Assembly: GCF_002277025.1 (NCBI RefSeq)
Contig: NZ_NIWD01000009.1
Span: 389,232 to 453,231, forward strand
Direction of reading: 5' to 3'
DNA from: Sphingopyxis sp. GW247-27LB
GTDB taxonomy: Bacteria > Pseudomonadota > Alphaproteobacteria > Sphingomonadales > Sphingomonadaceae
Length of the DNA stretch: 64,000 nucleotides
Program-made: the position numbers and the translations under genes
Shown: positions 1 through 64,000 of the stretch, piece after piece
Layout of the letters: every line of letters begins with the position of its first letter
Position numbering within the stretch: the stretch's first letter is position 1
Notes under the pieces: model-generated
What the model saw: the letters and a program-made list of their open reading frames with translations, nothing else
The model's database searches: none
Told to the model about the DNA's origin: nothing

Positions 1-1
1 G

Positions 2-1471
2 AACGTCCGCAGCAAATTGCTGTGGCAGCCGAGCGACAGCGCCAAGATCGTGCTCACCGGAGAAATTACTGACCAGAACAGCACGACGAACGCCACCCAG
101 CCGCTCAATGACAACACGGCTGGTCGCAGCTTCCCCGGCGTCATCCTGCCCGCCGGCCCCTGGCAGACCTCGGTTGACTCGATCCCGCAACTCGACTTTA
201 GGCGCTACAATCTCGCGCTCCGCACGAAGTTCGAGCTCGGCGCGGTCAATCTCGAGACGACCTCGGGCTACATGCACAACCGGACACTCCAGAGCACCGA
301 TTCCGACGCGTCGAACATCCTGCTCGGCATCGTCTCGGCAACCGATCCCGATATCACGAGCGAAAGCTTCAGCCAGGAAGTCCGCCTGCTCTCGGCAAAC
401 CCCGGCCGGTTCCAGTGGCTGCTCGGTGCCTATGCCTTCTGGCTCGATGCGACCGCCGGCATCCGTATCATCTCGCGGCCCGGCGGGCCCGGCACGGCGC
501 AGACCTCGACGCTCCTCAGCCCCGAACTTTCGACCGAATCCTATTCGGGTTTCGGCGAGGGCACCTACGAACTGGCGGACTCGCTCTTCCTCACGGGTGG
601 CATCCGCTACACCTGGGAGAAGCGTAAGTTCACGCAGGTCGTCAACGGCAACAATCTGTTCGGCGAGACCGACCAGTCGTTCGACCGCATCACCTATCGC
701 GTCGCGCTCCGCTACGAGTTCGCGCCCGACGCCAATGTCTATGCAAGCTACGGCACCGGCTACAAGAGCGGCGTCTACAACTATACATCGACCACGCCGA
801 CCCCGGTCGCCCCCGAGACAATCGACTCGTTCGAGGTCGGCGTGAAAGCGGACCCGCTCGACTGGCTGCGTACGAACCTGTCGCTCTATTATTATGATTA
901 CCAGAACCTCCAGGTCCTGGCGCGCGCGCCGACCGGCAACACGTTCATCCTGCAGAATGCGGCGAGCGCCGAGGTCTATGGCGGCGAGCTCGAGGTGACC
1001 GCGGTCGTCAGCCCCGACTTCACCATTCGTGCATCGGGCGCCTTCACCCACGCCGACTATAAGGACTTCCCGCTGGCGCAGGGCTTCATCCCGCTGCCGA
1101 CGGGCGGCAACACCCCGGTGTCGGAAGATGCTTCGGGCAACCAGATGACGCGTTCGCCGCGCACCAGCTTCAACCTCGGCTTCAACTGGGGCCGCGACAT
1201 CGGCTCGGGCCGGATCGGCGTGTCGGGCAATCTCTACCACAGCTCGCGGGTCTATTTCGACTTCGCCAACCGCTTCTCGCAAAAGCCCTACAGCCTGCTC
1301 AGCGGCGAGGTGAGCTGGACCAGCCCGAGCGAGGCGCTCCGCTTCACGCTCTGGGCCACCAACCTCGCCAACGAGAAGGTGTTCCGCGAAATCCGCAACG
1401 GCCCGCTCACGACCGACGTCACCTATGAGACGCCGCGCCGCATCGGGGTCGGTGCATCGCTCAAATTCTAG
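2..1471 (+). CDS. TonB-dependent receptor, C-terminal part (5' end outside window)
   Basis: The reading frame is already open at the window edge, so the signal peptide and most or all of the plug domain are missing. What remains reads as an outer-membrane beta-barrel: alternating aromatic strands, a GGIRYTWEKRKF strand, YASYGTGYKSG and SFEVGVKA motifs typical of sphingomonad receptors, and a C-terminal GVGASLKF ending in Phe, the usual barrel-insertion signal. Such receptors import scarce ligands using TonB energy. Followed 77 bp later by an SDR and an extradiol dioxygenase on the same strand, so uptake of the aromatic or terpenoid-like substrate of this cluster is a reasonable inference. The ligand cannot be read from the sequence. 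Confidence 0.9.
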   Translation, partial: NVRSKLLWQPSDSAKIVLTGEITDQNSTTNATQPLNDNTAGRSFPGVILPAGPWQTSVDSIPQLDFRRYNLALRTKFELGAVNLETTSGYMHNRTLQSTDSDASNILLGIVSATDPDITSESFSQEVRLLSANPGRFQWLLGAYAFWLDATAGIRIISRPGGPGTAQTSTLLSPELSTESYSGFGEGTYELADSLFLTGGIRYTWEKRKFTQVVNGNNLFGETDQSFDRITYRVALRYEFAPDANVYASYGTGYKSGVYNYTSTTPTPVAPETIDSFEVGVKADPLDWLRTNLSLYYYDYQNLQVLARAPTGNTFILQNAASAEVYGGELEVTAVVSPDFTIRASGAFTHADYKDFPLAQGFIPLPTGGNTPVSEDASGNQMTRSPRTSFNLGFNWGRDIGSGRIGVSGNLYHSSRVYFDFANRFSQKPYSLLSGEVSWTSPSEALRFTLWATNLANEKVFREIRNGPLTTDVTYETPRRIGVGASLKF

Positions 1472-1548
1472 GAAAAGGGGGCGCGCCGGTTCTGACATGG
1501 GGATGCCCGGACCGGCGCCATTACCCCTCTCGGCGAGGACAGTGACCG

Positions 1549-2382
1549 ATGAGTTTTGAAGGCCGCGTGGCGGTGGTAACGGGTGGAGCGGCCGGTATCG
1601 GCCGCTCGATCGTCACGAAGCTCGCCGCCGAGGGCGCTTCGGTGGTGATAGCCGACGTCGATGAGGCGGGTGCGGCCGCCCTTGTCGACGCGATCGAACC
1701 GTCGCGCGGCAAGGCACGCTTCGTACGGACCGATATCCTCGTCGAGAGCGATATCGCCGCGATGATCGAGCATGCGGTCCAGAGCTTCGGCCGCCTCGAT
1801 CTCCTGTTCAACAATGCGGGCGTCCCGCGGACGATCGCACCCGACAGCGAAATTGCCGAGATGACGGGCGAGAAGTGGCGGCGCACTCTCGATGCGCACC
1901 TCACCAGCGCGATGTTCGGCTGCCATTATGCTATCCCCGCGATGATCCGCGCCGGCGGCGGCGCGATCGTCAATACCTCCTCCGCGAGCGCGCTTGCGGC
2001 GACGCTGGATCTTTCGGCCTATAGTGCCGCCAAGGCGGGGCTTCACGCGCTGACCCGTGAGGTTGCCGTGACCTACGGCCGCGACAACATCCGGTGCAAC
2101 GCGGTCGTGCCGGGTGCCGTCATGACGGAGCGCGGCCGCGCGACGCTTCCGCCCGACATCATCCGGCTCTTCGCCGAGGAAACGCCGCTGCCCCGCCTCG
2201 CCTCGCCCGACAATATCGCCGACGTCGCGCTTTTCCTGGCCTCCGACGCGGCTGCGATGGTGACAGGCCAGGCGCTGCTCGCCGATGGCGGGATGATGGC
2301 GAAGCTTCCCTATTGGCTTCCGAAGATGCGCGAGACGCGCGGCGAGCGGTTCGATGAAACGACATACCGGGCTAACCGCTGA
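1549..2382 (+). CDS. SDR family NAD(P)-dependent oxidoreductase
   Basis: A 277-residue classical short-chain dehydrogenase. The Rossmann glycine motif TGGAAGIG is at residues 11-18, with Asp36 and Asp38 after beta2 suggesting NAD preference. NNAG is at 88-91, catalytic Ser at about 144, and Tyr158 and Lys162 form YxxxK. The C-terminus is about 25 residues longer than the 250-residue norm. It is followed 27 bp later by a ring-cleavage dioxygenase. In such a setting the enzyme could oxidise a dihydrodiol or an alcohol to the catechol or ketone, but that is inference; the family is too broad for substrate assignment. Confidence 0.9.
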   Translation: MSFEGRVAVVTGGAAGIGRSIVTKLAAEGASVVIADVDEAGAAALVDAIEPSRGKARFVRTDILVESDIAAMIEHAVQSFGRLDLLFNNAGVPRTIAPDSEIAEMTGEKWRRTLDAHLTSAMFGCHYAIPAMIRAGGGAIVNTSSASALAATLDLSAYSAAKAGLHALTREVAVTYGRDNIRCNAVVPGAVMTERGRATLPPDIIRLFAEETPLPRLASPDNIADVALFLASDAAAMVTGQALLADGGMMAKLPYWLPKMRETRGERFDETTYRANR

Positions 2383-2409
2383 CCGCGGGAAGCTCCTGAA
2401 ATCAGCAAG

Positions 2410-3309
2410 ATGGGACTGGACATGAGCAGCGTAACGGAACTGGGATATGTTGGCCTGACGGTGAGCGACGCCGAGGCGTGGAAGCGGTTCGGGACCGACG
2501 TGGTCGGGCTCGAGCTCGTCGAGGGCGAGGAAGACGACCGCTTCTATTTCCGCATGGACTATTGGCATCACCGCTTCGTCATCCATCCCGGCGACAGCGA
2601 CGACATCGCCTATGCCGGCTGGCGCGTCGCCGACGAGGATGCTCTCGAGGCGATCCTCGCCCGTCTCGACGGCGCAGGGCATGCCTATCGGCGCGCGTCG
2701 CCCGAGGAAGCGGCCGAGCGCCGCGTCCTCTCCCTGGTCAAGTTTGAGGATCCGAGCGGCAATCCGGTCGAGCTCTTCCACTCCCCGCTGATCGAGGCCC
2801 ACCTCCCCTTCCATCCCGGCCGCCGCATGCACGGCCGCTTCGTCACCGGCAACCAGGGCCTCGGCCACATCCTCATCCAGGCCGACGATCCCGTTGCCTC
2901 GCAGCGCTTCTATTCGCTGCTCGGCCTCAAGGGCGCCGTCCAATATCATCTCCAGTCGCCCAAGGGCACGGTCTACCCGGTCTTCATGCACTGCAACGAC
3001 CGCCAGCACTCGCTCGCCTTCGGCGTCAACGGACCCTCGCGCCTCAACCATATGATGCTCGAATATAGCGAACTCGACGATCTCGGCCTCGCGCACGACA
3101 TCGTGCGCCAGCAGGGCATCGACGTCGCGCTCCAGCTCGGCAAGCATTCGAACGATGCCGCCCTCACCTTCTACTTCATGACCCCGTCGGGCTGGGCGAT
3201 GGAGCTCGGCTGGGGCGGCGGCAAGGCGCTCGAGCAGCAGCAATATCATCTGCGCGACATCTTCGGCCATGGTGTCGAGGTATCCGGCAATATGGACGTC
3301 CAACTCTAG
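2410..3309 (+). CDS. Type I extradiol ring-cleavage dioxygenase (VOC superfamily, BphC-like)
   Basis: 299 residues with two tandem VOC modules, the size and layout of 2,3-dihydroxybiphenyl 1,2-dioxygenase and the steroid catechol dioxygenases. The iron-binding 2-His-1-carboxylate triad is visible in the second module: His153 (GLGHILIQ), His214 (RLNHMMLEY) and Glu265 (GWAMELGWGG). The acid-base His246 (KHSND) and the TFYF tract follow family spacing. It should therefore be an active Fe(II) enzyme opening a catechol next to the diol. A second ATG four codons in (2422) is an equally good start. Substrate (biphenyl-like, steroid-like or other) is not determinable here. Confidence 0.88.
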   Translation: MGLDMSSVTELGYVGLTVSDAEAWKRFGTDVVGLELVEGEEDDRFYFRMDYWHHRFVIHPGDSDDIAYAGWRVADEDALEAILARLDGAGHAYRRASPEEAAERRVLSLVKFEDPSGNPVELFHSPLIEAHLPFHPGRRMHGRFVTGNQGLGHILIQADDPVASQRFYSLLGLKGAVQYHLQSPKGTVYPVFMHCNDRQHSLAFGVNGPSRLNHMMLEYSELDDLGLAHDIVRQQGIDVALQLGKHSNDAALTFYFMTPSGWAMELGWGGGKALEQQQYHLRDIFGHGVEVSGNMDVQL

Positions 3310-3410
3310 CGTTCACTTCGAACAGACGAGAGAAACAAGTTTCGAGTTCCAATTCGGCAGACGCTGCAACGGCGGTTGCCAGCAAGGGAGCGCGACCTTA
3401 CCACCCGAGT

Positions 3411-4097
3411 GTGGAACCGCTCAGCTTCGACATGTTTCAGTGGATGGGCTCCGAGGCGCGCGCCGCCTTCGAGGGGGCGGCACATCTTATCGACCGGCCC
3501 GCGGGATCGCTGATCTATGCCGAAGGCGACGAGGGCGACACGATGTTCCGGATCCGAAGCGGAGCCGTCCGCTTGACGGTACTGCGGGATGACGGGCGAG
3601 AGCTTCTCTTCCAAATCTATCATGCTGGCGGGTGCTTCGGCACCAGCAGTGTCGTGGATGGCGGAAAGCGCCCGCAGACGGCCGAGGCCTATGAGGATTG
3701 CAAGCTGGAGGTCGTGGACGGGAGGCAAATTGCTGCCCTGCGTGCTGCCCATCCCGATCTCAACGACGCGATGTTACGGCTGCTGAGCATGAACATGCGC
3801 CTGCTCATCGACTATTTCGCCGGCTCGAACCTCGACGGGATCGTTGCATGGCTTGCACAGCGCCTTGAGGAAGCAGGTCGCGCCTTCGGCAAGGAAACGA
3901 GCGAAGGCGTGCTACTTACAAAGCCCCTGTCGCAATCGGAGTTCGCGGCGATGGTCGGAACTTCGCGGCAGACGGTCAACAAGGCGCTCGCCGAACTGCG
4001 CGGGCGCGGCCTGATCGCGAGCCGCGGCCGATATCTACTCATCCCCGATCTCGACGAGCTCAAGGCCGTCGGCGAGCGCGGCTTGGGACCCGGCTGA
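3411..4097 (+). CDS. Crp/Fnr family transcriptional regulator
   Basis: 228 residues, starting at a GTG. Residues about 15-125 form a cyclic-nucleotide-binding-type beta-roll (GSLIYAEGDEGDTMFRIRSG, then FGTSSVVDGGKR); a long dimer helix follows, then a winged helix-turn-helix with SQSEFAAMVGTSRQTVNKAL as the recognition element. No N-terminal cysteine cluster is present, so it is not an oxygen-sensing FNR with an iron-sulfur cluster; the effector is unknown. It lies between the dioxygenase and the acyl-CoA dehydrogenase operon, and a perfect palindrome of TGTCA-N6-TGACA type sits just after it, so local control of the catabolic genes is likely. Confidence 0.9.
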   Translation: MEPLSFDMFQWMGSEARAAFEGAAHLIDRPAGSLIYAEGDEGDTMFRIRSGAVRLTVLRDDGRELLFQIYHAGGCFGTSSVVDGGKRPQTAEAYEDCKLEVVDGRQIAALRAAHPDLNDAMLRLLSMNMRLLIDYFAGSNLDGIVAWLAQRLEEAGRAFGKETSEGVLLTKPLSQSEFAAMVGTSRQTVNKALAELRGRGLIASRGRYLLIPDLDELKAVGERGLGPG

Positions 4098-4114
4098 ACG
4101 CGCCCCCTCCCCTG

Positions 4115-4132
4115 CTGTCAACTGCTTGACAG
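4115..4132. promoter_or_regulatory. Perfect palindrome, candidate Crp/Fnr-type operator
   Basis: CTGTCAA-CTGC-TTGACAG, seven-base arms with a four-base spacer, which can also be read as TGTCA-N6-TGACA. This is the architecture of sites bound by Crp/Fnr-superfamily dimers (CRP TGTGA-N6-TCACA; CooA TGTCA-N6-CGACA). It lies 18 bp after the Crp/Fnr gene and 183 bp before the acyl-CoA dehydrogenase start. The right arm contains a consensus TTGACA -35 hexamer, but no good -10 box sits at 17 bp, so promoter overlap is unproven. Confidence 0.55.
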
Positions 4133-4315
4133 ACAGGAGGACCGAAGACGCGAATATCCTTTCCAAAAATATGGAGAGGGACAGACATTGGCTCGGTTCG
4201 GCCCCCGCGCATCGTCGCGGCGTAACACTCAAGCAAGGTCGGTCGTCGCCAAAGCGTGTCAACGGCATCGCTTCGGCGCGGCGAGTGAGAGCCTCAGAGC
4301 CGCGAGCGTGGCCGC

Positions 4316-6103
4316 ATGTCGCTGATCCTCTCCCGGCGCGACATCGAATTTCTCCTTTTCGATTGGCTAGGCGTCGACGCGCTGTCCGATCATAATCTCT
4401 ACGAGACACTCGACCGCGACATCTACACCGGCGTCCTCGATCTCGCAGAGCGCCTCGCGGCGGACGTCGTTGCGCCGGTCAACAAGATCGCGGACAGCAG
4501 CGAGCCGGTCATGCTCCCCGATGGAAGCGTCGCGATGCCGGCGGAAATCGGCGCAGCTCTGGAAGCCCTGAAACAATCCGGCCTGTTCTCCGCCGCGCAG
4601 CCGGCCGAATATGGCGGGATGCAGCTGCCCTTCGTTGTCGAAAAGGCGGCGTTCGCATGGATCCAAGCGGCGAGCCCCGCTGTTTCGGGCTACGTGCTGT
4701 TGACGATGGCGGCGGCCAACCTGCTTGTCGAGCATGGCACCACCGAACAGATCGACGACTTCGCACTACCGCTTCTGGCCGGTGAGACTTTCGGGACGAT
4801 GTGCCTGTCAGAACCGCACGCCGGTTCTTCGCTTGGCGACGTTCGCACGCGCGCCGTGCCCGATGGCGATCATTATCGCCTCTTCGGAAACAAGATGTGG
4901 ATTTCGGGGGGCGAGCATTCGCTTAGCAGTTCGATTACGCACCTGGTCCTCGCCCGTCCGCAAGACGCACCGCCCGGAGTCAAGGGTCTATCCCTTTTCA
5001 TCGTTCCGCGCGATCTGATGGCCGCCGATGGCACCAGCACCCGGAACGACGTCAGCCTCGCCGGTCTCAACCACAAGATGGGGCAGCGCGGGACCGTCAA
5101 CACGCTTCTGAACTTCGGCGAGGGCCGCCATCGACCCCAGGGAGCATCCGGTGCGATCGGCTATCTTGTCGGGGCCCATGGCGACGGACTGAAGCTGATG
5201 TTCACGATGATGAACGAGGCGCGCATCGGCGTCGGCACGAGCGCTGCCGCGATCGGCTATACGGGCTATCTTCATGCGCTCGACTACGCGCGGAGCCGTC
5301 CCCAAGGCCGCCTCGCAAGCGACCGGAACCCATCGAGCTCGCAGGTCCCTATCATTGAGCATGCCGATGTTCGTCGCATGCTGCTCATCCAGAAATCCTT
5401 TGTAGAAGGGGGACTTGCGCTCAACCTGTACTGCGCATCACTCGTCGACCGCATCCGCGTCGGGAGCGCTTCGCAGCGAGCGGACCTCGGCCTCCTTCTC
5501 GATCTGCTGACGCCGATCGCAAAAAGCTGGCCGTCGCAATTCTGCCTCGAGGCCAACAGTCTCGCCATCCAGGTGCACGGCGGCTACGGCTATACCCGCG
5601 ACTATAATGTCGAGCAGTTCTACCGCGATAATCGGCTGAACCCGATTCATGAAGGCACGCACGGAATCCAGGCGCTCGATCTTCTCGGGCGGAAGGTCTC
5701 GATGGCCAAGGGAGCTGCGTTCGACCTGCTTCGGGCCGAGATCGGATCGAGCTGCGAGCGCGCAGGACAAGCCGCCGGGGAGTTGCCCGAGCTCGGAGAG
5801 GCCGTCGAAGCCCATCTTGCAAGATTTGCTGAGATTACTGCCCGCCTCATAGACATCGAAGACCCGGACACGCGTCTTGCCGACGCCGCACTCTATCTCG
5901 AGGCAGCGGGACATCTCGTCATAGGCTGGATCTGGCTGGACCTCCTGCTCGCCTGCGAGGGCGAGCATAGTGATTTTCACGCGGGAAAGCGGATGGCCGG
6001 GCGATACTTCATTCGGCGCGAACTCCCGAAGATCGATCCGCTTCTCGACACCTTGCATGCGATGGACGGGCTCGTGCGCGAAGCCGACCCGAAATGGTTT
6101 TAA
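4316..6103 (+). CDS. Acyl-CoA dehydrogenase, long (FadE5-like) form
   Basis: 595 residues, the length of the extended acyl-CoA dehydrogenases that carry an extra C-terminal helical domain. Visible are the MCLSEPHAGSSLGDVRTRA flavin-contact region, KMWISGGEHSL, the QVHGGYGYTRDYNVEQFYRD segment, and Glu446 in HEGTHGIQALDLLGRK at the position of the catalytic base in this subfamily. It should oxidise an acyl-CoA to the 2-enoyl-CoA with FAD. It opens a same-strand operon with an SDR, a hotdog protein and an MFS transporter, suggesting CoA-dependent degradation of a ring-derived acid. The actual acyl group is unknown. Confidence 0.9.
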   Translation: MSLILSRRDIEFLLFDWLGVDALSDHNLYETLDRDIYTGVLDLAERLAADVVAPVNKIADSSEPVMLPDGSVAMPAEIGAALEALKQSGLFSAAQPAEYGGMQLPFVVEKAAFAWIQAASPAVSGYVLLTMAAANLLVEHGTTEQIDDFALPLLAGETFGTMCLSEPHAGSSLGDVRTRAVPDGDHYRLFGNKMWISGGEHSLSSSITHLVLARPQDAPPGVKGLSLFIVPRDLMAADGTSTRNDVSLAGLNHKMGQRGTVNTLLNFGEGRHRPQGASGAIGYLVGAHGDGLKLMFTMMNEARIGVGTSAAAIGYTGYLHALDYARSRPQGRLASDRNPSSSQVPIIEHADVRRMLLIQKSFVEGGLALNLYCASLVDRIRVGSASQRADLGLLLDLLTPIAKSWPSQFCLEANSLAIQVHGGYGYTRDYNVEQFYRDNRLNPIHEGTHGIQALDLLGRKVSMAKGAAFDLLRAEIGSSCERAGQAAGELPELGEAVEAHLARFAEITARLIDIEDPDTRLADAALYLEAAGHLVIGWIWLDLLLACEGEHSDFHAGKRMAGRYFIRRELPKIDPLLDTLHAMDGLVREADPKWF

Positions 6104-6126
6104 CTGAAAAAAGAATGGATTGATCG

Positions 6127-6906
6127 ATGGACTTGGGGATCAGAGGCAAAAAGGCTATCATTTGCGCGTCGAGCGAGGGGCTTGGCCGCGCCTGCGCGGA
6201 AGCCCTCGCCGAAAATGGCGTTCACGTCTTCCTGAACGGACGCCGCCCCGAAATACTTGAGACGGCCGCGCGCGACATGAGCGAACGCCACGGCACCGAG
6301 GTCACGGCCATCGCCGCCGATGCGACCACCGAAGAAGGCCGCGAGGCGATACGGGCCGCCTGCCCCTCCCCCGATATCCTTGTCAACAATGCGGCCGGCC
6401 CGCCGCCCGGCGACTGGCGGCAATCGGACCGCGACCAATGGCAGGCCGCCGTCGATTCCAACATGTTGAGCGCTATCTTCCTCATCAGGGCTTTTGCCGA
6501 CGGAATGGCCGACCGCGGTTTCGGGCGGATCGTCAACATCACCTCTGCGCTCGTAAAGGCGCCGAACCAGGTGATCAGCCTGTCCGTCGCCGCGCGCCTC
6601 GGCCTCACCGGCTTCAGCAAGGGAATTGCGGCAGGCTATATCGGCCGGAACGTCACCATCAACAATCTCCTTCCCGAGCAGTTCGAAACCCAGCGTCTGC
6701 GAAAGAACCTCGCCTACATCGCCGAGCAGAAGGGGGTCAGCCTCGACGAGGAAATCGCGAGCCAGCTCGCCAGTGCGCCTGCTGGACGGTTCGGCCGACC
6801 CGAAGAGTTCGGCGCGACCTGCGCCTTTCTCTGCAGCGCGCACGCCGGCTACATGTCGGGCCAGAACATTCTCCTCGACGGGGCTCGGCTCCCCGGTCTG
6901 TTTTGA
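6127..6906 (+). CDS. Atypical SDR family protein lacking the YxxxK dyad
   Basis: 259 residues with an SDR fold: a variant glycine motif CASSEGLG at 13-20, NNAA at 87-90, NITS ending at Ser140, and a C-terminal GQNILLDGA. At the position of the catalytic Tyr-Lys pair the sequence reads SLSVAAR, so Ser153 and Arg157 replace Tyr and Lys. A group of SDRs annotated as 3-oxoacyl-ACP-reductase-like shares this S-x-x-x-R pattern, so it is a subfamily trait rather than recent damage. Twenty-three bp after the acyl-CoA dehydrogenase. Either a divergent reductase mechanism or a non-redox role is possible. Confidence 0.85.
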   Translation: MDLGIRGKKAIICASSEGLGRACAEALAENGVHVFLNGRRPEILETAARDMSERHGTEVTAIAADATTEEGREAIRAACPSPDILVNNAAGPPPGDWRQSDRDQWQAAVDSNMLSAIFLIRAFADGMADRGFGRIVNITSALVKAPNQVISLSVAARLGLTGFSKGIAAGYIGRNVTINNLLPEQFETQRLRKNLAYIAEQKGVSLDEEIASQLASAPAGRFGRPEEFGATCAFLCSAHAGYMSGQNILLDGARLPGLF

Positions 6907-6923
6907 ATAAGGGGAGACATGCG

Positions 6924-7880
6924 ATGACCCGCAGCCCGTTCGACACCGCACTCTCGCTCGCCGGCAACAGGATAAGCGGTCCCTGGCGAAGTCCCCGAAA
7001 CATGCTTTCCACCCAAAGCTACGACGGCCATGCATCGATCCATGACGATGCAACCGCGCAAAAGCTCGGCTTTGCAGCCGCCACGATCGAGGGGCCGACC
7101 CATTTCAGCCAGTTCGAGCCGCTGGCGGTATCCATCTGGCACGAGATCTGGTTCGAAAGCGGCTGCCTCTCGGCAAGCTACAAAGCGGCCTGCTACGAAG
7201 GCGAAGAAGTCGCCGCGCACATCGAGCGCGATCCGGACAACCCCGATCGCGCCGCGATCTTCATGACCAAGCGCGATGGAACGGAAGTTCTGCGCGGTAC
7301 CGCCAGCGTCCGGGGTGCAGGGCCGACGGCACTCGACGATAAGCTCGGAGCGATCGGAGAGCCCGATCCGCTTCGCGTGATCCTCCAGGACGTGACGATC
7401 GGAATGAAGCGTGCACGCACGGCCGTTCGAATGGGCTTCGACGACCTCATGGGCGACCTCTACCCTTTCACCCTCGCCCAAAAGCTAGATCGCATCACCG
7501 AGCGCTCGGCCTGGAACAATGCCGAGGCCGATACACCCTGGGGCTCCCCGATACTCCCGCTCGAAATGGTGAGCGTGCTGGTCCACCATGTGGCATCCGG
7601 CGACCCCTGGCCGCCCAGGCAACCGCGGGTCGATCTCTTCGTCGATCAGGAAATCCGTTTGCACCGGGGACCTGTGCTCGCCGATCGCGATTATGAGATC
7701 GAACGCGAGGTCGTTGCGATCTCGCAAAGCCGCCGCACCGAGAGCATGTGGGTTCAAACGAGGCTCTTCGAGCCGGGCGGCGACCAACCGGTCGCGACGA
7801 TGCTGCTCAACACCGCGAGCATGAAGGACAGCTATCCGCGCTATGCGGAAGAACGGGCGTCGATCGAGGGCGCGGCATGA
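6924..7880 (+). CDS. MaoC-like double-hotdog protein (putative enoyl-CoA hydratase)
   Basis: 318 residues from the ATG at 6924, which has a GGGGA ribosome site 9 bases upstream; the same frame is open much further upstream but only as an overlap of the previous gene. The first half carries a hydratase-2-like segment (HDDATAQKLGF then IEGPTHFSQF), and the second half looks like a second hotdog (WGSPILPLEM, then RLFEPGGDQPVATMLL). It is placed after an acyl-CoA dehydrogenase and SDR, where hydration of an unsaturated CoA ester is expected. Its stop overlaps the transporter start (ATGA). The catalytic dyad is not certain, so function is inferred from fold and context. Confidence 0.7.
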   Translation: MTRSPFDTALSLAGNRISGPWRSPRNMLSTQSYDGHASIHDDATAQKLGFAAATIEGPTHFSQFEPLAVSIWHEIWFESGCLSASYKAACYEGEEVAAHIERDPDNPDRAAIFMTKRDGTEVLRGTASVRGAGPTALDDKLGAIGEPDPLRVILQDVTIGMKRARTAVRMGFDDLMGDLYPFTLAQKLDRITERSAWNNAEADTPWGSPILPLEMVSVLVHHVASGDPWPPRQPRVDLFVDQEIRLHRGPVLADRDYEIEREVVAISQSRRTESMWVQTRLFEPGGDQPVATMLLNTASMKDSYPRYAEERASIEGAA

Positions 7881-9223
7881 TCGCTGCAACCAACCCAGCG
7901 ATCGCGGCGGATTCCGCCGAAGGCCCGGACGTGGGTAGCCACCGTGCATGGAGCGCGCTTGTCCTGCTCAGCCTCCTTTACATCATCTCGTTCGTCGATC
8001 GGCTGGTGCTTGCGCTCCTCGTCGAGCCGATCAAGGCCGACCTCGGGGTCAGCGACGTCCAGATCGGGCTCCTGATCGGCACGTCCTTCGCCATCGTCTA
8101 CGCGCTTACGGGTCTGCCTCTCGCCAGGCTCGCCGACACACGCAGCCGCCGAATGCTTATTTTTGCAGGTGCTCTGCTATGGGGAATCAGCACGTTTGCC
8201 GCCGCTTACGCCAACAGCTTCCTGATGCTCGTCATCCTTCGCATCGGCGTTGCGGTTGGCGAGGCAGCGCTGGTCCCAGCCGCCATGTCGATCCTGTCGG
8301 ACCTGTTTGCGCCGAGCAAGCGGGCCCTGCCGATCAGCATTTTTGTCATGGTAGGCGTCTGCGGCGGATCGGGATCGATGCTGATTGGCGGCGGCGTCCT
8401 TCAGTTTGCTGCCGAAGCCGCAAGCCTTCCTCTCGTTGCAGACATCAGCCCCTGGCGTCTGACCCTCATTCTGGTCGGCGCGCCGGCCATATTTCTTGCG
8501 CTGCTGACGCCGCTTGTCCTGCCTCGAATGGCTCCGGCGGTCGGCCCAAGCACGGGCGCGTCACTCGGCGACGTCAGCCGGCATTATGTAGACCACAAAA
8601 AGACCTATATCGGATTTTATACGGTCACCGCCCTAGTCTCAGCGATCAACTTCAGCATATTGACCTGGTACCCGACGCATCTCATCCGGTCCTATGGTCT
8701 CGAAGCACCCGTCGCTGGGTATCAGTTTGGGACCGTGGGAGTCGCCACCAGTCTCGCCGGTGGTTTGTTGCTGCCCTATATCGCCCGCCGCATGGTCGCT
8801 CGGCAGCGCTTTGACTCCACGCTGACGATCGCGCTCACCGTCTGTTGCGTCTCCTCGCCGCTCCTCATCGGCTCGCTTTTCGCTCCGAACCCGTTACTGG
8901 CGCTCGCGATTGCCGCTATACCTTTCACGCTTCAGTTCGGCCTGGGTATCCTGTTGGCAGCCACCGCTCCACTCTTGGCTCCCCCACAAATCCGTGCCCA
9001 ATTAGTGGCAATCTTCTTCTTGTTCCTGTCGCTCATCGGTCTCGGGATCGGTCCCACGCTCGTCGCTTGGTTCGCGGAAAATCTGGGCATACTTGGCGGG
9101 TCGGTTCCGGCTGCACTCGCATTGATCGTCCTGATCTTCGCGCCGATACAAATCGTAGCAATTCTGCGCACGAGAGATGCTTTTGCACGGAGCCATGAGT
9201 ACGCGATGCGTGCAGACGCTTAG
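7877..9223 (+). CDS. MFS transporter
   Basis: 448 residues with about 12 hydrophobic segments. The first loop motif between helices 2 and 3 reads GLPLARLADTRSRRMLI, a recognisable version of the MFS GxLaDrxGRR signature. The charged start of helix 1 (YIISFVDRLVLALLVEPIKADLGVSD) is typical of the aromatic-acid and spinster-like branches common in sphingomonads. The gene starts in an ATGA overlap with the hotdog protein and is the last of the operon. Local GC is clearly lower than in the housekeeping genes. It may import the substrate or an intermediate across the inner membrane; no ligand can be assigned. Confidence 0.88.
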   Translation: MIAATNPAIAADSAEGPDVGSHRAWSALVLLSLLYIISFVDRLVLALLVEPIKADLGVSDVQIGLLIGTSFAIVYALTGLPLARLADTRSRRMLIFAGALLWGISTFAAAYANSFLMLVILRIGVAVGEAALVPAAMSILSDLFAPSKRALPISIFVMVGVCGGSGSMLIGGGVLQFAAEAASLPLVADISPWRLTLILVGAPAIFLALLTPLVLPRMAPAVGPSTGASLGDVSRHYVDHKKTYIGFYTVTALVSAINFSILTWYPTHLIRSYGLEAPVAGYQFGTVGVATSLAGGLLLPYIARRMVARQRFDSTLTIALTVCCVSSPLLIGSLFAPNPLLALAIAAIPFTLQFGLGILLAATAPLLAPPQIRAQLVAIFFLFLSLIGLGIGPTLVAWFAENLGILGGSVPAALALIVLIFAPIQIVAILRTRDAFARSHEYAMRADA

Positions 9224-9299
9224 GCATATAACAAGACACAATCCGGAGCGCTCGAAGCGCGCTTCGTCTTCCAATTCAGTATCCGCTTTCAGGCACACG
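9224..9299. other. Intergenic start of the island-edge decay zone
   Basis: This stretch and the sequence up to the tRNA at 9937 contain no full-length conserved gene. The zone holds the recombinase remnant and the short gene described next, then about 215 bp (9722-9936) with no gene I can support and an AT-rich run at 9904-9930 beside the tRNA 3' end. Confidence 0.5.
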
Positions 9300-9560
9300 C
9301 AGGTCGAAGCCGGAACGGCCGACATCAGGCGCCTACCCGCCGTTAGCCGTCGAGCAATTTCCTTAAGTGGCGTTCCGGCATCCCGCGGCAATCGGTATGT
9401 CGAGCGCCTGGCCTATCTCGCGTCCGATATCACTATCGCCATTCTCGATGGCGATCAGCCCAAAGACAGTATCCAGCCGCAGTGGACCAGGCTTCTGGCA
9501 CTCCCACTCGGGGACGAGCAGCGTCAACTGCCGGGACTTACGCAAACCGGATCCGGCTAA
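9300..9560 (+). pseudogene. Serine-recombinase C-terminal remnant
   Basis: In the plus frame ending at the TAA at 9558-9560, the translation contains NRYVERLAYLASDITIAILD followed by GDQP and later LALPLGDEQRQLPGL. From memory this matches the C-terminal tail of site-specific serine recombinases, which commonly reads YV-R-L-LAPDI-EAIL-G-QP and ends near LPL-W-EQR-LGF. Nothing resembling the catalytic or zinc domains precedes it, and the sequence before 9350 looks unrelated, so this is a decayed fragment. It supports past mobility of the left-hand block. The match is by eye and needs a profile search. Confidence 0.45.
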
Positions 9561-9721
9561 TCCACGTCATCCTGCTTACCCAGCGCATCGGCGATCATCG
9601 CCGCCAGCGCTTCCTCGGCACGGATCCTCGCAATCGCATCCTTGGAATCCAGGTCGTGCCTTATCCATTGCGGCGCGCGCTCGACGACCCGGAGGATGAT
9701 GTTCGGTAGCTCTCTTGTCAT
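9557..9721 (-). CDS. Small protein resembling DUF6771
   Basis: A 54-codon frame from ATG at 9721 to TAG. The translation begins MTRELPNIILRVVERAPQWI and continues RHDLDSKD, then ends RAEEALAAMIADALGKQDDVD. This matches my recollection of DUF6771, a family of about 50 residues known from sphingomonads, with an RAP-W-RHDL core and an R-RAE--LAAMIADAL helix. Codon choice fits a real gene. No convincing Shine-Dalgarno is visible; the frame stays open about 28 codons further upstream without another ATG or GTG. It converges on the recombinase remnant. Function unknown. Confidence 0.55.
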   Translation of the reverse strand: MTRELPNIILRVVERAPQWIRHDLDSKDAIARIRAEEALAAMIADALGKQDDVD

Positions 9722-9936
9722 ACGGTGCCCATGGCAGGACCAGGCACCTTCGACAATGCTGTCGCCGCACTCGGTGATGACGAAAATCGCCTGCAGGGAA
9801 TCACCCTGTCATCCGGCCGGAAATACCCACGCCGCATCCAGTCTCTGACCACGTCCAAAACCACTCGCTGAAGGCACCTGGAACTGCGCCAGTCACCTGC
9901 CGATGATATTTATTTATATCAATATCTTATCGTGAG

Positions 9937-10013
9937 TGGCGCACTCGACAGGATTCGAACCTGTGGCCTCCGCCTTCGGAGGGCGGCGCTCTATCCAGCT
10001 GAGCTACGAGTGC
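9937..10013 (-). tRNA. tRNA-Arg (anticodon CCG)
   Basis: Full cloverleaf on the minus strand. The acceptor GCACTCG pairs with CGAGTGC; the D arm is GCTC-AGCTGGATA-GAGC; the anticodon stem CCGCC/GGCGG carries loop CTCCGAA, giving anticodon CCG; the T arm is ACAGG-TTCGAAT-CCTGT. Discriminator G and an encoded CCA follow (CCA at 9939-9937). All stems are perfect, so it should be functional and read CGG codons. Confidence 0.95.
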
Positions 10014-10107
10014 GTACTGCTTACGTGGTGCTTACGCGAATTTCCCATCGGTTCAAGACAATCCGTGGGCACCAAACAAGCTGCTTAAATCATTCCCTTT
10101 TCCCACC

Positions 10108-10179
<72 letters not shown>

Positions 10180-10295
10180 CGGTAGAGCGGCGCCTCTAGC
10201 AAGCCCGGATCGCGCCAGCAATCGAATAACGACCGAAAGCGCATTGCGCATCGGGGGCGGGATGTGCGAAGCGCGGCGGCGCCGAACCCTGGGGA

Positions 10296-11366
10296 GTGCC
10301 CGTGGCGATTTCCGAACAGCGCTGGCCGATGGCGGCCGATCTCTATGGCGAACTGCAGCTCGAGGCGGCGCGCCCCGCGTCGCGGCGCTGGCGCGACTAT
10401 CTGCCCGGCGGGCTTGTCACCGCGATCGCGGCGCTCGCCGCCGCCTGGCTCGCCGATCATTATGCCGCGCCGATCGTGCTCATGGGCCTGCTGATCGGTC
10501 TCGCCCTCTCCTTTCTGTCGCAGGACCGGCGCACCCACGCGGGGCTCGACCTGATGTCGCAGACCGCTCTGCGCATCGGCATCGTCCTCGTCGGCGCGCG
10601 GATTACCGCCACCCAGCTCGCCGAGCTGGGGCCGCTGCCCTTCGCGCTGCTCGTCCTGATCATGCTGGCGGTCATCGTCGCCACCGTCGCGAGCGCGCGA
10701 TGGTTCCGGCAGGACAGCCACGCCGCGCTGCTCGCCGGCGGCGCGACCGCGATCTGCGGCGCCTCGGCGGCGCTCGCCCTCTATTCGCTGATCGGCGACA
10801 AGCGCGTCGACCAGGCGCGCTTCACGCTGACATTGGTGGGCATCACCGTGGCCAGCGCGCTCGCGATGACGCTCTATCCGGTGCTCGCGGCGCAACTCGG
10901 CCTCTCCGATACCCAGGCGGGTTTTCTGATCGGCGCCTCTATCCACGACGTCGCGCAGGCGATCGGCGGCGGCTTTTCCTTCTCGCCGCAGGCGGGCGAG
11001 GTCGCGACGATCGTCAAGCTGACGCGCGTCGCGCTGCTCGCGCCGATGCTGATGCTCGTCGGCTTGTGGCTCGGCCGCAGCGGCGTGACAGAGGCGGCGA
11101 AGACGCGCATTCCGCTGCGTCTGCCGTGGTTCATCCTCGGTTTCCTCGCGCTCGCGGCGATCAACTCGCTCGCCCCCCTACCGAAGCCGGTTCAGGATGG
11201 CAGCGCGACCGCGGCGCAGGCGCTGCTGCTGCTCGCGATCGTCGCGACGGCGATGAAGGCGCGGTTGCACCTGCTCCTCGACCAGGGCTGGCGCAGCTTC
11301 GCGCCGATCATCGTCGCGACGCTGACCAGCTTCCTGCTGTCGCTCGCCGCCGCGATCAGCCTGTGA
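10296..11366 (+). CDS. YeiH family putative sulfate exporter (UPF0324)
   Basis: 356 residues from a GTG; a later ATG at 10329 is an alternative. About ten hydrophobic segments start after a 35-residue soluble N-terminus. Family landmarks are GIVLVGARITATQLAELG, GGATAICGASAALA and GASIHDVAQAIGGG, which are characteristic of the YeiH/UPF0324 membrane proteins, annotated as putative sulfate exporters. The gene is monocistronic, with a tRNA relic behind it and a convergent zinc-ribbon gene ahead. The exact substrate in this organism is unproven. Confidence 0.88.
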   Translation: MPVAISEQRWPMAADLYGELQLEAARPASRRWRDYLPGGLVTAIAALAAAWLADHYAAPIVLMGLLIGLALSFLSQDRRTHAGLDLMSQTALRIGIVLVGARITATQLAELGPLPFALLVLIMLAVIVATVASARWFRQDSHAALLAGGATAICGASAALALYSLIGDKRVDQARFTLTLVGITVASALAMTLYPVLAAQLGLSDTQAGFLIGASIHDVAQAIGGGFSFSPQAGEVATIVKLTRVALLAPMLMLVGLWLGRSGVTEAAKTRIPLRLPWFILGFLALAAINSLAPLPKPVQDGSATAAQALLLLAIVATAMKARLHLLLDQGWRSFAPIIVATLTSFLLSLAAAISL

Positions 11367-11397
11367 CGCCGTGACGTCACGGTAACGCGGCAGAATT

Positions 11398-12198
11398 TCA
11401 GCCTTTCGGCAGCGCCCAGCTCACCGTCAGCTGCGTCGCCCGGCGCGGGATGTCGAGCTTGGCTTCGCTGAAATTGACCTTCTCGTTCGGCGGCAGCATC
11501 CGCACCGGCGGCTTGATCGTCCAGCTGTAGACGATCGTCCCCTGCGCGTCGCGCAGCTCGGCGAGGATCGGTGGCACGCGCTGTTCGCGGTCGGTCGGGT
11601 TGATGATCACCCCCGACGCCGCGAAATAGATGGTGCCGTCGGCGAGTTCGCGGTGATCCTGGTTAGGCGGCAGTTCGATCACGAGGTCGGGCTCGTCGGC
11701 CGCGCCGGGAAGCCCGAGACCCTGCGCCCAGCTCGGCAGCCCGTAGTAGAAAAGCGCGCCGGTCGCACCGATCATCAGCACCGCCGCTGCCGCGGCCACC
11801 ATCGTCCAGCGCTTCGCCGGGTTGCGGCGGGCGCGGCGGAACGGCAGCGGTTCGTCCGCCGCAGCGGGCATGGCGCGCGGCGCCGGCTCGGCAGTGGCGG
11901 CGAACGCTTCGGGAGGCGGAGGCGCGGCGGGCTCCTCGGCCGGCGCCGCCACGGGCGGTACCGGGGGCGGCGCGACCGGAGCCGGCGACGGCCCGTCGTC
12001 GGCCGTCCGCACCGGATCGGGTTCCGGCACCGGCGCCGAAGCTGGCGTTGGCGCGGGCGGAATCGCCGCGGCGCCGAGCGCCGGCTCCTGGAACCAGCTA
12101 TGGCGGCAATTGGCGCAGCGCACGGTGCGGCCATTGGGTCCGATCGCCGTATCGGGCACGACATAACGGGTCTGGCAGGACGGGCAGGCGAGGATCAT
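11398..12198 (-). CDS. Zinc-ribbon, single-pass membrane protein (MJ0042 motif and DUF3426-like domain)
   Basis: 266 residues. The N-terminal zinc ribbon has Cys5, Cys8, Cys28 and Cys31 (CPSC and CANC), the MJ0042-type finger. Residues about 40-115 are a Pro/Ala-rich linker, then a basic patch [10 protein letters not shown] and one membrane span at about 132-152. The periplasmic C-terminus ([15 protein letters not shown], then [18 protein letters not shown]) looks like DUF3426. It is divergent from ftsE, separated by 167 bp, an arrangement common in alphaproteobacteria. Function unknown; a structural or regulatory membrane role is possible. Confidence 0.85.
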
Positions 12199-12365
12199 GG
12201 CGTCCCTCTAAACACGCTGAGTCGCGCGCTGGCAAGCGCCGCGTCGCACCGACGGGCGCATCGGCGCTTGTCCTTGGGGAACAGCCGTGCAACAGCCAAC
12301 GGCATGAGCGCGGAGGCTCCCCTGTTTTCCCGGCCGGCGGCGCGGCCCTGCACGCGGCTGACGTC

Positions 12366-13094
<729 letters not shown>

Positions 13095-13098
13095 CGTC

Positions 13099-14004
13099 AT
13101 GATCATCCCGCGCGTTCCCGTCCAGCATCGCCGCCTGCTCCCCGACCGCCGGCTGTCGGGGCCGACGCCGTGGGTGATCGCGATCCTGATGACGCTGACC
13201 CTGCTCGCCGCCGCCGCCGGGATCGGGCTCGCACGATCGGCGGGCGCGATCGGCGACGCGATCGCGGGGCGGGTGACGGTGCAGATCGTCACCGCCAATC
13301 CCGTCACCCGCGCCGAGCAGGCCGCGGCGCTGCGCCGCGCCGCCGCCGCCCAGCCCTATGTCCGCACCGCGCGCGCGGTCGAGCAGGCGGAGCTGCTCGC
13401 GACGCTCGGCCAATGGTTCGGCGGCGAGGACGGCGACGATCCCGTGCTCAAGTCGCTGCCGCTGCCCGCGCTCATCGACGTGGATTTCGTCGGCGGCGAG
13501 CGCGCGGGCCAATTGGACCGGCTGCGCGCGCTGGTCGCCGAGACCGCGCCGGGCGCGCGGATCATCCCGCACGCCGAATGGCTGGGCCCAGTCGCGCGGC
13601 TGATCCGCTCGCTCGCCTGGGTCGCGGGCGGGCTGGTCGTGCTGATGATCCTCGCCAGCGCGGCGGTGGTGATCATGACCGCGCGCGCCGCGCTCGGCAC
13701 CCATTATGCGACGATCGAGATGCTCCACCTGATCGGCGCGACCGACCGCCAGATCGCGCGGCTGTTCCAGCGGCGCATCGCGATCGACACCGCCTATGGC
13801 ATCGCGCTCGGCAGCGCGGTCGCGGCGGCGATCCTGCTGCTCATCGGCTGGCAATGGTCGCGGGTGACCGCGGGGCTCGCCGCTACCGCCTCGCTGGGGG
13901 CCGCGGGCTGGGCGCTCTTGCTGGCGCTGCCGCTATTGGCTATCGCGCTGGCTGCTTTGACGGCGCGCCAGACGCTGCTCGCCGCGCTCAAGAAGATTTT
14001 ATGA
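13099..14004 (+). CDS. ftsX: Cell division permease FtsX
   Basis: 301 residues with the FtsX layout: a short cytoplasmic tail, a first membrane span at about 24-46, a periplasmic domain of roughly 120 residues (ANPVTRAEQAAALRRAAA onward), then three spans in the C-terminal half including LVVLMILASAAVVIMTARAA. The motif HYATIEMLHLIGATDRQIARLFQRR between spans 2 and 3 is characteristic of FtsX. Forms a membrane complex with FtsE, encoded 4 bp upstream. The stop overlaps the start of the next gene (ATGA), so the YdcF-like protein is co-translated. Confidence 0.92.
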   Translation: MIIPRVPVQHRRLLPDRRLSGPTPWVIAILMTLTLLAAAAGIGLARSAGAIGDAIAGRVTVQIVTANPVTRAEQAAALRRAAAAQPYVRTARAVEQAELLATLGQWFGGEDGDDPVLKSLPLPALIDVDFVGGERAGQLDRLRALVAETAPGARIIPHAEWLGPVARLIRSLAWVAGGLVVLMILASAAVVIMTARAALGTHYATIEMLHLIGATDRQIARLFQRRIAIDTAYGIALGSAVAAAILLLIGWQWSRVTAGLAATASLGAAGWALLLALPLLAIALAALTARQTLLAALKKIL

Positions 14005-14531
14005 TCAAGCGCCTGATTTCCGTCCTCTTCCTGATCTGGGTGCTCGGCTTCGCCTGGTTCGCACTGCTGCCGCCGATGCCCGCGCCGCCGCAAAAGACCG
14101 ACGCGATCGTCGTGCTGACCGGCGGGCCGGGGCGCATCGACCGCGCGCTCGAACTGCTCGAGACGGGGCAGGCGAAGCGGCTGCTGATCAGCGGCGTCGC
14201 GCGCGAGGTGAAGCCGCGCGAGCTCGCCGCCGAATATAAGCGCCCGCAGTCGCTGTTCGATTGCTGCATCGCGCTCGGGTTCGAGGCCGAGGATACGCGC
14301 TCGAACGCCACCGAGGTGGCGAGCTGGGTTGCGCGGCGCAACTACAAGACGGTGCGCCTCGTCACCACCGACTGGCACATGCGCCGCGCCGAATATGAGA
14401 TCGGCCGCGCGGTCGGCGGCAAGGTGACGATCATCCCCGACGCGGTGCGCAGCCGGCCGAGCTTCTCGACGCTGTTCCGCGAATATCACAAATATCTCGC
14501 GGGGCTGGCGGGCGGCCTCCTCGGGCTGTAA
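14001..14531 (+). CDS. YdcF family (DUF218) membrane-anchored protein
   Basis: 176 residues. One N-terminal hydrophobic anchor (residues 4-24), then the DUF218 fold starting with DAIVVLTGGPGRIDRALELL and continuing with RLLISGVA, TRSNATEVASWV and VRLVTTDWHMRRAEYE, the ElyC/SanA/YdcF landmarks. Relatives act in cell-envelope or lipid-carrier metabolism, but the biochemical activity is not established. Position after ftsX and just before plsC fits an envelope role. The start is in an ATGA overlap with ftsX. Confidence 0.88.
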   Translation: MIKRLISVLFLIWVLGFAWFALLPPMPAPPQKTDAIVVLTGGPGRIDRALELLETGQAKRLLISGVAREVKPRELAAEYKRPQSLFDCCIALGFEAEDTRSNATEVASWVARRNYKTVRLVTTDWHMRRAEYEIGRAVGGKVTIIPDAVRSRPSFSTLFREYHKYLAGLAGGLLGL

Positions 14532-14541
14532 GCCCCGCGTC

Positions 14542-15273
14542 GTGCGCTACGCCCTCGCCCTTCTCCGCTCGATCCTGTTCTGGATCGCCTTCTTCCTCGC
14601 GAGTAGCGTCTGCTCGATCGGCGCCGTCGTCGCGCTGCCGATCTCGCATCATGCGACGCGCGGGTTCGTGCGCGGCTGGGCGTGGTTCCACCGCCAGATC
14701 TGCCGCGTCATCCTGAGACACCGGATCGTCGTCGAAGGCGCCATGCCCGACGTTCCGGTGCTCTACGTCTTCAAGCATGAGGGCGCGTTCGAGACGATCG
14801 AGCAGCCCTTGCTGTTCCAATGGCCCGCGGTGTTCGCGAAGGAGGAGCTGTTCTCGATTCCGGTCTGGGGGCAGGCGGCGCGCTTCTATGGCCTGATCCC
14901 GGTCGACCGCGACGGCGGCGGCAAGGCGATGCGCGCGATGCTCGCCGCGGCGAAGGCGGCACTCGACGCGAGCCGCCCGCTGGTATTGTTCGCCGAGGGC
15001 ACGCGCGTGCCGCACGGGCTCGCGCCGCCGCTCCGCGCGGGCTTCGCGGGGATGTACCGCTTGCTCGGGGTGCCGGTGATCCCGGTCGCGGTGAACAGCG
15101 GCATCATCTACCCGCCACGCCGCTGGGTCAAATGGCCGGGGACGATCACCTACAGGATCGGCGAGACGATCCCCGCCGGCCTGCCGCGCGAGGAAGCCGA
15201 GGAGCGCGTCTGGCGAGCGATCAACGCGCTCAATCCGCCCGAGGCGCTGTTGGCGGGGCAAGCGCCCGCCTAA
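14542..15273 (+). CDS. plsC: 1-acyl-sn-glycerol-3-phosphate acyltransferase (PlsC family)
   Basis: 243 residues from a GTG start. An N-terminal membrane segment (about 8-35) precedes the acyltransferase domain. The catalytic block reads KHEGAFETIE, an H-x4-E version of the usual H-x4-D motif; the same Glu occurs in many alphaproteobacterial PlsC proteins, so I read it as clade normal. LFAEGTRVPHG is the phosphate-binding FPEGTR block, and VIPVAVNSG the later conserved motif. It should acylate lysophosphatidic acid in phospholipid synthesis. Ten bp after the YdcF gene. A second PlsC elsewhere in the genome cannot be excluded. Confidence 0.87.
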   Translation: MRYALALLRSILFWIAFFLASSVCSIGAVVALPISHHATRGFVRGWAWFHRQICRVILRHRIVVEGAMPDVPVLYVFKHEGAFETIEQPLLFQWPAVFAKEELFSIPVWGQAARFYGLIPVDRDGGGKAMRAMLAAAKAALDASRPLVLFAEGTRVPHGLAPPLRAGFAGMYRLLGVPVIPVAVNSGIIYPPRRWVKWPGTITYRIGETIPAGLPREEAEERVWRAINALNPPEALLAGQAPA

Positions 15274-15279
15274 AAAGTC

Positions 15280-15389
15280 CCGAATCCCCGAGCGAAGACG
15301 AGGGGCCATGCCGAGCGAAGTCGAGGCAGCGGGGTGAGGCAGTTCTCGCTCCGCTCGAACGAGCCCCTCGTCTTCGCTCGGGGATTCGG
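15280..15389. repeat. Long inverted repeat (27-bp perfect arms)
   Basis: Arms 15280-15306 and 15363-15389 are exact reverse complements (CCGAATCCCCGAGCGAAGACG and GAGGGGC) around a 56-bp centre that itself contains a related GCCGAGCGAAGTCGAGGC block. It lies between convergent plsC and tyrA. It could fold into a strong bidirectional stem and act as a terminator, but it lacks a U-run and looks like an intergenic repeat family. Confidence 0.85.
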
Positions 15390-15406
15390 ATCGCTTTGAC
15401 CGAGTC

Positions 15407-16309
15407 CTAATGCTTCCGCCCGAAATCGGGCGCCGGATCGTCCTGCCCCTCGGCGATGATCGAGCGGCGGATCGCGCGGGTCCGCGTGAACCAGTCTTCG
15501 AGCTTCGCGCCGTCGCCGCGGCGGATCGCCTGCTGGAGCACGGTCAGATCCTCGTTGAAGCGCTGCAGCGTCGCGAGCACCGCATCCCTGTTCGCAAGGA
15601 AGACGTCGCGCCACATCACCGGGTCGCTCGCCGCGATGCGGGTGAAGTCGCGGAAACCGCCCGCCGAATATTTGATCACCTCGCTCTCGGTCACTTCCTC
15701 GAGCTCGCTCGCGGTGCCGACGATCGTATAGGCGATCAGATGCGGCAGGTGGCTCGTCACCGCGAGCACCATGTCGTGATGCTCGGCGTCCATCGTGTCG
15801 ACCGTCGCGCCGAGCGCCTGCCAGAAGGCGGTGAGCGTCGCCACGGCCTCCTCGGGCGCGTCGGATGCCGGGGTGACGATGCACCAGCGCCCTTCGAAAA
15901 GGCTGGCGAAGCCCGCCGCCGGGCCGCTGTTCTCGGTCCCGGCGACCGGGTGCGCCGGGATGACGAGATGACCGGGCAGCGCCGCGCGCAGCGCCGCGCC
16001 CACCCCCGCCTTCGACGAACCGACATCGGACACGATCGCGTGCGACGCGAGCCCCGGCGCCATCGCGCGGGCGGCGTCGGCCATGCCGCCGACCGGTACC
16101 GCGAGAATGACGAGGTCGGCGCCCAACACGGCGTCGGCCGCATCGTCGGCGATCCGGTCGCACAGGCCCAGCATGCGCGCTTCGCCCCGCACGTCGGCGC
16201 TGGCGTCATGGCCGGTGACCGCGACGCCGGGCAGCCGCGCCTTGACCGCGCGCGCGATCGACGAGCCGATCAGCCCGAGCCCGACGACCGCGAGGCGCTC
16301 GATCGCCAT
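15407..16309 (-). CDS. tyrA: Prephenate/arogenate (cyclohexadienyl) dehydrogenase
   Basis: 300 residues. The N-terminal NAD-binding motif is VVGLGLIGSSIARAV; SDVGSSKAGV, HPVAGTENSGP and SHLPHLIAYTIV are family blocks lining the prephenate site, with the catalytic His expected in HPVAG. No chorismate mutase or ACT domain is fused, so it is the short monofunctional form. It converts prephenate (or arogenate) to the tyrosine precursor. Eight bp downstream of hisC on the same strand; the pairing with an aminotransferase makes a coherent aromatic amino acid unit. Confidence 0.9.
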   Translation of the reverse strand: MAIERLAVVGLGLIGSSIARAVKARLPGVAVTGHDASADVRGEARMLGLCDRIADDAADAVLGADLVILAVPVGGMADAARAMAPGLASHAIVSDVGSSKAGVGAALRAALPGHLVIPAHPVAGTENSGPAAGFASLFEGRWCIVTPASDAPEEAVATLTAFWQALGATVDTMDAEHHDMVLAVTSHLPHLIAYTIVGTASELEEVTESEVIKYSAGGFRDFTRIAASDPVMWRDVFLANRDAVLATLQRFNEDLTVLQQAIRRGDGAKLEDWFTRTRAIRRSIIAEGQDDPAPDFGRKH

Positions 16310-16317
16310 CGGCCGCG

Positions 16318-17433
16318 TCAGCCCGCGAGCGCGGCGCGAATCGCCGCCGCCAGCCCGCGCGTCTCGTCCTCGGTGCCGATCGTCATACGCAGCGCGTGCG
16401 GCAGCCCCTGCCCCGGCAGCCAGCGCACGATATAGCCCGCGTCCATCAGCCGGTTGTAGACCGTCTCGGCGTTCGCCCTGCCCTCGAACAGAACGAGCAG
16501 GAAGTTGGTCGCCGACGGCACGACGCGCAGGCCGTGGTTGCCGAGGCTATCGATCTCCTGCGCCAGCCACGCGCGCCATTTGGCATTATGCTCGCGGCTG
16601 CGGGTCACGAAATCCTCGTCGCCTAGCGCCGCGACCGCCGCCGCCTGTCCGGCGCGCGTGACGTTGAACGGCAGGCGGATGCGGTGCAGCGCCGAAACCA
16701 CCTCCGCCGACGCATAGCCCCAGCCGATCCGCTCCGCGGCGAGCCCGTGGATCTTCGAAAAGGTACGGGTGATGAAGACATTGGGCGCGGTCTTCGCGAG
16801 CTCGAGCCCGCCATCGTCCTCGTCCGCCGACAAATATTCGGAATAGGCCTGGTCGATCACGAACAGCACATCCTTGGGCAAGCCCGCATAGAGGCGCGCC
16901 ACCTCCTCGCGCGTCGCCAGCGTGCCGGTCGGATTGTTCGGATTGGCGAGATAGACGACGCGCGTCCGCTCGGTCACCGCCGCGAGCAGCGCGTCGACGT
17001 CGGTCGCATAATCCCTGTCGTCGGCCTCGACCGGGGTCGCGCCGACGCGGCGCGCCGCGATCTCGTAGACCGCGAAACCATAGCGCACGTAGAGAATCTC
17101 GTCGCCCGCGCCGGCATAAGTGCCCGCCGCCAGATGCAGCAGCTCGTCCGATCCGTTGCCGCAGATGACGCGCGCGGGATCGAGCCCGAACTTCGCCGCG
17201 ATCGTCTCGCGCAGCGAGTTGGAGCCAGGATCGGGATAGCGCGACAGTGCATCGGTTGCGCCTTGGGCCTCGGCGAAGGCTGCGCGCGCCGCGTCCCCGG
17301 TCCCGAGCGGATTCTCGTTCGCGCTCAGCTTGATCAGCGGCCGGCCGTCGGCGCCCGCCGACTTGCCTGGAACATAGGGAGCGATGCCGCTGATCCACGG
17401 CTTCGGCGTCAGGGTCGGGGTCGCGTCGGTCAT
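16318..17433 (-). CDS. hisC: Histidinol-phosphate aminotransferase (class I/II PLP)
   Basis: 371 residues from the ATG at 17433. The frame extends 19 codons further to 17490, but that extension runs through the metX promoter region and lacks homology. Landmarks: [44 protein letters not shown] and the PLP lysine in [17 protein letters not shown]. HisC makes histidinol phosphate; homologues next to tyrA can also transaminate prephenate or aromatic keto acids, so dual use is plausible here. It is divergent from metX. Confidence 0.9.
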
Positions 17434-17473
17434 GCCGCGCCGTTTAGCGGCTGCAGCCCCCAAGTCCAGCACG

Positions 17474-17502
17474 TTGACAAGGGTGGCCATGCGCGCCTAG
17501 CC
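17474..17502 (+). promoter_or_regulatory. Candidate metX promoter
   Basis: A consensus -35 TTGACA at 17474-17479 with a 17-bp gap to a weak -10, CTAGCC, at 17497-17502. Transcription would begin within a few bases of the metX ATG at 17513, giving an almost leaderless message. No SAM-riboswitch-like leader fits in this 79-bp gap. Confidence 0.4.
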
Positions 17503-17512
17503 CCGCCGCACC

Positions 17513-18631
17513 ATGGCAACGCGCTTGCAATCCGACCGGCCCAACCAGATCACCCTCGACCATCCGCTCGCGCTCGACAGCGGCGCGCTGCTTGCGCGGC
17601 CGACGATCGCTTACGAAGCCTATGGTCCGCTGAACGCCGCGCGCGACAATGTCATCCTCATCTGCCACGCGCTGACGATGGACCAATATGTCGCCTCGAC
17701 GCATCCGGTGACGGGCAAGCCCGGCTGGTGGAGCAAGGTGGTGCGTCCCGGCGGAGTGATCGATACCGACCGCTATCATGTCATCTGCGCCAATGTGATC
17801 GGCAGCTGCCTGGGGTCGAGCGGCCCCGCCAGCATCGATCCCGCGACGGGCGATCCCTATGCCATGAGCTTTCCGGTCGTGACGATCGGCGACATGGTGC
17901 GCGCGCAGGCGATGCTGCTCGACCAGCTCGGCATCGGGCGGCTTCATGCCGTCATTGGCGGATCGATGGGCGGGATGCAGGCGCTCGCCTTCGCGGCGCA
18001 CTATCCGGGCCGCGTCGACCGCGCGCTCGTCATCGCGTCGGCGGCGCGCCATTCGGCACAGAACATCGCCTTTCACGAGGTCGGGCGGCAGGCGATCATG
18101 GCCGATCCCGACTGGCAGGGCGGCGATTATTATGCGAGCGGGCGGGTGCCGGTGAAGGGGCTGTCGGTGGCGCGCATGGCGGCGCACATCACCTATTTGT
18201 CCGAAGCGGGGCTGACCGAGAAATTCGGGCGCCAGCTTCAGGACCGCGAGGCCAAGACGTTCGGGTTCGAGGCCGATTTCCGGATCGAATCCTATCTCCG
18301 GCATCAGGGGATCAGCTTCGTCGATCGCTTCGATGCCAACTCCTATCTCTACATCACACGCGCGATGGACTATTTCGACCTCGCCGACCCGCATGGCGGA
18401 CGGCTCGCCGAGGCGTTTCGCCATTCGCCGGTGCGCTTCGGTCTCGTCAGCTTCGATTCGGACTGGCTCTATCCGACCGCCGAATCGCGGCGCATCGTCC
18501 AGGCGCTGCACGGCGCGGGCGCGCAGGCGAGTTTCGTCGAACTGTCGAGCCCGTTCGGCCACGACGCCTTCCTGCTCGATTCGCCCGAGATGTGGCGGCT
18601 GATGGCGGGATTTGTCGAGGCCGGCCGATGA
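17513..18631 (+). CDS. metX: Homoserine O-acetyltransferase
   Basis: 372 residues with an alpha/beta-hydrolase fold. [15 protein letters not shown], the nucleophile elbow [13 protein letters not shown], and the C-terminal FGHDAFL carrying the catalytic His match MetX. The internal [14 protein letters not shown] loop is typical. It activates homoserine for methionine synthesis; acetyl versus succinyl specificity cannot be read by eye. The stop overlaps the metW start (ATGA), the conserved metX-metW pair. Confidence 0.92.
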
Positions 18632-19227
18632 CCGCCGCAACGCTTCGCCCCGACCTCGCGCTGATCGCGGCGCAGGTGCCCGCAGGCGCGCGCGTGCTCG
18701 ACGTCGGCTGCGGCGACGGCACGCTGATGGCCGCGCTGCGCGACACCGGCGGGGCCGATGTGCGCGGGCTGGAGATCGATCCCGCGAATGTCGCGGCCGC
18801 GATGGAGCGCGGCCTCGCCGTGGTCCAGGGCGATGCCGACCGCGACCTCGCCGACTATCCCGACGACGCCTTCGACATCGCCATATTGTCGCAGACGCTG
18901 CAGACCTCGCACCGCCCCGACCGCATCGTCGACGAACTGCTGCGCATCGCCCCGCGCGCTTTCGTCAGCTTCCCCAATTTCGCGCACTGGCGCGTGCGCC
19001 TCGCGCTGCTCTGGGGCGGGCGGATGCCGGTGACGCGGCTGCTGCCCGTCGCCTGGTACGAGACCCCCAACATCCACCATGTCACGGTCAGCGATTTCCG
19101 CGACCTGATGCGCGCCCGCGGCATCGCGGTCGAGCGCGCCTGGTACCTCTCGGGCGACCGCCCGACGAGCGACGCCGCGGCCAGCTGGCGCGCCGAGCAT
19201 GCGATCTTCCTGATTTCGCGGGGCTGA
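18628..19227 (+). CDS. metW: Methionine biosynthesis protein MetW
   Basis: 199 residues. A methyltransferase-type motif [15 protein letters not shown] near residue 30, [18 protein letters not shown], and the family-specific [19 protein letters not shown] block identify MetW. It associates with MetX and supports homoserine acetylation in proteobacteria. Translationally coupled to metX by a 4-bp overlap. A repeat element follows its stop. Confidence 0.92.
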
Positions 19228-19270
19228 TCCGCGTTCGCGAGCATCGCCGCGACTTGCGACCGAAAACAGC

Positions 19271-19360
19271 CGTCGCCCCCGCGAAGGCGGGGGCCGCTGG
19301 AGGCTTATTCCTGCGCCGCTGCGTAAGACGACAGCGGCCCCCGCCTTCGCGGGGGCGACG
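19271..19360. repeat. GC-rich inverted repeat (29-bp perfect arms)
   Basis: Arms 19271-19299 and 19332-19360 are exact reverse complements built around CCCCCGCGAAGGCGGGGG, with a 32-bp centre. This core is a common sphingomonad intergenic repeat in my experience. It sits between convergent metW and the tetR gene and may stop transcription from both sides, but it has no U-run. Confidence 0.85.
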
Positions 19361-19447
19361 AGTTATGCAACGCCCGCTCCTCACCCCTTGGCAGTCATTC
19401 GACCTGACAAGAATGCAGCCCCGCCTCAACGACAGGCCACCGCGCAA

Positions 19448-20098
19448 TCAATCCTTCTTCCCCAACCCGTTCGCAAGCAGGTCGTTCGCGATCCGCGCGA
19501 CCTCGGCGATGTCGGCGTCGGCGTCCCACAGGCCGTAGCGCATGCCGAGGAAGACGTTCATGCCGCCGATCGCCCAGGCGTGGATCTCGCCGACGTCGGG
19601 CCGAATCTCGCCGCGTGCCGCGCCCGCTTCCAGTCGCTGGCGGATACGCTCGACCGTCGTTTCATAGTGGCGGCGATAGCTGGCGTAATCGACGAATTCG
19701 GCCTCGTCGATGATGCGATAGATTTCCCTGTGCTCGCGCACGAAACCCAGAAAGGATTCGAGGCCGATGCGCTCGGCGGCGATCTCGTCGGGCGCGGCCT
19801 GGACGATCGGCGTCACATGATCGCGCAGCTGCTCGCTCATATAGCGGACGAGCGCCTGGAAAATCTCCTCCTTCGAATCGAAATAGGTGTAGAAGCTGCC
19901 GAGCGCGGTGCCGGCGCGGCGCGTGATCGCGCTGATCGACGCCTCGTGAAAGCCGCGCTCGCCGAATTCGACCGCCGCGGCGTCGAGCAGCTTGCGCAGG
20001 GTGCGCCGGCCGCGCTCGGTGCGCGGCGTCTTGTCGCGCCCGCCGGTTGCGTCCGTCGCTGCCATCCCCTCTGCCGTCGCCATGTCCGGCTGGTCCAT
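19448..20098 (-). CDS. TetR/AcrR family transcriptional regulator
   Basis: 216 residues from the ATG at 20098. The open frame continues to 20200, but that would place the start codon beside the palindrome at 20180-20195 and add 34 residues without homology. The N-terminal HTH is RKLLDAAAVEFGERGFHEAS followed by ISAITRRAGTALGSFYTYFDSKEEIF, a textbook TetR motif. The ligand domain is unassigned. Divergent from a TonB-dependent receptor with a palindrome between them, so it likely represses itself and the receptor. Confidence 0.9.
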   Translation of the reverse strand: MDQPDMATAEGMAATDATGGRDKTPRTERGRRTLRKLLDAAAVEFGERGFHEASISAITRRAGTALGSFYTYFDSKEEIFQALVRYMSEQLRDHVTPIVQAAPDEIAAERIGLESFLGFVREHREIYRIIDEAEFVDYASYRRHYETTVERIRQRLEAGAARGEIRPDVGEIHAWAIGGMNVFLGMRYGLWDADADIAEVARIANDLLANGLGKKD

Positions 20099-20179
20099 CG
20101 CGCCATCCCTCTTCCCGCTCCGCGCCTGCATCGTGGCATTTTCGCACCACTGGCAAGCAAAAAACGCCGGAGCCAACTT

Positions 20180-20195
20180 CCAAGTTGAAACTTGG
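20180..20195. promoter_or_regulatory. Palindrome, candidate TetR operator
   Basis: CCAAGTT-GA-AACTTGG, a perfect 7-2-7 inverted repeat placed 82 bp before the tetR start and 118 bp before the divergent receptor start. TetR dimers bind sites of this size and symmetry. Sequence and placement are seen; binding is inferred. Confidence 0.6.
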
Positions 20196-20312
20196 TTCAC
20201 CTTTCATTATTGGGTGCGTCGCGGCTTGGCAAGTCCGGGCCCAAGAAAAGATGACGCCAGAAATGGTAAAATGGGGGTGGCGAGGGGTCACCCGTGACTT
20301 GGGAGACTCATC

Positions 20313-22661
20313 ATGCGTCCTTTCGCCCGCCAGCTGCGCCGCGCGGTTCTCGCCACCACCACGCTTTCGATGCTCGCCTTCGCGCCCGCCGCCTTCGCGC
20401 AGGAGGATCCGGGCGCGAGCAGCGACGATTCGGGCGAGATCATCGTCACCGCCCGCCGCCGCGACGAGCGGCTGGTCGACGTGCCGGTCGCGATCACCGC
20501 CTATTCGGGCGACGCGCTCGCCAAGGCGGGCGCGATCGACATCACCGACATCGGTGCGACGACCCCGAACACCACCCTCGAAGTCTCGCGCGGCGCCAAT
20601 TCGACGCTCAGCGCCTTCATCCGCGGCGTCGGTCAGCAGGACCCGGTGTCGGGCTTCGAACAAGGCGTCGGCATCTATCTCGACGACGTCTATCTCAACC
20701 GCCCGCAGGCCGCGGTGCTCGACATCTACGACGTCGAGCGGATCGAGGTGCTGCGCGGGCCGCAGGGCACGCTCTATGGCCGCAACACAATCGGCGGCGC
20801 GGTCAAATATGTGACCAAGCCGCTGCCGCAGGACTTCTCGCTCAAGGTCAAGGCGACCTACGGCACCTATGACCAGGCCGACCTCGTCGTCACTGCGAGC
20901 GCTCCGATCAACGACATCGTCCGCATCGGCGCGTCGGGGGCGCGGCTGTCGCGCGGCGGCTTCGGCGACAATCTCACCACAGGGCTCGAAAATTACAACA
21001 AGGACGTCTGGGCTGCGCGCGGCACTGTCGAGCTCGGCGGCTATGGCGAGCCGGTGCTCATCCGCATCTCGGGCGACTATTCGAAGGACAAGAGCAATCC
21101 GCGCGGCGGTCACCGCCTGATCCCCAGCCTCGCGACGAACCAGCCGGTCCTCGATAATGTGTTCGACAGCCGCGGCGGACTCAACGATCCGAAGCAGGAT
21201 ATCGAGGCCTATGGCCTCGCGATGAACGTCACCGCCGAGCTCAGCGACACGCTGACGCTGCGCTCGATCAGCGCGTGGCGCAAGGACAAGTCGGCGACCC
21301 CGATCGACTTTGACGCGCTGCCCGCGGTCGACGTCGACGTCCCCGGCTTCTATTTCAACGAACAGATCAGCCAGGAATTCCAGCTGCTCTACGAAGGCGA
21401 GCGGCTGAAGGGCCTGCTCGGCTTCTATTATCTCGACGCGACCGCCGACACCTTGTTCGACGTGCGCATCTTCAACACCTTCGCGGGGCTCACCGCCTTT
21501 ACCGAGGCCGATGTCGACACGACGACCTTCGCGCTGTTCGGCGACTTCACCTATGACTTCACCGACCAGCTCAGCCTGTCGCTCGGCGGCCGCTACACCT
21601 GGGACAAGCGCGAGGCGTCGATCCTTCGCCAGAATTACCTAGGCGGCGGATCGCCGGTCTTCGGCGGCGCGGGGGTTCCCTTCGGCGCGCCGGGCACCGA
21701 TTTCGAGGGCAGCCGCAACTTCAACAAATTCACCCCGCGCGCCTCGCTGTCGTTCAAGCCGACCCCCGACCACACGCTCTACGCCAGCTATTCGCAGGGC
21801 TTCAAGGGCGGCGGCTTCGACCCGCGCGGCGTCGGCGTCAACGCGCCGACCGACAATGCCAACGGCATCCCGAGCGACGACGAGGTCGCGGCCTTCCTGA
21901 GCTTCCTTCCCGAACAGGTCGACAGCTACGAGGTCGGCTACAAGGGCAGTCTGATGGACGGCGCGCTGAACGTCGCGCTCGCCGCCTTCTACGCCGACTA
22001 TAGCGACGTCCAGATTCCGGGCTCGGTCGCCTGCACCGTCAGCGGCCTCCCCAGCTTCTGCGGCGTCGTGTCGAACGCGGGCAAAGCGACCTTCAAGGGG
22101 CTGGAGTTCGAAGGCCGCGCGCGGCTGGGTCAGGACCTCGCGGCAGCGGGCGACCGGCTGACGCTGTCGACCGCGCTCGGCTTCATCGACGCGCAGTACA
22201 AGGAATATATCACCAACATCGGCGGGGTGCCGACCGACGTCGCCGACTATCGCGAGGTGCAGAACACGCCGAAATGGACCGCGAGCGGCACGCTCGCCTA
22301 TTCGGCGCCGGTCGGCGACGGCGACATCAATTTCGCGACGACACTGTCGTACCGCAGCAAGACCTATCAGTTCGAGATTCCGAACCCCTATATCGACCAG
22401 AAGGGCTTCGCGCTGCTCGACGCCAGCCTCGTCTACACCGCGCCGGGCGACCGCTGGAGCATCGGACTGTTCGGCAAGAACCTGACCAACAAGAAATACA
22501 AGACCTCGGGTTATACCTTCGTCGTCGCCGATCCGGAGACCGGCGTCATTCCGACGGGCGCCAACGGCCTGCCCTTCTCGGCGCTCGGCACCGAGGGGAC
22601 GCTGACCGCCTTCTACGGCAATCCGCGTCAGGTCTTCGTCACCGGAACAGTGAAGTTCTGA
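20313..22661 (+). CDS. TonB-dependent receptor
   Basis: 782 residues, complete. A signal peptide with basic start MRPFARQLRRAVLATTTLSM ends near AFAQ. A TonB box GEIIVTARRR follows at about residues 44-53, then a plug domain (VDVPVAITAYSGDALAKAG, DVERIEVLRGPQGTLYGRNT at about 140-160) and a 22-strand-type barrel ending VFVTGTVKF with the terminal Phe. It imports an unknown ligand across the outer membrane. Divergent from a TetR gene sharing a palindrome; the convergent glutarate-type genes downstream hint at, but do not prove, a link to organic acid use. A terminator hairpin follows. Confidence 0.93.
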   Translation: MRPFARQLRRAVLATTTLSMLAFAPAAFAQEDPGASSDDSGEIIVTARRRDERLVDVPVAITAYSGDALAKAGAIDITDIGATTPNTTLEVSRGANSTLSAFIRGVGQQDPVSGFEQGVGIYLDDVYLNRPQAAVLDIYDVERIEVLRGPQGTLYGRNTIGGAVKYVTKPLPQDFSLKVKATYGTYDQADLVVTASAPINDIVRIGASGARLSRGGFGDNLTTGLENYNKDVWAARGTVELGGYGEPVLIRISGDYSKDKSNPRGGHRLIPSLATNQPVLDNVFDSRGGLNDPKQDIEAYGLAMNVTAELSDTLTLRSISAWRKDKSATPIDFDALPAVDVDVPGFYFNEQISQEFQLLYEGERLKGLLGFYYLDATADTLFDVRIFNTFAGLTAFTEADVDTTTFALFGDFTYDFTDQLSLSLGGRYTWDKREASILRQNYLGGGSPVFGGAGVPFGAPGTDFEGSRNFNKFTPRASLSFKPTPDHTLYASYSQGFKGGGFDPRGVGVNAPTDNANGIPSDDEVAAFLSFLPEQVDSYEVGYKGSLMDGALNVALAAFYADYSDVQIPGSVACTVSGLPSFCGVVSNAGKATFKGLEFEGRARLGQDLAAAGDRLTLSTALGFIDAQYKEYITNIGGVPTDVADYREVQNTPKWTASGTLAYSAPVGDGDINFATTLSYRSKTYQFEIPNPYIDQKGFALLDASLVYTAPGDRWSIGLFGKNLTNKKYKTSGYTFVVADPETGVIPTGANGLPFSALGTEGTLTAFYGNPRQVFVTGTVKF

Positions 22662-22688
22662 CGGCCAAAGTCTGAAACAAGAGGGAAA

Positions 22689-22716
22689 GGGGCGTCCGCT
22701 GCGGCGCCCCTTTTTT
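22689..22716 (+). terminator. Rho-independent terminator after TonB receptor
   Basis: GGGGCG at 22689-22694 pairs with CGCCCC at 22705-22710 around a 10-base loop that can pair further, followed directly by six T (22711-22716). It lies 27 bp after the receptor stop and touches the stop of the convergent CoA-transferase gene. Confidence 0.85.
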
Positions 22717-23848
22717 ATCCGCCGAGCGGCGGCGCCCCCGCCGGTGCGATCATGCGCTCGCCGTCGATGACGATCGGGCTCGCGACCGCGTCGATCGCCG
22801 CGCCTTCGGGGCGAAAGCGCATCCCGCGCGCGACCACCTGCGGGTCGGCGAAGACGCCGGCGAGGTCGTTGATCGGCCCCGCCGGCACGCCCTCCGCCTC
22901 GAGCGCGAGCGACAGCGGCTGCGCGTCCCACGCGGCGATCTTCGCCGCGAGCAGCGGGATCAGTTCGGTGCGGTTCGCGAGCCGCGCCGCGTTGGTCGCG
23001 AAGCGCGGATCTTCACCCCATTCGGGCATGCCGAGGATCGCGCAGAGCTTGCGATACTGCCCATCATTGCCCACCGCGATGACGAGCTGGCCGTCGGCGG
23101 TCGCAAAGACCTGATAGGGCACGACATTGGCGTGGCCGCTGCCCATCCGCTTCGGCACGACCCCGCTCGCCAGATAATTGGCGGCCTGGTTCGCGAGCAC
23201 CGCGACCTGGCTGTCGAGCAGCGCCATGTCGATATGCGCGCCCACGCCGGTGACGTCACGCCGCCGCAGCGCCGCGAGGATCGCGACGGCCGAATACATG
23301 CCGGTGAAGATGTCGGCATAGGCGATGCCGGCCTTTTGCGGCGCGCCGTCGGGCTCTCCGGTCAGCGACATGAAGCCGCTCATCGCCTGGACGATATAGT
23401 CGTAGCCCGCGCGGTGGGCATAGGGGCCGGTCTGGCCGAAGCCGGTGACCGAACAGACGATGGCCCGCGGGAAATCGGCGCGCAGCCGCGCCGGATCGAG
23501 CCCATATTTGACCAGCCCGCCGACCTTGTAATTCTCGATGACGACATCGGCGTCCGCGATCAGGTCGCGCAGCGCGGTCTGGCCGTCTTCGCTCGCGATA
23601 TCGATCGCGACGCTCCGCTTGCCGCGGTTGCAGCTGTGATAATAGGCCGCACCCAGCGCCTCGCCGTCCGCGCCCGTGACGAACGGCGGGCCCCATTGGC
23701 GCGTGTCGTCGCCCGCGCCCGGCCGCTCGACCTTGATCACCTGGGCGCCGAGGTCGGCGAGCAATTGCCCGCACCACGGCCCCGCGAGCACGCGCGCCAG
23801 TTCGACGACGCGCAAGCCGGCAAGCGGCTTCGGAAGCCTGTCCGCCAC
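22715..23848 (-). CDS. CaiB/BaiF family CoA-transferase (possibly succinate-glutarate type)
   Basis: 377 residues. Class III CoA-transferase landmarks: LAGLRVVELARVLAGPWCGQ at the N-terminus, VIKVERPGAGDDTRQWGPPF, SVAIDIASEDGQ, DVVIENYKVG, and the catalytic Asp in ADIFTGMYSAVAI. The enzyme moves CoA between carboxylic acids. Only 2 bp separate it from an upstream glutaryl-CoA dehydrogenase, the same pairing as SUGCT and GCDH in glutarate catabolism, so glutarate activation is the best guess. Other dicarboxylates remain possible. Confidence 0.88.
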   Translation of the reverse strand: MADRLPKPLAGLRVVELARVLAGPWCGQLLADLGAQVIKVERPGAGDDTRQWGPPFVTGADGEALGAAYYHSCNRGKRSVAIDIASEDGQTALRDLIADADVVIENYKVGGLVKYGLDPARLRADFPRAIVCSVTGFGQTGPYAHRAGYDYIVQAMSGFMSLTGEPDGAPQKAGIAYADIFTGMYSAVAILAALRRRDVTGVGAHIDMALLDSQVAVLANQAANYLASGVVPKRMGSGHANVVPYQVFATADGQLVIAVGNDGQYRKLCAILGMPEWGEDPRFATNAARLANRTELIPLLAAKIAAWDAQPLSLALEAEGVPAGPINDLAGVFADPQVVARGMRFRPEGAAIDAVASPIVIDGERMIAPAGAPPLGG

Positions 23849-23850
23849 CG

Positions 23851-25053
23851 TCAGGAAAAGGCGCTGATGCCGGTGATCGCGCGGCCGAGGATCAGTGCGT
23901 GGACGTCGTGGGTGCCCTCATAGGTGTTCACCGTCTCGAGGTTCACCGCATGGCGGATGACGTGATATTCGGCCGCGATGCCGTTGCCGCCGTGCATGTC
24001 GCGCGCGACGCGGGCGATATCGAGCGCCTTGCCGCAATTGTTGCGCTTCAAAAGGCTGATCCGGTCGGGGGCGAGCCGCCCCTCGTCGATCAGCCGCCCG
24101 ACGCGCAGCGCCGCCTCGGTGCCGAGCGCGATCTCGGTGAGCATGTTCGCGAGCTTCAGCTGCACGATCTGGTTCGCCGCGAGCGGCCGCCCGAACTGCT
24201 TCCTCTCGAGCGTGTAATTGCGCGCCGCCTCGTAGCAGAATTCGGCCGCCCCCATCGCGCCCCAGCCGATGCCGTAGCGCGCACGGTTGAGGCAGCCGAA
24301 GGGACCCTTCAGCCCCGACACGTTCGGCAGCAGCGCATCCTCGCCGACCTCGACCCCATCCATCACGATCTCGCCGGTGATCGAGGCGCGGAGCGAGATC
24401 TTGCCCTCGATCTTCGGCGCCGACAGGCCCTTCATCCCCTTTTCGAGCACGAAGCCGCGGATCGCGCCATCGTGCGCGTCGGACTTCGCCCAGACGACGA
24501 AGATGTCGGCGATCGGCGAATTGGTGATCCACATCTTCGCGCCCCGAAGGCGATAGCCGCCCTCGATCTTCTCGGCGCGCGTCCGCATCCCCGCGGGGTC
24601 GCTGCCCGCGTCGGGCTCGGTCAAGCCGAAGCAGCCGACCAGCTCGCCCGATGCGAGCCCGGGCAGGAAGCGCCGCTTCTGCTCCTCGCTGCCATAGGCG
24701 TTGATCGGATGCATCACGAGGCTGCTCTGCACCGAACAGGCCGAGCGATAACCCGAGTCGACGCGCTCGACCTCGCGCGCGATCAGGCCGTAGCTGACGT
24801 AATTGAGCCCCGCGCCGCCATATTCGGGATCGATCGTCGCGCCGAGCAGCCCGAGCTGTCCCATCTCGCGCATGATCTCGCGGTCGAAGCGTTCGTCGAG
24901 GAAGGCCGAGGTGACGCGCGGCAGCAGTTCGCTTTGCGCATAGCCGCGCGCAGTATCGCGCACCATCCGCTCCTCATCGGACAGCTCGGCGTCGAGCGCC
25001 AGCGGGTCGAACGGGTCGAGCGCCTCGATGCGCTGCGGATCGGCGAGGGCCAT
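23851..25053 (-). CDS. gcdH: Glutaryl-CoA dehydrogenase-like acyl-CoA dehydrogenase
   Basis: 400 residues from the ATG at 25053; the frame is open 42 codons further but only across the intergenic gap. It has the GCDH-like blocks [51 protein letters not shown] and the C-terminal [16 protein letters not shown], with Glu379 in [18 protein letters not shown] as catalytic base. It oxidises and decarboxylates glutaryl-CoA to crotonyl-CoA, the end of lysine and tryptophan breakdown. Co-transcribed with the CoA-transferase. Confidence 0.9.
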
Positions 25054-25093
25054 GGATCGGCTTTCTTCAAAGCGCGGCCCAAGGATCGGGCTG

Positions 25094-26002
25094 CTAGGGA
25101 GTGGTCGCACCCTTGCGGGCGATCGCGGCAGCCGGGCTGTCGCGCGGCTCCAATATCGCCGCGGTCTCGATGAGGTCAAGCGCGCGCCGCGCCTCGTGAT
25201 AGCGCCGCGCGTCGATCAGCCATTCGCCCGCCGCCTCGGCCCCCGGCAGCGCTTGGACCTCCTCGATCGCCTTGTCCACCTGGCCGCCCGCGAGATAGCG
25301 GCGCGCGCGCTCGATCCGTTCGGACGCGCGCGGCGACAGCGTGCCGGCGGGGCGCACGACGAACAGCTCGCTGAGTTCGCGCCGGAAACCGGTCCACAGG
25401 CTGCCGCCGCTCTCGCCGTTGCGGCCGACGAGCTGCGGCGCGAGCGTGTCGAGCTCGCTGCGCAGCTGCTCGAGGGTGATCGGGTCACGCGAGGTGTCGA
25501 TGATCGTCTTGACCGCGTTCGGCTGGTCGTCGCCGAAACGCAGGCGCAGCTGCGCCTCGAGATAGCCGAGCGACAGGCCGCGATCGAGCGCGCGGCGCGC
25601 GGCGAAGGCGATCAGCAGCCCTTCGGCGCGCGTCGCATTGCCCGACGCCGACGCCGCCTCGAAGGTGATGCGCGACAACCGCGTTTCGAGGTCGGCGACC
25701 CGCGCCGACAGCGCGCTCGCGCCGTCGACCGGCGCCACGACCATCGCGGGTTCGGCGGCGCTGGGCGCGGGCGCGGCGCTGTCGCCCGGTGCCGCGAGCG
25801 TGCCGCCGGGTGTCGGCGTTTGCGCCACCTTCGTCACCGGCGCGGATCCGCTGCCCGGCAGCAGGCGCGTCATCGCCCATCCGCCACCGACGATTCCGAT
25901 CACCAGCACGAGCAGGGCACCGATCACTAAGGTGCGGAACGAAAAGCCCTTTCCGCGAGCGCTCTCGTCGATGCGGACGCCTTTGTCGCTGTCGATTGCC
26001 AT
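25094..26002 (-). CDS. Mic60/mitofilin-related inner-membrane protein (COG4223 type)
   Basis: 302 residues from the ATG at 26002, after the hemD stop. A short cytoplasmic head with basic residues precedes one membrane span at about 22-44 ([21 protein letters not shown]). A Pro/Ala-rich linker, a heptad-like stretch ([20 protein letters not shown]), and an alpha-helical C-terminal domain ([16 protein letters not shown], then [18 protein letters not shown]) follow. Alphaproteobacterial Mic60 homologues are encoded next to hemC-hemD exactly like this and shape inner-membrane folds. Sequence similarity in this family is low, so synteny carries much of the call. Confidence 0.75.
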
Positions 26003-26028
26003 ATTTCTCTTTCGAACGACCCCATTTT

Positions 26029-26712
26029 TCAGCCTTTGTGGCACAAAGCGCGCGCCAGTGCCAACATTGCCGCGTCATCGGGCCGCTCGGCGACGGCGAC
26101 ATCGCCCCATCCCGCCCCCGCCGCCGATGCCGCCTTCGCGCTGATCGCGACCAGCGCCAGATGCGCGCGGGCCTCCGGCACGAGCGCGGCGATCCGCTCC
26201 GCGGCGCGCCGGCTGTGGGCAAGCAGCACGGCCGGAGCGGCGACCAGCGCCGGCCAGTCGGCGGGCGGCGTCACGGTGTCGGCGGCATAGCAGGGGAGCG
26301 CGATGATCGCCGCCCCGCGCGTGTCGAAGCGCGTCCGGTCGCGGCCGCAAAGCCACAATATCCGGGTCACCCCGCGCGACGTCATGGCGTCGACCAGCGC
26401 CTGCCCGTCGGTCGCGCCGACCTCGACGACGCGCAGGCCCACCGCGCTGGCGGCTTCGGCGGTCGCCGCGCCGACGGCGTGGACGGGAAGCGGAGCGAGT
26501 CGTGCCAGCCCGGCGCCGCCGAGCCGCGCCGCCTGCGCGCTCGTCAGCAGCAGCGCGTCGAAATCCCCGGGGTCTGGCACGGCCCAGGTGAGCGGATGCG
26601 CGGCGAAGAGTGGCATGGGCCGGGCATCGAGGCCCATCGCCCGCGCCCGCGCGACCGTCGCCGCGCCGCCGGGGTCGGGGCGCGTGACGATCAGCGGCAG
26701 TCCCGCGCTCAT
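26029..26712 (-). CDS. hemD: Uroporphyrinogen-III synthase
   Basis: 227 residues, typical HemD length and weak conservation: LIVTRPDPGGAATVARARAM at the N-terminus, DALLLTSAQAARLGG, VHAVGAATAEAASAVGL, and a C-terminal LVAISAKAASAAGAGWGDV. It closes and inverts the linear tetrapyrrole to uroporphyrinogen III. The start overlaps the hemC stop (ATGA), and the Mic60-like gene follows, giving a hemC-hemD-mic60 operon. Confidence 0.88.
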   Translation of the reverse strand: MSAGLPLIVTRPDPGGAATVARARAMGLDARPMPLFAAHPLTWAVPDPGDFDALLLTSAQAARLGGAGLARLAPLPVHAVGAATAEAASAVGLRVVEVGATDGQALVDAMTSRGVTRILWLCGRDRTRFDTRGAAIIALPCYAADTVTPPADWPALVAAPAVLLAHSRRAAERIAALVPEARAHLALVAISAKAASAAGAGWGDVAVAERPDDAAMLALARALCHKG

Positions 26713-27656
26713 AGCGCGAACAGGCGCCGGACCGATTCGGGCGCTTCGGCGAGCAGGCGGTGCGCGAGCCGCGCCGCGGCCTCACCGTCGCCGACCAATA
26801 CATGCCCCGCGACATGCTCGGCGCCGTCGGCCGAGAAGATCTCGCCGTCGAGACGCAGCGCACCACCTTCCACGAAGCGCGCGTGCGCGGCGACCGGCGA
26901 GCGGCAATCGCCACCGAGCGCGGCGAGGAAGGCGCGCTCGGCCATCACCGCGGCGTGCGTCGGCGCGTCGTCGACCGCGGCGACGAGCGCGCGCACCCGG
27001 GCATCGTCCGAACGGCATTCGATCCCGATCGCCCCCTGCGACGCGGCGGGAAGCAGCAGCGCCGCGTCCTGCGCGACGCCGATGTCGTGCATCCCGAGCC
27101 GTTCGAGCCCCGCCGCCGCGAGCAGCGTCGCATCGGCGTCGCCGGCCGCGAGCTTCGCGAGCCGCGTCGCGACATTGCCGCGCAGCAGCACCGTTTCGAG
27201 GTCGGGGCGCAGCCGCCGGACCTGCGCCGCGCGGCGCGGGCTGCTCGTCCCCAGCCGGGCGCCCGGCGGCAGATCGGCGATCGCCGACGCCGCGATCCCC
27301 TCGCGCACCACCAGCCGGTCGCGCGGGTCGGCACGCGGCAGCATCGCCGCGAGCGCGAAGCGCGCGTCGCGCAGCGTCTCGACGTCTTTCAGGCTGTGCA
27401 CCGCGACATCGATGACCCCCGCGTCGAGCATCGCGTCGAGTTCGCGCGTCCACAGCGCCTTACCGCCGACCTCGGCGAGCGCGCGATCCTGAATCTTGTC
27501 GCCGGTCGCGGTGATCGGCACGATGACAAGCGCCGCGGGATCGAGCCCGTGCGCCGCGGCCAGCGCCGCGGCCGCCATGTTCGCCTGCGCCATCGCGAGC
27601 GGCGAGGCGCGCGTGCCGATGCGCAGCGGCGCCGCGGGGGTGGGAAGATCGGTCAT
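26709..27656 (-). CDS. hemC: Hydroxymethylbilane synthase (porphobilinogen deaminase)
   Basis: 315 residues. RIGTRASPLAMAQANMAAAA, HSLKDVETLRDARFALAAML, GTSSPRRAAQVRRLRPDLE with the substrate-binding Arg residues, and the dipyrromethane-attachment Cys in LGGDCRSPVAAHARF are all present. It joins four porphobilinogens into hydroxymethylbilane. First gene of the heme operon on the minus strand, divergent from tsaD. Confidence 0.94.
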   Translation of the reverse strand: MTDLPTPAAPLRIGTRASPLAMAQANMAAAALAAAHGLDPAALVIVPITATGDKIQDRALAEVGGKALWTRELDAMLDAGVIDVAVHSLKDVETLRDARFALAAMLPRADPRDRLVVREGIAASAIADLPPGARLGTSSPRRAAQVRRLRPDLETVLLRGNVATRLAKLAAGDADATLLAAAGLERLGMHDIGVAQDAALLLPAASQGAIGIECRSDDARVRALVAAVDDAPTHAAVMAERAFLAALGGDCRSPVAAHARFVEGGALRLDGEIFSADGAEHVAGHVLVGDGEAAARLAHRLLAEAPESVRRLFAL

Positions 27657-27753
27657 GCGCCGCTGCTAGGCGCTGCGCGGACGAAAGGGAAGATGGCGGG
27701 AGTGCAACCCCGCTTGCCCCCCTGCGCTTCGCGCGAGTAAGGGGGCATATCAT

Positions 27754-28788
27754 ATGACCCTGATCCTTGGCCTTGAATCGAGCTGCGACGAAACCGCGGC
27801 GGCGCTTGTCGACAGCGAACGGCGCGTCCTCGCGCATCGCGTCGCGGGGCAGGAGGCCGAGCATAAGCCCTATGGCGGCGTCGTCCCGGAGATCGCGGCG
27901 CGCGCGCATGTCGATCGCCTCGCGCCGCTCGTCGAGGGAGTGCTCGGCGATGCGGGGGTTTCGCTCGCCGACATCGACGCGATCGCCGCGACCGCCGGGC
28001 CGGGGTTGATCGGCGGGGTGATGGTCGGGCTCGTCACCGGCAAGGCGCTCGCGCACGCGGCGGGCAAGCCGCTGATCGCGGTCAATCATCTCGAGGGGCA
28101 CGCGCTTTCCCCGCGCCTTACCGACGCGGGGCTCGCCTTTCCCTATCTGCTGCTGCTCGTCTCGGGCGGCCACTGCCAGCTCCTCCTCGTCCGGGGCGTC
28201 GGCGATTACCGCCGCCTCGCGACGACGATCGACGACGCGGCGGGCGAGGCGTTCGACAAGACCGCCAAGCTGCTCGGGCTCGGCTATCCCGGCGGCCCGG
28301 CGGTCGAGCGCGTGGCGGCGGGCGGCGACCCGCGCGCGGTCCCCCTTCCCCGCCCACTCGTCGGCAGCCGCGAGCCGCATTTCTCCTTCGCCGGGCTCAA
28401 GAGCGCGGTTGCGCGCGCCGCGGCGTCGGGCGAGCACAGCGTCGCCGACCTCGCCGCCTCCTTCCAGCAGGCGGTGGTCGACTGCCTCGTCGACCGCAGC
28501 CGCGTCGCGCTCGCCGCCTGCCCCGAGGCGAGCGCCTTCGTCGTCGCCGGCGGCGTCGCGGCCAATGGCGCGATCCGCGCCGCGCTGACCGAGCTCGCGG
28601 CGCGGTTCGACAAACCCTTCGTCGCGCCGCCGCTGTGGCTGTGCACCGACAATGGGGCGATGATCGCCTGGGCGGGTGCCGAACGCTTCGCCGCGGGGCT
28701 CACCGACCCGCTGTCGGTCGCGGCGCGCCCGCGCTGGCCGCTCGACGCCGAAGCCGAGGCGGTGCGCGGAGCCGGAGTCAAGGCATGA
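27754..28788 (+). CDS. tsaD: tRNA N6-adenosine threonylcarbamoyltransferase
   Basis: 344 residues. [17 protein letters not shown] at the N-terminus, the metal-binding histidines in [39 protein letters not shown] and the C-terminal [13 protein letters not shown] define TsaD. It transfers the threonylcarbamoyl group to A37 of ANN-reading tRNAs with TsaB and TsaE. Its AAGGGGG ribosome site at 27739-27745 lies in the 3' arm of a hairpin (27716-27746). The stop overlaps the gpsA start. Confidence 0.95.
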
Positions 28789-29795
28789 CGCGTGAAAGCA
28801 TGACGCCACCCTTTTCGCGCTTCGGCGTCGTCGGCGGCGGCGCCTGGGGCACCGCGCTCGCGCAACTCCTCGCCGCGGACGGCGCGCCGGTCCGGCTCTG
28901 GGCGCGCGAGGAGGAGGTCGTCTCGGCGATCAACGCGGAGCATCGAAACCCATTTTTCCTTCCCGACGCGGCGCTTTCGCCCTCGCTGACCGCGACCGTC
29001 GACCTGGCCGACCTCGCGGGGCTCGACGCGCTGCTCGTCGTCGTTCCCGTCCCCTATCTGCGCGCCGTTCTCGCCGCGCTTCCGCCGGGTGATGCCCCGC
29101 TGATCTTCTGCAGCAAGGGGATGGAGGCGGAAAGCTTCGCCTTTCCGGTCGACATGGCGCGCGAAGCCTTTCCCGCCCGCCCGCGCGCGGTGCTGTCGGG
29201 CCCGACCTTCGCGCACGAGGTCGCGGCGGGGCTGCCGACCGCGATCACCCTCGCCGCCGACGATCCGGCGCTCGCCGAGGCCCTTTCCCGCGCGCTCGCG
29301 CGCCCGCATTTCCGCCCCTATGCCTCGACCGACGTGATCGGCGCCGAGATCGGCGGCGCGGTCAAGAATATCCTGGCGATCGCCTGCGGCATCGTCGACG
29401 GCGCCGGATTGGGGCTCAACGCGCGCGCGGCGCTGATCAGCCGCGGTTTCGCCGAGATGACGCGATTCGGCCTCGCGCGCGGCGCGCAGGCCGAAACGCT
29501 CGCCGGGCTCGCCGGGCTCGGCGACCTCGTGCTCACCTGCACCTCGTCCAATTCACGCAACTTCGCGCTCGGCCAAGGGCTGGGGCGCGGAATGTCGGCC
29601 GCCGAACTGATGGCCGACCGCCGTACCGTCGCCGAGGGCGCGTTCAGCGCCCCGGTGGTCGCCGCAGCGGCGCGCGTCGAAGGCATCGACATGCCGATCA
29701 CCGGCGCCGTCGCGCGCCTCGTTGCGGGTGAAACCAGCGTCGCCGATGCCGTTCAGGCGCTGCTCAGCCGCCCGCTGCGACGCGAAGGCGCGTGA
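28785..29795 (+). CDS. gpsA: Glycerol-3-phosphate dehydrogenase (NAD(P)+)
   Basis: 336 residues from the ATG at 28785, in an ATGA overlap with tsaD; a second in-frame ATG at 28800 is possible. [18 protein letters not shown] is the nucleotide-binding motif; [28 protein letters not shown], the catalytic Lys in [14 protein letters not shown], and the [13 protein letters not shown] block match GpsA. It supplies glycerol-3-phosphate for phospholipids. The tsaD-gpsA order is common in alphaproteobacteria. Confidence 0.94.
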
Positions 29796-29889
29796 GACAA
29801 AACCGCTCCGCAACGGCACGCCCGCGATTGCCTGCACCGCCCGCGCGCGCTAGGCTGCGCGGCGGGGAAAAGCAGAAGGGGCGCCAGGC

Positions 29890-31431
29890 TTGAGCCAGAC
29901 GGATAGCGCAGCCGCGCCCCCGCCCTCCGATTCCGGCCCCGATCAGCCGATGCCCGACGCCGATGCGGCGGCGCTCGCCAAGGGTGGGCGCACCAATTTC
30001 TTCGGTTTCGTGCTGCGCCTCATCGCGCGGCTCCCCTTCCTTTATGTCGCCGGCCGCTGGTACGGCGCCGATCTGGTCGGCCGCTTCGCCTTCGCGGTGC
30101 TCGTCATCGAGCTGGTCGCGCAGGTTGCGACGCTCGGCCTCAAGCGCGGCCTCGCCGAGCAATTGAGCGCGCCGGGCGCCGATCCGCGCATCGTCGTGTG
30201 GGACGGCATGTTCGTCGCCTTCCTCGCCTCGGCGCTCGGCTCGGCGATCCTCTTCCTCGTCCCGCAGCTCATGTATCCGGCGGGCGACATCAGCGGCACC
30301 GATCATTGGATGGCGCTCCTCGTCTTCGCGATCGCGGGAACCGAAATCGCGCTCGCCGCCTGCGCTTATCGCTTCGACATCGGCGCGACGGTGCGCGCGC
30401 GGGCGATCGTCGAACCGTGGACGATCAGCATCGCGGCGGCCGGTTTCTGGTTCGTGTCGATGCGCGACGGGCTGATGCTCTCCTATGCCGCGGCGATGGT
30501 CGCGGCCTTTCTGACGGCGCTGTGGCCGATGATCCGCCACTATGGCGGCCCGGGCGTGTGGCGCCCGCATATGGCGCACCTGATCGGGCTTGCGCGCCGC
30601 AACGCGCCGCTCGCCGCCGCCGACGCGATCGAATGGGGGACGCGCCGGCTCGACCTCTTCATCCTCGGCCAGTTCACCTCGCCGACGATCTACGGCATCT
30701 ATTACATGGCACAGCAGGTCGCCTCGCTGCCGCAGAAGCTCAAGACCAGCTTCGAGCCGATCCTCGGCCCCGTCATCACCCGCAGCCTCGCCGAAAAGCG
30801 CTTCGCTGCGGTCGCGGCGCAGGTCAGCCAGGTCGGCTTCTGGATCATCGCGGCGCAGGCCGGGGTCGCGCTCGCGCTCGGCATTCCGGGCGAGGCGGTA
30901 ATGGGGCTCGTGGGCCCCGAATTCGTCGGCGGCACCGGCGCGCTCGCCTTCCTGCTCGCCGCCGAGGTCGTCGCGGCGACCGCGGTGGTCAGCGAGGCGG
31001 CGCTCGTCTATGTCGCGCGCCACCGCAACCTCCTGATCAGCCTCGCGACGCTCGCGCTGCAGGCGGTGCTCAGCGTCGGGCTGATCCTCGTCGCGCAGTC
31101 GATGGGGCTGGCGCCGATCTATTATGCCGGCGCGGTCGCGCTCGCGCTGATGCTCGCGCTCGGTTTCGCCTCGGTGGCGAAGGCTTGGCTGCTCGCGCGC
31201 ATCCTGAAGGCCCCGGTCAACAGCCTGCGCTGGGCGCTGGTCTGGGCGACCGCGGGCGCGGCGGTGCTCGGATGGGGCGCGACCCAGCTCCCCGAATGGG
31301 CCGAGCTGCTGATCGGCGTGCCCTTCATCCTCGGCGTCTATGCCTGGCTGATCTGGACGCGCGGCTTCGGCCCCGCCGACCGCGCGCTGTTCCGCAAGCA
31401 CCCCGAAGCGGCGGAAACCCCCGCCGCCTAA
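29890..31431 (+). CDS. Lipopolysaccharide/oligosaccharide flippase family membrane protein (MOP superfamily)
   Basis: 513 residues from a TTG start, with a 30-residue acidic and Pro-rich head, then about 12 to 14 membrane spans. NFFGFVLRLIARLPFLYVAGR, GTRRLDLFILGQF and QKLKTSFEPILGPVITRSLAE resemble Wzx-like polysaccharide flippases of the MOP superfamily. It would move a lipid-linked sugar or similar lipid across the inner membrane. No glycosyltransferase genes adjoin it, so its substrate is open. It converges on the PfkB kinase gene with one base between the stops. Confidence 0.82.
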   Translation: MSQTDSAAAPPPSDSGPDQPMPDADAAALAKGGRTNFFGFVLRLIARLPFLYVAGRWYGADLVGRFAFAVLVIELVAQVATLGLKRGLAEQLSAPGADPRIVVWDGMFVAFLASALGSAILFLVPQLMYPAGDISGTDHWMALLVFAIAGTEIALAACAYRFDIGATVRARAIVEPWTISIAAAGFWFVSMRDGLMLSYAAAMVAAFLTALWPMIRHYGGPGVWRPHMAHLIGLARRNAPLAAADAIEWGTRRLDLFILGQFTSPTIYGIYYMAQQVASLPQKLKTSFEPILGPVITRSLAEKRFAAVAAQVSQVGFWIIAAQAGVALALGIPGEAVMGLVGPEFVGGTGALAFLLAAEVVAATAVVSEAALVYVARHRNLLISLATLALQAVLSVGLILVAQSMGLAPIYYAGAVALALMLALGFASVAKAWLLARILKAPVNSLRWALVWATAGAAVLGWGATQLPEWAELLIGVPFILGVYAWLIWTRGFGPADRALFRKHPEAAETPAA

Positions 31432-31432
31432 C

Positions 31433-32431
31433 TCAGCCCAGGCGCGCCGCGACCTCGGCCTTGAGGTCGGTCTGCGCCCGCGGGCCGACCTGCGCGATGA
31501 TCTCGCGCGCGCAGACCGCGCCCATCGTCAGGCAGTCGGCAATCACGCGGCCCTCGGCCTGACCCGCGAGGAAGCCCGCGGCGAAGAGGTCGCCCGCGCC
31601 CGTGGTGTCGACCACCGCGTCGATCGGCTCGGCGCCGACCTCGGTGCGCGTCCCGCCCATGATCGCGATCGCCCCCTTTTCGCTGCGCGTCACGACGAGC
31701 AGTGGCACGTCGGCGGCGACCTTGGCGACCGCGGCCTCGAAATCCGCCTCGCCGGCGAGCGCCTTGATCTCGACCTCGTTCGCGAAGAGGATGTCGAACA
31801 GCCCTTCGGCGATCAGCGCACGGAAATCCTCGCCATGGCGGTCGATGATGAAGGCGTCGGAGAGGGTGAAGGCGACCTTGCGCCCCGCGCCGCGCGCGAC
31901 GTCGATCGCCCGGCGCATCGCGGCGCGCGACAGCGGCGGATCCCACAGATAGCCTTCGAGATAGAGGATGTCCGAATCTGCGATCACCGCCTCGTCGATC
32001 ATCGCCTGCTCGAGCAGGTGGCTCGCGCCCAGGAAGGTGTTCATCGTCCGCTGGCCGTCGGGGGTGACGAGGATCAGGCAGCGCGCGGTCGGCGCTCCGC
32101 CACTGAGCGGCGGCGTGTCATAGGCGACGCCGAGCGCGCGCAGATCGTGGGTGAAGACGTGGCCGAGCTGGTCGTCGGCGACCTGCCCGATGAAGGCGCA
32201 GCGGCGGCCGAGCGCCGCCATCCCCGCGAGCGTGTTCGCCGCCGACCCGCCCGACATCTCGACCGCGGGGCCCATCGCGGCATAGAGGCGCGTCGCTTCC
32301 GCCGCGTCGATCAGCCGCATCGAGCCTTTGGTGAGGCCCTCGGCCTCGATCAGCGCGTCGTCGGCGCGGGCGATGACGTCGACGATCGCATTGCCGATGG
32401 CGACGACGTCGAAACGGGCGGTGGAGGCCAT
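31433..32431 (-). CDS. PfkB family kinase (adenosine kinase-like)
   Basis: 332 residues from the ATG at 32431; the longer frame upstream overlaps the divergent EI24 gene and is not coding. DVVAIGNAIVDVIARADDAL opens the ribokinase fold, EMSGGSAANTLAGMAALGRR is the substrate-binding block, and the ATP/anion-hole signature DTTGAGDLFAAGFLAG carries the catalytic Asp. The N-terminal pattern matches bacterial adenosine kinases, used in purine salvage, more than fructokinases. Identity beyond PfkB family is moderate confidence. Confidence 0.87.
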   Translation of the reverse strand: MASTARFDVVAIGNAIVDVIARADDALIEAEGLTKGSMRLIDAAEATRLYAAMGPAVEMSGGSAANTLAGMAALGRRCAFIGQVADDQLGHVFTHDLRALGVAYDTPPLSGGAPTARCLILVTPDGQRTMNTFLGASHLLEQAMIDEAVIADSDILYLEGYLWDPPLSRAAMRRAIDVARGAGRKVAFTLSDAFIIDRHGEDFRALIAEGLFDILFANEVEIKALAGEADFEAAVAKVAADVPLLVVTRSEKGAIAIMGGTRTEVGAEPIDAVVDTTGAGDLFAAGFLAGQAEGRVIADCLTMGAVCAREIIAQVGPRAQTDLKAEVAARLG

Positions 32432-32539
32432 GAAAATTCCTGTGATGTTGGGAAAAGCTGCCGCGCGCCTTAATCGGCGGCGCGCGCCAAGGCAAGCGCG
32501 ACGCTTGACGCGCGCGGCGGCGCCCCGCATCCCGGCGCC

Positions 32540-33220
32540 ATGGCCCGCGCCGTCCACGCCCTGCTGCTCGCGCTCCGCGACCTGCCCAGCCCGCGGGTGC
32601 TGCGCATCCTCGCGGCGAGCCTCGCGCTGACGCTGCTGATCTTCCTCGCCGCCGGCGCGGCGATCTTCTTCGGCGCGCGCTGGGCGCTCGCCCATGGGCA
32701 GTGGCTTGCCGGCGCGAACCTCGACATGGCGGGAATCGTGATCATTTTCGCGCTGATCGCCGCGAGCTGGCTCCTCTTCCGCGCCGTCGCGATCGTCGTC
32801 GTCGGCCTGTTCGCCGATGGCATCGTCGCCGATATCGAGACGCGCCACTATCCCGCCGCCGCGCGGCGCGCGGTCGACGTCGGATGGCGACAGAACATCC
32901 GCCTCGCGCTCGCCTCGCTGGCGCGGCTGATCCTCGGCAATCTCGTCGCGCTGCCCTTCTATATCCTGCTTCTCGTCACCGGCGTCGGCACGCTACTGCT
33001 TGCGCTCGCGGTCAACGCGCTGCTGCTCGGCCGCGACCTCGAGGCGATGGTCCTCGCGCGTCACCCCGACCGGCCACGCCTCGACCGAGCCGCGCGCTGG
33101 TCGCTCGGGCTGCTGTCCGCCGCAGCTTTCCTGATTCCCGTCGCCAATTTCTTGGCCCCCATCGCCGGCGCCGCTATGGCCGTGCACATGCTTCACCTGG
33201 GGAAGAGGGACGACAGATGA
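32540..33220 (+). CDS. EI24 domain (CysZ-like) membrane protein
   Basis: 226 residues with four or five hydrophobic segments. The layout (short amphipathic N-terminus ALLLALRDLPSPRVLRILA, two spans, a cytoplasmic ADIETRHYPAA loop, GNLVALPFYILLLVTGVG, and a C-terminal span near IAGAAMAVHMLH) matches EI24/CysZ. E. coli CysZ supports sulfate uptake; roles of alphaproteobacterial members are not settled. The stop overlaps the start of a small lipoprotein gene. Confidence 0.82.
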   Translation: MARAVHALLLALRDLPSPRVLRILAASLALTLLIFLAAGAAIFFGARWALAHGQWLAGANLDMAGIVIIFALIAASWLLFRAVAIVVVGLFADGIVADIETRHYPAAARRAVDVGWRQNIRLALASLARLILGNLVALPFYILLLVTGVGTLLLALAVNALLLGRDLEAMVLARHPDRPRLDRAARWSLGLLSAAAFLIPVANFLAPIAGAAMAVHMLHLGKRDDR

Positions 33221-33621
33221 TCCGGCACCACCATCTGGGACCCATCGCGGGCCTCGCGCTGCTGCTCGCCGGCTGTGCCGGTCCCGCGATCCCGCGCGCG
33301 ACGCCGCCGCGATCCGCCGCCGCCCGGCCGACCCCGCCGCGACCCGCACCGACGCCGATCGCCCCGCCGCGCGTCGTCCAGCACAACAGCCTGATCGGCC
33401 ACGACGCCGACGCGGCGATCGGCCTGTTCGGCAAGCCGCGGCTCGACGTGACCGAAGGCACGGGGCGCAAATTGCAGTTCGCGGGCGACGCCTGCATCCT
33501 CGACGTTTATTATTACGCCCCCAAACAGGGCGCGAAGCCGCTCGCCACCCACGTCGACGCCCGCGCGCCCGACGGCCGCGACGCCAGCATCGATGGCTGC
33601 ATCTCCGCGCTCCAGCGGTGA
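33217..33621 (+). CDS. Small predicted lipoprotein
   Basis: 134 residues. A signal sequence with lipobox LLLAGC puts the lipidated Cys at about residue 20. A Pro/Ala-rich linker of about 30 residues leads to a compact domain (HDADAAIGLFGKPRLDVTEG, then FAGDACILDVYYYAP) reminiscent of the SmpA/BamE-type fold, with two cysteines that could form a disulfide. Co-translated with the EI24 gene by a 4-bp overlap. Function unknown; envelope anchoring is clear. Confidence 0.78.
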   Translation: MIRHHHLGPIAGLALLLAGCAGPAIPRATPPRSAAARPTPPRPAPTPIAPPRVVQHNSLIGHDADAAIGLFGKPRLDVTEGTGRKLQFAGDACILDVYYYAPKQGAKPLATHVDARAPDGRDASIDGCISALQR

Positions 33622-33627
33622 CCTTTT

Positions 33628-33648
33628 CCCTCCTCTCCAAAAGGAGGG
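33628..33648. terminator. Hairpin between convergent lipoprotein and queG genes
   Basis: CCCTCCT (33628-33634) and AGGAGGG (33642-33648) form a 7-bp stem with a 7-base loop, and T-rich sequence lies on the left flank (TTTT), which would act as the U-run for minus-strand queG transcripts. Placement between two convergent stops supports terminator use. Confidence 0.5.
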
Positions 33649-33659
33649 CTTAAATGACG

Positions 33660-34712
33660 TCATTCCGCCAGTTCGGCGAGCGCCCAGGCGGCCGCATCGG
33701 CGACCATCGGGGATTCGTCCTCGATCAGCGCCGCGAGCCGCGCCCGGAAGCCCGCATCGCCGCTGTTGCCTGCCGCGATCGCGGCGTTGCGCACCATGCG
33801 GTTCCGCCCGATACGCTTGATCGGCGATCCTGCGAAGACCTGCCGGAATCCCGCATCGTCGAGGTCGAGCAGATCGGCGAGCGCCGGCGCGGCAAGCTCG
33901 GCGCGCGGCAGGAAGGCGCGGTGCCGATGCGCGGTTTCGGCGAACTTGTTCCACGGGCAGACCGCGAGGCAATCGTCACAGCCATAGACATGGTTGCCGA
34001 TGCCGCGCCGCAGCTCGACCGGAATCGGCCCGTCATGCTCGATCGTCAGGTAGGAGATGCAACGCCGCGCATCGAGCCGGTAGGGCGCGGGAAAGGCCTG
34101 CGTCGGGCACGCGTCCTGACACGCCCGGCAACTGCCGCAGCGGTCGCGCCCCGGCCGCGCCGGCGCAAGGTCGAGCGTCGTGTAGATCGCCCCCAGAAAC
34201 AGCCAGCTCCCGTGCTCGCGGCTGACCATATTCGTATGCTTGCCCTGCCAGCCGAGCCCCGCCGCCGCCGCGAGCGGCTTTTCCATCACCGGCGCGGTAT
34301 CGACGAACACTTTCACGTCAGCGCCGGGCGCTTCGGCGACCAGCCAGCGCGCGACCGCCTTCAGCGCCTTCTTGACGATGTCGTGATAGTCGCTCCCCTG
34401 CGCATAGACCGAGATGCGCCCCCGGTCGGGCTCGTCCGCGAGCGCGAGCGGGTCGGCGGCGGGCGCATAGCTCATGCCCAAGGCGATCACCGACCGCACC
34501 TCGGGCCACAACCCCTGCGGCGACCCGCGCTCGGCGGCCCGGCTTTCCATCCAGATCATGCCGCCGTGGCACCCTTCGGCGAGCCACGCGTTCAGCCGCG
34601 CCGCCGTCTCGGGCGCCGCATCGGCGCGCGCGATGCCGAAGGCGGCGAAGCCGTGCGCGCGCGCGACGGCTTCGAGCCGCTGTTCAAGAGGGGGCAAGGC
34701 TTCGGCAACCAT
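33660..34712 (-). CDS. queG: Epoxyqueuosine reductase
   Basis: 350 residues from the ATG at 34712; an ATG eight codons upstream (34736) is also open. The N-terminal cobalamin-binding domain includes [20 protein letters not shown] and [19 protein letters not shown]. Two 4Fe-4S motifs follow, [15 protein letters not shown] and [14 protein letters not shown], then a HEAT-like C-terminal region. It reduces epoxyqueuosine to queuosine in tRNA. Divergent from an ABC exporter. Confidence 0.92.
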
Positions 34713-34759
34713 TGGCGCCCTATACGCCAACCCCATTGCCGTGCCATAGCTTGCACGAA

Positions 34760-35728
34760 ATGATCAGGGACCGGCTTTTGAGCGAGCTCAGCGTCGAGGC
34801 GAAAGGCCTCACCAAATATTTCGGCGCCTTCAAGGCGGTCGATCATGTCAGCCTCGAAGTGCCGACGGGCAGCATCTACGGCGTGCTCGGCCCCAATGGC
34901 GCGGGCAAGACCACCAGCCTCCGCATGATGCTGGGCATCGTCGACCCCGATTCGGGCGAGAGCCGGCTGCTCGGCGGCCATACGCCGCAATCGGTGCGTC
35001 ACCGCGTCGGCTATCTGCCCGAGGAGCGCGGCCTCTACCCCGGGATGAAGGCGCGCGAGGCGATTGCCTTCATGGGCGCGCTGCGCGGGCTCGAATGGGC
35101 CGAGGGGCGCCGCCGTGCCGCGACCTTCATGACCGAACTCGGGCTCGAGCGCGTGATCGACGAGAAGATCCGCAAGATGTCGAAGGGCATGGCGCAGATG
35201 GTCCAGCTGATCGGATCGATCGTCCACGCCCCCGACCTGATCGTTCTCGACGAACCCTTCTCGGGGCTCGACCCGGTCAACCAGGAGCGGCTCGAAACGC
35301 TGGTGCGGCGCGAGCGCGAGCGCGGCGCGACGATCCTCTTCTCCACCCATGTCATGGCGCATGCCGAGCGCCTCTGCGACCGCATCGCGATCATCGCCCG
35401 TTCGGCGCGCCGTTTCGAGGGCACCGTCGACGCGGCGCGCGCGCTGCTGCCGATGCAGGTGCGCTACACGCCGCGCACCGACGATCCCGCGCTCGCCGCG
35501 CTCCTGCCCGCGGGAGCCGAACGGCGCGGCGACGCATGGCAATTCCCGATTCAAGACGACGCGGTCGAACCGCTGCTCGCGCGCATCACCGCGAGCGGCC
35601 ACGGCGTTGCCGGCCTGTCGATCGTCCGCCCCGCGCTCCACGATGCCTTCGTCCATATCGTCCGCCAGGTCGACGCGGGGTTCGACGCCGACGCGCATGC
35701 CGACGCGATCGAGGAGTCCGCGGCATGA
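34760..35728 (+). CDS. ABC transporter ATP-binding protein (NatA-like)
   Basis: 322 residues. Walker [18 protein letters not shown], signature variant [14 protein letters not shown], Walker [16 protein letters not shown] and [13 protein letters not shown] are intact. The C-terminal 90 residues form the accessory domain seen in NatA/DrrA-type ATPases. The MSKGM signature replaces LSGGQ, a known subfamily trait. It pairs with the ABC-2 permease that starts in an ATGA overlap. Start chosen at 34760, since the frame upstream overlaps queG. Confidence 0.9.
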
Positions 35729-37023
35729 GCCCCTTTCTGCGCACGCTGTTCGTGATCGCGCGGCGCGACTTCCTGTCGATCGTCGCGACCCCGACCTTCC
35801 TTCTCTTCCTGCTTGCGCCGCTGTTCATGATCGGCATGGGGGCATTGGGCGGCGTCGGCGCCTCACAGCTCGCCGACAGTGCGCGCGGCGCCGGGCGCCT
35901 CGTCGTGATCGCCGATCCGGGCGACATGGAGGCGCTGCGCGACGCCGACGACCGGCTGCGCGACGCGCTGCCCGGCGACCGCCCCGCGGCGCTCGAGCTG
36001 CGCATCGCCGCAGCGAACACCGATCCGGTCGCGGTCGCGCAGGAAAAAGGCCGCGATACCTATGCGGTGATGAGCGGGTCCCTCGCGGCTCCGCGCATCG
36101 TCGAGCGCGAGGCGGGCAGCCGCTCGGGCCGCTATCTCGCGCTGCTTGCGACCGAGGTGCTGCGGAACCGGGCGGCGGGCGCCATCGCCCCCGCCGCGCC
36201 GCGCTTCGAAAGCCTGACGCGTGGCGGTACGAGCATCGCGGCGCAGCAGTCGATCGGCTTCGGCGCCGTCTTCGTCATCTTCCTGTTGACCCTGCTTCTC
36301 GCGGGCCAGTCGGTCGGCATGCTCGCCGAGGAAAAGGGCAACAAGGTGATCGAGATCCTCGCCGCCGCGGTGCCGCTCGAAAGCGTCTTTCTCGGCAAGC
36401 TGCTCGGGCTGCTCGGCGTCGCGATCCTGTTCATCGCCTTCTGGACGGCGATGGCGGTCGGCGGCGGGCTGATCGCGATGACCCAGATCGATCCCGCCGC
36501 GATGGCGCAGGCGGGCGCGGCGGCCGGGGCTTCGGCGCCGCCGGCCGTCCTGGCGGTGGCACCGGCAACCGGCTGGCCCTTCTTTATCGGCATGTCATTC
36601 CTCTATTTCGTCATGGCCTTCCTGCTCCTCGGCGCGGTCTTCCTCGGCGTCGGCGCGCAGGCCTCGACGGTGCGCGAGATCCAGATGCTCAGCCTGCCGA
36701 TCACCATCTTCCAGGTCGCGATGTTCAGCCTGTCGACCGCCGCCGCCAACGCGCCCGGAAGCGGCCTCGCGACGATCGCCCAGATCATCCCCTTCTCCTC
36801 GCCGCTCGCGATGGCGGCGCGCGCCGCGACCGACGACGCGAAGGCTGTGCATCTGCTCGCGCTCGGCTGGCAGGCGATATGGGTCGCGCTCGTCGTCTAC
36901 CTCTCGGTCCGCCTCTTCCGCTCAGGCGTGCTGAGCGGGCGCAGCGACTGGCGCTTCTGGAAACGCAGCGCGGGAGTAGCGACCGCCGCCGCAACCGCGG
37001 CCGATGCGGCCGCGCGGCGGTGA
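35725..37023 (+). CDS. ABC-2 type permease (NatB-like)
   Basis: 432 residues. One span near residues 23-45 (FLLFLLAPLFMIGMGALGG) is followed by a large extracytoplasmic domain of about 130 residues, then about five spans. The block GMLAEEKGNKVIEILAAAVPLESVFLGKLLG is the conserved ABC-2 coupling segment (EKxxRxxEhLLaSP-type). With its ATPase it likely exports sodium, a drug or a lipid; the substrate is unknown. A repeat element follows its stop. Confidence 0.88.
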   Translation: MSPFLRTLFVIARRDFLSIVATPTFLLFLLAPLFMIGMGALGGVGASQLADSARGAGRLVVIADPGDMEALRDADDRLRDALPGDRPAALELRIAAANTDPVAVAQEKGRDTYAVMSGSLAAPRIVEREAGSRSGRYLALLATEVLRNRAAGAIAPAAPRFESLTRGGTSIAAQQSIGFGAVFVIFLLTLLLAGQSVGMLAEEKGNKVIEILAAAVPLESVFLGKLLGLLGVAILFIAFWTAMAVGGGLIAMTQIDPAAMAQAGAAAGASAPPAVLAVAPATGWPFFIGMSFLYFVMAFLLLGAVFLGVGAQASTVREIQMLSLPITIFQVAMFSLSTAAANAPGSGLATIAQIIPFSSPLAMAARAATDDAKAVHLLALGWQAIWVALVVYLSVRLFRSGVLSGRSDWRFWKRSAGVATAAATAADAAARR

Positions 37024-37074
37024 TCCGCTAGCGGGCGCCGTTCGGTTGCGACCGGAAGGGGACATTGAATTCTT

Positions 37075-37177
37075 CGTCACCCTGAACTTGTTTCAGGGTC
37101 CATGGCCTGCCCTTGAATTGGGCGCAGCGCCGAAGGAGAGACCGGGCCATGGATGCTGAAACAAGTTCAGCATGACG
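37075..37177. repeat. Nested inverted repeat (two 33-bp arms)
   Basis: Arms 37075-37107 and 37145-37177 are reverse complements apart from four positions. Each arm also folds on itself: CCCTGAA/TTCAGGG in the left and TGCTGAA/TTCAGCA in the right, around CTTGT or ACAAG. The four differences are paired so both small stems stay intact. The CTGAACTTGTTTCAG core is a widespread sphingomonad intergenic repeat in my recollection. Confidence 0.8.
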
Positions 37178-37223
37178 AGGTTGGATGGCCCCTCCCCACT
37201 CCAGAATCGCCCTCACCCCGCCG

Positions 37224-37252
37224 TTGACAAAGCTGTAAATAGTGGCATTCTG
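37224..37252 (+). promoter_or_regulatory. Candidate P450 promoter
   Basis: Consensus -35 TTGACA at 37224-37229, 17 bp, then a weak -10 ATTCTG (or CATTCT one base earlier). The start codon follows about 50 bp later with a GAAGAGGAG ribosome site at 37283-37291. Confidence 0.4.
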
Positions 37253-37300
37253 CAACTCATCCAGGCCGCGCGAGACGGCCTCCGAAGAGGAGCTGCCCCG

Positions 37301-38557
37301 ATGGCCACCCAATTTCGCGTTGCCCCCGAAAACCCCGATCCGCTCGACGTTTCCCGCGCCGAATTGTGGAGCGAGGATCGCTGGCAGGAGCCGATGGCCC
37401 GCCTGCGCGCCGAATCGCCGATCCATTATTGCGAGGATTCGAAGTTCGGGCCCTATTGGTCGGTGACGACCTATAAGCCGATCCAGCATATCGAGGCGCT
37501 GCCCAAGATCTTCTCCTCTTCGTGGGAATATGGTGGCATCACCGTTGCGGGCGACGGAATCGAGCATCTGCAGGAGGGCGAGGTCCCGATGCCGATGTTC
37601 ATCGCGATGGATCCGCCGCAGCACACCGCACAGCGCCGCACCGTCGCCCCCGCCTTCGGCCCGTCGGAGATCGAGCGGATGCGCGCCGACACGCTCGCGC
37701 GCACCGCCGCGGTGCTCGACACGCTCCCCATCGGCGAGACGTTCGATTGGGTCGAGAAGCTGTCGATCGAGCTGACGACGCAGATGCTCGCGATTCTCTT
37801 CGATTTCCCGTGGGAGGAGCGGCACAAGCTCACCGCCTGGTCCGACGCGCTCGGCGACATCGAGAGCTTCAACACCGTCGAACTCAGGCAAAAGCGGCTC
37901 GCGATCGCCTATGAGATGGGCGCGGCGTTCAAGGAGCTGTGGGACCGCAAGGCGCAGGCGCCGGGGCCGCACGACCTCATCTCGATCATGCTCCAGTCCG
38001 ACGCGATGAGCCATATGAGCCATGAGGAATTCATGGGGAACCTCATCCTCCTCATCGTCGGCGGCAACGATACGACGCGCAATTCGATGTCGTCCTATGC
38101 CTATGGCCTCCACTGCTTCCCCGAGGAGCGCGCGAAGCTCGAGGCGAACCACGATCCCGATCTCGCGGTCAACGCGATGCACGAGATCATTCGCTGGCAG
38201 ACCCCGCTGGCGCACATGCGCCGCACAGCGACCGAGGATACCGAACTGTTCGGCCACCAGATCAGGAAGCGCGACAAGATCGCGCTGTGGTACGCCTCGG
38301 CGAACCGCGACGAGAGCATTTTTCCCGACGGCGACCGGATCATCGTCGACCGCGAGAATGCGCGCCGCCACCTCGCCTTCGGCTACGGCATCCACCGCTG
38401 CGTCGGGGCGCGCGTCGCAGAGCTGCAGCTCACCGCGCTGATTTCCGAGATGCAGCGGCGCCGGCTGCGCGTGAACGTCGTCGGCGAGCCCGAGCGCGTC
38501 CACGCGAGCTTCGTCCACGGCTATCGCCATCTGCCGGTGGTGCTCGAAAAATATTGA
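37301..38557 (+). CDS. Cytochrome P450, CYP153-like
   Basis: 418 residues from the ATG at 37301. The heme ligand is Cys367 in FGYGIHRCVGARVAELQL; the oxygen-activating I-helix reads VGGNDTTRNSMS; and MFIAMDPPQHTAQRRTVAP is the CYP153 version of the B-C region. CYP153 enzymes hydroxylate the terminal carbon of alkanes and fatty chains in sphingomonads. There is no membrane anchor, as expected for class I soluble P450s, which need ferredoxin and ferredoxin reductase. Neither partner is encoded beside it, unlike the usual CYP153 operon. Confidence 0.9.
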   Translation: MATQFRVAPENPDPLDVSRAELWSEDRWQEPMARLRAESPIHYCEDSKFGPYWSVTTYKPIQHIEALPKIFSSSWEYGGITVAGDGIEHLQEGEVPMPMFIAMDPPQHTAQRRTVAPAFGPSEIERMRADTLARTAAVLDTLPIGETFDWVEKLSIELTTQMLAILFDFPWEERHKLTAWSDALGDIESFNTVELRQKRLAIAYEMGAAFKELWDRKAQAPGPHDLISIMLQSDAMSHMSHEEFMGNLILLIVGGNDTTRNSMSSYAYGLHCFPEERAKLEANHDPDLAVNAMHEIIRWQTPLAHMRRTATEDTELFGHQIRKRDKIALWYASANRDESIFPDGDRIIVDRENARRHLAFGYGIHRCVGARVAELQLTALISEMQRRRLRVNVVGEPERVHASFVHGYRHLPVVLEKY

Positions 38558-38601
38558 TGCGCGGCTGAAACCTCACGCGGGCCGGTCCCGTATCAACGGA
38601 T

Positions 38602-39087
38602 ATGATCGAACGGCGCTATCTTCTCGGCGGTCTCGCGCTTGGCGGCGCGCTCATCGGCGCGCCGATGCTCTTCGCCAAGTCGAGGCGGCCGCTGGCCGAG
38701 CCCGGCTGGCGCCTGTCCGACGCGCAGTGGAAGGCGCGGCTCACCCCCTTCCAGTACAAGGTGCTGCGCGAGGCGGTGACCGAGCGTCCTTTCACCAATC
38801 CGCTCAACGACGAGCATCGCGCGGGCATCTTTTCCTGCGCCGGCTGCGCGCTGCCGCTCTATTCGAGCAAGACCAAGTTCGAGAGCGGCACCGGCTGGCC
38901 GAGCTTCTGGGCGCCGCTGAAGAACGCGATCGCGATCTCGACCGACCATGAACTCGGCTATGCGCGCACCGAGGTCCATTGCCGCCGCTGCGGCGGCCAC
39001 CTTGGCCATGTCTTCAATGACGGGCCGAAGCCGACCGGCAAGCGCTATTGTATGAACGGCGCCGCGCTCAGCTTCCGGCCGGCCTGA
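38602..39087 (+). CDS. msrB: Peptide-methionine (R)-S-oxide reductase, exported form
   Basis: 161 residues. The N-terminus [19 protein letters not shown] is a Tat-like signal (twin Arg at 4-5), so the enzyme probably works in the periplasm. The zinc pairs are CAGC at 79-82 and CRRC at 127-130. Catalytic Cys150 lies in [11 protein letters not shown], and [10 protein letters not shown] and GHVFNDGP are MsrB blocks. It repairs methionine-R-sulfoxide. Stands alone on the plus strand, convergent with the GT-C-like gene, whose last codons overlap it by 20 bp. Confidence 0.92.
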
Positions 39088-40921
39088 CGCGCCACGCCGC
39101 CAATCCCGTCGCGGTGCCGAGCGGAACCGGTTCGAGCCAGGCGGGCGGCTTGCCGGTATAGAGACGCGCCGCCAGCCCGTCGGCGCGCGCCTTGCGGTAA
39201 TTGCCGAAATCGCTCGCGCTGCGGCAGACGACGATCAGCGTCGCGCCGCGCCCGCGCACCAGCGCCTCGGCCTTGGCGGGATCGCCCAGAAACGCGCGGA
39301 TCGTGTCGGCCATCGCCTCCTTGTTGCGATGGTGCGGCGTCGCGACGAGGCGATGCGGCGTCCAGAAGATCAGCGGCGCGCCGAGGTCGATCGGCGCAAG
39401 GATCGTCGCCGGCGGCAGCCGGTCGAGCGCCGCGATCGCGGCGGGGTCGAGGCAGTTCTGACGCTTTGGCGTGTCCGCCGCGGCGCGGCGCTCGTCGGGC
39501 GCCTGCAACGCCGGAAAGACCCAGCCGAGCGGCGCGGCGACCGCGAGGCTGGCGAAGAGCGGCACGGTCGCGGCGGCGAGCGCCGAGCCCGCAATGCGCG
39601 GCAAGGCGCCGGCGAGCCCCCGCGCCCGGCTCCACAGGCACAGCCCGACCCAGGCGCAGCCCGGCACCGCGATCAGATGCGCGGTCGAAACGCTGCGCAT
39701 CACCAGCAGCGACAGCGCCGTCGCACCGGCGAGTGCGATCAGGATCGTCGCCCATTGGCGCCTGTCCTCGGCGCTCGCGCTGCGCAGCCATGCGAGTCCC
39801 GCGCCCGCGAACCCCAACAGCGAGGGGACGATCAGAAACGGAATATTGTGCGGCTTCGCGGCCCAGATCGGCTGCCCCTCGATCACGCGGCGATACCAGT
39901 AACGATCGACGATCGGATCGAGCGACGCGAAGGGGCCGCGCGCGCATTCGGGCGCGACCGCGACGAGCGCGAGCGCCGCGAGGACGGCCGCCCCGCCGAG
40001 AAGCAGCAACCGAAGCCATGGCCGCGACGGCCGCAGCGCCACCGCGACCCCGCTGCCGGCCGCGGCGACCGTGAAGGCGGCGAGATAGGGCGCCGACAGC
40101 GAATCGCACCACGCCCCCGCGAGTCCCGCCGGCCCGCGCGTCGCGAACTGAAAGAGGATCGCGCCCCCCGCCAGCCCGCCCATATAGCCGAGGAGCCGGT
40201 CGCGGTTCGCGGCGTCGCCGTTCAGCGCCCAGCGCAGCGCCGCGATTCCCGCGAAAAGCGCCGCCATCGGCAGCCCCTCGATCGACACCGCGACCAGCAT
40301 CGCCGCGAACAGCCCGCCGAGCAGCCCGGCGCCGCGGCTCGCGGGACGCAGCGCCTGCCAGAGGATCAGCATCGCGAGGAAGATCTGCCAGCCGTGATGA
40401 TCGACGCGCAGCGGCCGGAACTGCACCATGATATAGCCGGCGAAGAGAATATAGAGCGGCGCCACAAAGGCGATGCGCCGGTCGGACAGCGTCCGGAAGC
40501 CGAGCGCGGCGGCGGCGAGCAGCGCCGCGAGGTGGAGCGGCGGCCACAGCGCCATCACGATCTGCTCGGCGAGCGGCTGGCCGAAAAACGGCCGCAGCAA
40601 CAGGATTCCGCCCGCGATCGGCGCATCGACGATCCGCGACCAGTGCATCAGCACGCCGCCATCCGCCGGATTGACCCGATATTGCATGAGGTCCCACCAG
40701 CCCTGCCCGGCCAGAAGGTCGCGCACCTGCGCCATGCGCATCGCGTCGTCGGTGTCGCTCAGCTGGAGCGCCGTGATCGCCGGCCATTGCCCGATGAAGA
40801 TCGCGACCTCGACGACCGCCCAGAAGATGAGCGCGACGCGAACCGGCGTCATCCACGCCGCGAAGAACGGCGCAGTCTCGGGGGTCTTCGCGCCCTCGGC
40901 CGCGAGGGTACCGGCGCTCAC
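39068..40921 (-). CDS. Large polytopic membrane protein, GT-C glycosyltransferase-like
   Basis: 617 residues from a GTG that overlaps the upstream GtrA stop (GTGA). About 11 to 13 membrane spans are followed by a soluble C-terminal domain of about 130 residues. The first periplasmic loop has an acidic motif [17 protein letters not shown], the DxD-type signature expected in GT-C enzymes that use polyprenyl-phosphate sugars; HWSRIVDAP and [12 protein letters not shown] are further conserved-looking blocks. Pairing with GtrA supports transfer of a lipid-linked sugar on the outer face of the inner membrane. Acceptor unknown. Confidence 0.7.
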
Positions 40922-41352
40922 GCGGCGTCCGGACGGAAGACGACGTGGCGGCGCAGCAGATAGGTGGTCTGGAAGCTGACGACGATCGCGGCGAGCTTCG
41001 CGAGACGCGCATCGAGGCCGAGCGCGCTCCCGGCGCCGACGATCGCGGTGGTCACCGCGAGACCGACGAGCGCCGAGCCGACGAACAGCAGCTTCTGGCG
41101 GTGGCGCTCGTCCGTGCCGCGCGCCGCGATGCCGTCGGCAAAGACGAGCCGGCTCGATACCAGCCAATGGACGAGGATGCCCGTGCCATAGCCGAGCGCC
41201 GAGGCGGCGACGGGCGCCAGCCCGCCATCGAGCAGCAGCAGGAACAGCCCGGCGTCGGTGCCGAGCGCGAGCCCGCTCGCGAACAGATAGGCGATCCAGC
41301 GCGCTTCGCCGCACCGCGCCGCGTCGATCATCTGCAAGGCCCTGTCGATCAT
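40918..41352 (-). CDS. GtrA family membrane protein
   Basis: 144 residues from the ATG at 41352; the frame upstream overlaps the neighbouring oxidoreductase. Four membrane spans with the GtrA-type pattern WIAYLFASGLALGTDAGLFL, HWLVSSRLVF, and a C-terminal FQTTYLLRRHVVF. GtrA proteins are thought to flip or stabilise polyprenyl-phosphate sugars. Translationally coupled (GTGA) to the GT-C-like protein and 28 bp after the flavoprotein gene. Confidence 0.88.
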   Translation of the reverse strand: MIDRALQMIDAARCGEARWIAYLFASGLALGTDAGLFLLLLDGGLAPVAASALGYGTGILVHWLVSSRLVFADGIAARGTDERHRQKLLFVGSALVGLAVTTAIVGAGSALGLDARLAKLAAIVVSFQTTYLLRRHVVFRPDAA

Positions 41353-41380
41353 CGCCGCGGTCCTCCGGGCAAAAGCGACG

Positions 41381-42907
41381 TCACGCCGCCTTGGCGGCGC
41401 GGCCGGGAACGGCGCGCACCGATGCGAGCGCGGCGCGCTCGCCCTCGCTGCCGCTCTCGTGATATTCGGCATCCTCATTGACGCCCCAGATGTCGTAGAC
41501 GCGCGCGCCTGCGGCGATGTTGCGCACCGTCAGCATCGCGGTCATCATCGCATGATCCTGGTTGTTGTAGCGGTGCATGCCGTTGCGTCCGACCATGTGG
41601 AGCGTCGGATAGCGCGCCTCGAGCTCCTCGCGCATCGCCGCGACATGCGCGGCATAATCATCGTCATAGACCGGATAGGCCTTTTCCTGCCGCACCACCG
41701 CGCCGCCGACGACATCGGCGGGGTCACAGAGGCCGAGGATCGCCATTTCCTTCGTCGCCAGCGCGACGAGCTCGTCGTCGCTCGACGACCAGAGCCCGTC
41801 GCCCTCGAAGCAGAAATATTCGAGACCGACGCACGCGATCGCGGGGTCGGGGACCATTTCGGGCGACCAGCTGCGGAAATTCTGCACCCGGCCGACCTTC
41901 ACCTTGCTGTCGTGGATATAGATCCAGTTGTCGGGGAACAGATCCTCCGAGCGGATCTTGAGCGCAACGGTCAGGAAGTCGCGATATTTGAGCGCCGGCG
42001 CATCGGTCAGCGCGCAGGCCGGCAGCGGGTGAATGCGCGCCGCAAGCTCGCGCATCGGCGCCGAACTGATCACATGTTCCGCGTCGATCACGATGTCGCC
42101 GTCGGGCCCGCTCGCGGTCAGCCGCCAGCGCCCGCTCTTCTGGTCCTGCGTCAATTGCCTGAAGCTGTGCGCCATCAGCACATGATTACCGCCCGCGCGC
42201 ACCTTGCCCGCCGCCGCGTCCCACATCATGCCGGGGCCGAGCCGCGGATAGCGGAAGGTTTCGAGCAGGGTCTTGGTCGCCATGCCGTCGTTCGGCGCCT
42301 TGTTGAGCCCCAGGCTGCGCTTCAGCCCGTCGAGCACTGCGGCGCCGAGGCTGAGCCCCTTGATGCGCTGCGCGGCCCAGTCGGCCGACATCTCGTCGCA
42401 CGGCATTCCCCACACCTTCTCGGTGTAGGTCTTGAAAAAGATCGAATAGAGCTTCCGCCCGAACTGGTTGATCGTCCAATCCTCGAAACTGCGCACCGTC
42501 CGGCTCGGAAACAGCTTCGCCTTGGCATAGCTCGCCATGCACAGGGTCGATCGCATGATCCCGAGATTCCACAACGCCTCGAACGCGCGCAGCGGATAGG
42601 AGTAGAATTTGCCTTCATAATAGATGCGGCTCATCCGCGGGCGCTGGATGAAGTCGTCGGGCAAAATCTCGTTCCACAGGTCGACGACCTCCTGGCTTTT
42701 CGAGAAAAAGCGATGGCCGCCGATATCGAAGCGAAAGCCCTCATGCTCGACCGTGCGGCTGATGCCGCCGACATAGACGGGGTCTTTCTCGATCACCGTC
42801 ACCGAATATCCCTGCTGCGTCAGCAGATAGGCGGCGGTCAGCCCCGCCGGCCCGGCGCCGATGATCGCGACGTCCACACTCGTCGGCCGGTTCTGGTTGT
42901 CAGGCAT
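41381..42907 (-). CDS. FAD-dependent oxidoreductase, UDP-galactopyranose mutase/protoporphyrinogen oxidase-like
   Basis: 508 residues. VAIIGAGPAGLTAAYLLTQQGYSV is the FAD-binding Rossmann motif, followed by VIEKDPVYVGGISRT and FDIGGHRFFSKSQEVVDLWNEILP, blocks typical of the COG1232 amine-oxidase/UGM-like enzymes found in glycan clusters. The C-terminal GRNGMHRYNNQDHAMMTAM is another family block. It is unlikely to be the heme protoporphyrinogen oxidase, since hemJ is present at 62.2 kb. Upstream of gtrA and the GT-C gene; a sugar-modifying role is inferred. Confidence 0.82.
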   Translation of the reverse strand: MPDNQNRPTSVDVAIIGAGPAGLTAAYLLTQQGYSVTVIEKDPVYVGGISRTVEHEGFRFDIGGHRFFSKSQEVVDLWNEILPDDFIQRPRMSRIYYEGKFYSYPLRAFEALWNLGIMRSTLCMASYAKAKLFPSRTVRSFEDWTINQFGRKLYSIFFKTYTEKVWGMPCDEMSADWAAQRIKGLSLGAAVLDGLKRSLGLNKAPNDGMATKTLLETFRYPRLGPGMMWDAAAGKVRAGGNHVLMAHSFRQLTQDQKSGRWRLTASGPDGDIVIDAEHVISSAPMRELAARIHPLPACALTDAPALKYRDFLTVALKIRSEDLFPDNWIYIHDSKVKVGRVQNFRSWSPEMVPDPAIACVGLEYFCFEGDGLWSSSDDELVALATKEMAILGLCDPADVVGGAVVRQEKAYPVYDDDYAAHVAAMREELEARYPTLHMVGRNGMHRYNNQDHAMMTAMLTVRNIAAGARVYDIWGVNEDAEYHESGSEGERAALASVRAVPGRAAKAA

Positions 42908-43243
42908 CGATAATCCCCACGCAGCAAAAAGCTCGCCTACCCCTGTGGCGCAGCGGGCCTAAAAACTGGTTAACGGAGTAGTAGGAAAGCGGAGGTGCAT
43001 CGGCAGCAAATGGGCGCCGCGTTGCGCCCTGAAGCCGAGACAAGATTGACGGCCGGCGGGGATGAGCCCCTTGCCTCCCGTTCCCCGCCGCCGCATACTC
43101 GTCCCCGCCTGAAAAGGAGCAGGCCGGTGCGGTTGGCCCGGCCCTCGCACCCCGCGAGTCCTGGCCTTCGCCCGCAGGCGATGCGTCCCGAGGCCTTTGC
43201 CGCCCCAGCAATCCCGCCGGCGCGAACGAAGGAGCCTGGACCC
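42908..43243. other. Intergenic gap between divergent genes
   Basis: 336 bp between the flavoprotein start and the VOC gene start. The VOC reading frame stays open upstream to 42995, but the translation is low-complexity and Pro/Arg-rich without homology. I see a likely ribosome site (GAAGGAG, 43228-43234) for the VOC gene, and otherwise no clear element; promoters for both genes must lie here. Confidence 0.5.
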
Positions 43244-43666
43244 ATGCAACAGCAGATTTCGGTCATCACCCTCGGCGTCGCCGATCTCGCCGCGTCGCGG
43301 CGTTTCTATTCCCAGGGCTTCGGCTGGCGGCCGGTGTTCGAAAATGACGAGATCCTCTTCTACCAGATGAACGGCTTCGTCTTCGGAACCTGGTTGAAAC
43401 CCGCGCTCGCCGACGACATGCAGCGCGCGCCGACCGGCGGCGACGCACCCTTTGCGCTCGCCCACAATGTCGCGGCGCAAGCCGAAGTCGCGCCGCTGAT
43501 CGACGCGCTCGTCGGCGCGGGCGGCACGCTGCTCCGCGCGGCCGACGCGCCGCCGCATGGCGGCTTTCGCGGCTATGTCGCCGATCCCGACGGCCACGCC
43601 TGGGAAATCGCATGGAATCCGGCGTGGCCGATCGACGCCGAGGGTCATGTGCGCTTCGCGGCCTGA
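43244..43666 (+). CDS. VOC family (glyoxalase/bleomycin resistance-like) protein
   Basis: 140 residues, one VOC unit pair. SVITLGVADLAASRRFYSQGFGWRPVF is the standard opening, LFYQMNGFVFGTW the first beta hairpin, and GYVADPDGHAWEIAWNP carries the C-terminal Glu of the metal site. His near the opening is replaced (ITLGVADL), so the metal ligand set is incomplete or shifted. Substrate unknown. The start at 43244 has a GAAGGAG ribosome site. Confidence 0.85.
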   Translation: MQQQISVITLGVADLAASRRFYSQGFGWRPVFENDEILFYQMNGFVFGTWLKPALADDMQRAPTGGDAPFALAHNVAAQAEVAPLIDALVGAGGTLLRAADAPPHGGFRGYVADPDGHAWEIAWNPAWPIDAEGHVRFAA

Positions 43667-43675
43667 TCGCGCCGA

Positions 43676-44323
43676 CTAGGGTTCTCCACCGCCGGGACGC
43701 GCGCGCGTGGTTCGGAACAGCACGGCCTCGATCGCGAGAAAGAGACCCATCGCGCCCGCGGCGGCGACAGGCCCGCCGAGATCGAGGCCGATGCGGACGA
43801 TCACATAGGCGAGGACGATCAGGCTGAGCATCAGCCCCGGCGCGCCGAGTCCGCGCATCGCGGCGCTGCGGTGATAGCCGATCCAGAAGACGAAGCGGAA
43901 CAGGATCCAGACGAAGGCGGTCGCCTCGACCGCGCGCATCCCGTCACCGTCGTCGCTGTAGAGCGCGAGCCCGAAAAGCGCCGCCGTGAACAGGATCAGT
44001 TGCTCGAGCGTGTTCTGCAGATAACGCTGATTGACCCGCAGGCGCCGGGTCTCGTAGCCGGCCAGCGGGTCGAAGGCGGGCGATTGCAGCCGCTCGTGCG
44101 CGACCGCCTCTACGCCCATCGCAAGGCAGAAGAAAACCGCGAGGCACCAGCATTTGAAGGCGAAGGTCAGCCGGTCGGCGACCGTCTCCATCTCGGCGAG
44201 TGGCGGCGCGAGGTGACGGATCGCGAGCCAGAGCGCAGCGGCGACGACAGCCGAGGCGGCGATGGCCCCGATCCCCTTTCGGCGCTGGCGGCGCCAATCG
44301 GCGGCGACATCCTGCGCTTCCAT
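43676..44323 (-). CDS. MAPEG family membrane protein
   Basis: 215 residues from the ATG at 44323. Four to five membrane spans. The central block RVNQRYLQNTLEQLILFTAALF followed by RAVEATAFVWILFRFVFWIGYH is the MAPEG signature (membrane-associated proteins in eicosanoid and glutathione metabolism), including the E-RV-Q--L-N--E pattern. A glutathione-linked detoxification role is possible for bacterial members, but none is shown. The frame upstream overlaps the usher end and is not used. Confidence 0.82.
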   Translation of the reverse strand: MEAQDVAADWRRQRRKGIGAIAASAVVAAALWLAIRHLAPPLAEMETVADRLTFAFKCWCLAVFFCLAMGVEAVAHERLQSPAFDPLAGYETRRLRVNQRYLQNTLEQLILFTAALFGLALYSDDGDGMRAVEATAFVWILFRFVFWIGYHRSAAMRGLGAPGLMLSLIVLAYVIVRIGLDLGGPVAAAGAMGLFLAIEAVLFRTTRARPGGGEP

Positions 44324-44364
44324 GTCCCTTCTCCCTGCCGGCCTTGATCCGCGCGGCGATCCTA

Positions 44365-47127
44365 TCACGAACCGCCGCCGGCCGCATCCTCGCCGCCCGG
44401 CGGGCCGAGCGCGCCGGCGTCGCCTTCGAGGATCGTCCCGGCGTCGGCAAGCACCCCCGCGAGCGGCTTCAGCGCCAGCGTGCCGAGCCGTACCCGCGGG
44501 CTCGCCTTGCCCGGCATCGCGCTCAGCACGAACGCGGGGTCGAGCCGCAGCGCGGCCGCCGACGCCTTCGCCATCCGCACCGTGTAGCGGCCGTAGGGGA
44601 CGCTTTCGAACAGGAAATAGCCGTCGAATTCGCTGAGCGCCGTGGCGCGCACGCGGCCCTCGGCATCGACGAGCTCGAGGCTCAGCCCCTCGATCGCATT
44701 GCCGCCGGCGCGCATCGCAACCCCTTCGATCTCGCCTGCCGCGCTCATCGGCAGCGCGACGCGCGTCGCGACGCCGGGGCGCGGGGTGACGACGACGCCG
44801 GGAAGTGCCGGCTGGACATAGGGGTCGGGCAGGCTACCCGCGTCGATGCCGATCAACAGCGGGCGGAAGGGTTCGAGCCCGTCGATCACCGCACGCCCGT
44901 CGGCGTCGGTCGCGGCATCGACATAGGCGTTGCCTGCGGTCAGCGGTACCCGCGCGACCGCCGCCTCGCCCGGCTGGCGCACGCCGTCGCCATTGTCGTC
45001 CATGAACACATCGGCGAGCACCTGCCCGCGCCCACCGAGCTTTTCGCTCGACATCCGCCAGCCGCCGCGCGCGGGGTCGGGGCCGAAGCTGAAGGCGAGC
45101 GACAGCGACGCCGCGACCGACCCGTCGCTCGCCATCTCGCCAAAGCCCGATAGCTGCAAGCGCTTGAAACGGCGCGTATAACCGAGCCCGGCGCTCGCAC
45201 GGCCGAGCCCCTTGTCATAGCCGAGTTCGGCGCGCCATTCGGCCTCCCCCTTTCCCGACCATTCGGCGATCGCGGTCAGCCGCGAATCGGCACTCGCGCC
45301 CGCCAGCGCGACGCGCGCCTCGCCGCGCAGCCGGATGCGTCCGATCCGCGCATTGGCGAGCAGGCTGGCGGTCAGGCTGTCGGGCGGATCGGGGCCGAAG
45401 GGCACGTGCGACCGGCTCCAGTCGAGCTGGCCGGTGAAGGTCATCGCGCGAAAGCTCGCCGAGGCGCGCGCGCTGGCGTCGAGGCTCGCGATTCCCGACG
45501 CGCGCTCGGTGCGCGACAGGTCGAGATGGAGCGGCAGCACGCTGCGCCCGAGCTTGACCGGCTGGTCGAGCGAAAGGGAATAGAGGCCGGTCACACCGCC
45601 AAAAAAGCGGTCGGAGACGAAGCCGCCCCAGCCGCGCATCGCGTCGGCGCGCACATAGGTCTCGCCAAAGGCCGCGAGCCAGCTCAGTCGCGCCGCGGCG
45701 GCGCGGTCGTCGGCATAGGATGCCGCGACCTCGAGCAATGACGGCCCGATCGAGCGGCGCAGCGCGGCCTCGCCATAGTTGCGGCGGACATTCTCGATCA
45801 TCAGGCTGTGGGCATAGCCCGCGACCGAGGTCCGCGCGTCGAGTCCGCGCTCGATCGCCAGCGTCCCGCGCCAGCCGCGCCGCCACGGCTGGCGGCGATT
45901 GCCGAATGCGATCAGGTCGGAATTTTCCTGCGCGAACCCCGCCCAATACCAGGTCTGGCGCGGCGGGATCGAATCGATCCCGACCTGCAGCTCCTTGATC
46001 TCGCGCCGGATCTGGCCCTGCGGCCCGTAAAGCACGATCTCGAAGCGGTTCGCGCCATATTGCAGCGGCACGTCGAGAAATTCGTAGCGGCCGTCGCCAT
46101 TGGGGCTCGCGAAGGCGAGCAACTGCCCGTTGCGGTACAGTTCGGCGTCCCAGCCCGCAGGAAGGTCGCCGCGAAAGCTCGTCTTGTCGAAGGCGTCGGG
46201 GCGCTCGACCGGCCGGTTGGTGATCACCGCGCCGCGCCCCGGAGCGCTCTGCGCGACCAGCCCCGTCGACAGCAGCGCGACGTCGCCCGCCGCATAATGG
46301 GTCGCGCGGAGCGGGCCGAGCAGCGTTCCTGCGGGATCGGTGCGATAGAGCCGCATCCGCAGGCTGTCGGGCACCCCCTTCTCGTCCGACGCGAGCCGCG
46401 CGTCGAAACTCTGCCCGAGCGCCTCGCCCGCCGCGAAAATCTCGTAGCGCACCTGGACATAGGAGCCGCCGCGCTCGTCTTTCACCGCGCCCGCCGACGC
46501 GACGACGTCGACCGACGGCGTCGCCCACGCCTGATAGGGCCGCGCCGCCTGCGGCAGGCTCGCGAGGTCGAAGCGCGCGGCGGGGCGGATTCCCGCGGCG
46601 CGCGCGCGGCGTTCGGCCGCGAGCTGGAAGGGTAGTTTCTCCTTCGCGTCGATGCGCAGCACCGCATTGGGCAAGTCGGCGGCGATCGGCACGCCGAGCC
46701 AGTCCTTCAGGTTGGCGAGATCGACGCACCATCCCGCGGGCGTATCGCGGATCGCCGTCGCGGCAATCCGATAGCCCTGGTTCCCCGCGCGCACCTCGCC
46801 CGCGTCGCGGTCAATCGTCAACGCGCGCCGTTCGTCGAAGACCCAGCCCGTTGCGCGGCGCAACTTCCGGTCGACGCGCACCGCGAGGTCGAGCGCGAGC
46901 ACCATGTCGCCCAGGTCGACGCACACCCCCTCGGGCGTGCGATAGCCGCGCACCCCGTCGCCGAGCCGGTACGGACCCGAGCGCAGCTCGAACAGCCAGG
47001 CATCGTCCTCGTTCGGCGCCCACGCTGCGGAAGAAGGAGAAACGGGGCTGGTATCAACGGCTTCGGCGCTGGCGGGCACGAGTCCCGCCAGCGCCAGCGC
47101 GGCGACGATGAAGCGCCCCCACCGCAT
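44365..47127 (-). CDS. Usher-like outer-membrane protein of an alternative chaperone-usher system
   Basis: 920 residues with a signal peptide (FIVAALALAGLVPASAEA). The middle has a beta-domain with FRGDLPAGWDAELYRNGQLL, ASPNGDGRYEFLDVPLQYG and NRFEIVLYGPQGQ, like the FimD plug region, followed by a long run of alternating strands (about 390-690) fitting an outer-membrane barrel. From residue 707 an SdrD/CNA-B-like unit begins (VFMDDNGDGVRQPGEAAVAR), then a carboxypeptidase-regulatory-like repeat at about 795-850. Classical FimD sequence identity is low. It lies 31 bp after a PapD-like chaperone and near a DUF4402 pilin, so secretion and assembly of that fibre is the likely job. Confidence 0.75.
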   Translation of the reverse strand: MRWGRFIVAALALAGLVPASAEAVDTSPVSPSSAAWAPNEDDAWLFELRSGPYRLGDGVRGYRTPEGVCVDLGDMVLALDLAVRVDRKLRRATGWVFDERRALTIDRDAGEVRAGNQGYRIAATAIRDTPAGWCVDLANLKDWLGVPIAADLPNAVLRIDAKEKLPFQLAAERRARAAGIRPAARFDLASLPQAARPYQAWATPSVDVVASAGAVKDERGGSYVQVRYEIFAAGEALGQSFDARLASDEKGVPDSLRMRLYRTDPAGTLLGPLRATHYAAGDVALLSTGLVAQSAPGRGAVITNRPVERPDAFDKTSFRGDLPAGWDAELYRNGQLLAFASPNGDGRYEFLDVPLQYGANRFEIVLYGPQGQIRREIKELQVGIDSIPPRQTWYWAGFAQENSDLIAFGNRRQPWRRGWRGTLAIERGLDARTSVAGYAHSLMIENVRRNYGEAALRRSIGPSLLEVAASYADDRAAAARLSWLAAFGETYVRADAMRGWGGFVSDRFFGGVTGLYSLSLDQPVKLGRSVLPLHLDLSRTERASGIASLDASARASASFRAMTFTGQLDWSRSHVPFGPDPPDSLTASLLANARIGRIRLRGEARVALAGASADSRLTAIAEWSGKGEAEWRAELGYDKGLGRASAGLGYTRRFKRLQLSGFGEMASDGSVAASLSLAFSFGPDPARGGWRMSSEKLGGRGQVLADVFMDDNGDGVRQPGEAAVARVPLTAGNAYVDAATDADGRAVIDGLEPFRPLLIGIDAGSLPDPYVQPALPGVVVTPRPGVATRVALPMSAAGEIEGVAMRAGGNAIEGLSLELVDAEGRVRATALSEFDGYFLFESVPYGRYTVRMAKASAAALRLDPAFVLSAMPGKASPRVRLGTLALKPLAGVLADAGTILEGDAGALGPPGGEDAAGGGS

Positions 47128-47158
47128 CCCGGCCGCGCCTGACTTGTCCGTCCGATTC

Positions 47159-47980
47159 CTATTTCACCACCCGATCGGCCTCGTCGATCGTCGCGCCGCC
47201 GATCTCGCGGTCCTCGCTGTAGCGGATATGCACCGGCCCCTTGAGCGTCGCCGCGACCTCGGGCGGGATGCGCAGCGCCACGCTGCGCCGCCTCACCTCG
47301 GGATAGACCGCGATGCCGCGCGCGACGAGCAGCGGCTCGGCCGCCCCCGGCCGCGTCACCTCGATATCGCCATAGACCGACCGCTCGCCGCTGCGCGTCA
47401 ACTCGAACGCGAACGCCGGCCCGTCGCGCGTCTCGGCGATCCGCGCGTCGCCGATCCGCGCCTCGGCGCCGAGATCGCCGACGCGCACGATCACCGGGAT
47501 GGTGATGCCATAGATGGGGGTGAGCGCGATCGACACCCCCTCGCCCCCCGTTTTCGGCGCCGTCGCGGGCGCCGCGTCGGGCACCGCGCGGAACAGCATG
47601 TGCGCGCGATATTCGCCGGCCGGCGTCCCCTCGGGTACCCGCACCCCGACGCGAATCACCTGCGGCTGATTGGGCGGCAGCGTCACGCGCCGCGGGCTGA
47701 AGGCGATCATGGCGAGCGCCGTCTTCTCGGCCGGCGTCGCTTCGGCCTCGTCGATCTCGTCGAGCCCGCCCTCGGCGGTCATCCGCTTGATCTCGAGGCT
47801 GATGCGATAGGTCGCGGGCTCGGCGCCGATATTGTTGAGCACCACTTCGGTGCCGCGCGATCCGTCGAGGATCAGCCGCGTCGGCGCGACGAGCAGGTCG
47901 CCCGCGGCGTGCGCGGGCAGCGCGGCGGCAGCGAGCGCGGCCGCGAGAAACAGGCGCAAGGCCCCCACAGAACGAAACAT
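47159..47980 (-). CDS. PapD-like periplasmic pilus chaperone
   Basis: 273 residues from the ATG at 47980, preceding the signal peptide (LRLFLAAALAAAALPAHAAG). The mature part begins DLLVAPTRLILDGSRGTEVV, the immunoglobulin-like domain of pilus chaperones, with LNNIGAEPATYRISLE and the G1-strand motif AFSPRRVTLPPNQPQVIRVGV. The C-terminal domain ends RIPPEVAATLKGPVHIRYSEDRE. It would hold DUF4402 pilin subunits in the periplasm and hand them to the usher encoded next. Confidence 0.82.
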   Translation of the reverse strand: MFRSVGALRLFLAAALAAAALPAHAAGDLLVAPTRLILDGSRGTEVVLNNIGAEPATYRISLEIKRMTAEGGLDEIDEAEATPAEKTALAMIAFSPRRVTLPPNQPQVIRVGVRVPEGTPAGEYRAHMLFRAVPDAAPATAPKTGGEGVSIALTPIYGITIPVIVRVGDLGAEARIGDARIAETRDGPAFAFELTRSGERSVYGDIEVTRPGAAEPLLVARGIAVYPEVRRRSVALRIPPEVAATLKGPVHIRYSEDREIGGATIDEADRVVK

Positions 47981-48108
47981 CGGCACGATCCCCACAATCG
48001 CTGGTCGGGACGGCACGCCGCCCCTTTTGGCTGGTCGCGACCAGATAGCGCCAACATGGTTGATATTTCGCTAAGCATGATGCGAGGGGCCGCCTGCGCG
48101 AAACGAAA

Positions 48109-48141
48109 GGGCCGCCGGACGACGCCCGGCGGCCCCTTTTT
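48109..48141 (-). terminator. Strong hairpin between pilin and chaperone genes
   Basis: GGGCCGCCGG (48109-48118) and CCGGCGGCCC (48126-48135) form a perfect 10-bp stem with a 7-base loop. The plus side continues CTTTTTT; on the minus (transcribed) side it reads TTTCGTTT. It lies after the pilin stop and before the chaperone start, so it probably ends most pilin transcripts and limits read-through to chaperone and usher. Confidence 0.7.
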
Positions 48142-48187
48142 TCCGCGGCTGGCGAGGCGCTGGCCTCGCCAGCCGCCTCACAGCGCT

Positions 48188-48697
48188 TTATTGATAATTG
48201 GCGGTGACGTTGAACGTCCCCGAATAATCGCCCGACGCCTGGTTGGCGCCGACGCTCAGCGTGCCGCCGACCTGAAAGCTGCCGCCGACGGTGCCCGGGC
48301 CGTTGGTCAGCGTGACCGAGCTCGCCGAATAGCTGAGCGCGGCGGTCATCGTCCCGCCGAGCGAGCCGTTGAGCGTCACGCTCGAATCGCCGCCGACGAG
48401 CACCACGGCGTTGTTCGTGCCCTGGATGTCGAAATTGGCGGCGGTCGTCGTGCCTGTGCAGGTCAGCCCCGCGCCGCAGCTCACGCCCCCGGCGGTCGAC
48501 ACCGCGACGGTCGAGGCGGTCGCGCCGCTGATGATCGTCGCGAAGTTGAGGTCGCTGGTGTTGGTCAGCGTGATCTGGCGCAGGATCTTGGCCTTGGCCG
48601 TCCCGGTCGCCGAGGCGGCGTGCGCCGCCGACGCGTTCATCGCGAGGGCAGCAAGTGCGGCGCCCGCGAGGGCGCGCTTCATCGTCATGGTGCGCAT
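48188..48697 (-). CDS. DUF4402 domain protein, probable pilin subunit
   Basis: 169 residues from the ATG at 48697 with AAGGGA upstream. A signal peptide (MKRALAGAALAALAMNASAAHA) leads to a small Gly/Ser/Thr-rich all-beta domain with two cysteines in VSCGAGLTCTG. The opening AKAKILRQITLTNTSDLNFA and the ending GDYSGTFNVTANYQ match DUF4402. It is the first gene of a fibre operon with a chaperone and usher-like protein, so it is the likely major subunit. The final alternating beta strand would serve donor-strand exchange; that part is inference. Confidence 0.85.
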   Translation of the reverse strand: MRTMTMKRALAGAALAALAMNASAAHAASATGTAKAKILRQITLTNTSDLNFATIISGATASTVAVSTAGGVSCGAGLTCTGTTTAANFDIQGTNNAVVLVGGDSSVTLNGSLGGTMTAALSYSASSVTLTNGPGTVGGSFQVGGTLSVGANQASGDYSGTFNVTANYQ

Positions 48698-48949
48698 ATG
48701 ATTGGTCCCTTTAAGCAGTCGTGTCGAATGGAAATCCCACCCCATTCGCCTAACCGTTTAGCGCGACAGCCGTTCAGCCTTTGCCAGCGAGCATGGTAAA
48801 CGGCGCGTTAGGGATTAGCGGCCGTCAGCCATATAACTCTTTTTATATCAAATATTTATCTTGATTTCTCCGGGCAGGAAGCGTGCATTTTCTCCCTCTC
48901 GGCGGCCCGCGCCGGGACAAGATCGGCCCTCGTCCGGCGCAGCCGTGCC
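48698..48949 (-). promoter_or_regulatory. Upstream region of the pilin operon
   Basis: 252 bp between the pilin start and the parB stop. It holds an unusually AT-rich run (48835-48870, with TTTTTATATCAAATATTTATC) that contrasts with the surrounding GC-rich genes and is a likely promoter or upstream-binding region for the pilin. No clean -35/-10 pair could be fixed by eye. Confidence 0.4.
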
Positions 48950-49906
48950 TCAGATCGATTCGCCCGACAGGCGCTGGCAGATCATGTCGAGCTGGTCGAG
49001 CGACGCGAATTTCAGCGTCAGCGCGCCCTTGCCGCCGCCGCCATATTGAATCGCGACGCCGATCCCCAGCAGCTCGGACAGATGCCGTTCGACCGCGACG
49101 ATATCGGGGTCGCGCCCGCCGTCGATGCTCTTATATTCGAGGCGGCCCTTGCGTCCGCCACCCTTCTCGGCGCGCACCAGCGCCTCGACCGCGCGCACCG
49201 ACAGCCCTTCGCGTACGACCTTGCGCGCGATCTCCTCGGCGTCGGACGCGCCGATCAGCGCGCGCGCATGCCCCATCGCGAGGCTGCCGTCGCCGACCAG
49301 CGCCTGGACGCCGCGCGGCAGGTCGAGCAGGCGCATCAGGTTCGCGACATGGCTGCGCGACTTGCCGACCAGCTTCGCGAGCGCCTCCTGATTATGGCCG
49401 AAATCCTCGATCAGCTTGCGATAGGCGCTCGCCTCTTCGATCGCGCTCAGATCCTCGCGCTGGATGTTCTCGACCAGCGCGATCTCATAGGTCGCTGCGT
49501 CGTCGAGCTCGCGCACCAGCGCCGGAATCTGGTGCAGCCCGGCGCGCTGCGCCGCGCGCCAGCGCCGCTCGCCTGCGACGAGCTGATAGCCCTCGCCGCC
49601 CGGCGCACGGCGCACGATGATCGGCTGGAGCAGCCCGCGCGCGGCGATCGATTCGGCGAGTTCGGCGATCGCCGCCTCATCGAAATGGCGGCGCGGCTGG
49701 CCGGGCAGCGGGCGGATCGTCCCGACCGCGATATGCTGCACCGCGTCGCCCGAGGCGGCGGGCACCGCCTTCGCCGCGCTGCCGGGGCTCGCCAGCACCG
49801 GCGATTCGACCGCGACGTCGCCGAACAGCGCGTTCAGCCCGCGCCCGAGCCCCGAGGGACGCTTGCGCGCCGAAGAACCCGAAGTTTCGTCTTTACTATC
49901 AGTCAT
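48950..49906 (-). CDS. parB: Chromosome partitioning protein ParB
   Basis: 318 residues. The N-terminal RPSGLGRGLNALFGDV motif that touches ParA is present, then IRPLPGQPRRHFDEAAIAEL, the GERRWRA CTP-binding block, the HTH region (EALAKLVGKSRSHVANLMRLLDLP) and a C-terminal dimer helix (LTLKFASLDQLDMICQRLS). It binds parS, and two parS sites occur at 50762 and 53525. It begins directly after the parA stop. Confidence 0.95.
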   Translation of the reverse strand: MTDSKDETSGSSARKRPSGLGRGLNALFGDVAVESPVLASPGSAAKAVPAASGDAVQHIAVGTIRPLPGQPRRHFDEAAIAELAESIAARGLLQPIIVRRAPGGEGYQLVAGERRWRAAQRAGLHQIPALVRELDDAATYEIALVENIQREDLSAIEEASAYRKLIEDFGHNQEALAKLVGKSRSHVANLMRLLDLPRGVQALVGDGSLAMGHARALIGASDAEEIARKVVREGLSVRAVEALVRAEKGGGRKGRLEYKSIDGGRDPDIVAVERHLSELLGIGVAIQYGGGGKGALTLKFASLDQLDMICQRLSGESI

Positions 49907-50689
49907 TTAAGCGGCCTTGCGAACATTGGGCAGGCGACCGAGCAGCTCGCGCGCGAGCGCGATATAGGCGGCCGACCCCGCACAGCGATGGTCGTAGATC
50001 AGCGCCGGCAGCCCGTGGCTCGGCGCTTCCGACAGCCGCACGTTGCGCGGGATCACCGTCTCGAACACCACCGGGCCGAGCACCTCGCGGACATCGTCCG
50101 ACACCTGGTCGGTCAGCCGGTTGCGCCGGTCGAACATGGTGAGCGCGACGCCGAGGATGAAAAGTTGCGGGTTGAAGCGCCCGCGCACGCGCTCGACCGT
50201 GGTGAGCAACTGGCTCAGTCCCTCGAGCGCGAAAAATTCGCATTGCAGCGGCACGAGCAGCGATTCGGCGGCGATCAGTGCATTGAGCGTCAGCATGCCG
50301 AGCGACGGCGGACAGTCGATCAGGCAGATGTCCCACTGCCCCGCCTCGGCGCTCGCCAATGCCTGCTGCAGCCGGTGGAGCCGGTCCTGAAACTCGATCA
50401 GTTCGATCTCGGCCCCCGACAGGTCAACCGTCGCGGGGACGATGTCGAGCCGTGGAATCGCGGTCGCGACACTGCATTCGGCGAGCGTCGCGTCGCCGCG
50501 CAGCAGGTCATAGCTCGAAAGCTCGCGCTGCGCCTGCTTGATCCCGAGCCCGGTCGAGGCGTTGCCCTGCGGGTCGAGGTCGATGATCAGCGTCCGCCAG
50601 CCGGTCGCCGCGAGCGCCGTGGCCAGGTTGATCGCGGTCGTCGTCTTGCCGACCCCGCCCTTCTGGTTCGCCACGGCAATGCGGATCAT
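49907..50689 (-). CDS. parA: Chromosome partitioning ATPase ParA
   Basis: 260 residues, the short chromosomal type without an N-terminal HTH. The deviant Walker A is AVANQKGGVGKTTTAINLA; IDLDPQGNASTGLG is the A-prime box and ICLIDCPPSLGMLTLNAL the Walker B. With ParB it moves the origin region. Its ATG overlaps the rsmG stop by 4 bp (50686-50689), giving an rsmG-parA-parB unit. Confidence 0.95.
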   Translation of the reverse strand: MIRIAVANQKGGVGKTTTAINLATALAATGWRTLIIDLDPQGNASTGLGIKQAQRELSSYDLLRGDATLAECSVATAIPRLDIVPATVDLSGAEIELIEFQDRLHRLQQALASAEAGQWDICLIDCPPSLGMLTLNALIAAESLLVPLQCEFFALEGLSQLLTTVERVRGRFNPQLFILGVALTMFDRRNRLTDQVSDDVREVLGPVVFETVIPRNVRLSEAPSHGLPALIYDHRCAGSAAYIALARELLGRLPNVRKAA

Positions 50690-51345
50690 CGCTTTCCTCG
50701 CTGTTTAGCCACGATCCTGCCGCGCCCGACCAAAATCTGGCTGTCGGCGTCGGTGTGGCTCTGTTCCACGTGAAACATCTTCTGCCATGCCGGGGGCAGA
50801 GATGCCAGTTCCTTAACCGCGTTTCGCCCTTTCGGCAGCAGCCAGTGCGTCGATTCGGTGGAAAAACGCGCGGATAAGTCGATCAACCGGTCGATCGGCG
50901 CGAAAGCGCGCGCGCTGATCGTCGCGGCGGCGCGCGTTTCGACGCGTTCGAGTTGCGCCTCGGCGACCTCGACATGCGCCAGATCGAGATCGGCCGCGAC
51001 CGCGCGCAGGAATTCGCACCGCCGCCGCCGCGATTCGACGAGCAGCGTCGACCGCCCGCTCAGGATGGCGACGACCAACCCCGGCAATCCGGGCCCGCTG
51101 CCGAGGTCGATCCATAGCCCGTCGCTGTCGCGGTCGAACGCCAGAAGCTGCGCGCTGTCGGCGATATGCCGCACCCACAGATGCGGGATCGTCGAGGCCG
51201 CGATCAGATTCTGCCGCGCATTCTCATCGACAAGCATCGCGGCAAAGCGCTCGATCCGCTCCCATTGCGTCGGCGTCGGAGCGAAGGCCGCTTCAATCCA
51301 ACCGCGCGCCGCTTCCTCATTCTCCAATATATTCAAGGCGATCAA
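50686..51345 (-). CDS. rsmG: 16S rRNA (guanine527-N7)-methyltransferase
   Basis: 219 residues from a TTG start at 51345. LWVRHIADSAQLLAF, the SAM site WIDLGSGPGLPGLVVAIL, SRRRRCEFLRAVAADLDL and ISARAFAPIDRLIDL match RsmG/GidB. It methylates G527 of 16S rRNA. A parS site (50762-50777) lies inside the coding region and encodes MFHVEQ near the C-terminus. No strong ribosome site is visible before the TTG, so the exact start is open. Confidence 0.92.
   Translation of the reverse strand: MIALNILENEEAARGWIEAAFAPTPTQWERIERFAAMLVDENARQNLIAASTIPHLWVRHIADSAQLLAFDRDSDGLWIDLGSGPGLPGLVVAILSGRSTLLVESRRRRCEFLRAVAADLDLAHVEVAEAQLERVETRAAATISARAFAPIDRLIDLSARFSTESTHWLLPKGRNAVKELASLPPAWQKMFHVEQSHTDADSQILVGRGRIVAKQRGKR
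50762..50777. promoter_or_regulatory. parS site (one mismatch)
   Basis: TGTTCCACGTGAAACA, one base from the ParB consensus TGTTTCACGTGAAACA. Located inside rsmG, 73 bp before the parA start. Confidence 0.85.
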
Positions 51346-51395
51346 AACCTGTCTACCGTGTCAACCTATCGAACGCTTCACGCATCTCTTCGCGC

Positions 51396-51570
51396 CTTTG
51401 CGCCTTTGCGCGAGATTTTCATAGCTCACGCAAAGACACAAAGATGTCGTGCCATATCTTGCCTTCGATGAAGATCCCAACACGATCCCCTTCCTGGAAA
51501 TTGCGCTTCGCGCGGGCGTATTGCCATTCATCTCTGCCAGCGCCGCCCTCTCCGTGTCTTTGTGTGAGAC
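51396..51570. repeat. Intergenic repeat of the CTTTGCGCCTTTGCGCGA type
   Basis: Three diverged copies of an 18-bp motif: 51396-51413 (plus), 51427-51443 (minus; CACGCAAAGACACAAAG) and about 51553-51569 (plus; CGTGTCTTTGTGTGAG). They lie in the 248-bp gap between rsmG and mnmG. Translations of such repeats give the LRLCAR and AQRRKGAK strings seen in many spurious proteins. No gene is supported here. Confidence 0.65.
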
Positions 51571-51593
51571 TTGTTAAACGCCGGAGCCAGCGA

Positions 51594-53465
51594 TCAAGCC
51601 GCCCGCCGCCGGCTGTGCACCATGATCGCGGTCAGCGCTGCGGGGGTCACGCCGTCGATGCGCGCCGCCTGCCCCAGCGTTTCGGGACGCGCCTTCGACA
51701 GCCGCTCGACCATCTCGCGCGACAGTCCCCCGATCGCCCCATAGTCGAGTTCGGCGTCGAGCAGGATCGCCTCGTTCGCGGCGAGCGCGCGAAGCTCGGC
51801 CTCCTGCCGCGCGATGTAGGGCGCATAATGTGCATCCTCGGCGATCTCGGACAGGATGTCCGGGTCGATCGCGGCAAGGTCGGGCGCGAGCGCCGTCAGC
51901 GTCGCCATCGTCACGCCCGGGAAACGGAGCAGGTCGATCCGCCGCCGCGCCGCGCCATCGCCCGGCAAGGCGAGTCCGAGCGCCGCATAATCGGCGGTGC
52001 GGGCGGGTGCGTCGAGCAGCGCTTCGGCGCGCTCGCGCTCGGCCATGCGCGCCGCGAACAGTGCCGCGGTCGCCGGGCGCACCAGCGCGAGCTCGATCCC
52101 CAGCGGCGTCAACCGCGTCGCGGCATTGTCGGCGCGCAGCCGCAGTCGATACTCGGCGCGCGCGGTGAGCATGCGATAGGGCTCGCTCACCCCCTGCAGC
52201 ACCAGGTCGTCGACCATCACCCCGATATAGGATTCGGACCGGTCGAGGATCAGCGGCGCGTGTCCCTGGACCGCGAGCGCCGCATTGGCTCCCGCGACCA
52301 ATCCCTGCGCCGCCGCCTCCTCATAGCCGGTCGTGCCGTTGATCTGACCCGCGCACCACAGGCCGGCGATGCCGCGCAGCTGCAAGGTCCGGTCGAGCGC
52401 GCGCGGGTCGATATGGTCATATTCGACAGCATAGCCCGGCACGACCATTTCCACCGCTTCGAGCCCCTCGATCGTGCGCAGCATCGCGAGCTGGACGTCG
52501 GCGGGGAGCGAGGTCGACACGCCGTTCGGATAGACGAGGTGGGTGTCGAGCCCCTCGGGCTCGAGAAAAATCTGGTGCCCGTCGCGGTCGGCGAAGCGAT
52601 GGATCTTGTCCTCGATCGACGGGCAGTAACGCGGCCCCGCCGCGCCGATCGCGCCGGTGAACAGCGGCGAGCGATCGAGATTGTCGGCGATGATCCGGTG
52701 CGACGCCGCGTTGGTACGCGTGATCGCGCAGAAGATCTGCGGCACCGTGCGCGCGGCATTCCATAGCGAACAGGTCCAGTTCGCCCCCTCGACGCTGTCC
52801 GAGGGCTGTTCGGCGAGCCGCGCCCAGTCGATCGTGCGGCCATCGAGCCGCGGCGGCGTGCCGGTCTTGAGCCGCGCCATCGGCAGGTCCGCGGCGCGGA
52901 GCTGCGCGGCGAGGCGGTGCGCGCCAGCCTCGCCGATGCGCCCGCCCTCCATCCGCTCCTCGCCGCGGAACAGCCGTCCGCCGAGAAAGGTTCCGGTGGC
53001 GAGCACCACCGCGCCCGCTGCCAGCACGGTTCCGTCGCCAAGTTCGAGCCCTTCGGCCCGCGATCCGTCGGCCGACAGCTTGAGCGCCGCCGCCTCGCCC
53101 GCAACGATCGCGATGTTCGGCTCGGCGGCAAGCAGAGACTGGATCGCCGCGCGATAGAGCTTGCGGTCGGCCTGGACGCGCGGCCCCTGCACCGCCGCGC
53201 CCTTCGACGCGTTGAGCATCCGGTAATGGATCGCGGCGGCGTCGGCGGCGCGCGCCATCCAGCCATCGAGCGCGTCGACCTCGCGCATCAGATGCCCCTT
53301 GCCGAGCCCCCCGATCGCCGGGTTGCACGACATCGTCCCGATCAGCGCGGGATCGAAGCTGACGAGCGCGACCCGCGCGCCCAGCCGCGCCGCCGCGGCC
53401 GCAGCCTCGGTCCCGGCGTGCCCCCCGCCGACGACGATGACATCGAAAGTTGCGCTGCTGTGCAT
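51594..53465 (-). CDS. mnmG: tRNA uridine-5-carboxymethylaminomethyl synthesis enzyme MnmG
   Basis: 623 residues. FAD-binding motif [20 protein letters not shown], the signature [48 protein letters not shown] and the C-terminal helical domain ([20 protein letters not shown]) are all present. With MnmE it modifies U34 of several tRNAs. The perfect parS site at 53525 separates it from mnmE. Confidence 0.95.
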
Positions 53466-53524
53466 GATCGCGGCGCCTTTAGCTCAAAGAGAACCCCGAA
53501 TCCACCACGCTGCGACCGACGCGA

Positions 53525-53540
53525 TGTTTCACGTGAAACA
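53525..53540. promoter_or_regulatory. parS site (perfect consensus)
   Basis: TGTTTCACGTGAAACA, the exact 16-bp ParB-binding palindrome, in the gap between mnmE and mnmG and about 3.6 kb from parB. Confidence 0.93.
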
Positions 53541-53554
53541 TCCTTTCGCGCTCG

Positions 53555-54886
53555 TCATTTCCCGATGCAGAAGCGCCCGAACAGCGCATCGAGCATATCC
53601 TCGACCCCGGCGCGCCCGGTGATCCGGTCGAGCGCCGCGGCGGCGAGCCGCAGCCGTTCGGCGAGCAGGATCAGGTCGCTCGCTTCGCGCGACCCCGCCT
53701 CGACCGTCAGCCAGCCCTGCGCCTCGGCGAGCGCCGCGCGCTGACGCGCTCGTAACGCCGCCTCGCCCTCGCGCGGCAGCAGGGTGCGCGCCATCTCGAC
53801 GATATAATGGTGGAGCTTGTCCATCCCTTCCCCCGTCGCCGCCGACAGGATCAGGTCGCAGCGCGCCGCCTCGGCCTCGTGCGCCGCGTCGCCGCGCCAG
53901 CGATCCGCCTGCGCCGCGATCAGGATCGTGCGTGGGTGCGCGGGGGCCGCGTTGGGCGGCCCGAGCCACAGCAATATGTCCGCCGCCTCGACTGCCGCCT
54001 GCGCGCGCTCGATCCCGATCGCCTCGATCGCATCGGCACCTTCGCCGCGCAGCCCCGCCGTGTCCGAAAAGCGCATCGCGATGCCGTCGAGCGCCAGCGG
54101 CGTCTCGATCACATCGCGCGTCGTCCCCGCCACCGGCGACACGATCGCCAGCTCCCTTTGAACCAAAGCATTGATTAAAGTCGATTTTCCGGCATTCGGC
54201 GGTCCCGCGATCACCACCGACAGCCCCTCGGCGATCACCTCCGCCGCTGGCCGCGCCAGCCACTCCCCGAGCTCGACCGCCAGCGCCCCCATCCCCGCGG
54301 CCACACGCTCCGCGGCACCTTCATAAACTTCGACATCCTCTTCGTCGGCAAAATTGAGCTCTGCCTCGGCCCCCGCCATCAGCGCGAGCAACCGGTCCTG
54401 CCACGCCGCCACCGCGCGCGACACATGCCCGCTCGCCAGCCCCAGCGCCTGCACCCGCTGGCTCTCGGTCTCGGCCGCGAGCAGGTCGGCGAGCCCCTCG
54501 GCCTCGGCGAGGTCGATCCGGCCGTTGAGAAAAGCGCGCCGCGTGAACTCCCCCGCCTCGGCGCGGCGCAGTCCCGCGATCGCGCCCAGCGCCGCCTCGA
54601 CCGCCGCGACCACCGCGCGCCCGCCGTGGAGATGCAGTTCGGCGAGATCCTCGCCGGTCGCGGTCGCGGGCCCCGGAAACCAGAGCAGGAGCGCGCGGTC
54701 GAGCGGCGCGCCGTCGGCATCCTTCAATTCCGCCAGCGACGCGCGGCGCGGCATCGGCAGGCGTCCCGCCAGCGTGCGGAGCGCCGCGCCCGCGCGCGGC
54801 CCGCTCACGCGCACGACACCGATCGCCGCCGGCGGCACCCCGCTCGACAGCGCGAAGATCGTGTCGCTGCTTTCGTCGTGCGTCAG
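53555..54886 (-). CDS. mnmE: tRNA modification GTPase MnmE
   Basis: 443 residues if translation starts at CTG 54886. GTPase motifs: IAGPPNAGKSTLINAL (G1), TTRDVIE (G2), DTAGLRG (G3); the C-terminus is FGRFCIGK with the conserved catalytic-site Cys (C-I-G-K). The first conventional start, GTG at 54838, would lose the conserved DTIFALSSG strand of the folate-binding domain, while the in-frame CTG restores it and overlaps the stop of the upstream gene as CTGA. I therefore prefer CTG, though this is unusual. If GTG is used the protein is 427 residues. Confidence 0.9.
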   Translation of the reverse strand: MTHDESSDTIFALSSGVPPAAIGVVRVSGPRAGAALRTLAGRLPMPRRASLAELKDADGAPLDRALLLWFPGPATATGEDLAELHLHGGRAVVAAVEAALGAIAGLRRAEAGEFTRRAFLNGRIDLAEAEGLADLLAAETESQRVQALGLASGHVSRAVAAWQDRLLALMAGAEAELNFADEEDVEVYEGAAERVAAGMGALAVELGEWLARPAAEVIAEGLSVVIAGPPNAGKSTLINALVQRELAIVSPVAGTTRDVIETPLALDGIAMRFSDTAGLRGEGADAIEAIGIERAQAAVEAADILLWLGPPNAAPAHPRTILIAAQADRWRGDAAHEAEAARCDLILSAATGEGMDKLHHYIVEMARTLLPREGEAALRARQRAALAEAQGWLTVEAGSREASDLILLAERLRLAAAALDRITGRAGVEDMLDALFGRFCIGK

Positions 54887-55179
54887 CTCTTGCGCCCCCG
54901 CGCGGGCTTGTCGCCGTCACCCGCATCCGCCGCTTTGCCGGCGCCGCCCATCAATCCCCCGCCGAACTGGCCGAGCAGCGACTGGACGAGCCCCAGCCCG
55001 CTTTCGCCCATCGGAACCCAGCTCTTGACCATCGCTTGGACCATGTCGGGGGTGATGCCCTTCGCCATCAACTCCTTGACGCGGCTCAGATAAATATCGT
55101 GCAGGGGTTCGAGATCGGGCAGCCCGAACAGCCGCCGCGCCTCTTCGGGGGTGCAATCCACCTCGATATTGAATTTCAT
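54883..55179 (-). CDS. DUF6489 family protein
   Basis: 98 residues from the ATG at 55179 with a GGAGATGGGG ribosome region. MKFNIEVDCTPEEARRLFGL, then PDLEPLHDIYLSRVKELMAKG and a Gly-rich middle (LLGQFGGGLMGGAG) ending in a basic tail match DUF6489, a small alphaproteobacterial family. Its stop overlaps the proposed mnmE start, so translation may be coupled. Function unknown. Confidence 0.87.
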   Translation of the reverse strand: MKFNIEVDCTPEEARRLFGLPDLEPLHDIYLSRVKELMAKGITPDMVQAMVKSWVPMGESGLGLVQSLLGQFGGGLMGGAGKAADAGDGDKPARGRKS

Positions 55180-55282
55180 GCCCCATCTCCTGCCCGCGCG
55201 CGGGTGTTGGCGCTTGAGCCGCGCCCCCGGCGCCGCTAGCTTCGCGCTTTCACCGGTAATAAGCAAGAGCCAGGAGCGCCCC

Positions 55283-55981
55283 ATGTCCCCGACCAACACG
55301 ACCATCCCCGCCCTCGATGGCGAGGGCGACATCCCCGCCTATGTCGCGCGCCCCGACGCCGATTCGTCGCGCGCGATCATCGTGATTCCCGAAATCTTCG
55401 GGGTGAACGCGGGAATCCGCCAGAAATGCGACGACTGGGCGGCCGAAGGCTATCTGGCGATCGCGCCCGACATCTTCTGGCGCTTCGCTCCCGGGGTCGA
55501 GCTCAGCCCCGATGTCGAGGCCGAATTCCAGGAAGCGCTCGGCTATTTCGGGCAATATGACGCCGACCTCGGCGTCAAGGACATCGAAGCGTCGATCCGC
55601 TGGCTGCGCGGCCAGGGCGCGAACCGGATCGGCTGCGTCGGCTTCTGCCTCGGTGGCCGCCTCGCTTATATGGCGGCGACCCGCACCGACGTCGACGCGT
55701 CGGTCGGCTATTATGGCGTGATGATCGACACGATGCTGAACGAAAGCCATGCGATCTCGAACCCGCTGATGCTCCACATCCCGACCGAGGATCATTTCGT
55801 CGACCATGCGGCGCAGCAGAAGATCCACGAAGCGCTCGATCCGAACCCGAAGGTGACGCTCCACGATTATCCCGGCCTCGACCACGGCTTCGCCGCGACC
55901 GACGGCAATCGCCGCAACGACGAGGGCGCGACGCTCGCCGACGGGCGCACCCGCGCCTTCTTCGCCGAGACGCTCGCATGA
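55283..55981 (+). CDS. Dienelactone hydrolase family protein
   Basis: 232 residues from the ATG at 55283 (CAGGAG upstream). Alpha/beta-hydrolase with the family's catalytic Cys in GCVGFCLGGRLAYMAA, Asp in HIPTEDHFVDH and His in YPGLDHGFAATD. The opening GDIPAYVARPDADSSRAIIVIPEIFGVN is typical. Members cleave dienelactone or other esters; with no catechol-path genes beside it, the true substrate is open. Its stop overlaps the next gene (ATGA). Confidence 0.9.
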   Translation: MSPTNTTIPALDGEGDIPAYVARPDADSSRAIIVIPEIFGVNAGIRQKCDDWAAEGYLAIAPDIFWRFAPGVELSPDVEAEFQEALGYFGQYDADLGVKDIEASIRWLRGQGANRIGCVGFCLGGRLAYMAATRTDVDASVGYYGVMIDTMLNESHAISNPLMLHIPTEDHFVDHAAQQKIHEALDPNPKVTLHDYPGLDHGFAATDGNRRNDEGATLADGRTRAFFAETLA

Positions 55982-56376
55982 GCGCACAGCCCGGACTCGC
56001 CGCCTGGCACGCCTATATGGCGGGCGGCGGCGACCCGCAGGCCCTCCGCGACCTGCTCGCCGAAGACGCGGTCTTCCACTCGCCTGTGGTCCACACGCCG
56101 CAGGCGGGCCGCGACAAGGTGTTCGCCTATCTCCATGCGGCGAGCCACGTCCTCGGCGGCGACGATTTCCGCTATCTGCGCGAGATCGTCGACGGCGATC
56201 AGGCGTGCCTCGAATTCCAGACCGAACTCGACGGCATCCAGATCAACGGTGTCGACATCATCCGCTGGAACGACGAAGGGAAAATTCAGGATTTCAAGGT
56301 GATGGTGCGACCGCTCAAGGCGATCAACAAGGTCTGGGAGAAGATGGCGGCGATGCTCGCGGCACAAGCGAGCTAG
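55978..56376 (+). CDS. NTF2-like (SnoaL-type) protein
   Basis: 132 residues. A cone-shaped NTF2 fold is suggested by LAAWHAYMAGGGDPQALRDLLAEDAVFHSPVV, then the RDKVFAYLHAAS helix and alternating strands (CLEFQTELDGIQINGVDIIRWNDEGKIQDFKVMVRPLKA). Co-translated with the dienelactone hydrolase. Such domains can be enzymes or ligand-binding helpers; no catalytic set is clear. Confidence 0.82.
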   Translation: MSAQPGLAAWHAYMAGGGDPQALRDLLAEDAVFHSPVVHTPQAGRDKVFAYLHAASHVLGGDDFRYLREIVDGDQACLEFQTELDGIQINGVDIIRWNDEGKIQDFKVMVRPLKAINKVWEKMAAMLAAQAS

Positions 56377-56383
56377 GTGCGCG

Positions 56384-57976
56384 ATGCGCCGCTGGCTCGT
56401 CTTTCCGGTCCTGCTGCTGCTCGTCGCGCTCGCGGCGTGGTGGACGCCGGCGCGCTGGACGCTGCTGCTGTGGGTACCGCTGCTGCTCGTCGCGCTCTAC
56501 GACGCACTCCAGCGGCGCCACACGCTCCGCCGCAACTATCCGCTGATCGCCCGCATCCGCTGGCTGTTCGAGGCGCTACGCCCCTTCCTCTATTCCTATA
56601 TCGTCGAAAGTCCGCTCGACGGTCGCCCCTTCACCCGCGCCGAGCGCGATATCGTCTATGCCCGCGCCAAGGGCGATCTCGACGCACACCCCTTCGGAAC
56701 CGAGCTCGACGTCTATTCGGATGAATATGAATGGATGAGCCACAGCATCGCGCCGGAAATCGGCCACGATCGGACGCAGCGGGTCAAGGTCGGCACCGCG
56801 CAATGCGCGCGTCCCTATGAGGCGGCGCTGCTCAACATCTCGGCGATGAGCTTCGGCTCGCTCGGCGCGCGGGCGATCGAAGCGCTCAATCTCGGCGCGA
56901 AGCAGGGCAATTTCTACCACGACACCGGCGAAGGCGGCTTCAGCCCCTATCATCGCATCCACGGCGGCGACATCGTGTGGGAGCTGGGCAGCGGCTATTT
57001 CGGCTGCCGCGACGCAGGCGGCCGTTTCGACCCGGAACGCTTCCGCGACCGCGCGCAGGACGATCAGGTCAAGATGGTCGAGATCAAGCTCAGCCAGGGC
57101 GCGAAGCCGGGGCATGGCGGAGTGCTGCCCGGTCCCAAGGTCAGCGCAGAGATCGCCGCGACGCGCGGCGTTCCCGAAGGCGAGGACTGCATCTCCCCCG
57201 CGGCGCATTCGGCCTTCGCGACCCCGATCGAAATGGTCGAATGGGCGGCGAAATTGCGCGAGATGTCGGGAGGCAAACCGGTGGGCATCAAGCTCTGCGT
57301 CGGCCAGCCGCACGAAATCTATGCCGTCATGAAGGCGATGCTCGAGACCGGAATCCGCCTCGACTATATCGTCGTCGATGGCGCCGAGGGCGGCACCGGC
57401 GCCGCGCCGGTCGAATTTTCGAACCGCGTCGGCATGCCCCTGCGCGAAGGACTGATCTTCGTGCGCAACGCGCTCGTCGGCTGCGGGCTCAAGGAAGAAA
57501 TCCGCCTCGCTGCCTCGGGCAAGGTCCATTCGGGCGCGGGACTGGCGGTCAATTGCGCGCTCGGCGCCGATTGGTCGAACGCCGCGCGCGCCTTCATGTT
57601 CTCCCTGGGTTGCGTCCAGTCGCTCAAATGCCATACCGGCCAATGCCCGACCGGGGTCGCGACGCAGGACCCCGGCCGCCAGCGCGGGCTCGTGATCCCC
57701 GACAAGGCCGAGCGCGTCCGCCGCTTCCAGGCTTCGACCGTCTCGGCGCTGTGGGACATCAGCTGTGCGATGGGGCTCGACAATCCCTGGCAAATCCGGC
57801 CGCATCACCTCCATGAGCGGCTGAATTCGGCGCGCTCCGATTCGATCGACCGCATCTATAATTTCTATCCGCGCGGCATATTGCTCGACGATCCCGCATC
57901 GGTCGCCAGCGCGCGCTATTGGGCGATGGCGCGCGCCGACAGCTTCCGTGCCGCGATCGAGGGTACGCCGGGCTAG
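56384..57976 (+). CDS. FMN-binding glutamate synthase family protein, membrane-anchored
   Basis: 530 residues. Two N-terminal hydrophobic segments (residues 5-45) precede the glutamate synthase catalytic domain: GEGGFSPYHRIHGGDIVWELGSGYFGCRD, KPGHGGVLPGPKVSAEIA, VDGAEGGTGAAPVEF and the 3Fe-4S-type cysteines in LKCHTGQCPTGVATQ. There is no glutaminase domain. Stand-alone members are oxidoreductases of unknown electron partners. Seven bp after the NTF2-like gene; its stop overlaps the convergent DUF1489 gene by 4 bp. Confidence 0.9.
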   Translation: MRRWLVFPVLLLLVALAAWWTPARWTLLLWVPLLLVALYDALQRRHTLRRNYPLIARIRWLFEALRPFLYSYIVESPLDGRPFTRAERDIVYARAKGDLDAHPFGTELDVYSDEYEWMSHSIAPEIGHDRTQRVKVGTAQCARPYEAALLNISAMSFGSLGARAIEALNLGAKQGNFYHDTGEGGFSPYHRIHGGDIVWELGSGYFGCRDAGGRFDPERFRDRAQDDQVKMVEIKLSQGAKPGHGGVLPGPKVSAEIAATRGVPEGEDCISPAAHSAFATPIEMVEWAAKLREMSGGKPVGIKLCVGQPHEIYAVMKAMLETGIRLDYIVVDGAEGGTGAAPVEFSNRVGMPLREGLIFVRNALVGCGLKEEIRLAASGKVHSGAGLAVNCALGADWSNAARAFMFSLGCVQSLKCHTGQCPTGVATQDPGRQRGLVIPDKAERVRRFQASTVSALWDISCAMGLDNPWQIRPHHLHERLNSARSDSIDRIYNFYPRGILLDDPASVASARYWAMARADSFRAAIEGTPG

Positions 57977-58374
57977 ATGAGGCTGAGTTCGGCCAGTTCG
58001 CGATAAAGTTCAGGCGGCAGGTCGCCGAGGCCGCTGTCGTCATCGATACCCCGCGGCGCGTCGTCATCGGTCAGATAGCGCCAACCCTGATGCGCCCGCT
58101 TGGGCTGCGGATGCACCCGCTCGAGCATGCCCCGGCAGACGATGTCGACCCGCCCGTCGTCGCGGTCCTCGAAGCGCAATATCTCGACGCGGCCGATGAT
58201 CGTGTGCCGCACGATGAAATGGAGCCTGCCGCCGATCAACTCGTCGGCGCGCTTCGGCTTGAACCGCGTCGCGAAGCGGATCTCGCCCTGCTCGGCGCGC
58301 GAGGCGATCCGCGACGCGAGCGCCGGATAATCGGGGCAGCCGACGGCGACGCGGGTCATGTGAAGCTGGGACAT
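57973..58374 (-). CDS. DUF1489 family protein
   Basis: 133 residues. RVAVGCPDYPALASRIASR, FKPKRADELIGGRLHFIVR, EILRFEDRDDGRVDIVCRG and the C-terminal HQGWRYLTDDDAPRG, DLPPELYRELAELSLI match DUF1489, an alphaproteobacterial family of unknown function. A second ATG five codons in (58359) is an alternative start. It marks the border of the AT-rich insertion that follows. Confidence 0.88.
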   Translation of the reverse strand: MSQLHMTRVAVGCPDYPALASRIASRAEQGEIRFATRFKPKRADELIGGRLHFIVRHTIIGRVEILRFEDRDDGRVDIVCRGMLERVHPQPKRAHQGWRYLTDDDAPRGIDDDSGLGDLPPELYRELAELSLI

Positions 58375-58441
58375 AAACTGGATGTGGGGAGCAAGCGTCC
58401 GAATGCCAAGTCGGTTCGATATGTCGACGGCTAACTTGCAA

Positions 58442-58948
58442 TTAAGCCTTTAGGCCTGCAACTGTATCGGGAAACTTGAGCTCTGGTTGTTCGATCACCT
58501 TGAGGCCGAGATCACCTCGCAGTTCGGTATGAAGGTTATCTAGATCTATGATAAAAGAAAAGGTGAGCTGACCTTTTCGACACAAATCTACAATCATGTC
58601 AGGGTCTTTTCGAAGATAGACCGAATTCCCGCTAACGATAAGATACCTTATTACGCCAGCGGCATCTTCCAGAGTCGCTTCATCTGCAGACCATTTCATT
58701 TTCTGAAACTGTGACAGTGACCTTTTCAGGTTCGAAACCGATGCTCCAGAATCAAGCAAACGTTTGATAGCCTTCAACACAAGTACGTCACGAAACTCAT
58801 AGGCGCGACGTTTTCCACGAGTCTTTTTATCACGACGCCGCGGCACGAACACGCCCACGCGTTGCAAATAATCGAGCATAGCTACGGTATTAAAGCCCGC
58901 AAGTTCGGCGGCCTTTTTTGCAGGAAACGACTCGAATATTATAGTCAT
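58442..58948 (-). CDS. MerR-like helix-turn-helix regulator in an AT-rich insert
   Basis: 168 residues from the ATG at 58948; the ATG at 58999 adds a hydrophobic stretch without homology. The N-terminal half is a MerR-type winged helix: FPAKKAAELAGFNTVAMLDYLQRVGVFVP, then GKRRAYEFRDVLVLKAIKRLLDSGASVSNL. The C-terminal half (residues 85-168) is unfamiliar and may sense a ligand or partner. Base composition is far lower in GC than its neighbours and codon use differs, indicating recent acquisition. It is divergent from a DUF1508 gene. Confidence 0.78.
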   Translation of the reverse strand: MTIIFESFPAKKAAELAGFNTVAMLDYLQRVGVFVPRRRDKKTRGKRRAYEFRDVLVLKAIKRLLDSGASVSNLKRSLSQFQKMKWSADEATLEDAAGVIRYLIVSGNSVYLRKDPDMIVDLCRKGQLTFSFIIDLDNLHTELRGDLGLKVIEQPELKFPDTVAGLKA

Positions 58949-59035
58949 GCTCAGAACTATGTATAAAAAAGCGCAGAATCGCAATAGAATGCGTTTCACT
59001 CTCTCGAAATACTACAAAATGTAGATTCAACCTGT

Positions 59036-59064
59036 TTGACACACAATATATGGAGACGCATAGT
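59036..59064 (+). promoter_or_regulatory. Promoter of the DUF1508 gene
   Basis: TTGACA at 59036-59041, a 17-bp spacer, and CATAGT at 59059-59064 (four of six -10 matches). Transcription would start near 59071, and an AAAGGAGGAGG ribosome site (59086-59096) stands before the ATG. Confidence 0.65.
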
Positions 59065-59098
59065 TAACCCTCGTTTCGACGATAGAAAGGAGGAGGTC

Positions 59099-59266
59099 AT
59101 GTATTTTGAAAAATATCAGCAGGCCAGCCAATGGCGTTGGCGCTTGAAAGCTGCCAATCACGAGATCATCGCATCGGGCGAGTCTTACTGGAATGAGACC
59201 GACTGCGACCAAGCGATCAATCTCGTGAAAGGCACGACCAGCTCAACACCGGTCCGCAAGCTCTAG
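59099..59266 (+). CDS. DUF1508 (YegP-like) small protein
   Basis: 55 residues from the ATG at 59099, which has a near-perfect AAGGAGGAGG ribosome site three bases upstream; the frame's earlier ATG at 59036 lies in the promoter. MYFEKYQQASQWRWRLKAAN followed by HEIIASGESY is a single DUF1508 unit, the fold of E. coli YegP. The strong promoter and ribosome site suggest high expression. Function unknown. It lies in the same low-GC insert as the divergent MerR-like gene. Confidence 0.85.
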   Translation: MYFEKYQQASQWRWRLKAANHEIIASGESYWNETDCDQAINLVKGTTSSTPVRKL

Positions 59267-59287
59267 CGAGCCCTTGTAGTCTACAGC

Positions 59288-59316
59288 GAGGGGCGGGTTA
59301 CATCAACCCGCCCCTC
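59288..59316. terminator. Shared hairpin terminator
   Basis: GAGGGGCGGGTT (59288-59299) and AACCCGCCCCTC (59305-59316) form a perfect 12-bp stem with a 5-base loop between the convergent DUF1508 and terC genes. T-rich sequence follows on the plus side (TATTCTGTTG). Confidence 0.75.
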
Positions 59317-59354
59317 TATTCTGTTGGCCAAAATTCTATCGATTCTGCCGCCGG

Positions 59355-60074
59355 TCAGCCGCCGATGATCTGCACGAAATGGGGGTGCACATCGTGCCAG
59401 CCGTCCCAGATCATCTTCAAGGCGACATAAAGGATGACGGCGAGCCCGACCCAGGCGATCCAGCGGTAGCGCTCGATATATTTGGCGATGATATTCGCCG
59501 CGACGCCCATCATCGCGACCGCGAAGATCAGCCCGACGATCAGGATGCCGGGATGCTCGCGCGCCGCGCCGGCGACGGCGAGCACATTGTCGAGGCTCAT
59601 CGAGACGTCGGCGACCGCGACGCCCCAGGCCGCGGCGGCAAAGCTCTTGGCGGGGCGCAGGCCCGAGTCCTCGTCTCCCTCGATCTCGGGCGAACCCGCC
59701 GATTCGCCGTGATCGCCGCGGATGTCGCGCCACATGCGCCACGCCACCCACAGCAGCAGGATGCCGCCCGCGAGCACGAGGCCGACGATGCCGAGCAGCT
59801 GCTGGACGACGAGCGCGAAGCCGATGCGCAGGACGAGCGCCGCGCCGACGCCGATCAGGATCACCTTGCGGCGCTGGTCGGCGGGCAGACCCGCCGCCAG
59901 TGCGCCGACGACGATCGCATTGTCACCGGCGAGCACGAGATCGATCAGCAGCACCTGGACGAAGGCCGCAAAGGCTGCGGGTTCGGTGATGTTCGAGAAA
60001 TCATGGACGATCGCGCCCCAGATTCCGTCCGACGGCGCCGCGCCGGCGGCGAATGCAACCAAATCCATGATCAT
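59355..60074 (-). CDS. TerC family membrane protein (paralogue 1)
   Basis: 239 residues from the ATG at 60074; the longer frame overlaps the next gene. About seven spans. Two conserved acidic repeats sit in the membrane: LVLAGDNAIVVGALAAGLP near the start and VADVSMSLDNVLAVAGAARE after the middle, the TerC ion-site pattern (GDN and DN). Relatives export manganese or support metal ion insertion into secreted proteins. It sits directly behind a second terC gene, with two bases between the frames. Confidence 0.9.
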   Translation of the reverse strand: MIMDLVAFAAGAAPSDGIWGAIVHDFSNITEPAAFAAFVQVLLIDLVLAGDNAIVVGALAAGLPADQRRKVILIGVGAALVLRIGFALVVQQLLGIVGLVLAGGILLLWVAWRMWRDIRGDHGESAGSPEIEGDEDSGLRPAKSFAAAAWGVAVADVSMSLDNVLAVAGAAREHPGILIVGLIFAVAMMGVAANIIAKYIERYRWIAWVGLAVILYVALKMIWDGWHDVHPHFVQIIGG

Positions 60075-60075
60075 C

Positions 60076-60729
60076 TCAAAGCACCCATCCGAACAAATGG
60101 CCGAGGCCGATCTCGGGATCGACCCAGCCATCGTAAATCATCTTCAGCGCCACATAGAGGATCACCGCAAGGCCGACCCAGGCGATCCAGTGAAAACGCT
60201 GCAGCAGCTTGGCGACATAATTGGCGGCAAGCCCCATCACCAGCACCGTGAAGGTCATCCCGACGAAGAGCAAGGCCGGATTCTCGCGCGCGATCGAGGC
60301 GACGAGCAGGACATTGTCGATGCTCATCGACAGGTCGGCGATCATGATCGAGACGGCCGCCTTGAAGAAGGTCTGCCGCGCGGGTTCACCCTCGATTTCA
60401 GGGGTCGCGGGATCGTCGACCGGTCCGGGCGCGGCGGCCGGGCGAATCTCGCGATACATGTTGTAGGCGACCCACAGCAGCAGCAGCCCGCCTGCGAACA
60501 CCAGTCCGGTGATCTTGAGGAGCTGCGTCGCGATCGTCGCGAAGGTGACGAGAAACACCAGCGCCATGCCGACGCCGAGCATCAGCACGCGCTTGCGTTC
60601 GCGCTCGGGAAGCCGGCCCGCGATCGTGCCCATGATCAGCACATTGTCGCCGGCCATGGTGAGGTCGCCGATGATGATCTGTCCGAGCAGCGCCAGCCCC
60701 GATACCGTGAAGATCGCGGAAAAATCCAT
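60076..60729 (-). CDS. TerC family membrane protein (paralogue 2)
   Basis: 217 residues, shorter at the N-terminus than its neighbour. TMAGDNVLIMGTIAGRLPE and IADLSMSIDNVLLVASIARE hold the paired acidic motifs, and the C-terminal FHWIAWVGLAVILYVALKMI is almost the same as paralogue 1. The two look like a tandem duplication that has diverged. It begins 21 bp after the rho stop on the same strand, so it may be transcribed with rho. No yybP-ykoY-type leader is possible in that gap. Confidence 0.9.
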   Translation of the reverse strand: MDFSAIFTVSGLALLGQIIIGDLTMAGDNVLIMGTIAGRLPERERKRVLMLGVGMALVFLVTFATIATQLLKITGLVFAGGLLLLWVAYNMYREIRPAAAPGPVDDPATPEIEGEPARQTFFKAAVSIMIADLSMSIDNVLLVASIARENPALLFVGMTFTVLVMGLAANYVAKLLQRFHWIAWVGLAVILYVALKMIYDGWVDPEIGLGHLFGWVL

Positions 60730-60750
60730 CCGAACCGACCTCGAACCGGC

Positions 60751-62007
60751 TTACTGATTCATGCTGTCGAAGAAATCCTCGTTGGTCTTCGAATCCTTGA
60801 TCTTGTCGAGCAGGAATTCCATCGCGTCGACCGTGCCCATCTGCATGAGAATGCGGCGGAGCACCCACATCTTCGACAGCTTGTCCTTCTCGACGAGCAG
60901 TTCCTCCTTGCGGGTGCCCGACTTGCCGACGTCGAGCGACGGGAAGATGCGCTTGTCGGCGACCTTGCGGTCGAGGACGATTTCGGAGTTGCCGGTGCCC
61001 TTGAACTCCTCGAAGATCACCTCGTCCATGCGGCTGCCGGTGTCGATCAGCGCGGTCGCGATGATCGAGAGCGAGCCGCCCTCCTCGATGTTGCGCGCGG
61101 CGCCGAAGAAGCGCTTCGGACGCTGGAGCGCGTTGGCGTCGACGCCGCCCGTGAGAACCTTGCCCGACGAGGGGACAACGGTGTTGTAGGCGCGGCCGAG
61201 GCGGGTGATCGAGTCGAGCAGGATGACGACATCCTTCTTGTGCTCGACGAGGCGCTTCGCCTTCTCGATCACCATTTCGGCGACCTGGACGTGGCGCGTC
61301 GCAGGCTCGTCGAAGGTCGAGGAGACGACCTCGCCCTTCACGCTGCGCTGCATGTCGGTGACTTCCTCGGGACGTTCGTCGACGAGGAGGACGATCAGAT
61401 AGACCTCGGGGTGATTGTCGGTGATCGCCTTGGCGATATTCTGCAGCAGCACCGTCTTGCCGGTGCGCGGCGGCGCGACGATCAGCGCGCGCTGGCCCTT
61501 GCCCTGCGGGCTGACGAGGTCGATGACCCGCGCCGACTTGTCCTTGACCGTCGGGTCGACGGTGTCGAGCGACAGCTTCTGGTTCGGATAGAGCGGGGTG
61601 AGGTTGTCGAAATTGACGCGGTGGCGCACCACGTCGGGATCGTCGAAATTGACGCTGATCAGCTTGGTCAGCGCGAAATAACGCTCGCCGTCGCGCGGCG
61701 CGCGGATCTCGCCCTCCACCGTATCGCCGGTGCGCAGGCCATATTTGCGGACCTGGTTCGGCGAGACATAGATGTCGTCGGGACCCGCGAGATAATTGGC
61801 GTCGGACGAGCGCAGGAAACCGAAGCTGTCGGGCAGGACCTCTATCGTCCCCGACCCGATGATTTCCTCGCCCTCTTCGGCAAGTTCCTTGAGGATCGAG
61901 AACATCAAATCCTGCTTGCGCAGCGTCGACGCGCCCTCGACCCCCAGTTCCTCGGCCATTTCGACGAGCTGGGCGGGCGATTTGGTCTTGAGTTCTTTAA
62001 GGTGCAT
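60751..62007 (-). CDS. rho: Transcription termination factor Rho
   Basis: 418 residues from the ATG at 62007, the standard Rho start ([20 protein letters not shown]). The RNA-binding OSB fold ([20 protein letters not shown]), Walker [17 protein letters not shown], the Q-loop and R-loop segments ([32 protein letters not shown]) are complete. It ends transcription of untranslated RNA. A GC hairpin (62077-62093) lies in the 193-bp gap upstream. Confidence 0.96.
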
Positions 62008-62076
62008 GGATGGATTCCAGGGTGAAAAATTCGGGAGAAAATAATCGCAATTTCGGTGCACCGAAGGGTGCCTATC

Positions 62077-62093
62077 CGGCCGGGGGACGGCCG
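62077..62093. other. GC hairpin in the hemJ-rho gap
   Basis: CGGCCG-GGGGA-CGGCCG, a 6-bp stem with a 5-base loop. It lies between the hemJ stop and the rho start on the minus strand. It has no U-run, so it could be part of a rho leader or a weak hemJ terminator. Confidence 0.4.
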
Positions 62094-62200
62094 TTTCGAT
62101 AGCTACGGCGCGGATACCGCACCGCCCGCGCGGGCGCGGGGTTGATCGGCCCCTATAACCGACGCCGGTTCAAGTCAATCAGGCTGCGCCGGGAGGAGCG

Positions 62201-62650
62201 TCAGGGACGAACGATCACCAATATGACGATGATCGCCGCAGCGATGCCCGGCACCTCGTTGAGCATCCGCAGCCGCTTTTCGCTGAGCGGCCGCTCCCCG
62301 CGCCTCAGCTTCTTGAAATAGCCGATCAGCCAGCCGTGATAGCCCGACAGCAGCAGCACGAGCAGCAATTTTCCGTGAAACCAGCCTTCGTGCCAATAGC
62401 CGCCGTTGAAGGCGAGCATCAGGCCCAGAACCCAGACGAGGACGATCGAGGGGTTGAGGATGATCCGGCGCAGCCGGTCCTCGCGTTCGATCCACTTCTT
62501 ATCCTCGTCGGAGCCGACAGGGCATTGGTGATGATAGACGAAGAAGCGCGGCATCATGAACAACCCCGCCATCAGGAAGATGACGAAAATCACGTGCGCC
62601 GCCTTTACCCAAAGCATCGTCACCCCCAGAAACCCGATCCAGTCCGTCAT
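62201..62650 (-). CDS. hemJ: Protoporphyrinogen oxidase HemJ
   Basis: 149 residues with four membrane spans. WVKAAHVIFVIFLMAGLFMMPRFFVYHHQ, SIVLVWVLGLMLAF, GWFHGKLLLVLLLSGYHGW and the basic KKLRRGERPLSEKRLRMLNEVP block match HemJ, with conserved His in the first span and in YHGW. It performs the oxygen-independent penultimate step of heme synthesis. Four bp after hemE. Confidence 0.93.
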   Translation of the reverse strand: MTDWIGFLGVTMLWVKAAHVIFVIFLMAGLFMMPRFFVYHHQCPVGSDEDKKWIEREDRLRRIILNPSIVLVWVLGLMLAFNGGYWHEGWFHGKLLLVLLLSGYHGWLIGYFKKLRRGERPLSEKRLRMLNEVPGIAAAIIVILVIVRP

Positions 62651-62654
62651 CGCC

Positions 62655-63683
62655 TCACCCGCCTCGCACGCGCCTGATCAGATGCTCGACATGGGCGATC
62701 GGTGTGTCGGGCACGATGCCATGGCCGAGATTGAAGATATGGGGGCGACCGGGGAAAGCCGCAAGGATGCGGTCGATCGCCACGTCGAGCGCATCGCCGC
62801 CGGCGACGAGCGCGAGCGGGTCAAGATTGCCCTGAACCGGCAGATGCGGCGGTAGCACCGCATCGGCCCAGGCAGGATCGACCGTCTCGTCGAGCCCGAG
62901 GCCGTCGACCCCGGTTTCGTTCGCATAGGCGGGCAACTTGCCCCCGACGCCCTTCGGAAAGCCGATGACCGGCGTATCGGGGTGAAGCGCTTTCAGTCGG
63001 CGCACGATCTCGGCGTTGGGCGCGATCACCCAGCGTTCGAACTGCGCGGGGCTGAGGCTGCCTGCCCAGCTGTCGAAGAGCTGGACCGCCTCGACGCCGT
63101 TTTCGATCTGCCCCGACAGGTAAGTTACCGTAACATCGACGATCGCGTCGACGATCGCCTTGAAGGCAGGCGCGTCGCCATAGGCCAGCCGCCGCGCGGC
63201 GGCCTGGTCCTTCGACCCGGCGCCGGCGACCATATAGGTGGCGACCGTCCACGGGCTTCCCGCGAAGCCGAGGAAGGTCGTTTCGGGAGGGAGCGCCGCC
63301 GCGACGCGCGCCACCGTCGCATAGACTGGCTCGAGCCGCTGCGGCGCCGCCTCGAGCGAGGCGAGGGCGCCGTCGACGAGCGGCGGCGCGAGCCGCGGCC
63401 CCTCGCCCGCCTCGAACCAGAGATTCTGGCCGAGCGCGTGCGGGATGACGAGAATGTCCGAAAAAAGGATGGCGCCGTCGAAACCGAAGCGGCGGATCGG
63501 CTGCAGCGTCACCTCGGCGGCCGCCTCGGGATCGTAGCAGAGTTCGAGAAAGCCGCCCTTGGTCTCGCGGAGCGCACGATATTCGGGCAGATAGCGCCCC
63601 GCCTGGCGCATCAGCCATAGCGCGGGCCGTTCCTGCCGCACACCGCGCAGCGTCGCCAGCAGACTCTTCGGTGAAGCCTTCAC
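62655..63683 (-). CDS. hemE: Uroporphyrinogen decarboxylase
   Basis: 342 residues from GTG 63683, with AAGAAGGG just upstream; the frame runs on to 63785 but the added residues lack homology. RPALWLMRQAGRYLPEYRAL with the substrate-binding Arg, FSDILVIPHALG with the catalytic Asp, GFAGSPWTVATYMVAG, IFNLGHGIVPDTP are all present. It makes coproporphyrinogen III. It lies next to the probable oriC, as in Caulobacter. Confidence 0.94.
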   Translation of the reverse strand: MKASPKSLLATLRGVRQERPALWLMRQAGRYLPEYRALRETKGGFLELCYDPEAAAEVTLQPIRRFGFDGAILFSDILVIPHALGQNLWFEAGEGPRLAPPLVDGALASLEAAPQRLEPVYATVARVAAALPPETTFLGFAGSPWTVATYMVAGAGSKDQAAARRLAYGDAPAFKAIVDAIVDVTVTYLSGQIENGVEAVQLFDSWAGSLSPAQFERWVIAPNAEIVRRLKALHPDTPVIGFPKGVGGKLPAYANETGVDGLGLDETVDPAWADAVLPPHLPVQGNLDPLALVAGGDALDVAIDRILAAFPGRPHIFNLGHGIVPDTPIAHVEHLIRRVRGG

Positions 63684-63853
63684 GCGGCCCTTCTTTCTCT
63701 CTTCATAACCATATATAAAAATGATTGTGGTGGTTTGTTGGCGGGCGAACAGCGCGGCTTTAGGCATGGACGCCGCCTTTGCCAACAGCTTGACTCCTCG
63801 TCCCGCGCGATCCCCCGCAGAGTCGCTTGCCGCTATTCGCCTAATTCACAGCC

Positions 63854-63862
63854 TGTGGATAA
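63854..63862 (-). promoter_or_regulatory. DnaA box (perfect)
   Basis: TGTGGATAA, the reverse complement of TTATCCACA. Confidence 0.85.
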
Positions 63863-63955
63863 GATTCACTCCCTGTGGAAAAGCACTGGAGCGGAATCGG
63901 CAGCGCCGGGGATGCTTTCCTGTTGCCCGTCTTGTCCCGGTGGTTATGCCAAAAC

Positions 63956-63964
63956 TTATCCACA
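63956..63964 (+). promoter_or_regulatory. DnaA box (perfect)
   Basis: TTATCCACA on the plus strand, about 94 bp from the inverted box at 63854. Confidence 0.85.
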
Positions 63965-64000
63965 GCCAACGCCCGCGCGTCTCCGCTTGCCTTTTTCGGC

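Follow-up and report, generated by a model that had tools for sequence, protein, structure and literature searches.

A predicted chaperone-usher locus with a DUF4402 pilin and a divergent usher in Sphingopyxis sp. GW247-27LB

The three-gene locus and its conservation

The window analyzed here, a stretch of 64,000 nucleotides from Sphingopyxis sp. GW247-27LB (contig NZ_NIWD01000009.1, positions 389,232 to 453,231), carries three neighboring genes on its minus strand, whose products are a DUF4402 subunit, a chaperone of the PapD type and an usher of 920 residues. The genes and the features around them are:

48188-48745, minus strand: DUF4402 subunit open reading frame, 185 aa
48188..48697, minus strand: likelier pilin extent, starting at Met17 of the 48188-48745 frame
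47159..48016, minus strand: PapD-like periplasmic chaperone
44365..47127, minus strand: outer-membrane usher, 920 aa
48793..48811, minus strand: predicted CtrA-like site (10/12), located upstream of the pilin gene
48141..48180, minus strand: first hairpin, just past the pilin stop codon, from a fold of 150 nt
48108..48138, strand not assigned: second hairpin, terminator- or attenuator-like, flanked by an A-run and, on the opposite side, by a T-rich stretch
48055..48079, strand not assigned: conserved 25-bp CATGNTTAGCGAAATATCAACCATG element ahead of the chaperone gene, CtrA-like (10/12 to TTAA-N7-TTAACCAT)

The subunit matches PF14352 in Pfam (E 4.8e-27). The in-frame ATG of residue 17 (48697), with a conservation of at least 90% among 79 subunits, is the likelier pilin start; a sigma-70-type site at 48727-48698 overlaps this start and was dropped. 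The pilin comprises a signal peptide followed by a donor-strand-like ATGTAKAKI segment, and its penultimate residue is Tyr184. A penultimate Tyr together with a Gly 14 residues from the end is a pilin signature; a paper on this signature was sought but not found. The first 27 Foldseek rows for the subunit model are all chaperone-usher subunits, proteins characterized by an incomplete Ig-like fold and an N-terminal donor strand, although singly weak (best E 2.6e-3), and so are the first 28 VIA-align rows, with a best Z of 7.9, where a Z below 8 may, according to the tool, mean only a common arrangement. By profile, DUF4402 aligns to the end of the first domain of archaic tip adhesins (prob 44%, E 2.3e-4), a match that we do not count as proof.

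The gene set is co-conserved, the lack of which the earlier note had named as a refutation: among the family usher neighborhoods fetched, 34/34 contain a chaperone gene and 33/34 a DUF4402 gene (tblastn, E<=1e-3). Four further family loci, matched through the C-terminal domain only, contain neither. The 80 named loci include a chaperone in 80/80 and DUF4402 in 78/80 cases, the two misses (L094, L102) being located at contig ends, and 19 of the 20 distant loci encode a chaperone and 19 a DUF4402 protein, with both lacking in L273. Named cases of the three-gene set come from alpha-, beta- and gammaproteobacteria. Ushers of this type were counted in 24/387 (E <= 2.5e-88) and 14/397 (E <= 7.4e-47), cut-offs chosen after viewing the lists; the raw tallies of 40/387 and 62/397 contain numerous matches that are confined to the C-terminal domain.

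That the three genes form one operon, as originally described, holds as far as the cluster is concerned, but a single operon is doubtful because conserved hairpins and the conserved CtrA-like element lie between the pilin and chaperone genes and set the pilin apart from the chaperone-usher pair. The 150-nt fold of the first hairpin has a z of -4.58 in the window and a z under -2 in 40/45 corresponding stretches of relatives; the case for the hairpins rests on the relatives, given that a scan for terminator-like sites gave no excess over shuffles (2 found vs 3.1 expected). In its own genome, the pattern of the CtrA-like element is matched exactly at 2 sites, this one and one other.

Usher and chaperone compared with the known groups

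The usher model (mean pLDDT 86.3, pTM 0.69) predicts a 24-strand barrel with a plug and, behind it, two C-terminal domains, in the DSSP strand order 6 + plug 6 + 18, so that the barrel, the absence of which had been named as a refutation, is present in the model. The domains are as follows:

46588..47001, minus strand: N-terminal domain, residues 43-180, modeled, with no match to the N-terminal domains of known ushers
46219..46527, minus strand: barrel strands 1-6, residues 201-303, from the model
45982..46185, minus strand: plug domain of 6 strands, residues 315-382, from model and profile
45079..45954, minus strand: barrel strands 7-24, residues 392-683, from the model
44749..45033, minus strand: C-terminal domain 1 (CTD1), residues 699-793, from model, structure alignment and profile
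44467..44745, minus strand: C-terminal domain 2 (CTD2), residues 795-887, with the CarboxypepD_reg/SdrD_B match

The best solved structural matches of this model are FimD and PapC, which fill Foldseek rows 1-17 (E 1.1e-29 to 1.7e-14, followed by SdrD in row 18 at 3.5e-9) and VIA-align rows 1-15 (Z 20.6-17.6; the next row is a porin, Z 14.6), with an rmsd of about 9-13.5 Å for the full-length alignments. The VIA-align rows leave the N-terminal domain (43-180) unaligned; this domain, which should recruit the chaperone, has a weak profile match to archaic ushers (prob 13%).

In Pfam, the window usher lacks PF00577 at E<=1, and also CooC_C (PF15976) and TcfC (PF16967), both of which are present in EcpC; PF00577 is matched by 1/44 ushers (E 0.02), whereas the archaic usher L155 reaches E 1.3e-30. 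Searching the solved structures by sequence, either with the usher alone or with each of the three profiles, returned no chaperone-usher protein, and the usher profile matched SdrD (E 2.1e-9). This match to SdrD gives rise to a misleading label: the three annotated records examined call the subunit a "DUF4402 domain-containing protein" and the usher a carboxypeptidase regulatory-like protein. None of the three proteins has an NCBIfam match, PHROGs gave only chance-level matches for them, and no paper naming DUF4402 was found in the open-access literature searched.

The window chaperone has no PapD match in Pfam, and PapD_N is detected at E<=0.1 in 10/43 of its relatives (best 5.5e-6). Four of its residues are compared here with those of known chaperones:

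47876-47878, minus strand: R47
47693-47695, minus strand: P108
47606-47608, minus strand: R137
47495-47497, minus strand: P174

Arg47 aligns with FimC Arg8, a position that is R in 43/43 family chaperones and in 12/14 of a wider set, as opposed to D, N or T in 7/7 archaic rows. The classical Arg8 and Lys112 pair is nevertheless absent, the position of FimC Lys112 being P (Pro174) in 43/43. Arg137 aligns without gaps with EcpB Arg89, the archaic Arg being located two columns further on, and the superfamily-wide proline is present (Pro108, equivalent to EcpB Pro60, P in 42/43); the open reading frames taken for L249 and L250 in this alignment are wrong frames. In the archaic CsuC, the carboxylate anchor consists of Arg89, Arg174 and Tyr196; mapping of the last two, both in domain 2, was dropped for want of a confident placement. 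By profile, the chaperone matches archaic chaperones (E 8.5e-11) but not the alternative ones (prob 1.7%), a set in which two rows are wrong reading frames.

According to passages in PMC9452303 and PMC4654587, chaperone-usher pili fall into three groups and six clades, with the classical and alternative groups found only in beta- and gammaproteobacteria. In a quick tree of 75 ushers, 40 DUF4402-type rows, consisting of 18/20 distant loci (all but L267 and L273) and 22/44 A1 rows (12 type A, 10 type B), form one clade (SH-aLRT 100) apart from the classical, archaic and alternative ushers, and lie outside both the clade of 12 archaic rows (SH-aLRT 99) and the alternative rows (SH-aLRT 95); the tree has no bootstrap, 19/72 of its branches are open, composition flags 38/75 rows, and it does not settle the order of the groups. 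The usher profile matches archaic ushers nearly end to end (E 1.3e-20 over 631 columns), alternative ushers at E 1.5e-10 and classical ones at E 1.8e-6, with the caveat that these values vary with set size (44, 12, 13 and 5 rows), whereas the control, TonB-type barrels that carry a carboxypeptidase-like domain, matches over no more than 57 columns (E 1.4e-4). The classical group gives the weakest match of the three. The early impression that this usher is far from FimD in sequence is borne out.

The archaic systems (Csu, CsuC-CsuD) are the closest group by profile for both usher and chaperone, and the gene order subunits-chaperone-usher is common to them and the window; some type-B loci share with the archaic loci fetched the order subunits-chaperone-usher-two-domain protein, and archaic systems are found in alphaproteobacteria (a passage in PMC4654587). 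The window system could accordingly be a member of the archaic (sigma) group that merely drifted in sequence, but we regard this as improbable: the archaic and DUF4402-type ushers form separate clades, and archaic ushers are as close to the alternative ones (E 3.3e-21) as to the DUF4402-type ones, and far closer to the classical ones (4e-41). Furthermore, the subunits are DUF4402 proteins, the usher N-terminal domain is longer, and the chaperone has Arg at the classical Arg8 position. The alternative E. coli common pilus (EcpABCD) shares the Arg137 and Pro108 equivalents and, in EcpC, a weak CarboxypepD_reg match, but belongs to a separate clade, has CooC_C and TcfC domains that the window usher lacks, and has a second chaperone, for which the window has no counterpart. 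With the classical systems (FimCD of type 1 and PapCD of P pili), the similarity consists in the modeled usher fold and Arg47. Taken together, the three genes very probably specify a chaperone-usher pilus system whose lineage lies outside the classical, archaic and alternative groups.

Proposed assembly of the pilus

From genes and models, we infer donor-strand exchange, a fiber, adhesion and the function of the system. The DUF4402 subunit would be exported by Sec, after which the chaperone would lend it a beta-strand and hold its C-terminus (donor-strand complementation). The usher would take the chaperone-subunit complex and then open its plug; every incoming subunit would use its N-terminal strand to displace the chaperone from the subunit before it, and the fiber would grow outward through the 24-strand pore while the C-terminal domains retain the chaperone-subunit complexes at the periplasmic face. 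The fiber would consist mainly of one subunit. Caf1-like polyadhesin operons likewise encode one subunit, one chaperone and one usher, with no linked tip adhesin; they differ in lineage, and the window system has a second subunit encoded elsewhere.

Alternatively, there might be no pilus, the usher-like protein secreting DUF4402 proteins as soluble or surface-anchored monomers, a scenario compatible with the single major subunit gene in the window, with the orphan DUF4402 genes elsewhere in the genome and with a fiber proposed from genes and models. We consider this improbable as well, given that both the model and the sequence of the pilin are those expected for a subunit whose N-terminal segment is free and that chaperone and usher are kept with the subunit in nearly all loci seen.

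C-terminal domains, a candidate tip subunit and implications

The Pfam matches near the end of the usher (CarboxypepD_reg at residues 800-854, SdrD_B at 807-855) had been taken for an odd addition that might serve as an adhesin. This stretch, however, belongs to the ordinary pair of usher C-terminal domains, which face the periplasm. In VIA-align, residues 187-887 of the model align with FimD 125-833, reaching the end of FimD; the same matches occur in 41/44 usher relatives; and the C-terminal domain of E. coli K-12 EcpC has a sub-threshold CarboxypepD_reg match (749-805, E 1.2e-4), with a weak match of like kind at the equivalent place in the PF00577-type usher L168. CTD1 has a profile match to archaic ushers (prob 94.6%), whereas with CTD2 alone no other ushers were matched (prob 3-14%). 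Fusion of a surface adhesin to the usher, as the occurrence of both Pfam families in surface proteins and the match to SdrD itself might suggest, is therefore rejected as highly unlikely, the domains being equal to FimD CTD1 and CTD2 in position and number.

The observation that there is no separate tip adhesin is valid within the window but incomplete. In 4/14 type-B loci, which are distant relatives, a two-domain DUF4402 protein is encoded directly after the usher; by profile, these proteins match archaic tip adhesins over 36 columns (prob 46.5%). Moreover, the genome itself encodes a second, unlinked DUF4402 subunit about 97 kb away, a candidate tip subunit that probably joins the fiber. 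This subunit is found in 29/30 family genomes with the window-type usher vs 1/89 without it at E <= 1.7e-15, a cut-off set afterwards (30/30 vs 6/89 at E <= 1e-3), and in family genomes its gene is mostly located elsewhere than the assembly genes. Its alignment comprises 30 loci; the picks for L301 and L303, wrong-frame reading frames, were dropped.

A broader proposal, which we think somewhat less probable than its opposite, is that of a fourth major chaperone-usher group that extends across alpha-, beta- and gammaproteobacteria. This group would have DUF4402 as a subunit family of its own, a chaperone anchor of hybrid kind (classical Arg8 with non-classical Arg89) and, in the Sphingomonadaceae type, a tip subunit (N-terminal CxxC, conserved donor strand absent) whose gene lies far from those for assembly and is inherited together with them. 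An additional lineage would broaden the three-group scheme, give DUF4402 a function and correct the labeling trap described above. If the chaperone uses both arginines, this would bear on the origin of the classical anchor from the non-classical one. The system would also offer environmental sphingomonads, several of which serve in pollutant degradation, a candidate organelle for adhesion.

Usher architecture and the gene triad

The system consists of three genes:

48188-48745 (likely start 48697), minus strand: DUF4402 protein, ORF with a Pfam DUF4402 match (E 4.8e-27)
47159-48016, minus strand: chaperone-like protein, ORF
44365-47127, minus strand: 920-residue usher, ORF

An NCBIfam search of the triad proteins gave no match; in Pfam, the window chaperone itself has no PapD-family match, and the usher matches only carboxypeptidase-regulatory and SdrD-B domains. 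The AlphaFold2 model of the usher, built from an alignment of 44 relatives (pTM 0.69, mean pLDDT 86.3), runs from an N-terminal domain (43-180) through 6 strands, a 6-strand plug (315-382) and 18 strands (392-683) to two C-terminal beta domains. By strand order, as distinct from a geometric test, the predicted barrel would have 24 strands and carry its plug between the sixth and the seventh, which is the plan of FimD and PapC. Foldseek places 17 FimD/PapC chains on top (E 1.1e-29 to 1.7e-14), with SdrD next (3.5e-9) and further barrels at about 1e-5; in VIA-align, 15 FimD/PapC rows (Z 20.6-17.6; rmsd 9-13.5 A where both halves align, the usher N-terminal domain being left unaligned) precede porins, which start from 14.6.

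The earlier note had considered the C-terminal domains an odd decoration added to the usher, a view that is not borne out. The best VIA-align row pairs FimD 125-833 with model residues 187-887, so that the supposed decoration coincides with FimD's own C-terminal domains, and weak, sub-threshold CarboxypepD_reg matches occur at the same place in the ordinary usher EcpC of E. coli (22.7 bits, cut-off 32.3) and in a PF00577-type usher from a family locus, L168 (18.8 bits).

Four ushers of the more distant DUF4402-type loci (type B) are longer, 1200-1313 aa (L038:5350-9207, L040:6260-10117, L041:5253-8855, L042:5823-9764). Their genes overlap the chaperone stop codon, and behind a hydrophobic start the proteins have an N-terminal extension of about 330-430 residues, low in complexity and rich in Pro and Ala, perhaps a periplasm-spanning linker.

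Conservation, spread and predicted regulation

At E<=1e-3, 45 of the 119 family genomes have an usher match, and 44 still do at E<=3e-22; 30 genomes carry the window type (E<=3.6e-177), the remaining matches being more distant. The chaperone is present in all 34 family usher neighbourhoods fetched and DUF4402 in 33, with corresponding values of 80/80 and 78/80 for named loci, a sample biased to close relatives because it comprises the 80 top-ranking of 579 confirmed matches, and 19/20 for each in distant loci. With cut-offs set after inspection of the lists, long usher matches were obtained in 24 of 387 genomes of the class draw and 14 of 397 of the phylum draw, 5 of the 14 outside the class. 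Named occurrences are Polaromonas (beta), Pseudoalteromonas (gamma; its chaperone, annotated as hypothetical, nevertheless has a PapD_N match), Novosphingobium and Sphingopyxis, with 7 plasmid records in total; the three genes are adjacent in all 3 plasmid records examined. In Pseudoalteromonas xiamenensis (L314), SPOR-annotated proteins (3368-3853 and 8670-9308, the latter with a SPOR match at E 2.8e-7) are encoded on either side of the triad.

Upstream of the triad lie parB, parA, rsmG (gidB) and mnmG (gidA). A Sphingopyxis indica record (L315), labelled a conjugative plasmid, shares the order of this chromosome region, with rsmG-parA-parB adjoining the triad. On the same strand as the triad, the gene of a MAPEG-family protein (43676-44368; PF01124 E 8.6e-10) has a 4-base overlap with the usher stop codon.

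Two hairpins lie 3' of the pilin stop codon (window z -4.58), and 40 of 45 relatives' 150-nt stretches past the pilin have z under -2 (mean -3.75). Past the hairpins, a 25-bp near-palindrome, found in 48 of 78 loci with <=4 substitutions, fits TTAA-N7-TTAACCAT at 10/12 in 41 of the 48; the pattern derives from the CtrA consensus and half-site in excerpts of PMC11264516 and PMC3692519. A CtrA-like score >=10 occurs upstream of the pilin gene in 23 of 42 cases, against 21 of 350 stretches of 300 bases drawn at random from these loci. From these sequence patterns, the pilin may be transcribed separately from chaperone-usher, with CtrA controlling both transcripts; the loci being close relatives, this regulatory reading is a lead only.

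A second DUF4402 subunit and tip candidates

The window's genome encodes four DUF4402 proteins: that of the window, a tandem pair on another contig (C1:295690-297157, L035), with no usher (16 kb fetched) or chaperone match nearby, and one at C15:532916-533434, ~97 kb from the usher. Strong matches to the last (E<=1.7e-15) occur in 30 of 119 family genomes, namely, in 29 of the 30 with a window-type usher (not G045) and in one (G066) of the 89 that lack it (Fisher p 2e-25, with no correction for kinship). Within genus g3, G091 has both usher and second subunit and G002 neither. The distance to the usher is <=5 kb in 5 of the 29 genomes and >=26.7 kb on the same contig in 14, the two lying on different contigs in 10, where contig breaks may mask linkage. 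A CxxC-bearing second subunit adjoins the triad in four loci (L057:11005-11550, L060:11064-11588, L062:4439-4954, L064:3995-4525), which suggests that linkage was lost, or gained, elsewhere.

CxxC closely follows the signal peptide in 25 of 28 readable copies; the donor-like strand is then replaced by a segment that varies in both length and make-up and is often rich in Gly and Asn. For a subunit lacking a donor strand, we infer from sequence that the tip would be the only fitting place. Directly after the usher, four of the 14 type-B loci (L039, L043, L048, L050) encode a protein of 333-349 residues whose final ~130 residues contain DUF4402, just as ORFs of 320-365 residues come after several archaic ushers; the DUF4402 lineage therefore has two-domain proteins of tip-adhesin plan.

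Position among chaperone-usher systems

No paper in the open-access PMC library mentions DUF4402, and listings of open-access literature on chaperone-usher systems in sphingomonads or on further chaperone-usher groups yielded nothing on this system. In the pilin model (mean pLDDT 84.8), the N-terminal segment is unpaired; chaperone-usher subunits from all three named groups fill the top 27 Foldseek and top 28 VIA rows, albeit weakly (best E 2.6e-3, best Z 7.9). The penultimate Tyr184 is invariant among 79 aligned pilins and Gly172 is conserved at 90% or more.

The chaperone profile matches archaic (E 8.5e-11) and classical chaperones (1.1e-6), with no match to the alternative set (prob 1.7%; 7 rows, two of them wrong frames). 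Pakharukova et al. (PMC4654587) report that classical chaperones hold the subunit C-terminus with a pair of basic residues that have no counterpart in archaic ones, and that Arg89 is restricted to archaic and alternative chaperones. In all 43 family chaperones, the arginines aligned with FimC Arg8 (window Arg47) and EcpB Arg89 (window Arg137) are kept, whereas proline replaces FimC Lys112; in a wider set (n=14), the two arginines are present in 12 and 13 members, respectively. Because the archaic arginine is two columns off in the alignment, this mixture of classical and non-classical arginines is an alignment reading, not a structural one.

Among usher profiles, the DUF4402 type matches archaic (1.3e-20), alternative (1.5e-10) and classical (1.8e-6) ushers; the known groups match one another at 4e-41 (archaic-classical), 3.3e-21 (archaic-alternative) and 4.7e-14 (alternative-classical). 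Control comparisons with TonB-type barrels that carry a carboxypeptidase-like domain gave a match over 57 columns only (1.4e-4), and pairings of unlike components reached 0.018 at best. By part, the archaic match involves barrel plus plug (1.6e-9), plug (1.2e-5) and CTD1 (7.3e-8), and is not significant for NTD (0.0021) or CTD2 (0.015) alone. A short IQ-TREE search on 75 ushers, with SH-aLRT as the only support measure, places the 40 DUF4402-type rows in one clade (100), alongside archaic (12 rows, 99), alternative (12, 95) and classical (5, 100) groups; the order of groups lacks resolution, with 3 very long end branches and odd composition in 38 of 75 rows.

Six family ushers with weak PF00577 matches (L168, L170, L171, L173, L177, L178) form their own clade (100) beside the archaic ushers (93), perhaps another undescribed type. 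Archaic-type PF00577 ushers are encoded in 19 of the 119 family genomes, the window's own not among them; the DUF4402 system is thus a parallel system rather than the local version of archaic ushers.
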